A stretch of 37,184 nt of DNA. Source: Bacteroidaceae bacterium. GTDB lineage: Bacteria; Bacteroidota; Bacteroidia; Bacteroidales; Bacteroidaceae. The notes beneath the pieces are model-generated. The model was not told where the DNA came from, did not search any database, and saw only the letters and a list, made by a program, of their open reading frames with translations. Where the stretch lies: NCBI GenBank assembly GCA_017536765.1, contig JAFXGV010000078.1:1-37184 (forward strand). Reading direction: 5' to 3'. Below, one piece after another: positions 1 to 37,184 of the stretch (positions are counted from its first letter, which is position 1; every line of letters begins with the position of its first letter). A program made the position numbers and the translations under genes.

Positions 1-141
1 AACAGGAACTCAAGAAGTATATCCATTACTACAACAATGACAGAATTAAACTGAGACTAAAAGGAAAGAGTCCGGTGCAATACCGAACTCTTTACCAATA
101 AAATTTATTATTAATCCGTCCAACTTCTTGGGGCCAGATCA
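1..141 (+). mobile_element. Right end of an IS3-family (IS150-like) insertion sequence
   Basis: The first 101 bases encode the end of an IS3-family transposase. They are followed by a short AT-rich stretch and a terminal-repeat-like segment at about 112-141. Read from the outside inward on the minus strand, that segment begins TGATCTGGCCCCAAGAAG, which fits the IS150-group inverted-repeat pattern (TG start, GCCCC, then AAGTTGGAC). The outer base is about 141, though a few bases either way are possible. The rest of the element lies beyond the window. It sits only about 37 bp past the stop codon of the phosphatase gene, which faces it, so the insertion may have replaced that operon's terminator; no hairpin is seen there. 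Confidence 0.8.
3..101 (+). CDS. IS3-family transposase (OrfB), C-terminal fragment
   Basis: An open frame runs in from the window edge and encodes 32 residues before a TAA stop. It contains KYIHYYNNDRIK and then LKGKSPVQYR. This is the end of the DDE integrase core of IS3/IS150-type OrfB transposases, where a YNN-R-K stretch precedes a G-x-SPVQYR motif. The protein cuts and joins the ends of the insertion sequence. The catalytic DDE residues lie upstream of the window, so nothing can be said about activity. The fragment is cut by the window edge rather than visibly broken. Confidence 0.85.
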   Translation, partial: QELKKYIHYYNNDRIKLRLKGKSPVQYRTLYQ

Positions 142-178
142 CACGTGCAATACCCTTTTTATATACGTCATATTGTAA

Positions 179-1543
179 CTATTTATACTCCGCAATTCTT
201 TTAATCATCTTGGGAATATCGGTGTTGTCGATGACACCACGGAATTCCTCGGCACCCTTGCCTATTGCAAACAGCGGTACGAATGTGCCCGAGTGGTTGG
301 GGCCTGCCCAGCTTACAAGAGCTATGCGGTTCACTGCGTTCTTTGCCACGGTGGCGATGGCTTCGAATTTCTCAACACGTTTTTCTGGGTTGGCGTTGCC
401 CTCCTCGAACAGCTGTTTCATCGCCTGCTCCTCCTTGCTTGGCTTTAGTTCGCCCCACAAACCGGTGTTTTCGGTTATAACAGCCTGCATATCCTCCCAC
501 TGCATAACCATACGTTGCATAGCCTTTGTGCGCATAATGCTTTTGAGCTTGTCCTCGCTGGCCTTCTGGCAGTCGAGGGCCTTAAGATTCAGTTTGTATG
601 CGCCGCTGTAACCAAGTACCAGACCGCCTGTTTCGTGGTCGGCTGTAACAATGATAAGTGTTTCTCTGCTGTGCTTTTTGTAGAACTCCACGGCGCGGGC
701 TATGGCATCATTAAAGTCGAGCATCTCGTTGAATACCGTGGCAGCATCGTCGCTATGCGATGCGTAGTCAATCTTTCCGCCCTCTACCATAAGGAAAAAG
801 CCCTTTTTGCTCTTATTCTGCAAAAAGTCGATGGCTGCATCGGTTACCTGTGCCAGAGTGAGGTCCTTGTGGTCGCGGTCTATTGCGTAGGGGATATCCT
901 CTCTCACCTCCTCTTGGTAGAACATCAGCTTTTTGGCGTAGCCCGATTTTGCAAAATAGTCGGCATATCCGCGTGCAATGGCGTATCCGTGTTCTCTTGC
1001 CTTGTTGTAAAAGGCCTTGCGTTGCTCGTCGCTGCACTTTACGTCGCCGCCTGCATAGAAATCGTAGTCGGCATCAATCATCTCCTGTGCAATATCGTGG
1101 TAGTTGTTGCGGCTGTTGTTGTGTGCATAGAATGCTCCCGGTGTGGCGTGGTTTATGCACACCGTGGTGGCCACACCCACTGCATACCCTGCCTCTTTTG
1201 CTGCGTGTGCAACACTGTAAACGGGCTCACCGTCGGGTGTCACGCCCAGGTGTCCGTTGTTGGTCTTGTGTCCTGTGGCAAGGGCTGTTCCCGATGCTGC
1301 GGAGTCGGTCACTCCGTTGCTTGCCGAGAATGTGGTTACAAATGCCGTGTGGGGGAACTGCGTGAAGCTTAGCTTCTTGGGGCGGCCTATAACGCCCTCT
1401 TTCTCGCCTAAAAAGAGTTCGGTTCCCAATACGTGCGACGGGCCCATACCATCGCCTATAAAGTAGAATACATATTTTGGGCCTTTGCCCATAGCGACGG
1501 CTGCAAAAAGCAGCATCATCATTACACTTAATATCTTTCTCAT
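179..1543 (-). CDS. Secreted alkaline phosphatase (PhoA family)
   Basis: This 454-residue protein hydrolyses phosphate monoesters and is likely periplasmic. Residues 1-19 form a signal peptide (MRKILSVMMM, then a hydrophobic run ending AVAMG). The family residues are visible: Asp31 in IGDGMG (metal ligand), the Asp80-Ser81 nucleophile motif in TDSAASGTALATG, Glu254 and Asp259/His263 in VEGGKIDYASH, Asp302-His303 in TADHE, and His417 in NHSGT. All zinc/magnesium ligand positions and the phosphorylated serine therefore appear intact. It is the last gene of the nine-gene minus-strand unit, 21 bp after the serpin gene, and points towards the IS end. No Pho-box-like site is visible just upstream. 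The exact substrate (monoester or diester) is inferred from family only. Confidence 0.92.
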   Translation of the reverse strand: MRKILSVMMMLLFAAVAMGKGPKYVFYFIGDGMGPSHVLGTELFLGEKEGVIGRPKKLSFTQFPHTAFVTTFSASNGVTDSAASGTALATGHKTNNGHLGVTPDGEPVYSVAHAAKEAGYAVGVATTVCINHATPGAFYAHNNSRNNYHDIAQEMIDADYDFYAGGDVKCSDEQRKAFYNKAREHGYAIARGYADYFAKSGYAKKLMFYQEEVREDIPYAIDRDHKDLTLAQVTDAAIDFLQNKSKKGFFLMVEGGKIDYASHSDDAATVFNEMLDFNDAIARAVEFYKKHSRETLIIVTADHETGGLVLGYSGAYKLNLKALDCQKASEDKLKSIMRTKAMQRMVMQWEDMQAVITENTGLWGELKPSKEEQAMKQLFEEGNANPEKRVEKFEAIATVAKNAVNRIALVSWAGPNHSGTFVPLFAIGKGAEEFRGVIDNTDIPKMIKRIAEYK

Positions 1544-1564
1544 ATTATATATAGTTTATTGTTT

Positions 1565-2806
1565 TCATTTATTTGGATTGCCCACCTTGCCTATAAACAG
1601 AATGTCGCCGCTGCGCCTATCCTTTATGGCATATATGAACGGGCGGTCCATAACCATTGTTTTGGGTTCCTGCGGGCGCATCATACTCATTCCGCATAGT
1701 GCAACATAGGTAATGGCGGCAGCCTCTGCACCCTCCTCATCCACGGCAATGTATGTCTTTTGTACAACATCGTCTATGCGCAATGGTGTTTTTGATATTC
1801 CGTCAAAACGGGCCTTGTCGGTAAAGGCATCTTCCATCCCCATTGCTTGCAGGGTGGCTTTGAGGCTGGTGCCGAACTCGTTCTTGAATTTGGGCATTCC
1901 TAAGTGCAGCAGGCAATCTGCTCTTTCGGCATCGATTTTTTCATACCTGTCGGCCAATGCGTCGGCTGCCTGCTCTATGGTAATGCCCTCGCGGGGCAGA
2001 ACGAGCATCATATAGTATTCGTTATACAAAAACGGCCTTAATGTTACCTGCATAATATCATCTTCGTAGTATGCAGCCTGGCGTTGCTGATGCATCATAT
2101 CCACCTCCACAACCTCTCCATCTGCTTTTGTGAATGGGGCTTTTTTTGTTTGCTCCTTATCAAACGGGTTAGCCCATTTACCATTGAAGTATAGCGCGTT
2201 TATAAGCATCAGCAGTGTAGCGGGGTTGCTCTCGTTGAGTATGGATTTTATTTTGCCGTTGGTCTTTTCACTGCACCAGTTGTTTATTTCGGTCACAGCG
2301 GCATCGTCAAAGGTCGTGTGCTTTACCTCGGCATCGTAGAACAGTTTGTTGGTTGCTATGAAAGGCTCTTTCAACTTTATGGTGTTCTTTATCCATATTG
2401 AGTTTGCTATGTTCACAACAGCCTTTTCGTTATTCTCGGCGGTTTCAATACTGCTTTTCTGTAATGCGTTGAAGGGTGCGCGCTGCTTTGCAGCTGCGGG
2501 ATATCCAAGCGCGGCATACATCTGCCTTGCGGTGTTGCCCTCTGCTCCGTTGGCAGTCATTGCAAGTGCCCACATTGCGCTTGCAGGCGATACGCACAAG
2601 TTCTCTTCGCCACAGCTGCTGTTCACTGTTTTGAAGAGGGTTGTTGCAAAGCTCTGCGTGTCGTCGTGGGCCATAGGTGCAATCTTTGTTGCTTGCGCAA
2701 CGGGTGTGGCGCCCTTCTCATTATTGTCAGCCACGGCTGCGTTTTGCTTGTTGGCTGCGCAAGCGCATAGAGCCGTTCCCATTATGAAAAGGATTATGTT
2801 TTTCAT
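1565..2806 (-). CDS. Serpin-family protease inhibitor, predicted lipoprotein
   Basis: This 413-residue serpin would trap serine proteases by cleavage of a reactive-centre loop. I start it at the Met at 2806 because it gives a lipoprotein signal (MKNIILFIM, then ALCAC with the lipid-bearing Cys); a Met 11 codons upstream would bury the signal. The loop hinge reads DEEGAEAAAITYVALCGM and the C-terminal signature DRPFIYAIKD follows. Counting 15 residues from the hinge Gly, as in alpha-1-antitrypsin, puts P1-P1' at Met373-Ser374. The small-residue hinge (AEAAA) is typical of inhibitory serpins rather than non-inhibitory ones. It lies 10 bp after rseP in the operon. The lipobox suggests display on the outer membrane. 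The target protease is not known; a Met P1 favours elastase-like enzymes. Confidence 0.93.
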   Translation of the reverse strand: MKNIILFIMGTALCACAANKQNAAVADNNEKGATPVAQATKIAPMAHDDTQSFATTLFKTVNSSCGEENLCVSPASAMWALAMTANGAEGNTARQMYAALGYPAAAKQRAPFNALQKSSIETAENNEKAVVNIANSIWIKNTIKLKEPFIATNKLFYDAEVKHTTFDDAAVTEINNWCSEKTNGKIKSILNESNPATLLMLINALYFNGKWANPFDKEQTKKAPFTKADGEVVEVDMMHQQRQAAYYEDDIMQVTLRPFLYNEYYMMLVLPREGITIEQAADALADRYEKIDAERADCLLHLGMPKFKNEFGTSLKATLQAMGMEDAFTDKARFDGISKTPLRIDDVVQKTYIAVDEEGAEAAAITYVALCGMSMMRPQEPKTMVMDRPFIYAIKDRRSGDILFIGKVGNPNK

Positions 2807-2816
2807 TCCGTTTGCT

Positions 2817-4136
2817 TTAGAAAATGAAACGCATTGCATCGTTGTATGTTGCCAAAATAAAGAGGCCTAGCAGTATGAACATACCCACCATTTGGGCATA
2901 CTCCAGCACCTTGTCACTTGGCTTGCGTCCCGTTATCACCTCGATGAGCAGGAACACCACGTGCCCGCCGTCCAATGCCGGTATGGGCAGTATGTTCATT
3001 ACGGCAAGAATGAGCGAGAGCATCGCAGTCATAAGCCAGAACTGGTGCCAGTTCCACATTGCGGGGAACAGGCTGCCTATGGTGCCGAACATTCCCACCG
3101 ACTGTGCTCCCTCCTTTGAGAAGAGGTATTTGAAATCGCTCACATAGCCCTTGAGCACGTTCCAACCATAGGCTATGCCTGCGGGGAATGCCTCAAAAAA
3201 GTTATATGTAATCTTCTCCACGGGGTAGTTGGGGGTGCGGGGTGTGATACCTAACTTGTATGTGCTGTCGACCTGTGCGGTGAGGGTTACAAGGCTGTCG
3301 CGCATTACGGTGATATCCACGCTGTTTATACCGCTCTCCTGCATCTTGTGCATAGCAAGCATAAGGCCGTTCCACGAACCAATCTTCTCGCCGCCTATGT
3401 TCACCACACTGTCGCCCTTGTGCAGGCCTGCTGTGGCTGCGGGCGATGCGGGCAGTATGCTGTCGATTACCGCGGGCAGGCGGAACTGCATAAAGGGCAC
3501 CTCCTTGCCCATATCGAGCAGGCCGAAGTCTTCGGGAATGTTCACAATGGCTTCTTGCCCGCCACGCATCACGGTAACGGTCTTTCCATCGGCTATGGCG
3601 CGGAGCAGGTCCACACTATAGCGCTCTACATCCCGGTCATCCACCTTAAGTATTATATCGCCATCCATAAAGCCTAATGATTTGGCATTCTCGTTGAACT
3701 CCATTCCGTATGTGGCTTTGCGTATGTCGGTATAGCTCTCGCCCCAAGTGAACATAATCATTGCGTATATGAACATAGCGAGTATGAAGTTGAACATCAC
3801 GCCGCCAATCATAATGAGCAGGCGTTGCCAGGCGGGTTTTGCACGGAACTCCCACGGCTGCATAGGTTGCTTCATCTGCTCGGTGTCCATCGACTCGTCT
3901 ATCATACCCGATATTTTGCAATATCCGCCAAGGGGTATCCAGCCTATGCCATATTCCGTTTCGCTGTTTTTGGGCTTCCACTTGAATAGCGAGAAGCCCC
4001 AGTCGAAGAAGAGGTAGAATTTTTCTACCCTCACTTTGAATATGCGTGAAAAAATAAAGTGTCCAAACTCGTGTACCAGCACCAAGAGGCTCAGTGCCAT
4101 AATCAACTGCAACGCACGTATAAAAAATACTTCCAT
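2817..4136 (-). CDS. rseP: RseP-type site-2 membrane metalloprotease
   Basis: This 439-residue intramembrane zinc protease (peptidase family M50) clips membrane-bound anti-sigma factors or remnant signal peptides within the inner membrane. The HEFGH zinc motif is at residues 22-26 in the first membrane helix. The second metal-site motif is ALDGG with Asp389, in the third membrane region after NILPIP. Between them are a membrane helix near residues 107-130 and two PDZ-like segments; the second, around 220-270, has a clear AGLHKGDSV core. A final helix (about 416-433) ends the protein. Length and layout match RseP homologues. It follows dxr by 28 bp, the common Bacteroidetes order. Its substrate here is not in the window; no ECF sigma/anti-sigma pair is present. 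Confidence 0.95.
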   Translation of the reverse strand: MEVFFIRALQLIMALSLLVLVHEFGHFIFSRIFKVRVEKFYLFFDWGFSLFKWKPKNSETEYGIGWIPLGGYCKISGMIDESMDTEQMKQPMQPWEFRAKPAWQRLLIMIGGVMFNFILAMFIYAMIMFTWGESYTDIRKATYGMEFNENAKSLGFMDGDIILKVDDRDVERYSVDLLRAIADGKTVTVMRGGQEAIVNIPEDFGLLDMGKEVPFMQFRLPAVIDSILPASPAATAGLHKGDSVVNIGGEKIGSWNGLMLAMHKMQESGINSVDITVMRDSLVTLTAQVDSTYKLGITPRTPNYPVEKITYNFFEAFPAGIAYGWNVLKGYVSDFKYLFSKEGAQSVGMFGTIGSLFPAMWNWHQFWLMTAMLSLILAVMNILPIPALDGGHVVFLLIEVITGRKPSDKVLEYAQMVGMFILLGLFILATYNDAMRFIF

Positions 4137-4164
4137 CTTACTTTATATGAATTTCGTTTAAGGG

Positions 4165-5328
4165 TTATCCAATCCACTCCTCAACCATCTTGCGCACCTC
4201 CTTGTCGGTGGCAAAGTAGTCCTCCAATGTGGGTTTCAAAATAAAGGGTGCCTGCTGCATAGCCTTCTCTATGAGGCGTGGCATATCGTTGAAACGTATG
4301 CGGTCGGCAAGGAATGCCGCCACACACACCTCGTTGCCTGCATTCACCACGCAGGGTGTGTTGCCACCCTGCTGCAGGGCGGTGTAGGCGTGGCGCAGGT
4401 TGGGGAATTTCTCCAAGTCGGGTTTCTCGAATGTGAGCTCTCCCAGTGTGCCGAAGTCGAGGCGTGAGAACGACGATGTGAGGCGTGCCGGGTATGAGAG
4501 GGCATACATTATAGGCAGGCGCATATCGGGCGTGCCAAGCTGCGCTTTCACGGCTCCGTCGGCAAACTGCACCATTGAGTGTATTACCGATTGGGGGTGC
4601 ACAACCACTTCAATATCCTCTGCCCCCACGCCAAAGAGCCATTTTGCCTCCATAACCTCGAAACCCTTGTTCATCATCGATGCCGAGTCGATGGTTATCT
4701 TTGCCCCCATACTCCAGTTGGGGTGCTTGAGCGCCTGCTCCTTGGTCACGTTCTCGAGCTGCGCAATGTCCCAGGTGCGGAAAGGGCCACCCGATGCCGT
4801 GAGTATGAGTTTCTCCACCTTGTTCTCCATTTCGCCGGCAAGGCACTGGAAGATGGCCGAGTGTTCCGAATCCACGGGCAGAATTGCCACATTGTGCTTT
4901 GTTGCAAGCTCGTTCACAAGCTCGCCTGCCACCACCATAGTCTCCTTGTTGGCAAGTGCAATCTCCTTGCCTGCCTTTATGGCAGCAATCGTGGGGCGCA
5001 AGCCCGAAAATCCTACCATAGCGGTTACAACAATATCTATGGCGGGCTCCTGTACCACGTCGCAAATGGCTTCGTAGCCGCCTATCGCCCTTATGGGCAG
5101 GTCGGCAAGTGCCTCCTTCAGTTGCGGGTACTTGCTTTCGTCGGCAATGATTGCCACGCGAGGCAGGAATTTGCGCGCCTGCTCTATGAGGTCGTTAACC
5201 CTTGTACCTGCCGTAATTGCATATACCTCGAAACACTCGGGGTGCTCCTCCACCACCTGTAATGTTTGTGTACCTATAGAACCGGTAGAGCCCAATATGG
5301 CTATTTGTCTTTTTTTCTCAGTTTCCAT
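4165..5328 (-). CDS. dxr: 1-deoxy-D-xylulose 5-phosphate reductoisomerase
   Basis: This 387-residue cytosolic enzyme makes 2-C-methyl-D-erythritol 4-phosphate from DXP with NADPH, the first committed step of the MEP isoprenoid pathway. The NADPH-binding motif GSTGSIG is at residues 13-19, and the metal-binding DSEHSAI and the LTASGGPFR loop are in mid-sequence. The C-terminal helical domain, which begins after HPQSVIHSMV, is complete. The length is normal for the family. The chosen ATG gives the usual short polar lead before the first beta strand. It sits between the M23-like gene (27 bp upstream) and rseP (28 bp downstream), as in many Bacteroidales. No other MEP gene is in the window. Confidence 0.97.
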   Translation of the reverse strand: METEKKRQIAILGSTGSIGTQTLQVVEEHPECFEVYAITAGTRVNDLIEQARKFLPRVAIIADESKYPQLKEALADLPIRAIGGYEAICDVVQEPAIDIVVTAMVGFSGLRPTIAAIKAGKEIALANKETMVVAGELVNELATKHNVAILPVDSEHSAIFQCLAGEMENKVEKLILTASGGPFRTWDIAQLENVTKEQALKHPNWSMGAKITIDSASMMNKGFEVMEAKWLFGVGAEDIEVVVHPQSVIHSMVQFADGAVKAQLGTPDMRLPIMYALSYPARLTSSFSRLDFGTLGELTFEKPDLEKFPNLRHAYTALQQGGNTPCVVNAGNEVCVAAFLADRIRFNDMPRLIEKAMQQAPFILKPTLEDYFATDKEVRKMVEEWIG

Positions 5329-5355
5329 ATTATGTTTTATGCTTGTGTTCTTCGT

Positions 5356-6207
5356 TTAGAATGCAATGTATATGTTGGGGTCGAGGGCTTTGCCCCTGTG
5401 CCATAGCTCAAAATGCAGGTATGGCTTTGTTTCACCCTCTTTGTCGCTACTGTTGCTCAGTGTGGCGATAACCTCGCCTGCCACCACTTTGTCGCCCACC
5501 TCTTTGAGCAGTTGGCGGCAATTGCGGTAAATCGATACAAGGTTCTCGCGGTGCTGTATGGCTATTGTGTATCCCTCCTTTGCCGTGTAGTCGCTCATTA
5601 CCACGGTGCCGCCGTGTATGGCAAGCACGCTCTCGCCGGGGTTCTCGGCAATATCCACTCCATAGTGCTTCTCCTGTGGGCTGAAGCTCCTTATAACCAC
5701 ACCGCTTGTGGGGCGGTACAGGTTCAGTTCCTGCAGGGTGCCCACGCTTGTGGCATAAGATGTGAGGTTGTGCTTCTCGCGCTCCTCAAACGCCGCGGCA
5801 AACTCCTTCTCCAGTTCCGATGTCACAATGGATATGTCGTCGGTCGATGGCAGCTCGGGTGCATTCAATACGCTGTCTATGGTGTGGTTCCCCTCCATAA
5901 GGTTCTTTATGTTGGCAAGGTAACGGTCCTGTTTCTCGGTCACCTCCTTCAGCGAATCTATTCTCAGGTTGTAGTTTACCAGCGTTTCGCGTGTCTTGTT
6001 GTTTATGCGGCCCGGGAGGTACTCAATCACGGGTGTGAATGCCAGAATGAGATATATGACACCCGCAACAAGCAGGAACGAGAAGAAGAGTGAGAGTATC
6101 ACCCACAGGGGCGATATGTAGAATCCGAGCACATTCTCCAACTTGTTCTCGTTGTGAATGGTGAGGCGGTACTTGCGCATCAGGCGGCTGCGAAATTTCT
6201 TGCTCAT
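5356..6207 (-). CDS. Membrane-anchored M23-like (LytM fold) protein, probably non-catalytic
   Basis: The 283-residue protein has a cytoplasmic basic start, one membrane helix (about 31-57), a periplasmic linker with a likely coiled coil (about 70-145), and a C-terminal M23/LytM domain (about 165-280). Active M23 endopeptidases cut peptidoglycan cross-bridges. They need the zinc ligands H, D and H plus two further catalytic histidines. Here the ligands appear as His181 and Asp185 (HYGVD) and His265 (YLHFE). The first His of the HxH pair is Tyr263, and the His of the usual Y-A-H motif appears to be Asn229 (SIYRNC). It may therefore bind zinc or act as an adaptor like the degenerate LytM activators of cell-wall amidases, rather than cut. 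It is cotranscribed with rimM (23 bp upstream) and dxr. Confidence 0.85.
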   Translation of the reverse strand: MSKKFRSRLMRKYRLTIHNENKLENVLGFYISPLWVILSLFFSFLLVAGVIYLILAFTPVIEYLPGRINNKTRETLVNYNLRIDSLKEVTEKQDRYLANIKNLMEGNHTIDSVLNAPELPSTDDISIVTSELEKEFAAAFEEREKHNLTSYATSVGTLQELNLYRPTSGVVIRSFSPQEKHYGVDIAENPGESVLAIHGGTVVMSDYTAKEGYTIAIQHRENLVSIYRNCRQLLKEVGDKVVAGEVIATLSNSSDKEGETKPYLHFELWHRGKALDPNIYIAF

Positions 6208-6230
6208 AACCTTGTTGTTTTTCTGTTTGT

Positions 6231-6740
6231 TTATAACGACAGGAGCCCTTCGGGCAGGTCGAATGTTATGGTTCTCTTTTTGTGGTCGATGCCGGCAATG
6301 AACTCCTCCCGCACGGGGATAAGTATCTCCTCGCCCTCCTTCTCCACCACAAACAGGGTGTTTATGGTGCTTTCGTCAATGTCGGTAATCTCGCCTATTG
6401 CTCCCAATCTATTGTCGGCGGCCCTGAATCCTTTGAAATAGCTCCAGGTGAGGTTTTCGCTGTCCTCAACCCACTCGCGCGGAATATATACGTCGCGGTT
6501 TGTGAGAAAGCGCACCTCCTCGGCACTGTTGAGCCTCTCTATTTTAAGTATCACGGCATCGTTGTTCTTCGTGCGGCAATACTCAAAGAAGAAGGGTACC
6601 AATATACCGTCTATGTCGCAGGCAACAAAGTCGCAGTCGTCGCCTAATGTGTAGCTGTCGCCCTGCAACCCTATCTCCCCTTTTGTGCCGTGGGGCTTCA
6701 GGAATTTGCCGTAGTGTACAAAATCTTCTCTTTTCAGCAT
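6231..6740 (-). CDS. rimM: 16S rRNA processing / 30S maturation factor RimM
   Basis: This 169-residue protein binds ribosomal protein S19 and helps mature the 30S head domain. The N-terminal RimM beta-barrel starts at VHYGKFLKPHGTKGEI (residues 8-23). It is followed by the C-terminal PRC-barrel (about 95-169), which has the typical EILIPVREEFI core and ends in the family's PEGLL tail. Length fits the family (about 170). It starts only 3 bp after the murA stop, so the two are almost certainly translated from one message. The usual partner trmD is not adjacent; rimM sits in the envelope-gene unit instead, as in other Bacteroidales. Confidence 0.95.
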   Translation of the reverse strand: MLKREDFVHYGKFLKPHGTKGEIGLQGDSYTLGDDCDFVACDIDGILVPFFFEYCRTKNNDAVILKIERLNSAEEVRFLTNRDVYIPREWVEDSENLTWSYFKGFRAADNRLGAIGEITDIDESTINTLFVVEKEGEEILIPVREEFIAGIDHKKRTITFDLPEGLLSL

Positions 6741-6743
6741 CTT

Positions 6744-8048
6744 TTATGAACGTGTTATTTTTGCTCCTATCAGGTTCAGGCGGCCTTCGAGGTCTTGATA
6801 ACCGCGGTCTATCTGCTCTATGTTGTCGATGCGGCTCACACCATCGGCGCTCATAGCTGCAATGAGCAGCGCAATACCGGCACGTATGTCGGGGGAGCTC
6901 ATAGAGCGAGGTTTCAGGGTGAAATTGCGGTCGTGTCCTATGACTACGGCACGGTGTGGATCGCAAAGAATGATTTGTGCTCCCATATCTATGAGTTTAT
7001 CCACAAAGAACAAGCGGCTTTCGAACATCTTCTGGTGTATGAGCACGCTACCCTTTGCCTGTATGGCTGTCACCAGGAGCACGCTCAAAAGGTCGGGTGT
7101 GAGGCCGGGCCACGGTGCATCGCTTATGTTCATTATGGAGCCGTCGATGAACGACTCAATCTCATAATGCTCCTGCTCGGGGATGAAGATGTCGTCGCCC
7201 TTCTGCTCAAAATGTATTCCCAGGCGGCGGAAACTGTCGGGGATGATTCCTAAGTTCTCGAACGATACGTTCTTTATGGTAATCTCGCTCTGCGTCATAG
7301 CTGCCATACCTATGAAACTGCCCACCTCAATCATATCGGGCAAGGCGCGGTGTGTACAGCCGCCAAGTTCCTTCACACCCTCTATGGTGAGCAGATTGCT
7401 GGCTATACCCGAAATTTTTGCACCCATCTTGTTGAGCATTCTGCACAGTTGCTGTATGTAGGGCTCGCAAGCGGCATTGTATATGGTTGTTTTTCCCTCG
7501 GCAAGCACTGCTGCCATAATAATGTTGGCCGTTCCTGTTACTGAAGCCTCGTCGAGCAACATAGTGCAGCCTTTGAGACCACTGCTCTGCATACGATATA
7601 TGCGCTTTTCCTGGTCAAAACTGAACGATGCTCCTAACTTCTGCAAGCCTATAATGTGGGTGTCGAGTCTGCGGCGGCCTATCTTGTCGCCACCGGGTTC
7701 CGACATTCTGGCCTTGCCAAAACGTGCCACCAATGGGCCTATGAACATTACCGAACCACGCAGGCGTGCGCAACCGTTTATGTACTCCTCGCTATCGATG
7801 TAGTCGAGGTTCACATTGTCTGCCTGGAATGTGAAGCAGCCCACGCCGTTGCGTGTAACGCTCACTCCCATATTCATAAGCTGGTTGATGAGGTTGTTCA
7901 CATCGGCAATGTCGGGGATGTTCTCTATGGTTACTTTCTCTGCGGTAAGCAGTGTGGCGCAAATCTCTTGCAGCACCTCGTTTTTTGCTCCTTGCGGGGT
8001 GATGTCGCCTTTGAGTTTGTGCCCGCCCTCAATAATGAATGATGCCAT
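6744..8048 (-). CDS. murA: UDP-N-acetylglucosamine 1-carboxyvinyltransferase, Asp-type active site
   Basis: The 434-residue enzyme transfers enolpyruvate from PEP to UDP-GlcNAc, the first committed step of peptidoglycan synthesis. Lys22-Asn23 (GAKNE) and the repeated inside-out alpha/beta domain pattern are intact. The active-site loop reads EPGGDKIGRR, so the position that is Cys115 in E. coli (GGCTIG) is Asp121. A Cys-to-Asp change here keeps activity and removes the residue alkylated by fosfomycin in Mycobacterium, Chlamydia and Borrelia MurA. Fosfomycin insensitivity is therefore expected (family knowledge, not tested here). It lies 24 bp after the DUF4290-like gene and 3 bp before rimM. 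Confidence 0.96.
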   Translation of the reverse strand: MASFIIEGGHKLKGDITPQGAKNEVLQEICATLLTAEKVTIENIPDIADVNNLINQLMNMGVSVTRNGVGCFTFQADNVNLDYIDSEEYINGCARLRGSVMFIGPLVARFGKARMSEPGGDKIGRRRLDTHIIGLQKLGASFSFDQEKRIYRMQSSGLKGCTMLLDEASVTGTANIIMAAVLAEGKTTIYNAACEPYIQQLCRMLNKMGAKISGIASNLLTIEGVKELGGCTHRALPDMIEVGSFIGMAAMTQSEITIKNVSFENLGIIPDSFRRLGIHFEQKGDDIFIPEQEHYEIESFIDGSIMNISDAPWPGLTPDLLSVLLVTAIQAKGSVLIHQKMFESRLFFVDKLIDMGAQIILCDPHRAVVIGHDRNFTLKPRSMSSPDIRAGIALLIAAMSADGVSRIDNIEQIDRGYQDLEGRLNLIGAKITRS

Positions 8049-8072
8049 ATCGTGTGTGGTTTATACGGTTTC

Positions 8073-8687
8073 TCAATATTTGCGTTTGAATGTCTTTTTG
8101 CCCATTTGGCGTCCTTTGCCGTTGCGCTGCCCGCCTGCCGGTGCACCGGGGTTTATTCTTATCTCGCCCTCGGTAATGTCAATCCTGCCCTGCGAGTAGT
8201 GTTTGAGGTCCTCGAAAATCTTTTTGTCCTCGACACCGTCTTTGTTCCAGGCTATGTAGTTCTTCTTCATCTGCACGGTTATGAGTTCCACAAAGCGGTC
8301 GCGCTCCTCGCCCTCTTCCATTGTGCAGGCGTGTGCTATCATCTCCTCTACAATGCGGCCGTAGTGACGGTTGGCTATCTCGCCCGTCTGGTATGGGATT
8401 CTCTGCGGGGGTTCGTTGAATTTCTCTTTCTTTATAACCTCCACGGGATAGTCTATGTCCAATTGAAAATCGGCCATTATGGCAAGGTGGTCCCACAGTT
8501 TGCGCTCCCAGTCGGGCAGGATGCGTAGGTTGGGGAACATACTACCCATAATGTTTATTATGGTGTGTGCACATTTTTGTCGCTCCTCGCGGTCCTCGAT
8601 AGTGAGTGCGTGGTCAACCATCTTCTGTACCGAACGGCCATATTCGGGCAGCGGCAATCTCTTTTGTTTGGTATTGTATTCCATCAT
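8073..8687 (-). CDS. DUF4290-like conserved Bacteroidetes protein
   Basis: The 204-residue soluble protein has no signal peptide or membrane helix. It is mostly charged and helical, opening YNTKQKRLPLPEYGRSVQ. The C-terminus from about residue 180 is basic and Gly/Arg/Lys-rich (GGQRNGKGRQMGKK), which suggests contact with RNA or another polyanion. The body matches my recollection of the Bacteroidetes-specific DUF4290 family, typically found just upstream of murA; no function is established that I know of. The first of two adjacent ATG codons at 8687 is taken; the second is equally possible. Its place between tsaB and murA points to a housekeeping role, perhaps in translation or envelope growth, but that is inference. 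Confidence 0.85.
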   Translation of the reverse strand: MMEYNTKQKRLPLPEYGRSVQKMVDHALTIEDREERQKCAHTIINIMGSMFPNLRILPDWERKLWDHLAIMADFQLDIDYPVEVIKKEKFNEPPQRIPYQTGEIANRHYGRIVEEMIAHACTMEEGEERDRFVELITVQMKKNYIAWNKDGVEDKKIFEDLKHYSQGRIDITEGEIRINPGAPAGGQRNGKGRQMGKKTFKRKY

Positions 8688-8702
8688 AGTGGTACTGTTT
8701 TT

Positions 8703-9404
8703 TTAGAAGTTTTTAAGCAGTTCCTTTGGCTTGGTGGCTATGAAATTCTTCAAATAGAAGGGCTCGAAATAGGCTATGTCCTCGAAACGCTGCTCCCACA
8801 CGGCACGTTCGGCAAGCGGCATCATATTCTTTGCAAGCGGGTTGCGGAACTTTTCGGTGAAATGGGCATTAGGATGCTTTATTATGGTGCTGCACTTGGG
8901 CGCTCCGTTGCCAAAGAAATATACGGGGCGGGTGGAGAGCAGGTGGCTAAAACTCTCTTCGGTAACGATTACCGCGGCGGTCTCCTGCACCACGTTCAGT
9001 GCCCTGTCATACACGGTGGCATACACCTCGTTGCGGCGAGCATCTATCATAGGGCACAGGAGCGCCTCTTCGGGCAACTCCTCGCCCAGCAACATAGGCA
9101 CGCACATAATTGCCGTTGTGGGTATGGCCACAAGTGGTATGTTGCGCCCGTAGCACACACCTTTTGCGGTTGACGATGCTATGCGCAGGCTTGTGTATGA
9201 GCCGGGGCCGCAACTCAATGCCACTGCTGTGAGCGGCATACTGCGGCTGTCGGCCATATTTATGGCCTCCTCCACAAAGGGTGCAAGCACCTTTGCGTGT
9301 GAGCGGTCCTCTTTGTTCACTCTCTCAAAAAACACCTGTCCGTCCTCGCTCAGTGCCACCGAGCATATTTCGGTAGAGGCTTCTATATGTAGTATTACTG
9401 CCAT
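8703..9404 (-). CDS. tsaB: tRNA threonylcarbamoyladenosine biosynthesis protein TsaB
   Basis: This 233-residue protein is the TsaD partner in the complex that puts the t6A modification on ANN-decoding tRNAs. The start is set at the Met at 9404 (MAVILHIEAST), which gives the standard first beta strand of the ASKHA fold. An upstream ATG 18 codons earlier would add a polar, Lys/Asn-rich lead that is not typical and would overlap the promoter. The motif HAKVLAPFVEEA and the CGPGSYTSLRI segment (a TsaB signature) are clear. It is the first gene of the minus-strand unit, with the DUF4290-like gene 15 bp downstream. TsaD and TsaE are not in the window. Confidence 0.94.
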   Translation of the reverse strand: MAVILHIEASTEICSVALSEDGQVFFERVNKEDRSHAKVLAPFVEEAINMADSRSMPLTAVALSCGPGSYTSLRIASSTAKGVCYGRNIPLVAIPTTAIMCVPMLLGEELPEEALLCPMIDARRNEVYATVYDRALNVVQETAAVIVTEESFSHLLSTRPVYFFGNGAPKCSTIIKHPNAHFTEKFRNPLAKNMMPLAERAVWEQRFEDIAYFEPFYLKNFIATKPKELLKNF

Positions 9405-9455
9405 ATTTTTGTTGTTTTTCTGTTTTGCAAATAGCCTTATTGCGGCATTTAATGG

Positions 9456-9463
9456 CAAAAATA
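9456..9463 (-). promoter_or_regulatory. Possible -7 box for the tsaB-to-phosphatase unit
   Basis: On the minus strand the octamer TATTTTTG matches the Bacteroidetes -7 consensus TAnnTTTG, about 52 bp before the tsaB start. No TTTG is seen 19-21 bp further upstream; the stretch is AT-rich instead. The match is to one box only, so this is tentative. The divergent promoter for yicC lies about 130 bp away. Confidence 0.4.
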
Positions 9464-9565
9464 CAAATTAAATGTTATAGTTACTAATAAATAATATTTT
9501 TTAATATTGTGTTTGTGTCCTCTCTTCCTATTTTTAGGGCCTGCCGCCAAAAAATGACGGCAGCA

Positions 9566-9598
9566 TTTGCGGCTTTTTGGAAATATTGGCTATTTTTG
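9566..9598 (+). promoter_or_regulatory. Bacteroidetes-type promoter for yicC-gmk-nadD-MORN unit
   Basis: TTTG (9566-9569) and TATTTTTG (9591-9598) are separated by 21 bp and fit the -33/-7 consensus TTTG-N19-21-TAnnTTTG. Transcription would begin near 9605, leaving a leader of about 65 nt before yicC. A small hairpin (CTGCCG at 9541 pairing with CGGCAG at 9558) sits just upstream of the -33 box and could bind a regulator or be incidental. Confidence 0.65.
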
Positions 9599-9669
9599 CA
9601 TAATATTGTACATAAGAAACTTGTAATGGCGTTAGTGTAAAAAAGCACATCGCCGTAAATTTTAGCTAT

Positions 9670-10545
9670 ATGATATACTCTATGACGGGTTACGGCAAGG
9701 CTGTGGCTCTTTATTTGGACAGGAAAATCTGTATTGAGATTCGTTCGCTCAACGGCAAGGCAATGGACCTTTCAACGCGCATTGCCCCGCAGTTCAAAGG
9801 GCACGAAATGGAGATACGAACCCTTGTGACAAGTGTGCTCGAACGTGGCAAAGTCGATTTTTCGCTGTGGGTGGAGCAGAGCGAGAAGGCCGATGTGCCT
9901 TCGATAAATGTGGATGCGATGAAAACATATATAGAGCAGATGACCGAGGCTTCAAAGGCTACCTCCATCCCCCTGCCGCAGAATATGTTTGAAACATTGC
10001 TTCGCTTGCCCGATGTCATTGCCCGCAAGGAGGTGTACGAGGTGGACGACGAAGAGTGGGCTCTTGCGCTTGGTGCCATTAACGAGGCGCTCAACGATAT
10101 ACTTGCCTTCCGCAAGCAGGAGGGTGAGGCTCTGCAGGCAAAATTCCTCGATAAAATCGGCAATATTTCCTCTTTGCTCTCGAGCGTGGAGCCATATGAA
10201 AAGGAGCGTGTGGAAAAAATCCGTGCCCGCATAAAGGATACCCTTGAAAAGCAGGTGGGTGTCGATTACGACAAGAACCGCTTTGAACAGGAACTTATCT
10301 TCTACATAGAAAAACTCGATATTAACGAGGAAAAACAGCGCCTTTCCAACCACTTGAACTACTTTGTGGAAACCATCGACGGGCCTCGCGGCCAGGGTAA
10401 AAAACTCGGTTTCATAGCCCAGGAGATGGGGCGCGAGATAAACACTCTCGGCAGCAAAAGCAACCACGCCGAAATGCAGAATATCGTGGTGAAGATGAAA
10501 GACGAACTTGAGCAGATTAAAGAACAGGTATTAAACGTAATGTAA
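9670..10545 (+). CDS. YicC-family endoribonuclease
   Basis: This 291-residue protein belongs to the YicC/YloC family, recently shown in E. coli and Bacillus to be a hexameric endoribonuclease. The N-terminal YicC domain begins MIYSMTGYGKA and contains IEIRSLNGKAMDLS. The C-terminal DUF1732 domain ends with the strongly conserved stretch FIAQEMGREINTLGSK then a final helix ELEQIKEQVLNVM. Length is normal. It is immediately followed by gmk (4 bp), a widely conserved pairing that links it to nucleotide or RNA turnover. Confidence 0.95.
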   Translation: MIYSMTGYGKAVALYLDRKICIEIRSLNGKAMDLSTRIAPQFKGHEMEIRTLVTSVLERGKVDFSLWVEQSEKADVPSINVDAMKTYIEQMTEASKATSIPLPQNMFETLLRLPDVIARKEVYEVDDEEWALALGAINEALNDILAFRKQEGEALQAKFLDKIGNISSLLSSVEPYEKERVEKIRARIKDTLEKQVGVDYDKNRFEQELIFYIEKLDINEEKQRLSNHLNYFVETIDGPRGQGKKLGFIAQEMGREINTLGSKSNHAEMQNIVVKMKDELEQIKEQVLNVM

Positions 10546-10549
10546 AAAT

Positions 10550-11116
10550 ATGAGCAACGGTAAAGTAGTGATTTTTTCGGCACCATCGGGCTCGGGAAAA
10601 TCAACCTTGGTACACTATCTTATGGAGCAGGGCCTGTCGTTCGGCTTCTCGGTGTCGGCCACAAGCCGTCCGCCACGCGGCGAGGAACAACACGGTGTGG
10701 ATTACTTCTTCTTCACCCCCGACGAGTTCCGTGCAAAAATCTATGCAGGCGAGTTTGTGGAGTACGAAGAGGTCTATCCCGGGCGATTCTATGGCACGCT
10801 CAAGTCGCAGGTAGAGGAGCAGCTGACGCGTCAGAATATCCTGTTCGACGTGGATGTAAAGGGTGGTTGCAGCCTTAAGAAATATTATGGCTCGCGTGCA
10901 TTGTTCATCTTTGTGCAGGCTCCGTCGATAGAGGAGTTGCGCAACCGCCTTATACAGCGTGGCGATACCGCCCCCGACGAGATAGAGAACCGCATAGGAA
11001 AGGCCGAGTATGAAATGACCTTCTCAAAATATGCCGACAGGGTTATTGTGAACGACAACCTGGACAAAGCAAAAGAGGAGGTTCTTGCCGTTGTCAACAA
11101 ATTTTTGAATGAATAG
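10550..11116 (+). CDS. gmk: Guanylate kinase
   Basis: This 188-residue enzyme phosphorylates GMP to GDP with ATP. The P-loop SAPSGSGKST is at residues 10-19. The GMP-binding region (TSRPPRGEEQHGVDYFF) and a lid segment with RL-Q-RG are visible. Length matches bacterial Gmk, slightly on the short side. The start at 10550 is the only one placing the P-loop at the normal distance. The reading frame overlaps nadD by 8 bp, so the two are probably translationally coupled. Confidence 0.97.
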   Translation: MSNGKVVIFSAPSGSGKSTLVHYLMEQGLSFGFSVSATSRPPRGEEQHGVDYFFFTPDEFRAKIYAGEFVEYEEVYPGRFYGTLKSQVEEQLTRQNILFDVDVKGGCSLKKYYGSRALFIFVQAPSIEELRNRLIQRGDTAPDEIENRIGKAEYEMTFSKYADRVIVNDNLDKAKEEVLAVVNKFLNE

Positions 11117-11690
11117 GATTCCCACCGTGATATTCGGCGGCAGTTTCGACCCCGTGCACACGGGCCATTTGGCACTTGCCCGCGAGGTGTGTGGCAGGGG
11201 GCTTGCACAGGAGGTGTGGTTTATGGTGTCGCCGCAGAATCCTCACAAGGCCGATGTGCGGCTCACTCCCGAGGATGCCCGCTTGCGTATGGTGCAGCTT
11301 GCCACGGCAGGCGACAGCCGCCTTGTGGCCTGTGACTTTGAATTTTCCCTTCCGCGCCCATCATATACGGTGCACACGTTGGAGGCCCTGCGTAGTGCAT
11401 ATCCGTCGCGCGAGTTCATCCTGCTCATAGGTGCCGATAACTGGGAAAAATTCCATAAATGGTACAAATGGCAAGAGATTCTTGCAAATCATCGAATAAT
11501 AGTCTATCCTCGTGGAAGCGAAAAACAGCCGCCCCTGCCACAGGGCGTGACGTGGCTCTCCGCTGCATTGCACGATGTAAGTTCCACGCAGGTGCGCCGA
11601 GCCGTGGCCGCGGGCATCGATGCTTCGGAAATGGTGACGCCACAGGTGTGGCAATATATAAAGGATAATAAATTATATACAATAGAGTAA
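11109..11690 (+). CDS. nadD: Nicotinate-nucleotide adenylyltransferase
   Basis: This 193-residue enzyme makes deamido-NAD from nicotinate mononucleotide and ATP in NAD synthesis. The nucleotidyltransferase motif GGSFDPVHTGH is at residues 10-20 with both HxGH histidines (His17, His20). The second signature, SSTQVRRAV, is near residues 158-166. The start ATG lies inside the last codons of gmk (8-bp overlap). It is followed by the MORN gene through a one-base stop/start overlap (TAATG). Its presence in an operon with gmk is common in Bacteroidetes. Confidence 0.96.
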   Translation: MNRIPTVIFGGSFDPVHTGHLALAREVCGRGLAQEVWFMVSPQNPHKADVRLTPEDARLRMVQLATAGDSRLVACDFEFSLPRPSYTVHTLEALRSAYPSREFILLIGADNWEKFHKWYKWQEILANHRIIVYPRGSEKQPPLPQGVTWLSAALHDVSSTQVRRAVAAGIDASEMVTPQVWQYIKDNKLYTIE

Positions 11691-12334
11691 TGAGAAAAAT
11701 ACTGTTCACTACATTTATATTACTATCCACAATGCTTGTGGCACAGGAACAGGTGCAATTCTATCCTGTTATGAGCGACCCCTTGCAGGCGGTATTCTGC
11801 GATTACGCATCGGCCGAGGGCGAGGTGAAGTATGTGTCGAACAACCACGGCCAGTATGTGGGCAATTTTATAGATAATAAAATTTATGGTTGGGGCTATT
11901 TCCTCTCCAATAGCGGTGCGCAAACATTCGGCCAGTACCGCAACGGCCGCCACTTTTTCGGCATAACCATTACGATGGAGACTGCCCGCGTGGGTAGCGA
12001 TGACCATTTTGTGGAGTACGACCTTGCTACAGGCAATATCCTGCGCGTGTGTACCCCCGAGGGCAATCCCCGCCTTTCGGCTCCCTATGTACCCACGACC
12101 GATAACCCCGTTCCACTTTATACATTCCGGAAGATTGTATATGAAAATGGCGACACCTATTACGGCGAGCTCTATAACGGCCGCCGCCACGGCTATGGCA
12201 TATACTATTGGGCCAATGGCGATTTCTGGTATGGCAAATACGAAGATGGCTACCGCCAGGGCTATGGCGCGCTCTATAAGACCGACCACAGAGTCTTTTC
12301 GGGCCGTTGGATAGGCGACAGCAAGGTTGAGTGA
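11690..12334 (+). CDS. Secreted MORN-repeat protein
   Basis: The 214-residue protein has a signal peptide (MRKILFTTFILLSTMLVAQ, cut after about residue 18). It carries MORN-type repeats: YVGNFIDNKIYGWGYF, then a tight C-terminal set with YYGELYNGRRHGYGIYY, WYGKYEDGYRQGYGALY and a last half repeat FSGRWIGDSK. MORN repeats form beta-hairpin rows that in other proteins bind lipids or partner proteins; no enzyme motif is seen. It begins in the nadD stop codon, so it is coupled to an NAD synthesis gene, although it is exported. The function cannot be told from sequence. Confidence 0.85.
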   Translation: MRKILFTTFILLSTMLVAQEQVQFYPVMSDPLQAVFCDYASAEGEVKYVSNNHGQYVGNFIDNKIYGWGYFLSNSGAQTFGQYRNGRHFFGITITMETARVGSDDHFVEYDLATGNILRVCTPEGNPRLSAPYVPTTDNPVPLYTFRKIVYENGDTYYGELYNGRRHGYGIYYWANGDFWYGKYEDGYRQGYGALYKTDHRVFSGRWIGDSKVE

Positions 12335-12486
12335 CAGCGTTTTTTTTGCCGCATTCCCTTGTTGCAAACAAACGGCAAACAACTTGCGAACCAATTTTGT
12401 ATTGCAGTCTTTAACAGCCGTTCTATTTTTGCATTGCGCTGCTTTTAATCATTTTTTTACATTACACTCACAAAAAATATCATTTT

Positions 12487-12517
12487 TTTGCTTTGTAATT
12501 ATTTATGGCTATATTTG
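12487..12517 (+). promoter_or_regulatory. Consensus Bacteroidetes promoter for the GH109-like gene
   Basis: TTTG (12487-12490) is followed after exactly 19 bp by TATATTTG (12510-12517), a full match to TTTG-N19-TAnnTTTG. The region 12335-12578 has no gene and is AT-rich. Transcription would start near 12524, giving a 55-nt AT-rich leader of the kind linked to strong translation in this phylum. A T-run at 12340-12347 could help end the upstream operon, but I see no stable stem before it. Confidence 0.75.
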
Positions 12518-12578
12518 CAACTGCAACTAACGTTTGTTTCGATTTTTTATAAATTTATAAACATAAAAAAATAACAGT

Positions 12579-14243
12579 ATGAACTTTAAGAAAATCTTTG
12601 GTTACGCATTTGCAGCCGTAATGGCTCTTTCAGGCGTTACCGCACAGGCACAATCTCTGTCTCCCTCAACAAAGTGGAGCTGGGACAAAGGTACTATTGT
12701 TGTTGAGACTCCCGCTCGTCCCGAGGGCCAGCAGCACGTTCTTAACTTGGCAGTTGCCCCCATCCAGACAGTGCGCGTTGCATTCGTTGGTCTTGGTATG
12801 CGCGGCCCCGGTGCTGTAACCCGTTTCTGCCGTATCCCCGGTGTTGAAATCGTTGCTCTTTGCGACTATGAGTATGAGCGCGCCGAGAAGTGCCAGAAGG
12901 AGCTTCGCAGTCAGGGCCTTATGCCTGCCGACATCTACAGTGGCGAGAAGGGTTATGAGGAGCTTTGCAAACGTCCCGACATCGACCTCGTTTACATTGC
13001 TGCCGACTGGAACCACCACTATCCCATTGCAAAATGTGCTTTGGAGAATGGCAAGCACGCAGCCATCGAGGTACCCTCTGCAATGAACCTCGAGCAGTGC
13101 TGGAGCCTTATCGAGCTTGCAGAAAAGACACGTCTTCACTGCTTTATCCTCGAGAACTGCTGCTACGACGACTATGAGATGAACGCTCTCGCTATGGCAC
13201 AGGATGGCGTTTTCGGTGAGATTATCCGCGCCGAGGGTGCCTATATCCACAGCCTCGAGTGGTTCTGGGATGCATATTGGAAGGACCCCGCCGACAACGA
13301 TGTTGACAACCTCCACTGGCGTCTGAAATACAACAAGGAGAACCGTGGCGACCTCTACGCTACTCACGGCCTTGGCCCCGTTGCACAGTGTCTCGACATT
13401 CACCGTGGCGACCGTTTCACCACACTTGTTGCTATGGATACAGAGCCTTTCTTCGGCAAAGCACTTGTAAAGGAGAAAACAGGTAAAGAGTGCAAGGAGT
13501 TCCGCAATGGCGACCACACCACTACACTTATGCGTACAGCAAACGGTAAGGTTGTTGAGATTCAGCACAACGTTATGACTCCCCAGCCCTACAACCGTTT
13601 GTTCAAGCTCACAGGTACAAAGGGTTATGCAACCAAGTATCCCACACCCGAGCTCGCACTCTCAGGCGAGGCTCTCAAAGGCACAGGCGCTCCTCAGGTT
13701 GATAACCTCAACGCCCACGGCTTTATGAGCGCAGAGCAGAGAGATGCTATGATGGCAAAATACTATCACCCCATCCTCAAGAAGTATGTTGAGAAAGGTC
13801 GCGACCTTGGTCACGGCGGTATGGACTTCGTGATGGATTCACGTCTTGTTTACTGCTTGCAGAATGGTCTTCCCCTCGATATGGACGTATATGATATGGC
13901 TGAGTGGTGCTGCTTGGGAGAGCTCGGTACATTGTCAATGGACAACAACTGCGCACCTGTGACATTCCCCGACTTTACTCGCGGTCACTGGAACGAGGTT
14001 AAGGGTTACAAGCACGCATATGCTGCTCCCGAGGTTGAGGCTGCCACAGAGGCTGCTGCCGAGGCTTACACAGCTGCACAGAAAGAGGTTACAGCTAAGG
14101 CTGAGCTCTGGAAGTTGTACGATGCAGTGAAGGCTGCCGAGACACCTGCTGCAAAGGCAAAGGCTCAGAAAGCATTTGACAAGGCTCGCGCTGCTGCCGA
14201 GAAGAAAATCGACAAGGCAGTAAAGAAGGCTTTGAAGAAGTAA
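12579..14243 (+). CDS. Secreted Gfo/Idh/MocA family protein, GH109-like, with Ala/Lys-rich tail
   Basis: The protein has 554 residues. A signal peptide (about 1-25, ending TAQAQ) precedes an NAD-binding Rossmann domain with AFVGLGMRGPGAV (GxGxxG at 71-76). The mid-part resembles GH109 alpha-N-acetylgalactosaminidases, which use bound NAD in a redox-elimination mechanism. NRGDLYATHGLGPVAQ, with His263, corresponds to a conserved GH109-type active-site segment. Substrate is therefore probably a terminal alpha-GalNAc or a related sugar, but other secreted oxidoreductases share this fold. From about residue 482 a 73-residue tail rich in Ala, Lys and Glu follows, ending KKIDKAVKKALKK; it is predicted helical and is not part of the usual family. 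Codon choice is strongly biased (GTT, CTT, CTC, CGT frequent), as in abundant proteins. It is a single-gene unit with its own promoter and terminator. Confidence 0.8.
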   Translation: MNFKKIFGYAFAAVMALSGVTAQAQSLSPSTKWSWDKGTIVVETPARPEGQQHVLNLAVAPIQTVRVAFVGLGMRGPGAVTRFCRIPGVEIVALCDYEYERAEKCQKELRSQGLMPADIYSGEKGYEELCKRPDIDLVYIAADWNHHYPIAKCALENGKHAAIEVPSAMNLEQCWSLIELAEKTRLHCFILENCCYDDYEMNALAMAQDGVFGEIIRAEGAYIHSLEWFWDAYWKDPADNDVDNLHWRLKYNKENRGDLYATHGLGPVAQCLDIHRGDRFTTLVAMDTEPFFGKALVKEKTGKECKEFRNGDHTTTLMRTANGKVVEIQHNVMTPQPYNRLFKLTGTKGYATKYPTPELALSGEALKGTGAPQVDNLNAHGFMSAEQRDAMMAKYYHPILKKYVEKGRDLGHGGMDFVMDSRLVYCLQNGLPLDMDVYDMAEWCCLGELGTLSMDNNCAPVTFPDFTRGHWNEVKGYKHAYAAPEVEAATEAAAEAYTAAQKEVTAKAELWKLYDAVKAAETPAAKAKAQKAFDKARAAAEKKIDKAVKKALKK

Positions 14244-14266
14244 TTTCAATCTTTCCGAACAATATC

Positions 14267-14299
14267 CAAGGGGCGCCTCGCGAGGCGCCCCTTGTTTTT
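14267..14299 (+). terminator. Rho-independent terminator after the GH109-like gene
   Basis: A perfect 14-bp inverted repeat (14267-14280 with 14281-14294; centre CTCG/CGAG) is followed by TTTTT. The stem is very GC-rich, 23 bp after the stop codon. The remainder of 14300-14466 is AT-rich with no gene. Confidence 0.92.
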
Positions 14300-14466
14300 G
14301 CATTGTGCAGCATTTGCTCATCTTGCCTGTTGAATAATATCTTGCCTTCTTGTCAGTTTTGAAACAAATGTAGAAAACAAAACTTGTATAATTTTGTAAA
14401 AAAGTTGCGTTAAACGGCTCTAATTGCACTTTTTTTGAAAAAAGTATGCATTAAATTTTGTAACAT

Positions 14467-14498
14467 TTTAGGATAAGAAAAAAATATTTATAATTTTG
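14467..14498 (+). promoter_or_regulatory. Likely promoter for the aro operon
   Basis: TAATTTTG (14491-14498) matches the -7 consensus TAnnTTTG. A degenerate -33 (TTTA at 14467-14470) lies 20 bp upstream; a better TTTG at 14457-14460 is too far away. The leader of about 40 nt before aroF is AT-rich and has no peptide or hairpin that would suggest attenuation. Confidence 0.5.
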
Positions 14499-14544
14499 CG
14501 CCTCAATAAGAATTTGTAAAAGAAAAGATAAAAAAGAAGACGTT

Positions 14545-15558
14545 ATGATAGCTGTATTGAAGAATGGCGTTACAAAAGCGCAGCGCGACAACCTTATCCA
14601 TTGGCTGGAGTCGCAGAAAGTGAGAGTTCACGTGTCGGAGGGCGAGATGCAAACAGTGCTCGGCCTCATAGGCGATACAAGTAAAATAGATATAGACCTT
14701 CTTTCGGGCTTGGAAATCATAGAGAATGTTACCCGAATAAGCGAGCCCTTCAAAAGTGCCAACCGTCGTTTCCACCCCGAGGACACAATTGTAGAGGTGG
14801 GTAGCGGCGAAAACAGAGTGAAAATAGGCGGTGGCCACTTTGCTATTATGGCAGGCCCCTGCTCGGTTGAGTCGGAGGAGCAGATTCTCACCATTGCCAG
14901 GGCTGTCAAGGCATCGGGTGCCAATATTCTGCGCGGTGGAGCCTTCAAACCCCGTACATCGCCCTACGATTTTCAGGGCTTGCGTGCCGAGGGCCTTCAG
15001 CTGCTGTTGAAGGCGCGCGAAGCTACAGGCCTTCCCATTGTAACAGAAATAATGAGTGCGGCACACCTCGACCTCTTTGCCGATGTTGATATTATTCAGG
15101 TGGGTGCACGCAATATGCAGAACTTTGAACTTCTCAAGGAGCTTGGCCGTTCTAACAAGCCAATCCTTCTGAAGCGCGGTCTTTCGGCCACCCTCAAGGA
15201 GCTCCTTATGAGTGCCGAATATATTATGTCCGAGGGTAACGAGCAGGTGATGCTTTGCGAGCGTGGTATTCGCAGTTACGACAACTACACCCGCAACGTG
15301 CTCGACCTTGCAGCAGTTCCTGTGCTCCACGGCCTCACCCACCTGCCTGTGGTTGTCGATCCCAGCCACGCAACAGGCGTTTCGCGCCTTGTGCGTCCTA
15401 TGGCTTGCGCAGCCTGTGCCGCAGGTGCCGACGGCCTTATCATTGAGGTGCACAACGACCCCGCCCACGCTCTTTGCGATGGTGCGCAGTCGCTCACTCC
15501 CGCACAGTTCGACGAGGTGGCATCGCGCGTGCGTGAGATACGCAGCATAATGCACTAA
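14545..15558 (+). CDS. aroF: 3-deoxy-7-phosphoheptulonate (DAHP) synthase, Thermotoga-type
   Basis: This 337-residue enzyme condenses PEP and erythrose 4-phosphate, the entry to the shikimate pathway. The first ~70 residues form a ferredoxin-like domain ([26 protein letters not shown]), as in the Thermotoga maritima enzyme, where it mediates feedback control by Tyr/Phe. The catalytic barrel carries AGPCSVES with metal-binding Cys106, KPRTSPY (135-141), LLKRGL, CERGIR and VDPSHATG. There is no fused chorismate mutase, unlike the DAHP synthase of Bacteroides as I recall it. It is the first gene of the aro operon; tyrA follows after 13 bp. Confidence 0.95.
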
Positions 15559-15571
15559 CCCCCCCGGCCTT

Positions 15572-16402
15572 ATGAAGGTAGGTATAGTTGGTTTGGGACT
15601 CATAGGTGGTTCCGCAGCAAAGGCATTCAAAGCTGCGGGCCACACCGTTTATGGATATGACATAGATGCCACTGTGCTGGGTTATGCCCGCCTCGATGGT
15701 ACCATAGACAAGGAGCTTGCGAAAAACACATTGCCCCAGTGCAACCTCATACTCCTTACCGCCACCCCCGCGGCAGTCATCGGCTATCTTGCCGATAATG
15801 CGCCACACATAGCCCCGCAGGCTTTGGTCGTGGATTTTTGCGGTACCAAGCGCGCTGTGTGCGAGCAGGGCTTTGCCCTTGCCGCACAGTATGGTTTCAC
15901 GTTTGTGGGTGGTCACCCTATGGCAGGCCTTCAATATTCGGGATATAAGCATTCCCGTGCCACGCTTTTTGGCGGAGCATCCTTTATTATGGTACCGCCC
16001 GTGCACGACGACATCAATCTGCTCGACAGAGTGAAGCAGGCACTTGCCCCGCTCGACTTCAAGAAATTCGTGGTTACAACAGCCGATTTCCACGACCGTA
16101 TGATAGCCTACACGTCGCAAATGTGCCACGTTGTGTCCAATGCCTTTATAAAGAGCCCGTCGGCACAGTATCACAAGGGTTACAGCGCGGGTAGTTTCCG
16201 CGATTTCACCCGCGTGTCGCGCCTCAACGAAAAGATGTGGACCGAGCTGTTCCTGGAGAACCGCGAGAATCTCCTTGCCGAGCTCGATTTGTTAATAGAC
16301 TCCCTCAACCAATATCGCGATGCTATGGCGGCAGGCGATGCCGATACCCTTTGCCGTTTGTTGCGCGAGGGGCGTATAGCCAAGGAGGAAACAGAAAAAT
16401 AA
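15572..16402 (+). CDS. tyrA: Prephenate dehydrogenase
   Basis: The 276-residue enzyme oxidatively decarboxylates prephenate to 4-hydroxyphenylpyruvate for tyrosine. The NAD-binding motif GLGLIGGS is at residues 7-14. The GGHPMAG segment (His115 region), typical of TyrA/arogenate dehydrogenases, is present, followed by the helical dimerisation domain from about 170. There is no C-terminal ACT domain, so feedback regulation probably sits on aroF and pheA. Arogenate as an alternative substrate cannot be excluded. It lies between aroF (13-bp gap of Cs and Gs) and aroB (1 bp gap). Confidence 0.93.
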   Translation: MKVGIVGLGLIGGSAAKAFKAAGHTVYGYDIDATVLGYARLDGTIDKELAKNTLPQCNLILLTATPAAVIGYLADNAPHIAPQALVVDFCGTKRAVCEQGFALAAQYGFTFVGGHPMAGLQYSGYKHSRATLFGGASFIMVPPVHDDINLLDRVKQALAPLDFKKFVVTTADFHDRMIAYTSQMCHVVSNAFIKSPSAQYHKGYSAGSFRDFTRVSRLNEKMWTELFLENRENLLAELDLLIDSLNQYRDAMAAGDADTLCRLLREGRIAKEETEK

Positions 16403-16403
16403 T

Positions 16404-17450
16404 ATGTCTCATAAAACAATACACGTAACGGCATCGCGCAGTTACGATATATACATTGGCGACAACATACTCCCGCAGATAGGGGAGTTTATAGCGCCGT
16501 TAGTGGGGAGGTGCCGCGTGGCGCTCCTCACCGATAGTAATGTGGATGCCCTCTATGGCAACCGCATAATGGGTTATCTGCAGGCAGCGGGTTATGCCCC
16601 CTGCAAATATGTCATCCCTGCAGGCGAAGCCTCCAAGTGCGCCGAAAACCTGTTGGCCTTCCTCAGTTTCCTGGCCACGGAGCAGCTCACCCGCAGCGAT
16701 GCGGTGATAGCCTTTGGCGGCGGTGTGGTGGGCGACCTTGGCGGCCTCTCGGCATCGCTCTATTTGCGGGGTGTTAAGTATATACAGGTGCCCACCACCT
16801 TGTTGGCCGCCGTGGATAGCTCGGTAGGTGGTAAAACCGCCATAGATATCCCCGCAGGCAAAAACTTGGTAGGCAGTTTCTATCAGCCCTCGTTGGTCTG
16901 CTGCGATACCTCGCTTATGGACACCCTCCCCGCAAATATCTATCGCGACGGTTGTGCCGAGGTGGTTAAGTATGGTGTAATTCTCGACAAGAATTTATAT
17001 GACACCCTGCACACCGTGCCCTTTGAACGCGGCAGCGTGGTTGCCCGCTGCGTTGAAATCAAGCGCGATGTGGTGCAGCAGGACGAGTTCGACAACGGCC
17101 TTCGTGGCCTTTTGAACTTCGGTCACACATTCGGCCACGCCATAGAGAAACTGAGCGATTTTGCAGTGTCGCACGGCGAGGCGGTAGCCAAGGGTATGGT
17201 TATTGCAGCCAGGATAGCCCCCCTGTGTGGCTATAGCGACATTACCGATGAGCTTTCCGCCTTGTTGCAACGCTATGGTTTCGACCTTTCCTGCAACTAT
17301 TCGGCCGACGATATGTACGCCTCAATCCTTTCCGACAAAAAACGCCGTGGCGGCAATATATCCATTGTGCTGCCGCGCGAGGTGGGGCAGTGCGTGCTGC
17401 ACACGGTGGCTGTTGAGGAACTGAAAGAACTGTTGAACAAAGTAATATAA
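16404..17450 (+). CDS. aroB: 3-dehydroquinate synthase
   Basis: The 348-residue NAD- and metal-dependent enzyme turns DAHP into 3-dehydroquinate. GGGVVGDLGG (105-114), DSSVGGKTAID (138-148) and GHTFGHAIE (240-248) are clear. The metal ligands are Glu186, His241 and His257 by comparison with fungal and bacterial AroB. Length is normal for bacteria. The ATG is one base after the tyrA stop region, and aroA follows after 4 bp, so translational coupling along the operon is likely. Confidence 0.97.
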   Translation: MSHKTIHVTASRSYDIYIGDNILPQIGEFIAPLVGRCRVALLTDSNVDALYGNRIMGYLQAAGYAPCKYVIPAGEASKCAENLLAFLSFLATEQLTRSDAVIAFGGGVVGDLGGLSASLYLRGVKYIQVPTTLLAAVDSSVGGKTAIDIPAGKNLVGSFYQPSLVCCDTSLMDTLPANIYRDGCAEVVKYGVILDKNLYDTLHTVPFERGSVVARCVEIKRDVVQQDEFDNGLRGLLNFGHTFGHAIEKLSDFAVSHGEAVAKGMVIAARIAPLCGYSDITDELSALLQRYGFDLSCNYSADDMYASILSDKKRRGGNISIVLPREVGQCVLHTVAVEELKELLNKVI

Positions 17451-17454
17451 TAAT

Positions 17455-18717
17455 ATGGAGAAACGCGTAAACGGTATGTTGGATGGGGTGGTGGTGCTCC
17501 CGCCATCAAAATCGCAAGCTCATCGCCTGCTCATCTGTGCGGCGCTGGGCAGTTCACCCTGCACCCTTGCGTGTAGCAGCGTGAACGACGACATCCTGGC
17601 CACTATGCGCTCTCTCAATGCCCTCGGTGCCGATATAAAATATAACGACGGAGTCTTTACCGTGAACCCTGTGAGGTTGCAAAGGGGCGGCACGCTCGAC
17701 TGTGGCGAGAGCGGCTCCACGCTGCGTTTTCTTATGTCGGTGGCGGCAGCCCTTGGCGCCGATGCCACCTTTGTGGGCAGCGGCAAGCTGCCCACCCGCC
17801 CTATGAGCGACCTTTGCAATGTGCTTGCACAGCACGGCATATCCTTCAGCCGTCACACCGCAGGCCTCGAACTGCCTGTAACCTGCAACGGCACCTTGCA
17901 GGCCGGTAAATATTCGCTGCCCGGCAACATATCGTCGCAATATCTCACAGGCCTGCTGTTCGCCCTGCCTATGCTCGATGGCGACAGCGAAATAGAGATT
18001 ACAGGTGGCCTCACAAGTGCATCGTACATAGAAATGACCTTGGATGCGCTGCGCATAGCCGGTGTGACGGTCGATAGGCGTGGCGATAGCTATTATATAA
18101 AAGGAAATCAAAAATACAGCCTGCCAAGCAACCTTGTGGTAGAGGGCGATTGGTCCTCGGCAGCCTTCTGGGTAGTTGCAGGCGTTGTGGGCAAGCGCCC
18201 CATTGTGGTGCGTGGCGTGTCGCCCCACTCCTTGCAGGGCGACAGGCGCATCATAGACCATCTGCGTCTTATGGGTGCATATATTGATATCACCACCGAC
18301 GGCATAGTGGCAATGCCGTCACAGCTGTTCGGTACCGAGCTCGACTGCACCGACACCCCCGACCTCGTGCCCATTCTCTCCATCGCTGCTGCGGCCGCCA
18401 ATGGCACCACGTTGTTTACCAATGTGGGGCGTTTGCGCTTTAAGGAGTGCGACCGCTTAGAGGCTATGAAAAGCGTGCTTGCCACGGCCGGTATATCCTC
18501 CATTGTGGGCGAGGATACATTCACCGTCGTTGGCGGGCAGCCCGTTGCGCAATGCCCCGTCGATAGCTGTGGCGACCATCGCATAGCAATGTCGGCCGCC
18601 GTGCTTTCAACCATTTCGGCAGGCATAACCACCATTACGGGAGCCGAGTGTGTGGCAAAATCGTACCCCTCGTTCTTTGAGGATTTTGCAGCCCTCGGTG
18701 GCAATATAATGGAATAA
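17455..18717 (+). CDS. aroA: 5-enolpyruvylshikimate-3-phosphate synthase
   Basis: The 420-residue enzyme joins PEP and shikimate 3-phosphate. The N-terminal LPPSKSQAHR has Lys19-Ser20 and Arg24. Also present are CGESGSTLRFL in the PEP-binding loop, LPTRPM, the DLVPILSIAAA segment with the catalytic Asp, RFKECDRLEAM, and DHRIAMSAAVLS near the end. It shares the inside-out fold with MurA, encoded elsewhere in this window. The CGESGSTLRF loop differs from the class I (E. coli) LGNAGTAMR form and resembles those of Clostridia, which fits the operon's non-typical layout. The stop is 21 bp before pheA. Confidence 0.96.
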   Translation: MEKRVNGMLDGVVVLPPSKSQAHRLLICAALGSSPCTLACSSVNDDILATMRSLNALGADIKYNDGVFTVNPVRLQRGGTLDCGESGSTLRFLMSVAAALGADATFVGSGKLPTRPMSDLCNVLAQHGISFSRHTAGLELPVTCNGTLQAGKYSLPGNISSQYLTGLLFALPMLDGDSEIEITGGLTSASYIEMTLDALRIAGVTVDRRGDSYYIKGNQKYSLPSNLVVEGDWSSAAFWVVAGVVGKRPIVVRGVSPHSLQGDRRIIDHLRLMGAYIDITTDGIVAMPSQLFGTELDCTDTPDLVPILSIAAAAANGTTLFTNVGRLRFKECDRLEAMKSVLATAGISSIVGEDTFTVVGGQPVAQCPVDSCGDHRIAMSAAVLSTISAGITTITGAECVAKSYPSFFEDFAALGGNIME

Positions 18718-18738
18718 ACAATAAAAAACGTTACGAAT

Positions 18739-19881
18739 ATGGACTTAGAAGAACTACGCAAACAGATTGACGAAATCGACACCCAAATGTGCGACCTCTT
18801 TGCAAAACGTATGCAGGTGGTGAGCGAGGTTGGGCGCTACAAAAAGGAGAATAACCTACCCGTATATCACCCCTCGCGCGCACGCACCGTGCTGCACAAT
18901 GTGTCGCGCCGCTTGGGCCCCGAATTCGAAGGCTATGGCCGCACACTCTATCGCACCATATTTGACCTAAGCGAGTCGTACGAAACACGTATGCTTGCAC
19001 AGGGTTCCGAGTTTTACGACAAGATAAAGGAGATAACCTCGGTGCCTCCACAGCCCTTCCCCAAACGTGCTTCGGTAGCTTGTGCAGGCTGCGAGGGCTC
19101 ATATGCCCACTTGGCATCGGAGCGCCTTTTCGACCTCCCCGATATTATGTATTTGAACGGCTTCGAGGGCGTGTTCAAGGCTGTGTCTAACGGCTTGTGC
19201 GAGTATGGCGTGTTGCCCATTGAAAACTCGCTTGCCGGTTCGGTAAACGCCATCTACGACCTCTTGTCGGAATACAACGTGAGCATCGTGCGCGGTGTGC
19301 GCCTTAAGGTAGATCACGCGCTGCTTGGAGTTCCCGGTGCGAAACTCTCCGAGATACGCGAGATATATTCGCACCAGCAGGCCATAAGCCAGTGTTCGGA
19401 GTTCCTCTCAACCCTCAAGAATGTGCGTGTCATTGCAATGGAGAACACAGCCGAGGCTGCCCGTATGGTGGCACAGGCAGGCGACCGCACAAAGGCGTCA
19501 CTCTCCTCCCGTCTGTGTGCCGAGCTTTATCAGATGCAGGTGCTCAAATCATCGGCGCAGAACCGCGATAACAACTACACCCGTTTCATATGCATAGCCA
19601 AGGAGCCCAAAATATACTCGGGTGCCGACCGCACGAGTGTAATGATAAACATACCCAACCGCCCCGGTACACTGTTCCGCATATTGTCGCGTTTCAATGC
19701 CACAGGCGTTAACCTCGTAAAGCTCGAGAGCCGTCTTATCCCCGAGCGCGAGTTCGAGTATCGTTTCTATTTCGACATAGAAGCATCGGTCTATAGCACC
19801 GAATTCCTCTCGCTTATGTGCGAGTTGCACGACTGTGGTGAGCAATTCAAATACTTTGGTACTTACGCCGAAATAATTTAG
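18739..19881 (+). CDS. pheA: Bifunctional chorismate mutase / prephenate dehydratase (P-protein)
   Basis: The 380-residue protein has three domains. Residues 1-90 form an AroQ-type chorismate mutase (MDLEELRKQIDEID, KRMQVVSEVGRYKK). About 110-285 is prephenate dehydratase, with GCEGSYAHLA, PIENSLAGSV and the catalytic NNYTRF motif. About 295-380 is an ACT domain that normally senses phenylalanine. In E. coli the Phe-binding motifs are GALV and ESRP; here they read GTLF and ESRL, so sensitivity to Phe may differ. Together with tyrA it covers both branches from chorismate; the transaminase is not in the window. aroQ starts 2 bp later. Confidence 0.95.
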   Translation: MDLEELRKQIDEIDTQMCDLFAKRMQVVSEVGRYKKENNLPVYHPSRARTVLHNVSRRLGPEFEGYGRTLYRTIFDLSESYETRMLAQGSEFYDKIKEITSVPPQPFPKRASVACAGCEGSYAHLASERLFDLPDIMYLNGFEGVFKAVSNGLCEYGVLPIENSLAGSVNAIYDLLSEYNVSIVRGVRLKVDHALLGVPGAKLSEIREIYSHQQAISQCSEFLSTLKNVRVIAMENTAEAARMVAQAGDRTKASLSSRLCAELYQMQVLKSSAQNRDNNYTRFICIAKEPKIYSGADRTSVMINIPNRPGTLFRILSRFNATGVNLVKLESRLIPEREFEYRFYFDIEASVYSTEFLSLMCELHDCGEQFKYFGTYAEII

Positions 19882-19883
19882 CT

Positions 19884-20312
19884 ATGAAGGTGCTTGTAAT
19901 AAACGGCCCCAACCTCAACCTCTTAGGCCTGCGCGAGCCTGCTCTCTACGGCGCTCGCAATTTTGCCGCCCTGCAGGATTTTATTCGCTCGTCGGCTGCC
20001 GCAATAGGGGTTGATGTGGAACTTTTCCAGTCCAATCACGAGGGTGCTATAGTGGATGCCATCCAAGCCGCATACGGTGTGTTCGATGCCATCCTCATAA
20101 ACCCTGCGGCCTACACCCATACAAGTGTGGCTATTCTGGATGCTCTAAAAGCGGTGGCACTGCCCACGGTGGAGGTACACCTCACCGATATATCCACCCG
20201 CGAGGAGTTCCGCCGTTTCTCTTTCGTTTCGCTCTATGCGCAAAAGACCATTTGTGGCAAGGGTTTCGATGGTTACAAAGAGGGGCTCGAGTATCTTAAA
20301 TCGTTGCAGTAA
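19884..20312 (+). CDS. aroQ: Type II 3-dehydroquinate dehydratase
   Basis: The 142-residue dodecameric enzyme dehydrates 3-dehydroquinate to 3-dehydroshikimate. Typical features are INGPNLNLLGLREPALYG with Arg17 and catalytic Tyr22, SNHEGAIVDAIQ, AAYTHTSVAI with His79, and VEVHLTDIS with general-acid His99. It is the last gene of the operon, followed by a strong terminator. aroE, aroK and aroC, needed to reach chorismate, must lie elsewhere. Confidence 0.97.
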   Translation: MKVLVINGPNLNLLGLREPALYGARNFAALQDFIRSSAAAIGVDVELFQSNHEGAIVDAIQAAYGVFDAILINPAAYTHTSVAILDALKAVALPTVEVHLTDISTREEFRRFSFVSLYAQKTICGKGFDGYKEGLEYLKSLQ

Positions 20313-20325
20313 ACTATTATCATAC

Positions 20326-20376
20326 AAACCACCAAATAGCGCCTTTTTCAAGGGCGCTATTTGGTGGTTTGTTATT
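20326..20376 (+). terminator. Terminator of the aro operon
   Basis: An 18-bp perfect inverted repeat (20326-20343 with 20353-20370) with a 9-nt loop starts 13 bp after aroQ. The downstream side has a GTTATTTT tract rather than a pure T-run. The right arm also carries the -33 box of the next promoter. Confidence 0.85.
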
Positions 20377-20390
20377 TTAGGTTATCTTCG
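20360..20390 (+). promoter_or_regulatory. Possible promoter for nnr, overlapping the aro terminator
   Basis: TTTG (20360-20363), inside the right arm of the aro terminator, lies 19 bp before TATCTTCG (20383-20390). That octamer is a near match to TAnnTTTG and the same one is found before the minus-strand kinase operon at 28834-28841. Only 17 bp separate it from the ATG, so the leader would be very short. Confidence 0.5.
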
Positions 20391-20407
20391 CACAAAATAG
20401 TACAGTT

Positions 20408-21925
20408 ATGAAAATATTCCTCACGGCAGCAGTCAAACGCATAGATGCCTACACCATAGAGCACGAACCCATTCCCTCCGTAATGCTTATGGAGCGGGCA
20501 GCCGCGGCCCTCACACGCGCTATTCTCGCGCGCTATCCGCAGGGCCCTTTTGCCATCTTTGCAGGGCAAGGGAACAATGGCGGCGATGCGCTTGCCGTTG
20601 CCCGTATGCTTGCCGTCGGTGGTCATAAGGTGGATGTGTGGTTGGTGGCACCTGCCGAGCGCCTTTCGCCCGATTGTGCAACCAACCTGCACTCCTTGCA
20701 GGCAATGGCTGCGGGCGGCCTGTTTGCACTCACCTTGCATTTTGTGTGCGGCAGTTTCACTCCGCCGCAAATGGTGCCCGGCGCGGTTGTCATAGACGGC
20801 CTTTTCGGCAGCGGCCTCACCCGCCCTGTTGAGGGGCTTTATGCCACGGTTATAAAATACATAAACAGCCTGCCCTGCGATGTGGTGGCAATAGATATTC
20901 CCTCGGGGCTTATGGGCGAGGATAATAGCGGCAACAACTATTCAAATATTGTAAAGGCCACGGTTACATACACCTTGCAGTTTCCCAAACTATCTATGCT
21001 TTTTGCCGAGAATGCTCCCTATGTGGGGGTGTTCGAAACGCTCGACATTTCATTGAGCAAGGAGGCTATGGATAATGAACCCACCCCCTATTATATTACA
21101 ACCCTTGCAGATATAAAACCACTGTTGCCCCGCCGTGCAAAGCACGCCCACAAAGGCAATTTCGGCCGTGCCCTTCTTGTGGCAGGCAGTGAAGGTATGG
21201 CAGGGGCATCGGTGCTGGCTGCCCGTGCAGCGCTCCGTTCGGGTGTGGGCTTGCTCACGTTGTGCGTTCCGCATTGCAATAACGAAATAGTGCAGCGCAG
21301 TGTTCCCGAGGCTATGACCATCCCATCCTTTGGCAAACAATATATATCGGCACCACCCGCCACCGACAAATATACGGCAGTGGCTGTGGGGCCCGGCCTT
21401 GGGCAGGTGCCTGCTACAGAAGAAGCCTTGCTTGCGCTCATAGATGGTTGCCGCGTTCCAATGGTGGTGGATGCCGATGCGCTTAATATCCTGTCGCGCA
21501 ACAGGGAGTATCTTGCCCGCCTGCCGCAGGGCAGCATCATCACCCCGCACATAGGTGAGTTCACCCGTCTTGCAGGTGACTGCGGTAGCTCGTACGAACG
21601 GCTGCAACAGGCCGTGGAACTTGCCCGCAAAAACAATATATGCATAGTACTCAAGGGGGCATACACCGCGGTTGTCACCCCGCAGGGAACAGTCTCCTTT
21701 AACACCACGGGCAATGCCGGAATGGCCACAGGTGGCAGCGGCGACACCCTCACGGGTATTCTGCTCGCTCTTTTGGCACAAGGGATAGATGCACCCTCGG
21801 CTGCGCAACTTGGTGTTTACATACACGGCTTTGCAGGTGATATTGCTGCTGCCAAGGTGGGGGAAACAGCCTTGATAGCAAGCGATATAATAGATTCATT
21901 ACCCACTACGTGGAAATCTTGTTAA
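20408..21925 (+). CDS. nnr: Bifunctional NAD(P)HX epimerase / ADP-dependent NAD(P)HX dehydratase
   Basis: The 505-residue fusion repairs hydrated NADH/NADPH. The N-terminal epimerase (YjeF_N, about 1-215) has GQGNNGGDALAVAR at 53-66 and VAIDIPSGL. The C-terminal ribokinase-like dehydratase (about 235-500) begins HKGNFGRALLVAGS. It carries VGPGLG, VDADALN, TPHIGEF and the GGSGDTLTG motif with catalytic Asp446. Length is normal for the fused form. It stands alone, between the aro operon and the GH2 gene. nadD in the window makes the cofactor that this enzyme repairs, but they are in separate units. Confidence 0.96.
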   Translation: MKIFLTAAVKRIDAYTIEHEPIPSVMLMERAAAALTRAILARYPQGPFAIFAGQGNNGGDALAVARMLAVGGHKVDVWLVAPAERLSPDCATNLHSLQAMAAGGLFALTLHFVCGSFTPPQMVPGAVVIDGLFGSGLTRPVEGLYATVIKYINSLPCDVVAIDIPSGLMGEDNSGNNYSNIVKATVTYTLQFPKLSMLFAENAPYVGVFETLDISLSKEAMDNEPTPYYITTLADIKPLLPRRAKHAHKGNFGRALLVAGSEGMAGASVLAARAALRSGVGLLTLCVPHCNNEIVQRSVPEAMTIPSFGKQYISAPPATDKYTAVAVGPGLGQVPATEEALLALIDGCRVPMVVDADALNILSRNREYLARLPQGSIITPHIGEFTRLAGDCGSSYERLQQAVELARKNNICIVLKGAYTAVVTPQGTVSFNTTGNAGMATGGSGDTLTGILLALLAQGIDAPSAAQLGVYIHGFAGDIAAAKVGETALIASDIIDSLPTTWKSC

Positions 21926-21973
21926 AAATATAGAAAATTAACGGCTTTTTATATAGTTAATAAAATATTTATC

Positions 21974-21981
21974 TATATTTG
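21974..21981 (+). promoter_or_regulatory. Possible -7 box for the GH2 gene
   Basis: TATATTTG matches TAnnTTTG about 58 bp before the GH2 start. The nearest T-rich -33 candidate (TTTT at 21947-21950) is 23 bp upstream, wider than consensus. Only the -7 match is convincing. Confidence 0.45.
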
Positions 21982-22039
21982 TTTTATATAGCGAATCATA
22001 CGCAAATTATAAATCGAATAACAGATAAACCAACCAATT

Positions 22040-25000
22040 ATGAAAAGGCTGTTTTTTACATTACTTGCAGTTGTGGTTGCCATTGCAGCCACAGCGCAGA
22101 CAGTGGGCAGTATCTATCGCATAGTATCCTACACCACAGGCAAGGCCATTACAAACAATGGTAACCCTGCGGCCGATGCACCGGTAGTTATGGGTGAATA
22201 TGACCAGGCCGATGATAACCAACAATGGGCTATCATAAGCGATGGAGCCGGCGAGAACTGCGGTCTTATGAACGTGGCTTCGCGCCAGTGCATAGATATG
22301 GCACTTAGTGCCGAAAAAGCGGGCTGCCTGCTCCAGTGGAAACCAAATATGAACAACCAGAACCAGGTGTTCAAAATCCACTCCCCCGGTATCGCAGGCT
22401 CGGCAGTGCAGTTGCTTTGTGCTGCCGATCCCACACTTGCAGTCACCGAGTATGCCAACGGTGAGCTATGGATGCAGAATGAACTCACCAATACCAGCAC
22501 CTATTTTGTGTTGCAAGAGGTTGTGAGTGCCGAGGAGAATACAATACCCTTGCCATACCTCACATACACAATAGAGAGTGCTACCCACGGTGGCGTGCTC
22601 TCAAATGGCGGCAATATGGATAACGATGCCCTCATTGTCACCGAGCAGCTCAACGAGGATTCTTATGGCCAGATGTGGAAACTTGCCACACCTATGTACC
22701 AGGGTGGCAGCACAGCGTGGTATCAACTGTATAATGTAAACTGCGGCAAGTGCATCGATGCTGCGCTCGACAACAAACAGACACCATTGCAATGGACACG
22801 CGATGTAAATGAAACCACTCCCAACTGGAACCAGATGTTCGAGGTTGTCAAGGTTGCCGATGCCGCCTATCAGCTGAAGGTGGGCAAAAATGTGGGCTCT
22901 AAATGGAACCCTTCGTTCGAATACTATTATATGGCGGTTAATGCCGAGGGTGGTGTATATTTAACCACCGATGCTGCAAACACCGACACCCATTTCCGTT
23001 TCAAAATGGTGAACACGGCCAAGCTGCCGCAAGGCATCTATTGGCAGGATGAAACCGTCTTTGAGGAGAATAAGGAGCGCGGCCACGCCACATATATGCC
23101 CTACCGGTCCACAGAGGCTATGCGCGCCGACTCATACTACGCCACTCCCTGGGTAGCTCCCATTGGCAGCAGCCGTTGGATGAGCCTCAACGGCACTTGG
23201 AAACTGCAGTGGGCAGTTATAGAGGACGAATACAATATCCCCCATAACGGTTTTTATGCCGACGATGTCGATTGCTCTTCCTGGGACGATATCACTGTTC
23301 CCGGCTGCTTGGAGATGTATGGCTACGGCACTCCCTACTATATAAACGTGGATTATGCCTTTGCCGACAATCCCCCCTACATCACAATGCGCAGCGGCAT
23401 AGACAATAGCGTGGGTAGCTATCGTCGCAATTTCACCCTCCCCGCAGGCTGGGAGAACGAGCGCGTTCTGCTCCACTTCGACGGTATCTATTCTGCGGCC
23501 TATGTATGGGTGAATGGCCAATATGTAGGCTACACCGAGGGTGGCAATATGGATGCCGAGTTCGATGTAAGCAGCTATGTGAGAACAGGCGACAACAATA
23601 TCTCGGTACGTGTAATCCGCTGGACCGACGGCTCCTACCTCGAAGGCCAGGATATGTGGCATATGAGCGGCATACACCGCGATGTATATCTTATGGCAGT
23701 GCCCAAGGTGTTCGTTCGCGACCACTACATAAGCAGCGCCCTCAATGCCGATGCCACAGCCGGTAACCTCACCGTGCAGCTCGCGCTTGACAACCGCGAC
23801 GGCCTGGAGGTTGCAAAACAGTACGAAGCAAGGCTCATAGCCCCCGACGGCACACTAATGGGTACTCTCGACGGCACAGCATCGTTCCTTGCAAGCGAAA
23901 AGAGCAAAACCCTGTCGCTCACATTCGAGGGGCTCACCGGCCTTGCACCCTGGACAAGCGACTCACCCACACTATACACCGTGGAGGTGGTGCAGAAGGA
24001 TGCCGATGGCAATGAGGAGAGTGCCTTCTCCACAAAATACGGCTTCAGCAATTTCACCATAGCAAACGGCCAATTCCTTGTAAACGGCAAGCGTGTTCTT
24101 ATGAAGGGCGTGAATGCACAGGATACACACCCCATAACAGGCCGCACCGTGAGCACGGAAACTATGTGGAACGACCTTGTTATGATGAAGCAGGCCAATG
24201 TGAACACACTGCGTTCGAGCCACTATCCTCGCAGCCCCAAGATGAATGCTATGATGGACTATCTTGGCATCTACCATATGGATGAGGCCGACGTGGAGTT
24301 CCACAAGAACTGGACCGACGGTGGCCGCATACACACATCGCCCACCTGGCGAGCCCCCATTGTGGATAGAGTGGAGCGTATGGTATTGCGCGACCGCAAC
24401 CACTCGAGCATCATATCGTGGAGCCTCGGCAACGAGAGCGATGGTGGTGTGAACTTTAACTACGCATACAACGCAGCCCGTGCGCTCGACCCCCGTCCCA
24501 TTCACTACGAGGGTGCCACACGTGCAATGACATCGCCCACCGATATACACAGCGTTATGTACAACTCCGTTCCGCAGGTGCAGAACGAGGTGGATAGAAT
24601 GGGCAAGCCCTACTTTATGTGCGAGTATGCCCACGCAATGGGCCACTCGGTGGGTAACCTAAAAGAGTATTGGGAGGTTCTGGAGAACAGCACCAACGGT
24701 ATGGGTGGTTGCATCTGGGATTGGGTTGACCAAGCCATTGTGGATGCAGCCGACATACAAAACGGCACACTCACCGTGAACGGCTATAACAAATACCGCA
24801 ACGGTCACGACTATGGTGGCCCCCACCAGGGTAACTTTGTGAACAACGGTATCATCACTGCCGACCGCAAGCCCACAGGCAAGCTGGCCGAGGTAAAGCG
24901 CATATACCAATATGTAAAGTTCGGCAACCTCAAAAAGAGCATTCGCACAGTTGCCATCACCAATAAATACGAGAGCATAGACCTTGGCGGTATGTTGCTC

Positions 25001-26263
25001 AACTGGGCACTGCTCCTCGACGGTGTGACAGTGCAAGAGGGCTCGATAGTTATGCCCTCGATACCTTCGGGCTCATCGGCCGATATTGAAATCCCCTACA
25101 CCGCCGATGGCACGGGCGAGTATCTGCTGAACTTGTCGGTGTGCCTGCCCCAATCTACCCCGTGGGCCGATGCAGGCCATTCCATTGCAGCCAACCAATA
25201 TTCGGTTACCGAGCGCACAGCGTTGCCCGCGGCCGATGCCACTGCAGGCAGCCCCCTCATTATGACACAGAACGGCAGCCAATATACCATAGAGGGTGAT
25301 AATGTATATATGATTGTGAACACAACCTGCGGCATCACCTGCTGGCAGCAGGGTGGCATCGATGTCATCCCCGCATCGTCGGGCGCAACCACCGCCCCTG
25401 CATACAGTAATTACCGCTGGATAGAGAACGATGCCCCTTATGGCACCGATCCCTATTACGCATATGACAATGGTATAAGCAGCCGTAATTTCACTGTGTC
25501 GTTGGCAGCCGATGGCTCAGCTGCGACCATTACCGAAACGGCCACAGGAAGCCTGTGCAACTACACCTTTGTATATACCGTGAACCGCGACGGCTCGGTC
25601 GACCTGGATGCAAAATATACCTCACGCTCGAGCACATTGCGCCGCATAGGTATGCTTATGCAGTTCAACCCCGAGCTATCCCTGGCACAATACTATGCAC
25701 GCGGCCCGTTAGATAATACAATAGACCGCAAGCAAGGTGCCGACCTTGGCATATACGAGCACCCCGTGCGCGATTTCCACATAGATTATGTGCGCCCGCA
25801 GACAAGCGGCGACCGCCAGGATTTGCGTTGGCTCACCCTCTTTGCTGCCGATGGCAGTGGCATCAAGGTTGAAACAGAGGGGCAGGTGAATATGACAATA
25901 GACAACTACACCGACGAGCACAAGCATCACTATCTGCACCAGTGGGATATGGATGCATCCGATAAGATATATGCCAATTTCGATTACGCGCAGCTTGGTA
26001 TAGGCAACGGCTCCTGCGGTGCCGGTGTGTTGAGCAACTACAAACTGCCATCGAGCGGCACTTATGGCTATCGCCTGCGTTTCACATATGTAGATGATGT
26101 GCAGACCGGCATTGAAGATGTCCCTTCCGAGGCTCCGGCAGATGATGCCGTTGCAGCACCCATATACAATTTATATGGTATGCCTGTGGGCAACACGGCC
26201 ACTCCGGTGGTTCTACCCAAAGGAATTTATATAAGTAACGGTAAAAAGTTCGTAGTAGAATAA
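22040..26263 (+). CDS. Secreted GH2 beta-galactosidase with two ricin-type lectin modules
   Basis: The 1407-residue protein starts with a signal peptide (about 1-19, ending ATAQ). Two ricin-like (RICIN) modules follow, at about 22-165 and 173-325, with QW-type motifs (NQQWAII, QMWKL). A LacZ-type GH2 enzyme starts near 330 (sugar-binding jelly roll, immunoglobulin-like domain, then the TIM barrel). The acid/base is Glu799 in GNESDGG and the nucleophile Glu862 in CEYAHAMGHS. The Bgal_small_N-type domain follows to about 1350. The C-terminus, LYGMPVGN then LPKGIYISNGKKFVV, resembles a short tail found on other secreted Bacteroidales proteins and on the BspA protein in this window. It would release terminal beta-galactose from host or plant glycans. 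No SusC/D pair or regulator is adjacent, so it is not in a classical polysaccharide locus. Confidence 0.93.
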   Translation: MKRLFFTLLAVVVAIAATAQTVGSIYRIVSYTTGKAITNNGNPAADAPVVMGEYDQADDNQQWAIISDGAGENCGLMNVASRQCIDMALSAEKAGCLLQWKPNMNNQNQVFKIHSPGIAGSAVQLLCAADPTLAVTEYANGELWMQNELTNTSTYFVLQEVVSAEENTIPLPYLTYTIESATHGGVLSNGGNMDNDALIVTEQLNEDSYGQMWKLATPMYQGGSTAWYQLYNVNCGKCIDAALDNKQTPLQWTRDVNETTPNWNQMFEVVKVADAAYQLKVGKNVGSKWNPSFEYYYMAVNAEGGVYLTTDAANTDTHFRFKMVNTAKLPQGIYWQDETVFEENKERGHATYMPYRSTEAMRADSYYATPWVAPIGSSRWMSLNGTWKLQWAVIEDEYNIPHNGFYADDVDCSSWDDITVPGCLEMYGYGTPYYINVDYAFADNPPYITMRSGIDNSVGSYRRNFTLPAGWENERVLLHFDGIYSAAYVWVNGQYVGYTEGGNMDAEFDVSSYVRTGDNNISVRVIRWTDGSYLEGQDMWHMSGIHRDVYLMAVPKVFVRDHYISSALNADATAGNLTVQLALDNRDGLEVAKQYEARLIAPDGTLMGTLDGTASFLASEKSKTLSLTFEGLTGLAPWTSDSPTLYTVEVVQKDADGNEESAFSTKYGFSNFTIANGQFLVNGKRVLMKGVNAQDTHPITGRTVSTETMWNDLVMMKQANVNTLRSSHYPRSPKMNAMMDYLGIYHMDEADVEFHKNWTDGGRIHTSPTWRAPIVDRVERMVLRDRNHSSIISWSLGNESDGGVNFNYAYNAARALDPRPIHYEGATRAMTSPTDIHSVMYNSVPQVQNEVDRMGKPYFMCEYAHAMGHSVGNLKEYWEVLENSTNGMGGCIWDWVDQAIVDAADIQNGTLTVNGYNKYRNGHDYGGPHQGNFVNNGIITADRKPTGKLAEVKRIYQYVKFGNLKKSIRTVAITNKYESIDLGGMLLNWALLLDGVTVQEGSIVMPSIPSGSSADIEIPYTADGTGEYLLNLSVCLPQSTPWADAGHSIAANQYSVTERTALPAADATAGSPLIMTQNGSQYTIEGDNVYMIVNTTCGITCWQQGGIDVIPASSGATTAPAYSNYRWIENDAPYGTDPYYAYDNGISSRNFTVSLAADGSAATITETATGSLCNYTFVYTVNRDGSVDLDAKYTSRSSTLRRIGMLMQFNPELSLAQYYARGPLDNTIDRKQGADLGIYEHPVRDFHIDYVRPQTSGDRQDLRWLTLFAADGSGIKVETEGQVNMTIDNYTDEHKHHYLHQWDMDASDKIYANFDYAQLGIGNGSCGAGVLSNYKLPSSGTYGYRLRFTYVDDVQTGIEDVPSEAPADDAVAAPIYNLYGMPVGNTATPVVLPKGIYISNGKKFVVE

Positions 26264-26264
26264 A

Positions 26265-26304
26265 AGACGAATGGGGCGGCCTTGCAAGGCCGCCCCATTC
26301 GTCT
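26265..26304. terminator. Bidirectional terminator between the GH2 and kinase genes
   Basis: A perfect 20-bp inverted repeat with no unpaired loop bases (26265-26284 with 26285-26304, GC-rich core) lies between the convergent stop codons. On the minus strand it is followed by TTTTA; on the plus strand the tract is weaker. It probably serves both genes. Confidence 0.85.
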
Positions 26305-26323
26305 GTCTATACGTGTATAATAA

Positions 26324-28225
26324 TTACATATTCACCTCCACAATCTTTGCAAAATTGTTCCAGCCTAACGTGTTTTCATACACACGCTTGGCACCGCGCG
26401 GAACATAAAGCACACATTTGCTGCCAATGTTTTCGAAACAGCCGCTGCCTGTGGCAGTGAGCCTGTCGGCAGGTATGCGCGAAACCACCTTTTGCAAATT
26501 GCTGCAATCCTTGAAAGCATATGCCTCAATCTCCTCTACGCCACTGCCTATGGTTACGGCTTGCAGGCTTTTGCTGTTAGTGAAAGCCTCTGCCCCTATG
26601 AATGTTACGCTGTCGGGGATAACAACCTCCTGCAGGCCGCACACACCAAAAGCCTTTTCTTCAATGCGGGTAAGCCCCTTGGGCAGTTTCACACTCTGCA
26701 TATTAGCGCAATAAAAGAAACAGTAAGGGCCTATCTCTGTAATGCCATCGGGTATGTGAATGGTGTTGAATCTGCAGGTGTAGAATGCTCCCTCTCCCAA
26801 TGCTGTTATCTGCTCCGGTATTACAAAACTCTCCTCAAGCCACATGGCATAGGCATAGGGACCTATGGCGGTTACATCGTCGGGTATAACGGTGTTCTTG
26901 CAGGTGGCCACAATGGTGTTTGTTGCGGTCTCTATTATGGCGTTGCAGCCATTGCGGCTGTCGTATGTGGGGTTCTCTTCATCTACTGTAAAGCCATCAA
27001 TTGAGGCATGCCCTATGTAGTTCCACCCATCTATCTCCTTTACCGTTTTGGGAATGTATATTGTGCCTGTAATGCGGCAGGTGCCAAAGGCATTCTCTTT
27101 TATGGTTTCCAGCCCCTCGGGTAATATTATGCTTGTAGTTTCGGGGTTGTCAAATGCATACATCCCAATAGCAGTAACGCGGAATGTACGCCCGCGGTAG
27201 GTAACCTTGGGTGGAATCACTATGGTTCCGTCGTTGTATTCGCATTCGTACTCCTCGTGATAATTGCCTTTGTAAGTAACCTCTACCGTGCGTGCATCAA
27301 AATCTGTTATCTGGTAGTGTATGCCGTTTACCTCAAATTTATATGCTATTTCCCCTGTTTCCCACGCTATGTAGTTGTCTATAGCTCGATACAGTTGCAC
27401 TGCACCAAATGTAACTGCTATTGCTGCAGCCGCAGCAATGAAGATGCCAAGCGCGCGCTTTCTGGCGTTTGGTTGCAACTGTGTAATAATATCGTCAACG
27501 CTTTGATAGCGTTTCTCTTTTTGTGGTTCCAGGCAACGCCTTTTAATCTTTTGTGCAAAGCGCGGGAGTCTCTTCCCTTGCAAAGCCGCGTTCTCAATGA
27601 ATTGCAGCAGCGAACCGATGGCATATATATCGGTGCGTGCGTCAATCTCCTTGCTGTTGCCAATAGTGGTTTCGGGTGCTGTGTATTTGGCAGTGCTGCC
27701 GGGTGTGCTGTCGTTGTAGTTGCTAAGGCAGAAACCCAAGTCCACCAGTTTTATATCGTTGCTTGCCTGTTCTATGAGAATGTTGTTGGGGCTGAGGTCG
27801 AGGTGCACCACATTATCCTTGTGCAGTGCCTTCAGTGCATAGCACAGCTGCAGCAACAGCTTGTGAATATTCTTCTTGTACAAAAAATATTTGGGTTCCC
27901 TGCGGCTCTTCTCTTTAAGCGTTGCGCCATTGACATACTCCATAAGAATGTATATTCCGTGAGTGTCCTCCCGTAAATCTATGTATTTGACCACATAGGG
28001 GCTTTTTATGCCGCAGCCGCTGTGATACTCCTTTATGAATGCCTCGCGGCAGTGCTTGTCGTTTTGCAGTTCGGGGCGCAGTTGCTTCATAAAATAGGCG
28101 CGCCCGTCTATGCATAGCTTGTAGGCAAGCGATGTGGAGCCGCTGTCGTCGAGCAGTTCAATATCGCTAACATTGTCTATATATAAAAAATCGGAATTTG
28201 TAGAATTATCCACGTTCACAGCCAT
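26324..28225 (-). CDS. Membrane Ser/Thr kinase with C-terminal BspA-type leucine-rich repeats
   Basis: The 633-residue protein has three parts. Residues ~20-250 are a eukaryotic-like (Hanks) kinase with Lys47 in YFMKQL, the hinge ILMEYVNGATL, the catalytic loop HLDLSPNN (Asp143, Asn148), VDLG instead of DFG (Asp162), APE at 184-186 and Asp199. The glycine loop (DDSGSTSLAYK) is atypical. The loop has no Arg before the catalytic Asp, so it is a non-RD kinase. Residues ~258-280 are a membrane helix (Ala/Ile-rich). From ~295 an ectodomain opens YKFEVNGIHYQI, passes through VTYKGNY and VTYRG, and continues as about ten BspA-type (LRR_5) repeats with A-F and I-LPEG patterns. The kinase should be cytoplasmic and the repeats periplasmic. 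It is coupled by a one-base overlap to the upstream gene. The ectodomain resembles the start of the divergent 1808-residue protein. Confidence 0.9.
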   Translation of the reverse strand: MAVNVDNSTNSDFLYIDNVSDIELLDDSGSTSLAYKLCIDGRAYFMKQLRPELQNDKHCREAFIKEYHSGCGIKSPYVVKYIDLREDTHGIYILMEYVNGATLKEKSRREPKYFLYKKNIHKLLLQLCYALKALHKDNVVHLDLSPNNILIEQASNDIKLVDLGFCLSNYNDSTPGSTAKYTAPETTIGNSKEIDARTDIYAIGSLLQFIENAALQGKRLPRFAQKIKRRCLEPQKEKRYQSVDDIITQLQPNARKRALGIFIAAAAAIAVTFGAVQLYRAIDNYIAWETGEIAYKFEVNGIHYQITDFDARTVEVTYKGNYHEEYECEYNDGTIVIPPKVTYRGRTFRVTAIGMYAFDNPETTSIILPEGLETIKENAFGTCRITGTIYIPKTVKEIDGWNYIGHASIDGFTVDEENPTYDSRNGCNAIIETATNTIVATCKNTVIPDDVTAIGPYAYAMWLEESFVIPEQITALGEGAFYTCRFNTIHIPDGITEIGPYCFFYCANMQSVKLPKGLTRIEEKAFGVCGLQEVVIPDSVTFIGAEAFTNSKSLQAVTIGSGVEEIEAYAFKDCSNLQKVVSRIPADRLTATGSGCFENIGSKCVLYVPRGAKRVYENTLGWNNFAKIVEVNM

Positions 28226-28803
28226 TATAGAAGTTGGAATTTTACACCGCCTTTTTTACCACAGATATAGTTTACCGGCTCCCCATTGTTGTGAATGAGG
28301 TTCGATAGCAACAACGGAGAATTTTCAATTATTCGTTCACAAATGAAGGTATCATCCTTGCACAGCTTGCTGTTGATGCTCTCCACCACCTTGAACATGC
28401 AAAGCCCTATGTATTGTATCGTTAAACAACGGCCGGGGTTCCACATGAGCCTCAATCTGTCCCCTTTTAACAACGACCTTGTTTGCAGGCTGTTGTTGTG
28501 CAGAAAGGCGCTCTCGCACTCCGCATCCGTGCAGTGCAGTTTGCAGAATGTCTCAAAATCGGGGTAGCCCACATATTGCGACATTATGTTCAGCGTGTTT
28601 ATTCGTGGCCTTTGCTCCTCCTTTTCCACCAAGTATCCCCAGAATCGTTTGATGGTTGTGGGCGATATCATCTGCTTGGTGTTTTCGAATATGTTTGTTG
28701 CAAGAGCATCAAAATCGCGTGGTGTGCGCAGTTTGTAGCCGCAGATATTCTCAATACTCTCCTTTAGCTTCTCCGTGTATGTGCCTGTTGCAGTATTCTC
28801 CAT
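28225..28803 (-). CDS. Unnamed protein with a possible regulatory N-terminal domain, coupled to the kinase
   Basis: This 192-residue cytosolic protein has no signal peptide. The first ~95 residues contain ISPTTIKRFWGYLVEKEE and then PRINTLNIMSQYVGYPDFE. In my reading this is a Bacteroidetes-wide helical motif (S-xx-T-L-K-R-x-W-G, PR-xx-T-L, x-YxGY-x-D-F-xx-F) seen at the start of various signalling and repeat proteins and possibly DNA-binding. The rest (~100 residues: QTRSLLKGDRLRLMWNPGR and onwards) is unrecognised, with a small beta-rich look. Its TAA stop shares a base with the kinase ATG, so the pair is translated together. It could be the kinase's substrate, a transcription factor, or an adaptor; I cannot choose. 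Confidence 0.75.
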   Translation of the reverse strand: MENTATGTYTEKLKESIENICGYKLRTPRDFDALATNIFENTKQMISPTTIKRFWGYLVEKEEQRPRINTLNIMSQYVGYPDFETFCKLHCTDAECESAFLHNNSLQTRSLLKGDRLRLMWNPGRCLTIQYIGLCMFKVVESINSKLCKDDTFICERIIENSPLLLSNLIHNNGEPVNYICGKKGGVKFQLL

Positions 28804-28832
28804 TTTATCGTGCCGTTCTCAATGTTTTGTGT

Positions 28833-28866
28833 GCGAAGATAGCAAATTAAATTATAAAATCTTCGC
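28833..28866. promoter_or_regulatory. Inverted repeat at the kinase-operon promoter
   Basis: GCGAAGAT (28833-28840) and ATCTTCGC (28859-28866) form an 8-bp inverted repeat with an 18-bp AT-rich spacer. On the minus strand the left arm contains TATCTTCG (28834-28841), a near match to the -7 box TAnnTTTG, 31 bp before the coupled gene pair. The symmetry with a 26-bp centre-to-centre distance could be an operator or simply two back-to-back -7-like boxes. No clear -33 TTTG is found for the minus promoter. Confidence 0.45.
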
Positions 28867-28890
28867 TATATCTATCCGCAAACCCCATAA

Positions 28891-28907
28891 GGACCAAAAT
28901 GGACCAA
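28891..28907. repeat. Two direct repeats GGACCAA in the divergent promoter region
   Basis: GGACCAA occurs at 28891-28897 and 28901-28907, spaced 10 bp start to start, which is one turn of the helix. On the minus strand it reads TTGGTCC twice, about 50-65 bp upstream of the putative -7 box of the kinase operon. The arrangement resembles a tandem binding site for a regulator. It is only two copies, so chance cannot be excluded. Confidence 0.35.
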
Positions 28908-29013
28908 GTGCGAACGGGGTAAAATGTTTTAATTTGCAAAAAACTACTATAATGGCTATGGAGTGCGATGGATAATATTCTCCTTGCCGTGGTACAAAAA
29001 TCACTAAAATATT

Positions 29014-29190
29014 ATGAAAGTAAAAGAACTGTATCATCGTTGTAAACCCCGCAAAATCCCGTGTGGCAAGCGGGATTTACCTGTGCCGGAAACCGGTTGT
29101 GGTACCAAGCCTGCTTGTGCTTTCCCCAATCTTGCAGCTATTGTAAACGATTATATATTAAAGAAAGCTGCACAAGCGGCAAATCCCTAA
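29014..29190 (+). CDS. Possible small Cys-rich peptide gene (58 residues)
   Basis: An uninterrupted ATG-to-TAA frame encodes 58 residues, basic in the first half with four cysteines (residues 10, 17, 29, 35; spacings C-x6-C-x11-C-x5-C) and a helical C-terminal half (AAIVNDYILKKAAQAA). It has no signal peptide. The region 28804-29235 contains no other gene. Codon choice looks like the neighbours (TGT, AAA, CCC, GCA). It lies 45 bp before the large BspA gene in the same orientation and could share its transcript. No Shine-Dalgarno or confident promoter is seen. I do not recognise the family; the frame may be chance. Confidence 0.35.
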   Translation: MKVKELYHRCKPRKIPCGKRDLPVPETGCGTKPACAFPNLAAIVNDYILKKAAQAANP

Positions 29191-29235
29191 TTTGCACAAA
29201 TAATGTAGAATATTAACAAAATTATATATAATACA

Positions 29236-32200
29236 ATGAAGCGTTTTTACATTAAAAATTTGCTTGCAGCTATGCTATTGCTGTGCTGCACAATTGTAAG
29301 TGCCCACGAATTTGAGGTGGGTGGTATTTTCTACAACATTACCTCTTCAAGTGATTTAACCGTGGAGGTAACTTATAAAGGGAATTATCCTAACTCCTAT
29401 AATGAATATAGTGGTGATGTTTTTATACCCGCAACAGTAACCTATAGCTCAAAAACTTACAAGGTAGCAGCTATTGGGCTCAATGCGTTCAATGATTGCA
29501 CCGGCCTTACAAGCATTGAAATCCCGAGCGGCGTAACAACTATTGGAGAGTCTGCGTTCATTCGTTGCACCCGCCTCACAAGTGTAACAATCCCCAATAG
29601 CGTAACAACTATTGGAGACGGGGCGTTCTATAAATGCACAGGCCTCACAAGTGTTACAATTGGCAACAGCGTAACTACTATTGGAGACGATGCGTTCCGT
29701 GATTGCACCGGCCTTACAAGCATTGAAATCCCGAGCAGCGTAACAACTATTGGAAGCGGTGCATTTAGGAATTGTAGCAGCCTTTCGGCGGTATATATAA
29801 ACGACCTTGCTGCTTGGATTGGAGTGGATTTTGGTGATTCATATTCCAACCCGTTGTATTATGCAAAGGAGATATATTTAAATGGGACTTTACTGAAACA
29901 AATTGTTATTCCTGAAGGCGTGGAAGAAATACCGGCAGGTCTTTTTCGTGGAATTGAATTTTACAGCGTTACAATCCCCAGTACCGTTCTTTACATTGGA
30001 GAATATGCATTTTCCAATGTAACGAAGATGATAATTTTGGGAAATACACGTATAAGGCTTGCCGAGGGCAGCGACGAATTCTATGTTCCCGCAGCCAAGC
30101 GAGTTTATGTATCTTCTTTTGCAACGCATCAATTCGGTATAGAATACCCGCTTTTGAGTTCTCTCTTTGAGGTTGGTGGTGCCAAGTATGTACTCACAAG
30201 CACGGCAAACAGAACTTGTAATGTAATTGATTGTAATTACGACAATAGTGCTGTTGATGTTGCGGTGGACAGCATTGTTGCATACAAAGGCATTGCGCTG
30301 ACAGTGAAGGATATAGAACCTTATTCTTTCTACAAGAACGATTCAATAAAAAGTGTTTATATAAATAACGACGGTTATGTGGGTAATTCTGCTTTTTACC
30401 AATGTGCAGGAATAAATTCCGACGTTGTGGTGAAAAATAACGGTTATGTAGGTGAACACGCATTTTATCAATCATCTTTAACCGGTTTGAATATTTCAAA
30501 TAATGGCTATATAGGCAATCAAGCTTTCTACGACTGCCCTAAGATGAATTCCGAGGTTACGGTAAGCAATAAGGGTTATGTAGGTGAATATGCATTCAGC
30601 AAATCTACACTCACCGGTTTGAATATTTCAAATGATGGTGAAATAAGAACATCTGCTTTCCGGGGGTGTACCGCTCTTGCTGCTGCCGATATTTCAAATA
30701 ACGATTATATAGGTACATCGGCCTTCCAAGGGTGCACCGCTCTTGCAACACTCAATTTTGGCGAAAATGTGGGCGCGTTCTACGATTCGGCATTTCGCGA
30801 TTGCACATCATTGCCCAATATTGTAATCCCCGATTTTACGCCCTTTGTTGGAGCTTCCTGTTTCCGAAATTGCAGTTCACTTGCTTCGGCAGTGGTTGGT
30901 ATGTCTGTAAAAAAACTTAATGAGAGTGTCTTCCAAAGCTGTATATCTTTGACCAATGTTTCAATTGGTGTGAATGTCGATACTATCAAACACTCTGTAT
31001 TCTACGACTGTAGATCGTTGCCCAAGATAAATATTCTCCCAAAAGTAGAAAGCATTGGCGATTCTGTTTTTTATGCTTGCACCAGCCTTAGAACCGTGAT
31101 ATTTGAAGATAACATCGTAAACGACACTATATCCTTGGGCAGCGATGGCGAGAGTCCTATGTTTAGCAGTTGCCCGCTCGATACGGTATATATAGGTAGG
31201 AGGTTGTTATATTCAACAGAATCATCAGCCGGTTATTCACCTTTCTATGAAAATGCAACTTTAAGAAGCGTACATTATGGCAACCGTGAGGTTGCAATTT
31301 ACCCCAAAGAGTATATGAACTGCACCAATTTGCAGAACGTATTAATTGGAAACGGAATAAATATTATTGATGATGAGGCCTTCCAAAACTGTACCTCGTT
31401 GCCAACAATTCTTATTCCAAACACAGTAGATAAGCCTTTGGGCGCAAGCTCTTTTAAAAACTGTTCAGCACTCTACAAAGCAGTTATAGGCGATAGTGTG
31501 GCATCTATTGGACAAAGTGCATTTGAAAGTTGTGTTTCTCTTGTCGATGTAAAGGTGGGTGCAAGAGTCTCCGATATATATGCATCAGCCTTTAAGAATT
31601 GCAGCTCATTGCCACAGATAACAATTCCGCAAGCAACAAATAGCATAAAAGACTATGTATTCGATGATTGTGCGAAGCTTAAATACTTCTTCTTGGAAGA
31701 TGGCCCCAATGCTATCTCTCTTGGAAAAAATGCCGCAACAGAATTAACAAATGTCATAGGCTCCGAATGTCCATTATTCTATGACTGCGCCCTCGATTCG
31801 ATATACCTTGGCCGAAACCTCTCTTACAGCCTCAAATTGGAAGATGGTTATTCGCCCTTCTATTTCAATAAAACATTGCGTGCTGTTGTTATAGGCGACC
31901 AAGCAACCTCGGTACACGAAAATGAGTTCTACAAGTGCCAGCAACTTAAATATGTTTCTGTGGGTAATGGTGTTACCGCAATAGGTAACTGGGCCTTCAG
32001 CGGTTGTATAAGCCTCGACCACTTCTTGTTCGGTGAAGGCCTTGAAACAATAGGCAAAGAGGCTTTCAGCGACTGCACCGCAGTAACAAAGATTGTAGGT
32101 AATCGCCCCGTTCCACCTGTTTGTGGCGAGCAGGCTCTTGTCGATATCAATGTGTTCAATTGTACACTTTATGTCCCCACAGCCAATGTAAGCGCATACC

Positions 32201-34662
32201 AGGCAGCCGAGCAATGGAAAGATTTCTTCTTTGTGGAGGGTACCGAAAAGACCTATACTCTGCAGTATGTAATAGACGGCGAGGTGTATGCAACATACAA
32301 CCTTGTTGAGGGTGCTGCAATAGAGCAGCCCGCAGCTCCCACCCGCGACGGCTATACCTTCAGCGGCTGGAGCGAGATTCCCGCAACTATGCCTGCAGGC
32401 GATGTAACCATCACCGGCTCGTTCACATTGGTAACCTATGCTTTGAACTTTGTTGTCGATGGCGAGGTATATACTACAACTGCAATGGCTGCCGGCAGTG
32501 CAATAGAGTTGCCCGCAGCTCCAGCAAAAGAGGGCTATGAATTCATTGGCTGGGCAAAGGCCGACGCTGTCGTTAATGCTTCGAATGCCGATGCAGTGCT
32601 CTACACCAATGCTCCTTGTACAGAAACCCTGTATGGCGACCAATTCACAAGCTGGAATGTGCTGTTCGATGGGCTGGCTTCAACCTTCTTCCACTCGGAG
32701 TATGCCGAAAAAGAGAGTGCCGACGGCCTCGACCACTACCTGCGCGTGGATATGGGCGAGGGTAACTCGGTTACATACTTTACATTTACATATACCAACC
32801 GTAACACGAATAGTGTTTACTATGCTCCCAAAGTAATTGTTGTAGAGGGCTCTAACAGTGCCAATGGCGAGTATGAAGAGATTGTAACATTGAGCGGCCT
32901 CTCTAATGTCAATTCTTTTGTATATAACTCTCCTAAAATTGGTAATGGTACAGCATACCGTTATATACGTTACCGTGTAACAGAGACGCAGTACAACAAA
33001 AAGGTGTATAACCACCCCTATTTCCATATAGGAGAGTTCGGTATGACCGATGTTGAACTTCCCACTACAATGCCGGCAAAAGATGTTACATTGGTTGCTT
33101 CATATAAATGCGTATCAGGCCCTTGTGGCGATAATGCTACTTGGTCGTTTGCCGATGGTGTGCTCACTATCAGCGGTAGCGGAGCTATGTATGATTATGA
33201 AGGAAATGATACACCTTGGAATAGTTATCGTTTTACCGATATTACCTCAGTTGTTGTAGAGGAGGGTATAACACATATTGGTAACAGTGCTTTCCGTGGC
33301 TTCGAGGTTGCAACAATTGCAACATTGCCCTCTACCTTAACAAGTATTGGCGTGCGTTCATTTGGTGGAAGCCGCAACATAAGAGTGAGTATCCCTGCAA
33401 ATGTAGAGAGTATAGGAGACAATGCATTCAATGGTTGTACAGGATTGACAGGTGAGTTGTCTATAACTTCTGTAACAAACATTGGCTATCAAGCATTCTT
33501 GAGTTGTTCCGGTATTACGAGCGTAAACCTCTCCGACAACCTTGAAACTATCGGATATGGTGCATTCAGCCGCACAGGCCTCACCAGCGTAACGATTCCC
33601 GAAGGTGTTACAACAATTCCTGCGTGGGCATTTGACAATTGTTCTGCACTCACAACGGTGTCATTCCCTTCTACCCTTGCCACTATAGATAACTATGCAT
33701 TTGAAAATTGCGCCGCGCTCACAAGCATTACAGTGGCAAATGCCACACCTGCCACATTGGGCGAGAGCGTGTTCAATGGCATTGGCAGCGATGCAACACT
33801 TTATGTTCCCGCCGGTTCAAAGGCTGCATACGAAGCCGACGAAAATTGGAACGTTATTCCTAATATTGTGGAGCTTGTAAATAAATATCAAATAACCTAC
33901 ATTGTCGATGGCGAGGTTTATGCTACCGAGGAGATAGTAGAAGGCAGCAGAATGACACCTATCGATGCTCCCGAGAAAGAGCTCTATGAGTTTGTAGAGT
34001 GGACAGGCCTGCCCACCACAATGCCTGCCGAGAATATTGAGGTTGATGCAAGCTACAAGCAGGTTGCAGTTTCTATAACAATCAACAAGTATGGCTCTGC
34101 CACATACGCATCTCCCTATGCACTCGACTTTAGCGAGGTTGGTGGCCTTACTGCGTATGCTGCAACCGGTTACAATACCTATACAGGCATAATAACAATG
34201 ACCAAGTTGAATACAGCCCATGAGGGTGTGGGCCTCTTCCTGAACGGTACTCCCAATACCACATATGTGGTTCCTATTATGGAAGACACAGGCGACAACA
34301 CATTGAACCTTATGGTTGGAGTTTTGGCAAAAACCACAGTAAACCAGACAACCGACGATGGTTTGTATGTGAACTTTAAATACACCGTTGCCAGCGGCAG
34401 CACAACACCGATGTTCTATCGTTACAGCAATGGTTCAAGCGTATCTGCCGGCAAAGCATACTTGCAATTGCCACAATCTTGGTTGCCCTCCGATGCATCA
34501 TTTGCAATAGGTATAAGATTTGAAGACGGTTTTGCAACCGACATCGACGAGGTGGAGACCGATGCAGAAGAGGTAATATACTACGACCTTAACGGCCTTC
34601 GCGTGCAAGAGCCTGTCAAAGGTGTAGTTTATATAGTAAATGGTAAAAAGGTAATATTTTAA
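29236..34662 (+). CDS. Very large secreted BspA-like leucine-rich-repeat protein
   Basis: The protein has 1808 residues. A signal peptide (about 1-23, MKRFYIKNLL then LLLCCTIVSAH) is followed by an opening module FEVGGIFYNIT, VTYKGNY and VTYSSKTYKVAAIGLNAF, like the neighbouring kinase's ectodomain. A long BspA-type LRR block (~80-1000) contains near-identical 23-residue repeats (LTSVTIPNSVTTIGDGAF) and a variant set with NNGYVG. Then come Listeria/Bacteroides (Flg_new-like) repeats at ~1004-1062, ~1064-1290 (split by an inserted coagulation-factor-like domain at ~1100-1270) and ~1550-1611. A second LRR block lies at ~1310-1545. A C-terminal beta-rich region (~1612-1780) ends in DLNGLRVQEP, then YIVNGKKVIF. 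BspA-like proteins of Bacteroidales bind host proteins such as fibronectin (family knowledge), so an adhesin or surface scaffold role is likely. A 60-codon gene follows after 17 bp. Confidence 0.9.
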   Translation: MKRFYIKNLLAAMLLLCCTIVSAHEFEVGGIFYNITSSSDLTVEVTYKGNYPNSYNEYSGDVFIPATVTYSSKTYKVAAIGLNAFNDCTGLTSIEIPSGVTTIGESAFIRCTRLTSVTIPNSVTTIGDGAFYKCTGLTSVTIGNSVTTIGDDAFRDCTGLTSIEIPSSVTTIGSGAFRNCSSLSAVYINDLAAWIGVDFGDSYSNPLYYAKEIYLNGTLLKQIVIPEGVEEIPAGLFRGIEFYSVTIPSTVLYIGEYAFSNVTKMIILGNTRIRLAEGSDEFYVPAAKRVYVSSFATHQFGIEYPLLSSLFEVGGAKYVLTSTANRTCNVIDCNYDNSAVDVAVDSIVAYKGIALTVKDIEPYSFYKNDSIKSVYINNDGYVGNSAFYQCAGINSDVVVKNNGYVGEHAFYQSSLTGLNISNNGYIGNQAFYDCPKMNSEVTVSNKGYVGEYAFSKSTLTGLNISNDGEIRTSAFRGCTALAAADISNNDYIGTSAFQGCTALATLNFGENVGAFYDSAFRDCTSLPNIVIPDFTPFVGASCFRNCSSLASAVVGMSVKKLNESVFQSCISLTNVSIGVNVDTIKHSVFYDCRSLPKINILPKVESIGDSVFYACTSLRTVIFEDNIVNDTISLGSDGESPMFSSCPLDTVYIGRRLLYSTESSAGYSPFYENATLRSVHYGNREVAIYPKEYMNCTNLQNVLIGNGINIIDDEAFQNCTSLPTILIPNTVDKPLGASSFKNCSALYKAVIGDSVASIGQSAFESCVSLVDVKVGARVSDIYASAFKNCSSLPQITIPQATNSIKDYVFDDCAKLKYFFLEDGPNAISLGKNAATELTNVIGSECPLFYDCALDSIYLGRNLSYSLKLEDGYSPFYFNKTLRAVVIGDQATSVHENEFYKCQQLKYVSVGNGVTAIGNWAFSGCISLDHFLFGEGLETIGKEAFSDCTAVTKIVGNRPVPPVCGEQALVDINVFNCTLYVPTANVSAYQAAEQWKDFFFVEGTEKTYTLQYVIDGEVYATYNLVEGAAIEQPAAPTRDGYTFSGWSEIPATMPAGDVTITGSFTLVTYALNFVVDGEVYTTTAMAAGSAIELPAAPAKEGYEFIGWAKADAVVNASNADAVLYTNAPCTETLYGDQFTSWNVLFDGLASTFFHSEYAEKESADGLDHYLRVDMGEGNSVTYFTFTYTNRNTNSVYYAPKVIVVEGSNSANGEYEEIVTLSGLSNVNSFVYNSPKIGNGTAYRYIRYRVTETQYNKKVYNHPYFHIGEFGMTDVELPTTMPAKDVTLVASYKCVSGPCGDNATWSFADGVLTISGSGAMYDYEGNDTPWNSYRFTDITSVVVEEGITHIGNSAFRGFEVATIATLPSTLTSIGVRSFGGSRNIRVSIPANVESIGDNAFNGCTGLTGELSITSVTNIGYQAFLSCSGITSVNLSDNLETIGYGAFSRTGLTSVTIPEGVTTIPAWAFDNCSALTTVSFPSTLATIDNYAFENCAALTSITVANATPATLGESVFNGIGSDATLYVPAGSKAAYEADENWNVIPNIVELVNKYQITYIVDGEVYATEEIVEGSRMTPIDAPEKELYEFVEWTGLPTTMPAENIEVDASYKQVAVSITINKYGSATYASPYALDFSEVGGLTAYAATGYNTYTGIITMTKLNTAHEGVGLFLNGTPNTTYVVPIMEDTGDNTLNLMVGVLAKTTVNQTTDDGLYVNFKYTVASGSTTPMFYRYSNGSSVSAGKAYLQLPQSWLPSDASFAIGIRFEDGFATDIDEVETDAEEVIYYDLNGLRVQEPVKGVVYIVNGKKVIF
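29497..29772 (+). repeat. Four tandem 69-bp DNA repeats inside the BspA gene
   Basis: Units begin at 29497, 29566, 29635 and 29704 (TGCACCGGCCTTACAAGC or near copies), each coding one 23-residue leucine-rich repeat with GTAACAACTATTGGAGA(C/G). The first and fourth units are almost identical at DNA level, including the segment ATTGAAATCCCGAGC. This looks like recent unit duplication or gene conversion and could expand or contract by slippage. Confidence 0.85.
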
Positions 34663-34679
34663 ATAAAAAGTAATAAATT

Positions 34680-34862
34680 ATGAGAAAGAATTATTTGGAA
34701 CCCGAAACTGAGTATGTTAAATTGGTTGTAGGCCCCATAATGCAGATTGTTGAAGGCTCTACATGGACCGGTACCGGTACCGGAGATGGTGAAGTAGGTG
34801 ATGACACCGAGGAACTCTCCAATAGAAGAAACGGTGAGTGGGGCAATCTTTGGAAGAAATAA
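34680..34862 (+). CDS. Small unrecognised Bacteroidales-type peptide gene (60 residues)
   Basis: The ATG is 17 bp after the BspA gene. The product starts MRKNYLEPETEYVKLVV, has a Thr/Gly repeat (STWTGTGTGDGEVGDD), and ends NRRNGEWGNLWKK. I recall short Bacteroidales proteins that begin M-(K/R)-K-x-Y-xx-P-E-x-E and carry a Gly/Asp centre and an RR...W end, often beside secreted proteins, but I cannot name a family. No signal peptide is present. The same-strand placement and the terminator 20 bp after the stop indicate a two-gene unit with BspA. It could be a chaperone-like or peptide-precursor companion; function is unknown. Confidence 0.65.
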   Translation: MRKNYLEPETEYVKLVVGPIMQIVEGSTWTGTGTGDGEVGDDTEELSNRRNGEWGNLWKK

Positions 34863-34881
34863 GATGTAGATTTTTTCATTC

Positions 34882-34920
34882 AACCCCGGGTGGCGTTCGC
34901 GCCACCCGGGGTTTGTTTTT
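34882..34920 (+). terminator. Strong terminator after the BspA unit
   Basis: A 14-bp perfect stem (34882-34895 with 34900-34913) with a TTCG tetraloop is followed by TGTTTTT. Its GC-rich stem (GGGTGGCG) and position 20 bp past the small gene make it a confident intrinsic terminator. Confidence 0.93.
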
Positions 34921-34932
34921 GCTTGCCCTCTC

Positions 34933-34998
34933 TACAGCCCTGCAAAGGTCTGCTACCAAGCCCGTTCCCTGCAAAAGGTATCTGTGCTGACTATGTAA
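34933..34998 (+). pseudogene. Broken copy of the C-terminal end of the 36093 gene
   Basis: These 22 codons read YSPAKVCYQARSLQKVSVL then T, M and TAA. The last gene of the window, at 36675-36722, encodes YSPAKACYQAYSLQEVLDIL. The DNA match over the first 48 bases is about 80 percent (for example TACAGCCCTGCAAA in both), and a weaker match may resume downstream (GGAT, TTTG, ACTCCT) after a small insertion. There is no upstream part: only the terminator of the BspA unit precedes it. It is best read as the remnant of a paralogue or of a duplication of the cassette end. Confidence 0.6.
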
Positions 34999-35067
34999 AG
35001 GATTTTGCCACTCCTGCCTTTGGCTTTGCAGAGAAGGATGAGGCGTAAAATCGCTTGAAGCAATGTG

Positions 35068-35103
35068 AAAAAGTGGCTGTCCATACGGGCCGTCACTTTT
35101 TTT
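35068..35103 (+). terminator. Terminator-like hairpin before the 35180 gene
   Basis: AAAAAGTG (35068-35075) pairs with CACTTTTT (35094-35101), with partial extension through the GGCTGTCC/GGGCCGT stem, followed by a T-run to 35103. It would end transcription from the broken gene remnant. The leftover region 34999-35179 has no gene; the remaining part is AT-rich and may hold the promoter of the next unit (no consensus match found). Confidence 0.6.
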
Positions 35104-35179
35104 CAAAAAACTTGCTCTGAAATTTGAAATTTTTCCCTTTCTTTACTATACTATATATGTAATTTGAAATTCACACATT

Positions 35180-35410
35180 ATGACAGAGAACGAAAGGAAG
35201 TTAGCCGATTTGTTTGTCAACTACGACAAGCACATTGCCTCGGCACAAGAGTATATAAAGGATAATTTCGAAGTATCGTCGGAGTATAATGCCAAAGAAA
35301 ATTCCTTGCGCCTGTATGTAACCAACGTGAACAATGCGTTGCAGATTTTGGCGGCCAGGGAGTATCTCGAGGAGAGGTTTCCTGCGGGTTTTGTGATAAT
35401 TAAGTATTAA
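35180..35410 (+). CDS. Small unrecognised protein (76 residues)
   Basis: The 76-residue product is acidic to neutral and soluble, with a helical start (NERKLADLFVNYDKHIASAQEY) and two short beta-like segments (SLRLYVTNV, GFVIIKY). It lacks signal, membrane helix and cysteines. I do not recognise a family. It is 20 bp before the HAD-type gene and in the same direction, so they likely share a message. The compact single-domain look and proper codon use support a real gene. Confidence 0.65.
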   Translation: MTENERKLADLFVNYDKHIASAQEYIKDNFEVSSEYNAKENSLRLYVTNVNNALQILAAREYLEERFPAGFVIIKY

Positions 35411-35430
35411 ACCACTATAAAATAATATTT

Positions 35431-36093
35431 ATGAGCAAGAGAAAACTGTTTTTTGATATGGACGGTGTGCTTGTCGATTTTCAGTCGGGTATAGACAAGC
35501 TGAGTGACGAAACAAAGAGAGAGTATGAGGGTCGCCTCGACGAGGTTCCCGGCATCTTCTCACTTATGGACCCTATGCCGGGTGCAATAGAGGCCGTGAA
35601 GCTGTTGAGCGAGCATTACGATGTCTATATCCTCTCCACTGCTCCCTGGAAGAATCCATCGGCTTGGAGCGACAAGATAATCTGGATAACCAAACACTTT
35701 GGCGAACTATTCAAAAAACGCGTGATACTCACGCACTGCAAGAACCTGTGCTACGGCGACTTCCTGGTCGATGACAGAGGCAAGAACGGTGCAAGCGAGT
35801 TCGCAGGTGAGTGGATTGAGTTCGGCTCGGCTTTCTACCCCGGCTGGGAAGATGTCGTGGATTATCTGCTTGCTCCTGAGCAGCGCGATGGAAAAAGCAT
35901 CAACCGCGCTCTTGTAAATGACGTTCTTGTGGAGCAGACCATAGCTACCCTCGATGCCTACTCAAAGCTGTTGAACGACAATTACGACGGTTCAAGAGAG
36001 GAGTACAAGAAGATAATGAATCTTGCGGCACTCACAAACAAGTGGCTCAAGGCATCGGGCGAGGAAGACGAGAGTGCTTATTACATAGACTGA
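35431..36093 (+). CDS. HAD-type 5'(3')-deoxyribonucleotidase-like protein with extra C-terminal domain
   Basis: The 220-residue protein opens MSKRKLFFDMDGVLVDF, the NT5C-type HAD motif with nucleophile Asp9 and acid/base Asp11. STAPWKNPSAWSDK (motif II Ser/Thr) and DFLVDDRGKNG (Asp pair) complete the active site. Such enzymes dephosphorylate (deoxy)nucleoside monophosphates, mostly dUMP/dTMP. After about residue 150 there is an added helical segment (VNDVLVEQTIATLDAYSKLL onwards) not needed for catalysis, perhaps for oligomer contacts. It lies between the 76-residue gene and the next gene, whose ATG overlaps its stop by one base. Confidence 0.85.
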   Translation: MSKRKLFFDMDGVLVDFQSGIDKLSDETKREYEGRLDEVPGIFSLMDPMPGAIEAVKLLSEHYDVYILSTAPWKNPSAWSDKIIWITKHFGELFKKRVILTHCKNLCYGDFLVDDRGKNGASEFAGEWIEFGSAFYPGWEDVVDYLLAPEQRDGKSINRALVNDVLVEQTIATLDAYSKLLNDNYDGSREEYKKIMNLAALTNKWLKASGEEDESAYYID

Positions 36094-36752
36094 TGACAAT
36101 GACTTTGAAAGAAAAACTGCGTGAGCAGGGGGATGTTGTTTTCCCTGCAGGGAAAATAGTGCTACTCGACGGGCGCGAAATCGACTGCTACCCACGCGAG
36201 GGAGGCGGCGATTGCAATGTCGATTATAACAATATGGAGCTCGACACCACGGGCCGTTATCTTTCCTTTGGTAAAAAAGGCCGTCAAAAGGATTATGTGG
36301 AGAGCCCGGATGCTTTCCTCGAAAAGCAACTGTTCATAGACAACGCCTTCTTTCTGTTCAAGAACCGTGAACGCATTATGCAGGACAGCCGTATGTTCCT
36401 TGCCCCTGTGGCGGCCGAGAATGTTCTGGCCTATACAGGAACCTCGGGCTTCAGGAACCCCACCTTGGGAGTATATCTCGAATGGTGGGTTCATTGCGAA
36501 GGGGCTGTGCGAGCAGCTGTGAACGGCACAAGAAGTCTTATATATCGCCTGGCGGGCAGCCCGTTGAGCGGTGTCAACAGATGCGTGGCTGTGTGCGAGG
36601 ACGGAACGGAGGAGAAGGTGCAGCTGCGCTCGTTCAGCAACTACTGGCTCCCTTTTATGAAAATAAACCAGCGTTACAGCCCTGCAAAAGCCTGCTATCA
36701 AGCCTATTCATTGCAAGAGGTTTTGGATATTTTGAAAACTCCTCGCAATTAA
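36093..36752 (+). CDS. Unrecognised 219-residue protein coupled to the HAD gene
   Basis: The start is set at the ATG at 36093 (MTMTLKEKLREQGD), which shares a base with the stop of the HAD gene. A longer frame begins at 36042 but would run 51 bp inside that gene and give an arginine-rich lead. The product is soluble, mixed alpha/beta, with EGGGDCNVDYNNMELD, an aromatic-rich LGVYLEWWVHCEGAV, SPLSGVNRCVAVCEDG and the ending YSPAKACYQAYSLQEVLDIL. No catalytic motif is recognised. The HAD partner suggests a role in nucleotide metabolism or signalling. Its last ~16 codons exist as a separate broken copy at 34933. Confidence 0.75.
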   Translation: MTMTLKEKLREQGDVVFPAGKIVLLDGREIDCYPREGGGDCNVDYNNMELDTTGRYLSFGKKGRQKDYVESPDAFLEKQLFIDNAFFLFKNRERIMQDSRMFLAPVAAENVLAYTGTSGFRNPTLGVYLEWWVHCEGAVRAAVNGTRSLIYRLAGSPLSGVNRCVAVCEDGTEEKVQLRSFSNYWLPFMKINQRYSPAKACYQAYSLQEVLDILKTPRN

Positions 36753-37027
36753 AAAGGCTGCATATGGCGCTTATTGTGAAATTGCGCCTCTGTTGCAACA
36801 CCTATTTTATATATAATAGAGAACCCCTGCCCGCAATCCCACTTTTCCTTTGCAATTGTTTCGGCACTGTTGCAGGTCTCTTGGCTAAAAGCAAAAATGT
36901 TTTTCAAATTAAATGCGAAATAAATCTGCAAAAAGTTTGAAAACTGCTCAAAATGTTTCAAAAATAAGCGGCAAAAAAGTTGGAAAATAAAAATATTGAA
37001 TTTTTTGCGATTTTTTCTTGGGATTTG
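36753..37027. other. Gene-free AT-rich region upstream of the rRNA-type promoter
   Basis: No convincing gene is present in these 275 bases. Repeated A/T patterns such as AAAATGTTTTTCAAA, AAAAAGTTTGAAAA and AAAATGTTTCAAAA occur at roughly helical spacing in 36894-36965, as in upstream (UP-like) regions of strong promoters. A palindromic start TATATATAATA lies near 36810. The function is inferred from position only. Confidence 0.4.
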
Positions 37028-37058
37028 TTTGTGGGTTCAAATTTTTGCTTTACCTTTG
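37028..37058 (+). promoter_or_regulatory. Consensus promoter, probably of an rRNA operon
   Basis: TTTG (37028-37031) and TACCTTTG (37051-37058) with exactly 19 bp between them form a perfect Bacteroidetes promoter. The AT-rich upstream stretch and the following leader-like sequence, which has no start codon context, point to stable RNA. Confidence 0.75.
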
Positions 37059-37184
37059 CACTCGCTTTCGGGAAGCAACGTGGTAACACGGTCACCCGGT
37101 GAGCAAGATGATCCTTGAAAACATTCCATACAGACAAGCAGTACAACGTGCTAATTGAAATTTAATTAGTGTATAAGTAAGGAA
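37059..37184 (+). other. Probable leader of a 16S rRNA operon, cut by the window end
   Basis: After the promoter the sequence is a non-coding leader with TCACCCGGTGA-type stem bases, then GATCCTTGAAAACATT and ACAGACAAGCAGTACAA. It resembles pre-16S leaders of Prevotella-like bacteria as I recall them (GATC-TTGAAA-A, then ACAAG-AGTACAA). The 16S start itself (AGAGTTTGATC) is not inside the window. Without it this remains a strong suggestion, not a proof. Confidence 0.65.

Follow-up and report, generated by a model that had tools for sequence, protein, structure and literature searches.

The window, a 37,184-nucleotide stretch from the genome of a Bacteroidaceae bacterium, carries a divergent locus of three genes (Table 1). 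On one strand, the gene for a putative regulator (P) runs into that for a membrane kinase (K), the end of the first and the start of the second overlapping by one base; facing them is the gene for a very large, secreted BspA-type leucine-rich repeat (LRR) protein. An earlier note on this DNA had described these genes, and all three are present with the sizes and divergent layout it gave, except that its end point, 34862, lies 200 bp beyond the stop of the BspA gene. A paralogous P–kinase pair sits on contig 28 of the same genome, with no LRR neighbour within the 19.9-kb stretch around it.

Table 1 Genes and regulatory features of the divergent locus
Feature	Position	Strand	Details
K kinase gene, 633 aa	26324..28225	-	Open reading frame, Pfam, AlphaFold2 model
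P gene, 192-aa putative regulator	28225..28803	-	Five-helix N-terminal domain, variable linker, C-terminal beta barrel
-7 element TATCTTCGC of the P–K operon	28833..28841	-	45 nt from operator edge
Operator, direct repeat TTGGTCCATTTTGGTCCTTAT, period 10	28887..28907	-	Upstream of P
Possible divergent -7 element TAATTTGC	28930..28937	+	Faces BspA gene; 22 nt from operator edge
58-aa open frame in BspA gene leader	29014..29190	+	Putative frame only
BspA-type LRR protein gene, 1808 aa, secreted	29236..34662	+	Signal-peptide-like start, 10 LRR_5 stretches, Flg_new repeats

K consists of a Hanks-type kinase domain (residues about 28–250), a membrane helix (about 254–290) and a BspA-type LRR ectodomain (about 295–633). 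This order, which the earlier note had proposed, is borne out by Pfam matches to Pkinase (residues 28–207, E 3e-29, 102.5 bits against a cut-off of 31.7) and, in the ectodomain, to LRR_5 (E 2e-51, 173.5 bits against 27.7), and by an AlphaFold2 model (pLDDT 89.5) that places the kinase, a single helix (254–290) and an LRR solenoid in succession. Since K crosses the inner membrane once and the cell is Gram-negative, its LRRs would face the periplasm and not the cell surface. The closest PDB match of the kinase domain is 1o6y (E 7e-12), and the Hanks-type catalytic set of Lys, Glu, HxD, Asn, DxG and APE is complete in K. Across 37 aligned kinases, K47, E66, D143, N148, D162, G164, P184 and E185 are invariant, as is H135, and the His of HxD (H141 in the window) varies. 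The Gly-rich loop GxGxxG is absent or degenerate, reading DDSGSTSLAY in K and ESSTAFTY in the paralogue. As far as the sequence tells, then, the kinase domain does not appear inactive, despite the degenerate Gly-rich loop. Neither K nor P matched a histidine kinase or receiver domain in Pfam, which argues against a classical two-component system.

P comprises a five-helix N-terminal domain, with Thr49 in predicted helix 3, a linker containing a conserved Ser98 and a C-terminal beta barrel. The family is unannotated and mostly adjoins such kinases: a kinase lies within 1.5 kb of 75 of 84 P frames at P-selected loci, these loci being the best 80 of 422. Among 130 P proteins accompanied by a kinase, 128 keep Ser98 although the linker around it varies, and so do 9 of the 11 P genes with no kinase nearby; this serine is a candidate phosphosite at which K may phosphorylate P. 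Cultured commensals carry P as well: in Segatella copri iA622 (locus L212) it adjoins a kinase that lacks LRRs, and in Parabacteroides distasonis An897 (locus L224) no kinase is close by. Comparison of P with Pfam, NCBIfam and PDB sequences gave nothing below E 0.001 (best 0.0097, 0.013 and 0.1), nor did a Foldseek comparison of its structure with PDB and viral folds. Scans of 56 members returned scattered weak matches only; MtrA, a response regulator, was among them, with 3 members matching at E 0.083 or above. We therefore do not assign P to a known helix–turn–helix transcription-factor family, and the case for DNA binding by P rests on covariation.

The 432-bp intergenic region between the two transcription units contains the direct repeat, the first 17 bp of which have no second exact match anywhere in the genome. 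A period-10 direct repeat stands upstream of P in 35 of 54 LRR-kinase systems; in shuffles its frequency was 124 of 2780, and in other upstream regions 57 of 854. These counts, like the others drawn from relatives, overstate significance because the pattern was defined after these sequences had been viewed, the P-selected loci were the best 80 of 422 and the relatives are not independent. In the form searched, the repeat is missing from 19 of the 54 LRR-kinase systems; systems with other kinases carry it in only 13 of 70 cases, and P systems with no kinase in 6 of 11, so it is not an operator universal to P systems. When the search did not require equality, the half-sites still carried an identical middle base in 56 of 61 repeats.

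Promoter elements flank the operator on either side, in helical register with it. The offsets of the P-side -7 elements fall within 33–36, 43–46 or 54–57 in 41 of 47 cases (R 0.78), and of the 54 loci with the repeat, 26 have a full divergent -7 element at 20, 21 or 31 from the operator, where 0.19 would be expected. The -7 consensus quoted in PMC7366714 is TAnnTTTG, of which the window's divergent element falls one base short. A second copy of TAATTTGC occurs at 29188–29195, immediately 5′ of the BspA gene, and could be part of that gene's real promoter. The proposal that a divergent promoter region links the two halves of the locus is thus supported by a repeat phased with -7 elements in both directions. 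Elsewhere in the same genome, two gene pairs that include LRR_5 proteins (C9 and C82) are preceded by GGTTC repeats with -7 elements at 56 and 55; these repeats stand before the first gene of each pair, farther than 400 bp from the LRR frame. Within 400 bp on the gene's own strand, no equal-base repeat was found for 16 other LRR frames of this genome with upstream sequence; for one of these, of 183 aa, the opposite strand shows an unrelated GTGC match.

The identity of P residue 49 follows the variable base of the repeat: Thr occurs with C, Ser, Ile or Val with T, and Met with A. This residue has the top z (19) among 187 columns of the P alignment; it differs in all 26 pairs with discordant bases and in only 3 of 24 concordant pairs, and all eight tree contrasts fit the rule. 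The paralogous P of the same genome has Ser49. Among 24 fresh P genes, only four gave a repeat with a prediction, three of which fit and one did not, so that outside this clade the rule appears to hold in three of four cases and is little tested. Since residue 49 tracks the variable base, P very probably binds the repeat and is probably a previously unrecognised DNA-binding protein. The regulatory role that the earlier note had ascribed to the 192-aa protein from its N terminus agrees with this covariation, the upstream operator and the phased promoter elements.

The link between kinase, regulator and BspA gene is further supported by the conserved neighbourhood. Among dereplicated relatives, a divergent BspA or LRR gene lies within 2 kb of 18 of 43 kinases with BspA-type ectodomains; none of 292 control genes has one, and of 65 related kinases that lack LRRs 6 do. 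The kinase–BspA neighbourhood is thus conserved in a good part of the relatives, and 25 of the 43 systems have no divergent LRR gene. Close kinases face quite different BspA genes, and other proteins in other species: between the window and locus L068, the kinases are 82% identical and the BspA proteins 33%, and the divergent gene encodes a subtilase at locus L082 and an AAA protein at L087. The BspA gene would therefore be a replaceable output.

In the window the BspA protein has ten LRR_5 stretches (582.9 bits against a cut-off of 27.7, Pfam). Its C-terminal tail, VYIVNGKKVIF, resembles a T9SS sorting domain by eye, and no sorting-domain profile matched; the genome encodes the T9SS core protein SprA (2682 bits), the T9SS component searched for. 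The earlier note had pointed to an opening module shared by this protein and the K ectodomain. The likeness is real (54% identity, E 2e-18, the top of 8 non-kinase matches in the genome at E <0.001), but the same module recurs in the C5 (50%), C82, C61, C16, C3, C76 and C32 frames and in a second kinase; it is thus the common BspA N-cap and does not single out this pair. The similar endings of the two LRR blocks are likewise not specific to the pair, their core V608, P609 and Y616 being invariant in the 37 aligned kinases. Over 20 pairs, the kinase's own neighbour had a mean rank of 10.6 of 20 for the whole ectodomain (p 0.62; chance 10.5) and 11.05 of 20 for the N-cap (p 0.87). An ectodomain is thus no more like its own neighbour than the BspA proteins of other systems, and co-evolution of the two left no signal.

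Taken together, these data suggest that K and P are probably the receptor and switch for the giant surface protein. We favour, with moderate confidence, a receptor-kinase/transcription-factor pair whose divergent target is the BspA gene, with P acting on both promoters. K would be anchored in the inner membrane, its LRR solenoid facing the periplasm and its kinase the cytoplasm. In response to a periplasmic signal, K would phosphorylate P; the simplest target would be Ser98, in the linker that joins the helical and barrel domains. As the covariation strongly suggests, helix 3 of P would bind the 10-bp direct repeat between the transcription units, and in each half-site residue 49 would recognise the base that varies. 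From there P would act on its own operon and on the BspA gene. Activation is the likeliest mode, given the helical phasing between the repeat and the -7 elements; P may thus activate the BspA gene.

The same operator could instead serve repression, with phosphorylation by K releasing P so that both units switch on. Shared operators are typical of autorepressors, and in 21 relatives the operator edge lies 20–21 bp from the divergent -7 element, a position from which a bound protein could obstruct polymerase. Yet the P-side sites fall into three distance classes spaced by one helical turn, which fits contact with polymerase better than steric block, and a block is less likely from a site 54–57 nt upstream of the -7 element; we consider repression somewhat unlikely. 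It is improbable that P and K govern their own operon only, the BspA gene being a bystander in an island of surface-gene exchange. The divergence of BspA genes facing similar kinases, the subtilase and AAA neighbours and the co-directional orientation of the first upstream gene in 10 of 52 systems would suit such a bystander, but not the excess of divergent LRR genes over controls, the divergent -7 elements at fixed operator distances or the P-type repeats in register before two unlinked LRR_5 gene pairs of the same genome.

Two further readings turn on what the ectodomain binds. The earlier note had suggested, from the shared module, that it monitors, or competes for, a ligand or partner of the BspA protein. 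In the window the neighbour's N-cap is indeed the best match of the 20, and the best of 8 in the genome, but for the whole ectodomain this neighbour ranks 11 of 20, the module is common and ranks over all pairs are those of chance; with no pair-specific similarity, a shared ligand lacks sequence support and is highly improbable. Alternatively, the ectodomain might bind BspA protein in transit to the T9SS, K and P tuning BspA expression to export flux. Ectodomain and cargo share a fold, SprA is encoded in the genome and the divergent gene is often an LRR gene, but the lack of pair-specific similarity and the divergent subtilase and other genes make such feedback quite unlikely.

How gut Bacteroidota choose which of their many BspA-type surface proteins to make is, to our knowledge, not described, and a search of open-licence papers returned no account of it. 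The locus offers a concrete candidate circuit, with an operator, an unannotated protein family, a one-residue specificity rule and a candidate phosphosite. For the wider proposition we see the balance as even: that the Bacteroidaceae have expanded two-gene Ser/Thr-kinase receptor channels, in which a variable ectodomain is joined to a new DNA-binding family with a one-residue code (Thr, Ser/Ile/Val, Met and Tyr at position 49 for C, T, A and G) and exchangeable surface-protein outputs. As each P would read its own operator through essentially one residue, the channels would be insulated within one cell. If true, a Ser/Thr counterpart of two-component signalling would have multiplied within a single bacterial family.

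Plant LRR receptor kinases have LRRs outside, one membrane helix and the kinase inside; K differs in its reverse chain order and its BspA-type LRR_5 repeats, and the likeness would reflect convergence and not kinship. In Mycobacterium, the membrane Ser/Thr kinase PknH phosphorylates its cognate DNA-binding regulator EmbR. K–P resembles that system in pairing a membrane Ser/Thr kinase with a putative transcription factor, whereas P has no Pfam match and so no FHA or OmpR-type domain, the K ectodomain is of BspA-type LRRs and the operator lies between divergent units. PknS–EcfK of Xanthomonas citri is likewise described as a transmembrane Hanks kinase whose target is its own transcription initiator; that initiator, EcfK, is an ECF sigma factor, and P is unlike any Pfam sigma family. 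The same literature search found no published account of a kinase–membrane helix–LRR protein with P. PMC1262709 refers to a kinase with LRRs in Pseudomonas aeruginosa, and one of its table rows is for B. thetaiotaomicron; PMC7159879 appears unrelated to this architecture. K has its kinase fold in common with PknB-type PASTA kinases (NF033483, PDB 1o6y) but has no PASTA repeats in Pfam and scores only 104 bits against the NF033483 cut-off of 450. Its ectodomain has the solenoid of BspA-type LRR proteins (PF13306; PDB 4gt6, 4fs7), in K joined through a membrane helix to a kinase.

The linkage of P (the 192-aa putative regulator), K (the 633-aa membrane kinase with a BspA-type leucine-rich repeat (LRR) ectodomain) and a divergent gene, an operator between them, the register of that operator with the promoters and the covariation of P residue 49 with the operator are supported computationally. 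The window is contig C75; its genome measures 2.36 Mb and is 91% complete. Domain searches assign K a protein kinase domain and LRR_5 repeats, and its AlphaFold2 model (pLDDT 89.5) comprises the kinase, a single long helix (254–290) and an LRR solenoid; its top PDB matches include PknB (1o6y) and BspA-type LRR proteins (4gt6, 4fs7). Across 37 aligned relatives the catalytic residues are invariant, the His of HxD excepted, and the Gly-rich loop is degenerate. P has no Pfam or NCBIfam match below E 0.001; in its AlphaFold2 model (pLDDT 91.5) a beta barrel follows a helical domain. The 1,808-aa BspA-type protein carries ten LRR_5 stretches and its start resembles a signal peptide. The genome also encodes the T9SS protein SprA, and the tail of the convergent beta-galactosidase-like protein looks T9SS-like by eye. 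The end of a 58-aa frame before the BspA gene weakly resembles (E 0.37) that of a 250-aa protein in the same place in two relatives' loci (L071, L153).

Features of the locus and of related sites
Feature	Position	Strand	Remarks
Beta-galactosidase-like protein, 1,407 aa	22040–26263		convergent with K gene; Glyco_hydro_2 and ricin-type lectin domains
K gene, 633 aa	26324–28225	minus	directly after P gene
P gene, 192 aa	28225–28803	minus	upstream of K gene; 1-base overlap
Operator repeat	28887–28907
58-aa frame	29014–29190		contains Cys; between divergent promoter and BspA gene
BspA gene, 1,808 aa	29236–34662	plus
C9 GGTTC site	C9:9011–9030 (L234 ~4529)		upstream of co-directional pair: 528-aa, then 828-aa LRR frame
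C82 GGTTC site			upstream of co-directional pair: 390-aa secreted, then 1,195-aa BspA frame
C28 GGTTC site	C28:20011–20030 (L251 ~3014)		before UvrA-like gene (by eye); off-consensus TATATTGA at 54
Tandem kinases (two)	L097 8048–10300		behind single P gene; second without ectodomain
P-like protein, 210 aa	L037 (contig C70) 4453–5085		distant; divergent from next row
Kinase protein, 909 aa	L037 5612–8341		kinase domain C-terminal

The P family is present in 92 of 251 sampled genomes of the window's family (16 of 30 genera), and kinases of the K type in 79 of the 251. Across the phylum, 15 of 296 genomes gave a match, the window's own counted; in the remaining 14 genomes the matches reached no further than positions 4–110 of P and were mostly part of longer reading frames. 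Among matches listed, in a search that may have excluded the window's own genome, the closest named relative was a Bacteroidaceae MAG from roe deer caecum (P 94% identical). A genome scan with P as the sole selection criterion gave 422 relatives; in the best 80 of these 422 loci a kinase lay within 1.5 kb of 75 of 84 P frames. These 80 loci, 80 stretches surrounding the stronger among 105 kinase hits from other genomes, the window and a contig-28 stretch held 165 P systems, or 141 once P proteins more than 95% identical were removed.

The earlier note's expectation that such kinases neighbour BspA-type genes above chance held. Counting genes up to 2 kb upstream of P in loci reaching that far, a divergent LRR gene accompanied 18 of 43 LRR-kinase systems (13 of 31 in the P-selected set alone) versus none of 292 control genes taken from the same loci at distances above 4 kb. 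It was found in 1 of 3 systems with a broken LRR kinase and in 1 of 10 kinase-less ones. Where the kinase frame lacks LRRs the figure was 6 of 65, and two of these six (L089, L093) have seemingly truncated or frameshifted kinase frames. The output slot of LRR-kinase systems is variable: in 42 of 52 the nearest gene upstream is divergently oriented, and in 27 its product is signal-peptide-like by our own heuristic; others encode a subtilase, a Big_2 protein or an AAA protein. A paralogous P–K pair on contig 28 had no LRR neighbour within the stretch fetched. Some LRR-kinase systems (L154, L151) lie opposite Sel1-repeat-like proteins (by eye), others opposite lipoproteins or a subtilase. One locus (L097) has tandem kinases, and in the window genome the L037 genes are a further, diverged pair.

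It had also been proposed that K and its BspA neighbour share an opening module that might reflect a common ligand or partner. The similarity stands (54%), but not as a mark of the pair: searched against the whole genome (E <0.001), the module matched K itself, a second kinase and eight non-kinase places, namely the neighbour, C5 (50%), C82, C61, C16, C3, C76 and C32. It is thus the general BspA N-cap. Nor were ectodomains closer to their own BspA protein than to others; among 20 kinase–BspA pairs, each from a different system, the own neighbour had a mean rank, out of 20, of 10.6 by whole ectodomain and 11.05 by N-cap, in line with chance. For K these ranks were 11 and 1, respectively. Turnover is seen among related loci: between the window and L068 the kinases are 82% identical and the BspA proteins 33% (the latter cut by a contig end in L068), and between the window and L073 the values are 44% and 57%.

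Enriched words upstream of P resolved by k-mer counting to a direct repeat, xGTnC, with a period of mostly 10. It occurs in 35 of 54 LRR-kinase, 2 of 4 broken-LRR-kinase, 13 of 70 other-kinase and 6 of 11 kinase-less systems. The two controls, counted on both strands, gave 124 of 2,780 for shuffled sequences and 57 of 854 for regions upstream of other frames. When the search left the middle base of the half-site free, it was identical in both copies in 56 of 61 cases. The -7 element (consensus TAnnTTTG, quoted in PMC7366714) lies 33–36, 43–46 or 54–57 from the repeat on the P side in 41 of 47 cases and 20, 21 or 31 on the divergent side in 26 of 30 (26 of 54 loci, versus 0.19 in shuffles), a concentration on one helical face of R 0.78 and 0.85, respectively, for a 10.5-bp period. 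As the sequences are related to each other, these figures overstate independence. In the window the P-side -7 is at offset 45 and the divergent -7 is one base off consensus; the 17-bp operator core has a single exact copy in the genome.

The middle base of the operator covaries with residue 49 of P. In the 53 systems where this base is C, T or A, residue 49 was T for C-operators (22 of 23), S, I or V for T-operators (24 of 25) and M for A-operators (all five); the lone G-operator had Y. With z = 19.1 it was the highest of 187 P columns (runner-up 13.0). In disjoint pairs it differed in 26 of 26 with unlike operator bases and in 3 of 24 with like bases and below 60% identity, and on a tree made without residues 44–66 its states were disjoint in 8 of 8 independent contrasts. 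Residue 49 lies near the beginning of helix 3 (48–55) of the model, and P very probably reads the middle base through it. The rule holds within the clade around the window; outside, 24 new P genes fetched later included only four with a repeat and a prediction, of which three agreed and one (L279) did not.

We propose that K spans the inner membrane, exposing its LRRs to the periplasm, and would phosphorylate P, which may activate both transcription units. Ser98 is the candidate phosphoacceptor: among 130 P proteins accompanied by a kinase, 128 have it, within a linker that is otherwise variable. The residue is likewise conserved in 9 of the 11 P proteins that have no kinase nearby, so the phosphosite reading is weaker or the kinase is distant. 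Neither part of K, its Hanks-type kinase or its BspA-type LRR ectodomain, is novel by itself, and dedicated pairs of a Hanks kinase and a regulator are known, such as PknH–EmbR and PknS–EcfK. A search of open-licence papers found no account of the kinase–P–BspA arrangement.

The contig-28 P paralogue aligns a Ser at position 49 and therefore predicts GGTTC repeats. The genome holds four such sites besides the window, versus one for the reversed pattern. At those on C9 and C82 a -7 lies 56 and 55 nt away, matching the P-side register, and both sites stand before gene pairs that include LRR_5 proteins; the C37 site had no -7. Scanning 187 kb of own-genome stretches, picked mainly around LRR genes and so not giving a genome-wide rate, yielded three composite sites (window, C9 and C82), whereas shuffled sets averaged 0.2 at equal score and 0.7 at any score. 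The C9 and C28 sites also share a longer flank of similar sequence, AACTTTTTCAAAAATTTCA on the plus strand, as though both had been copied from a single regulatory element.
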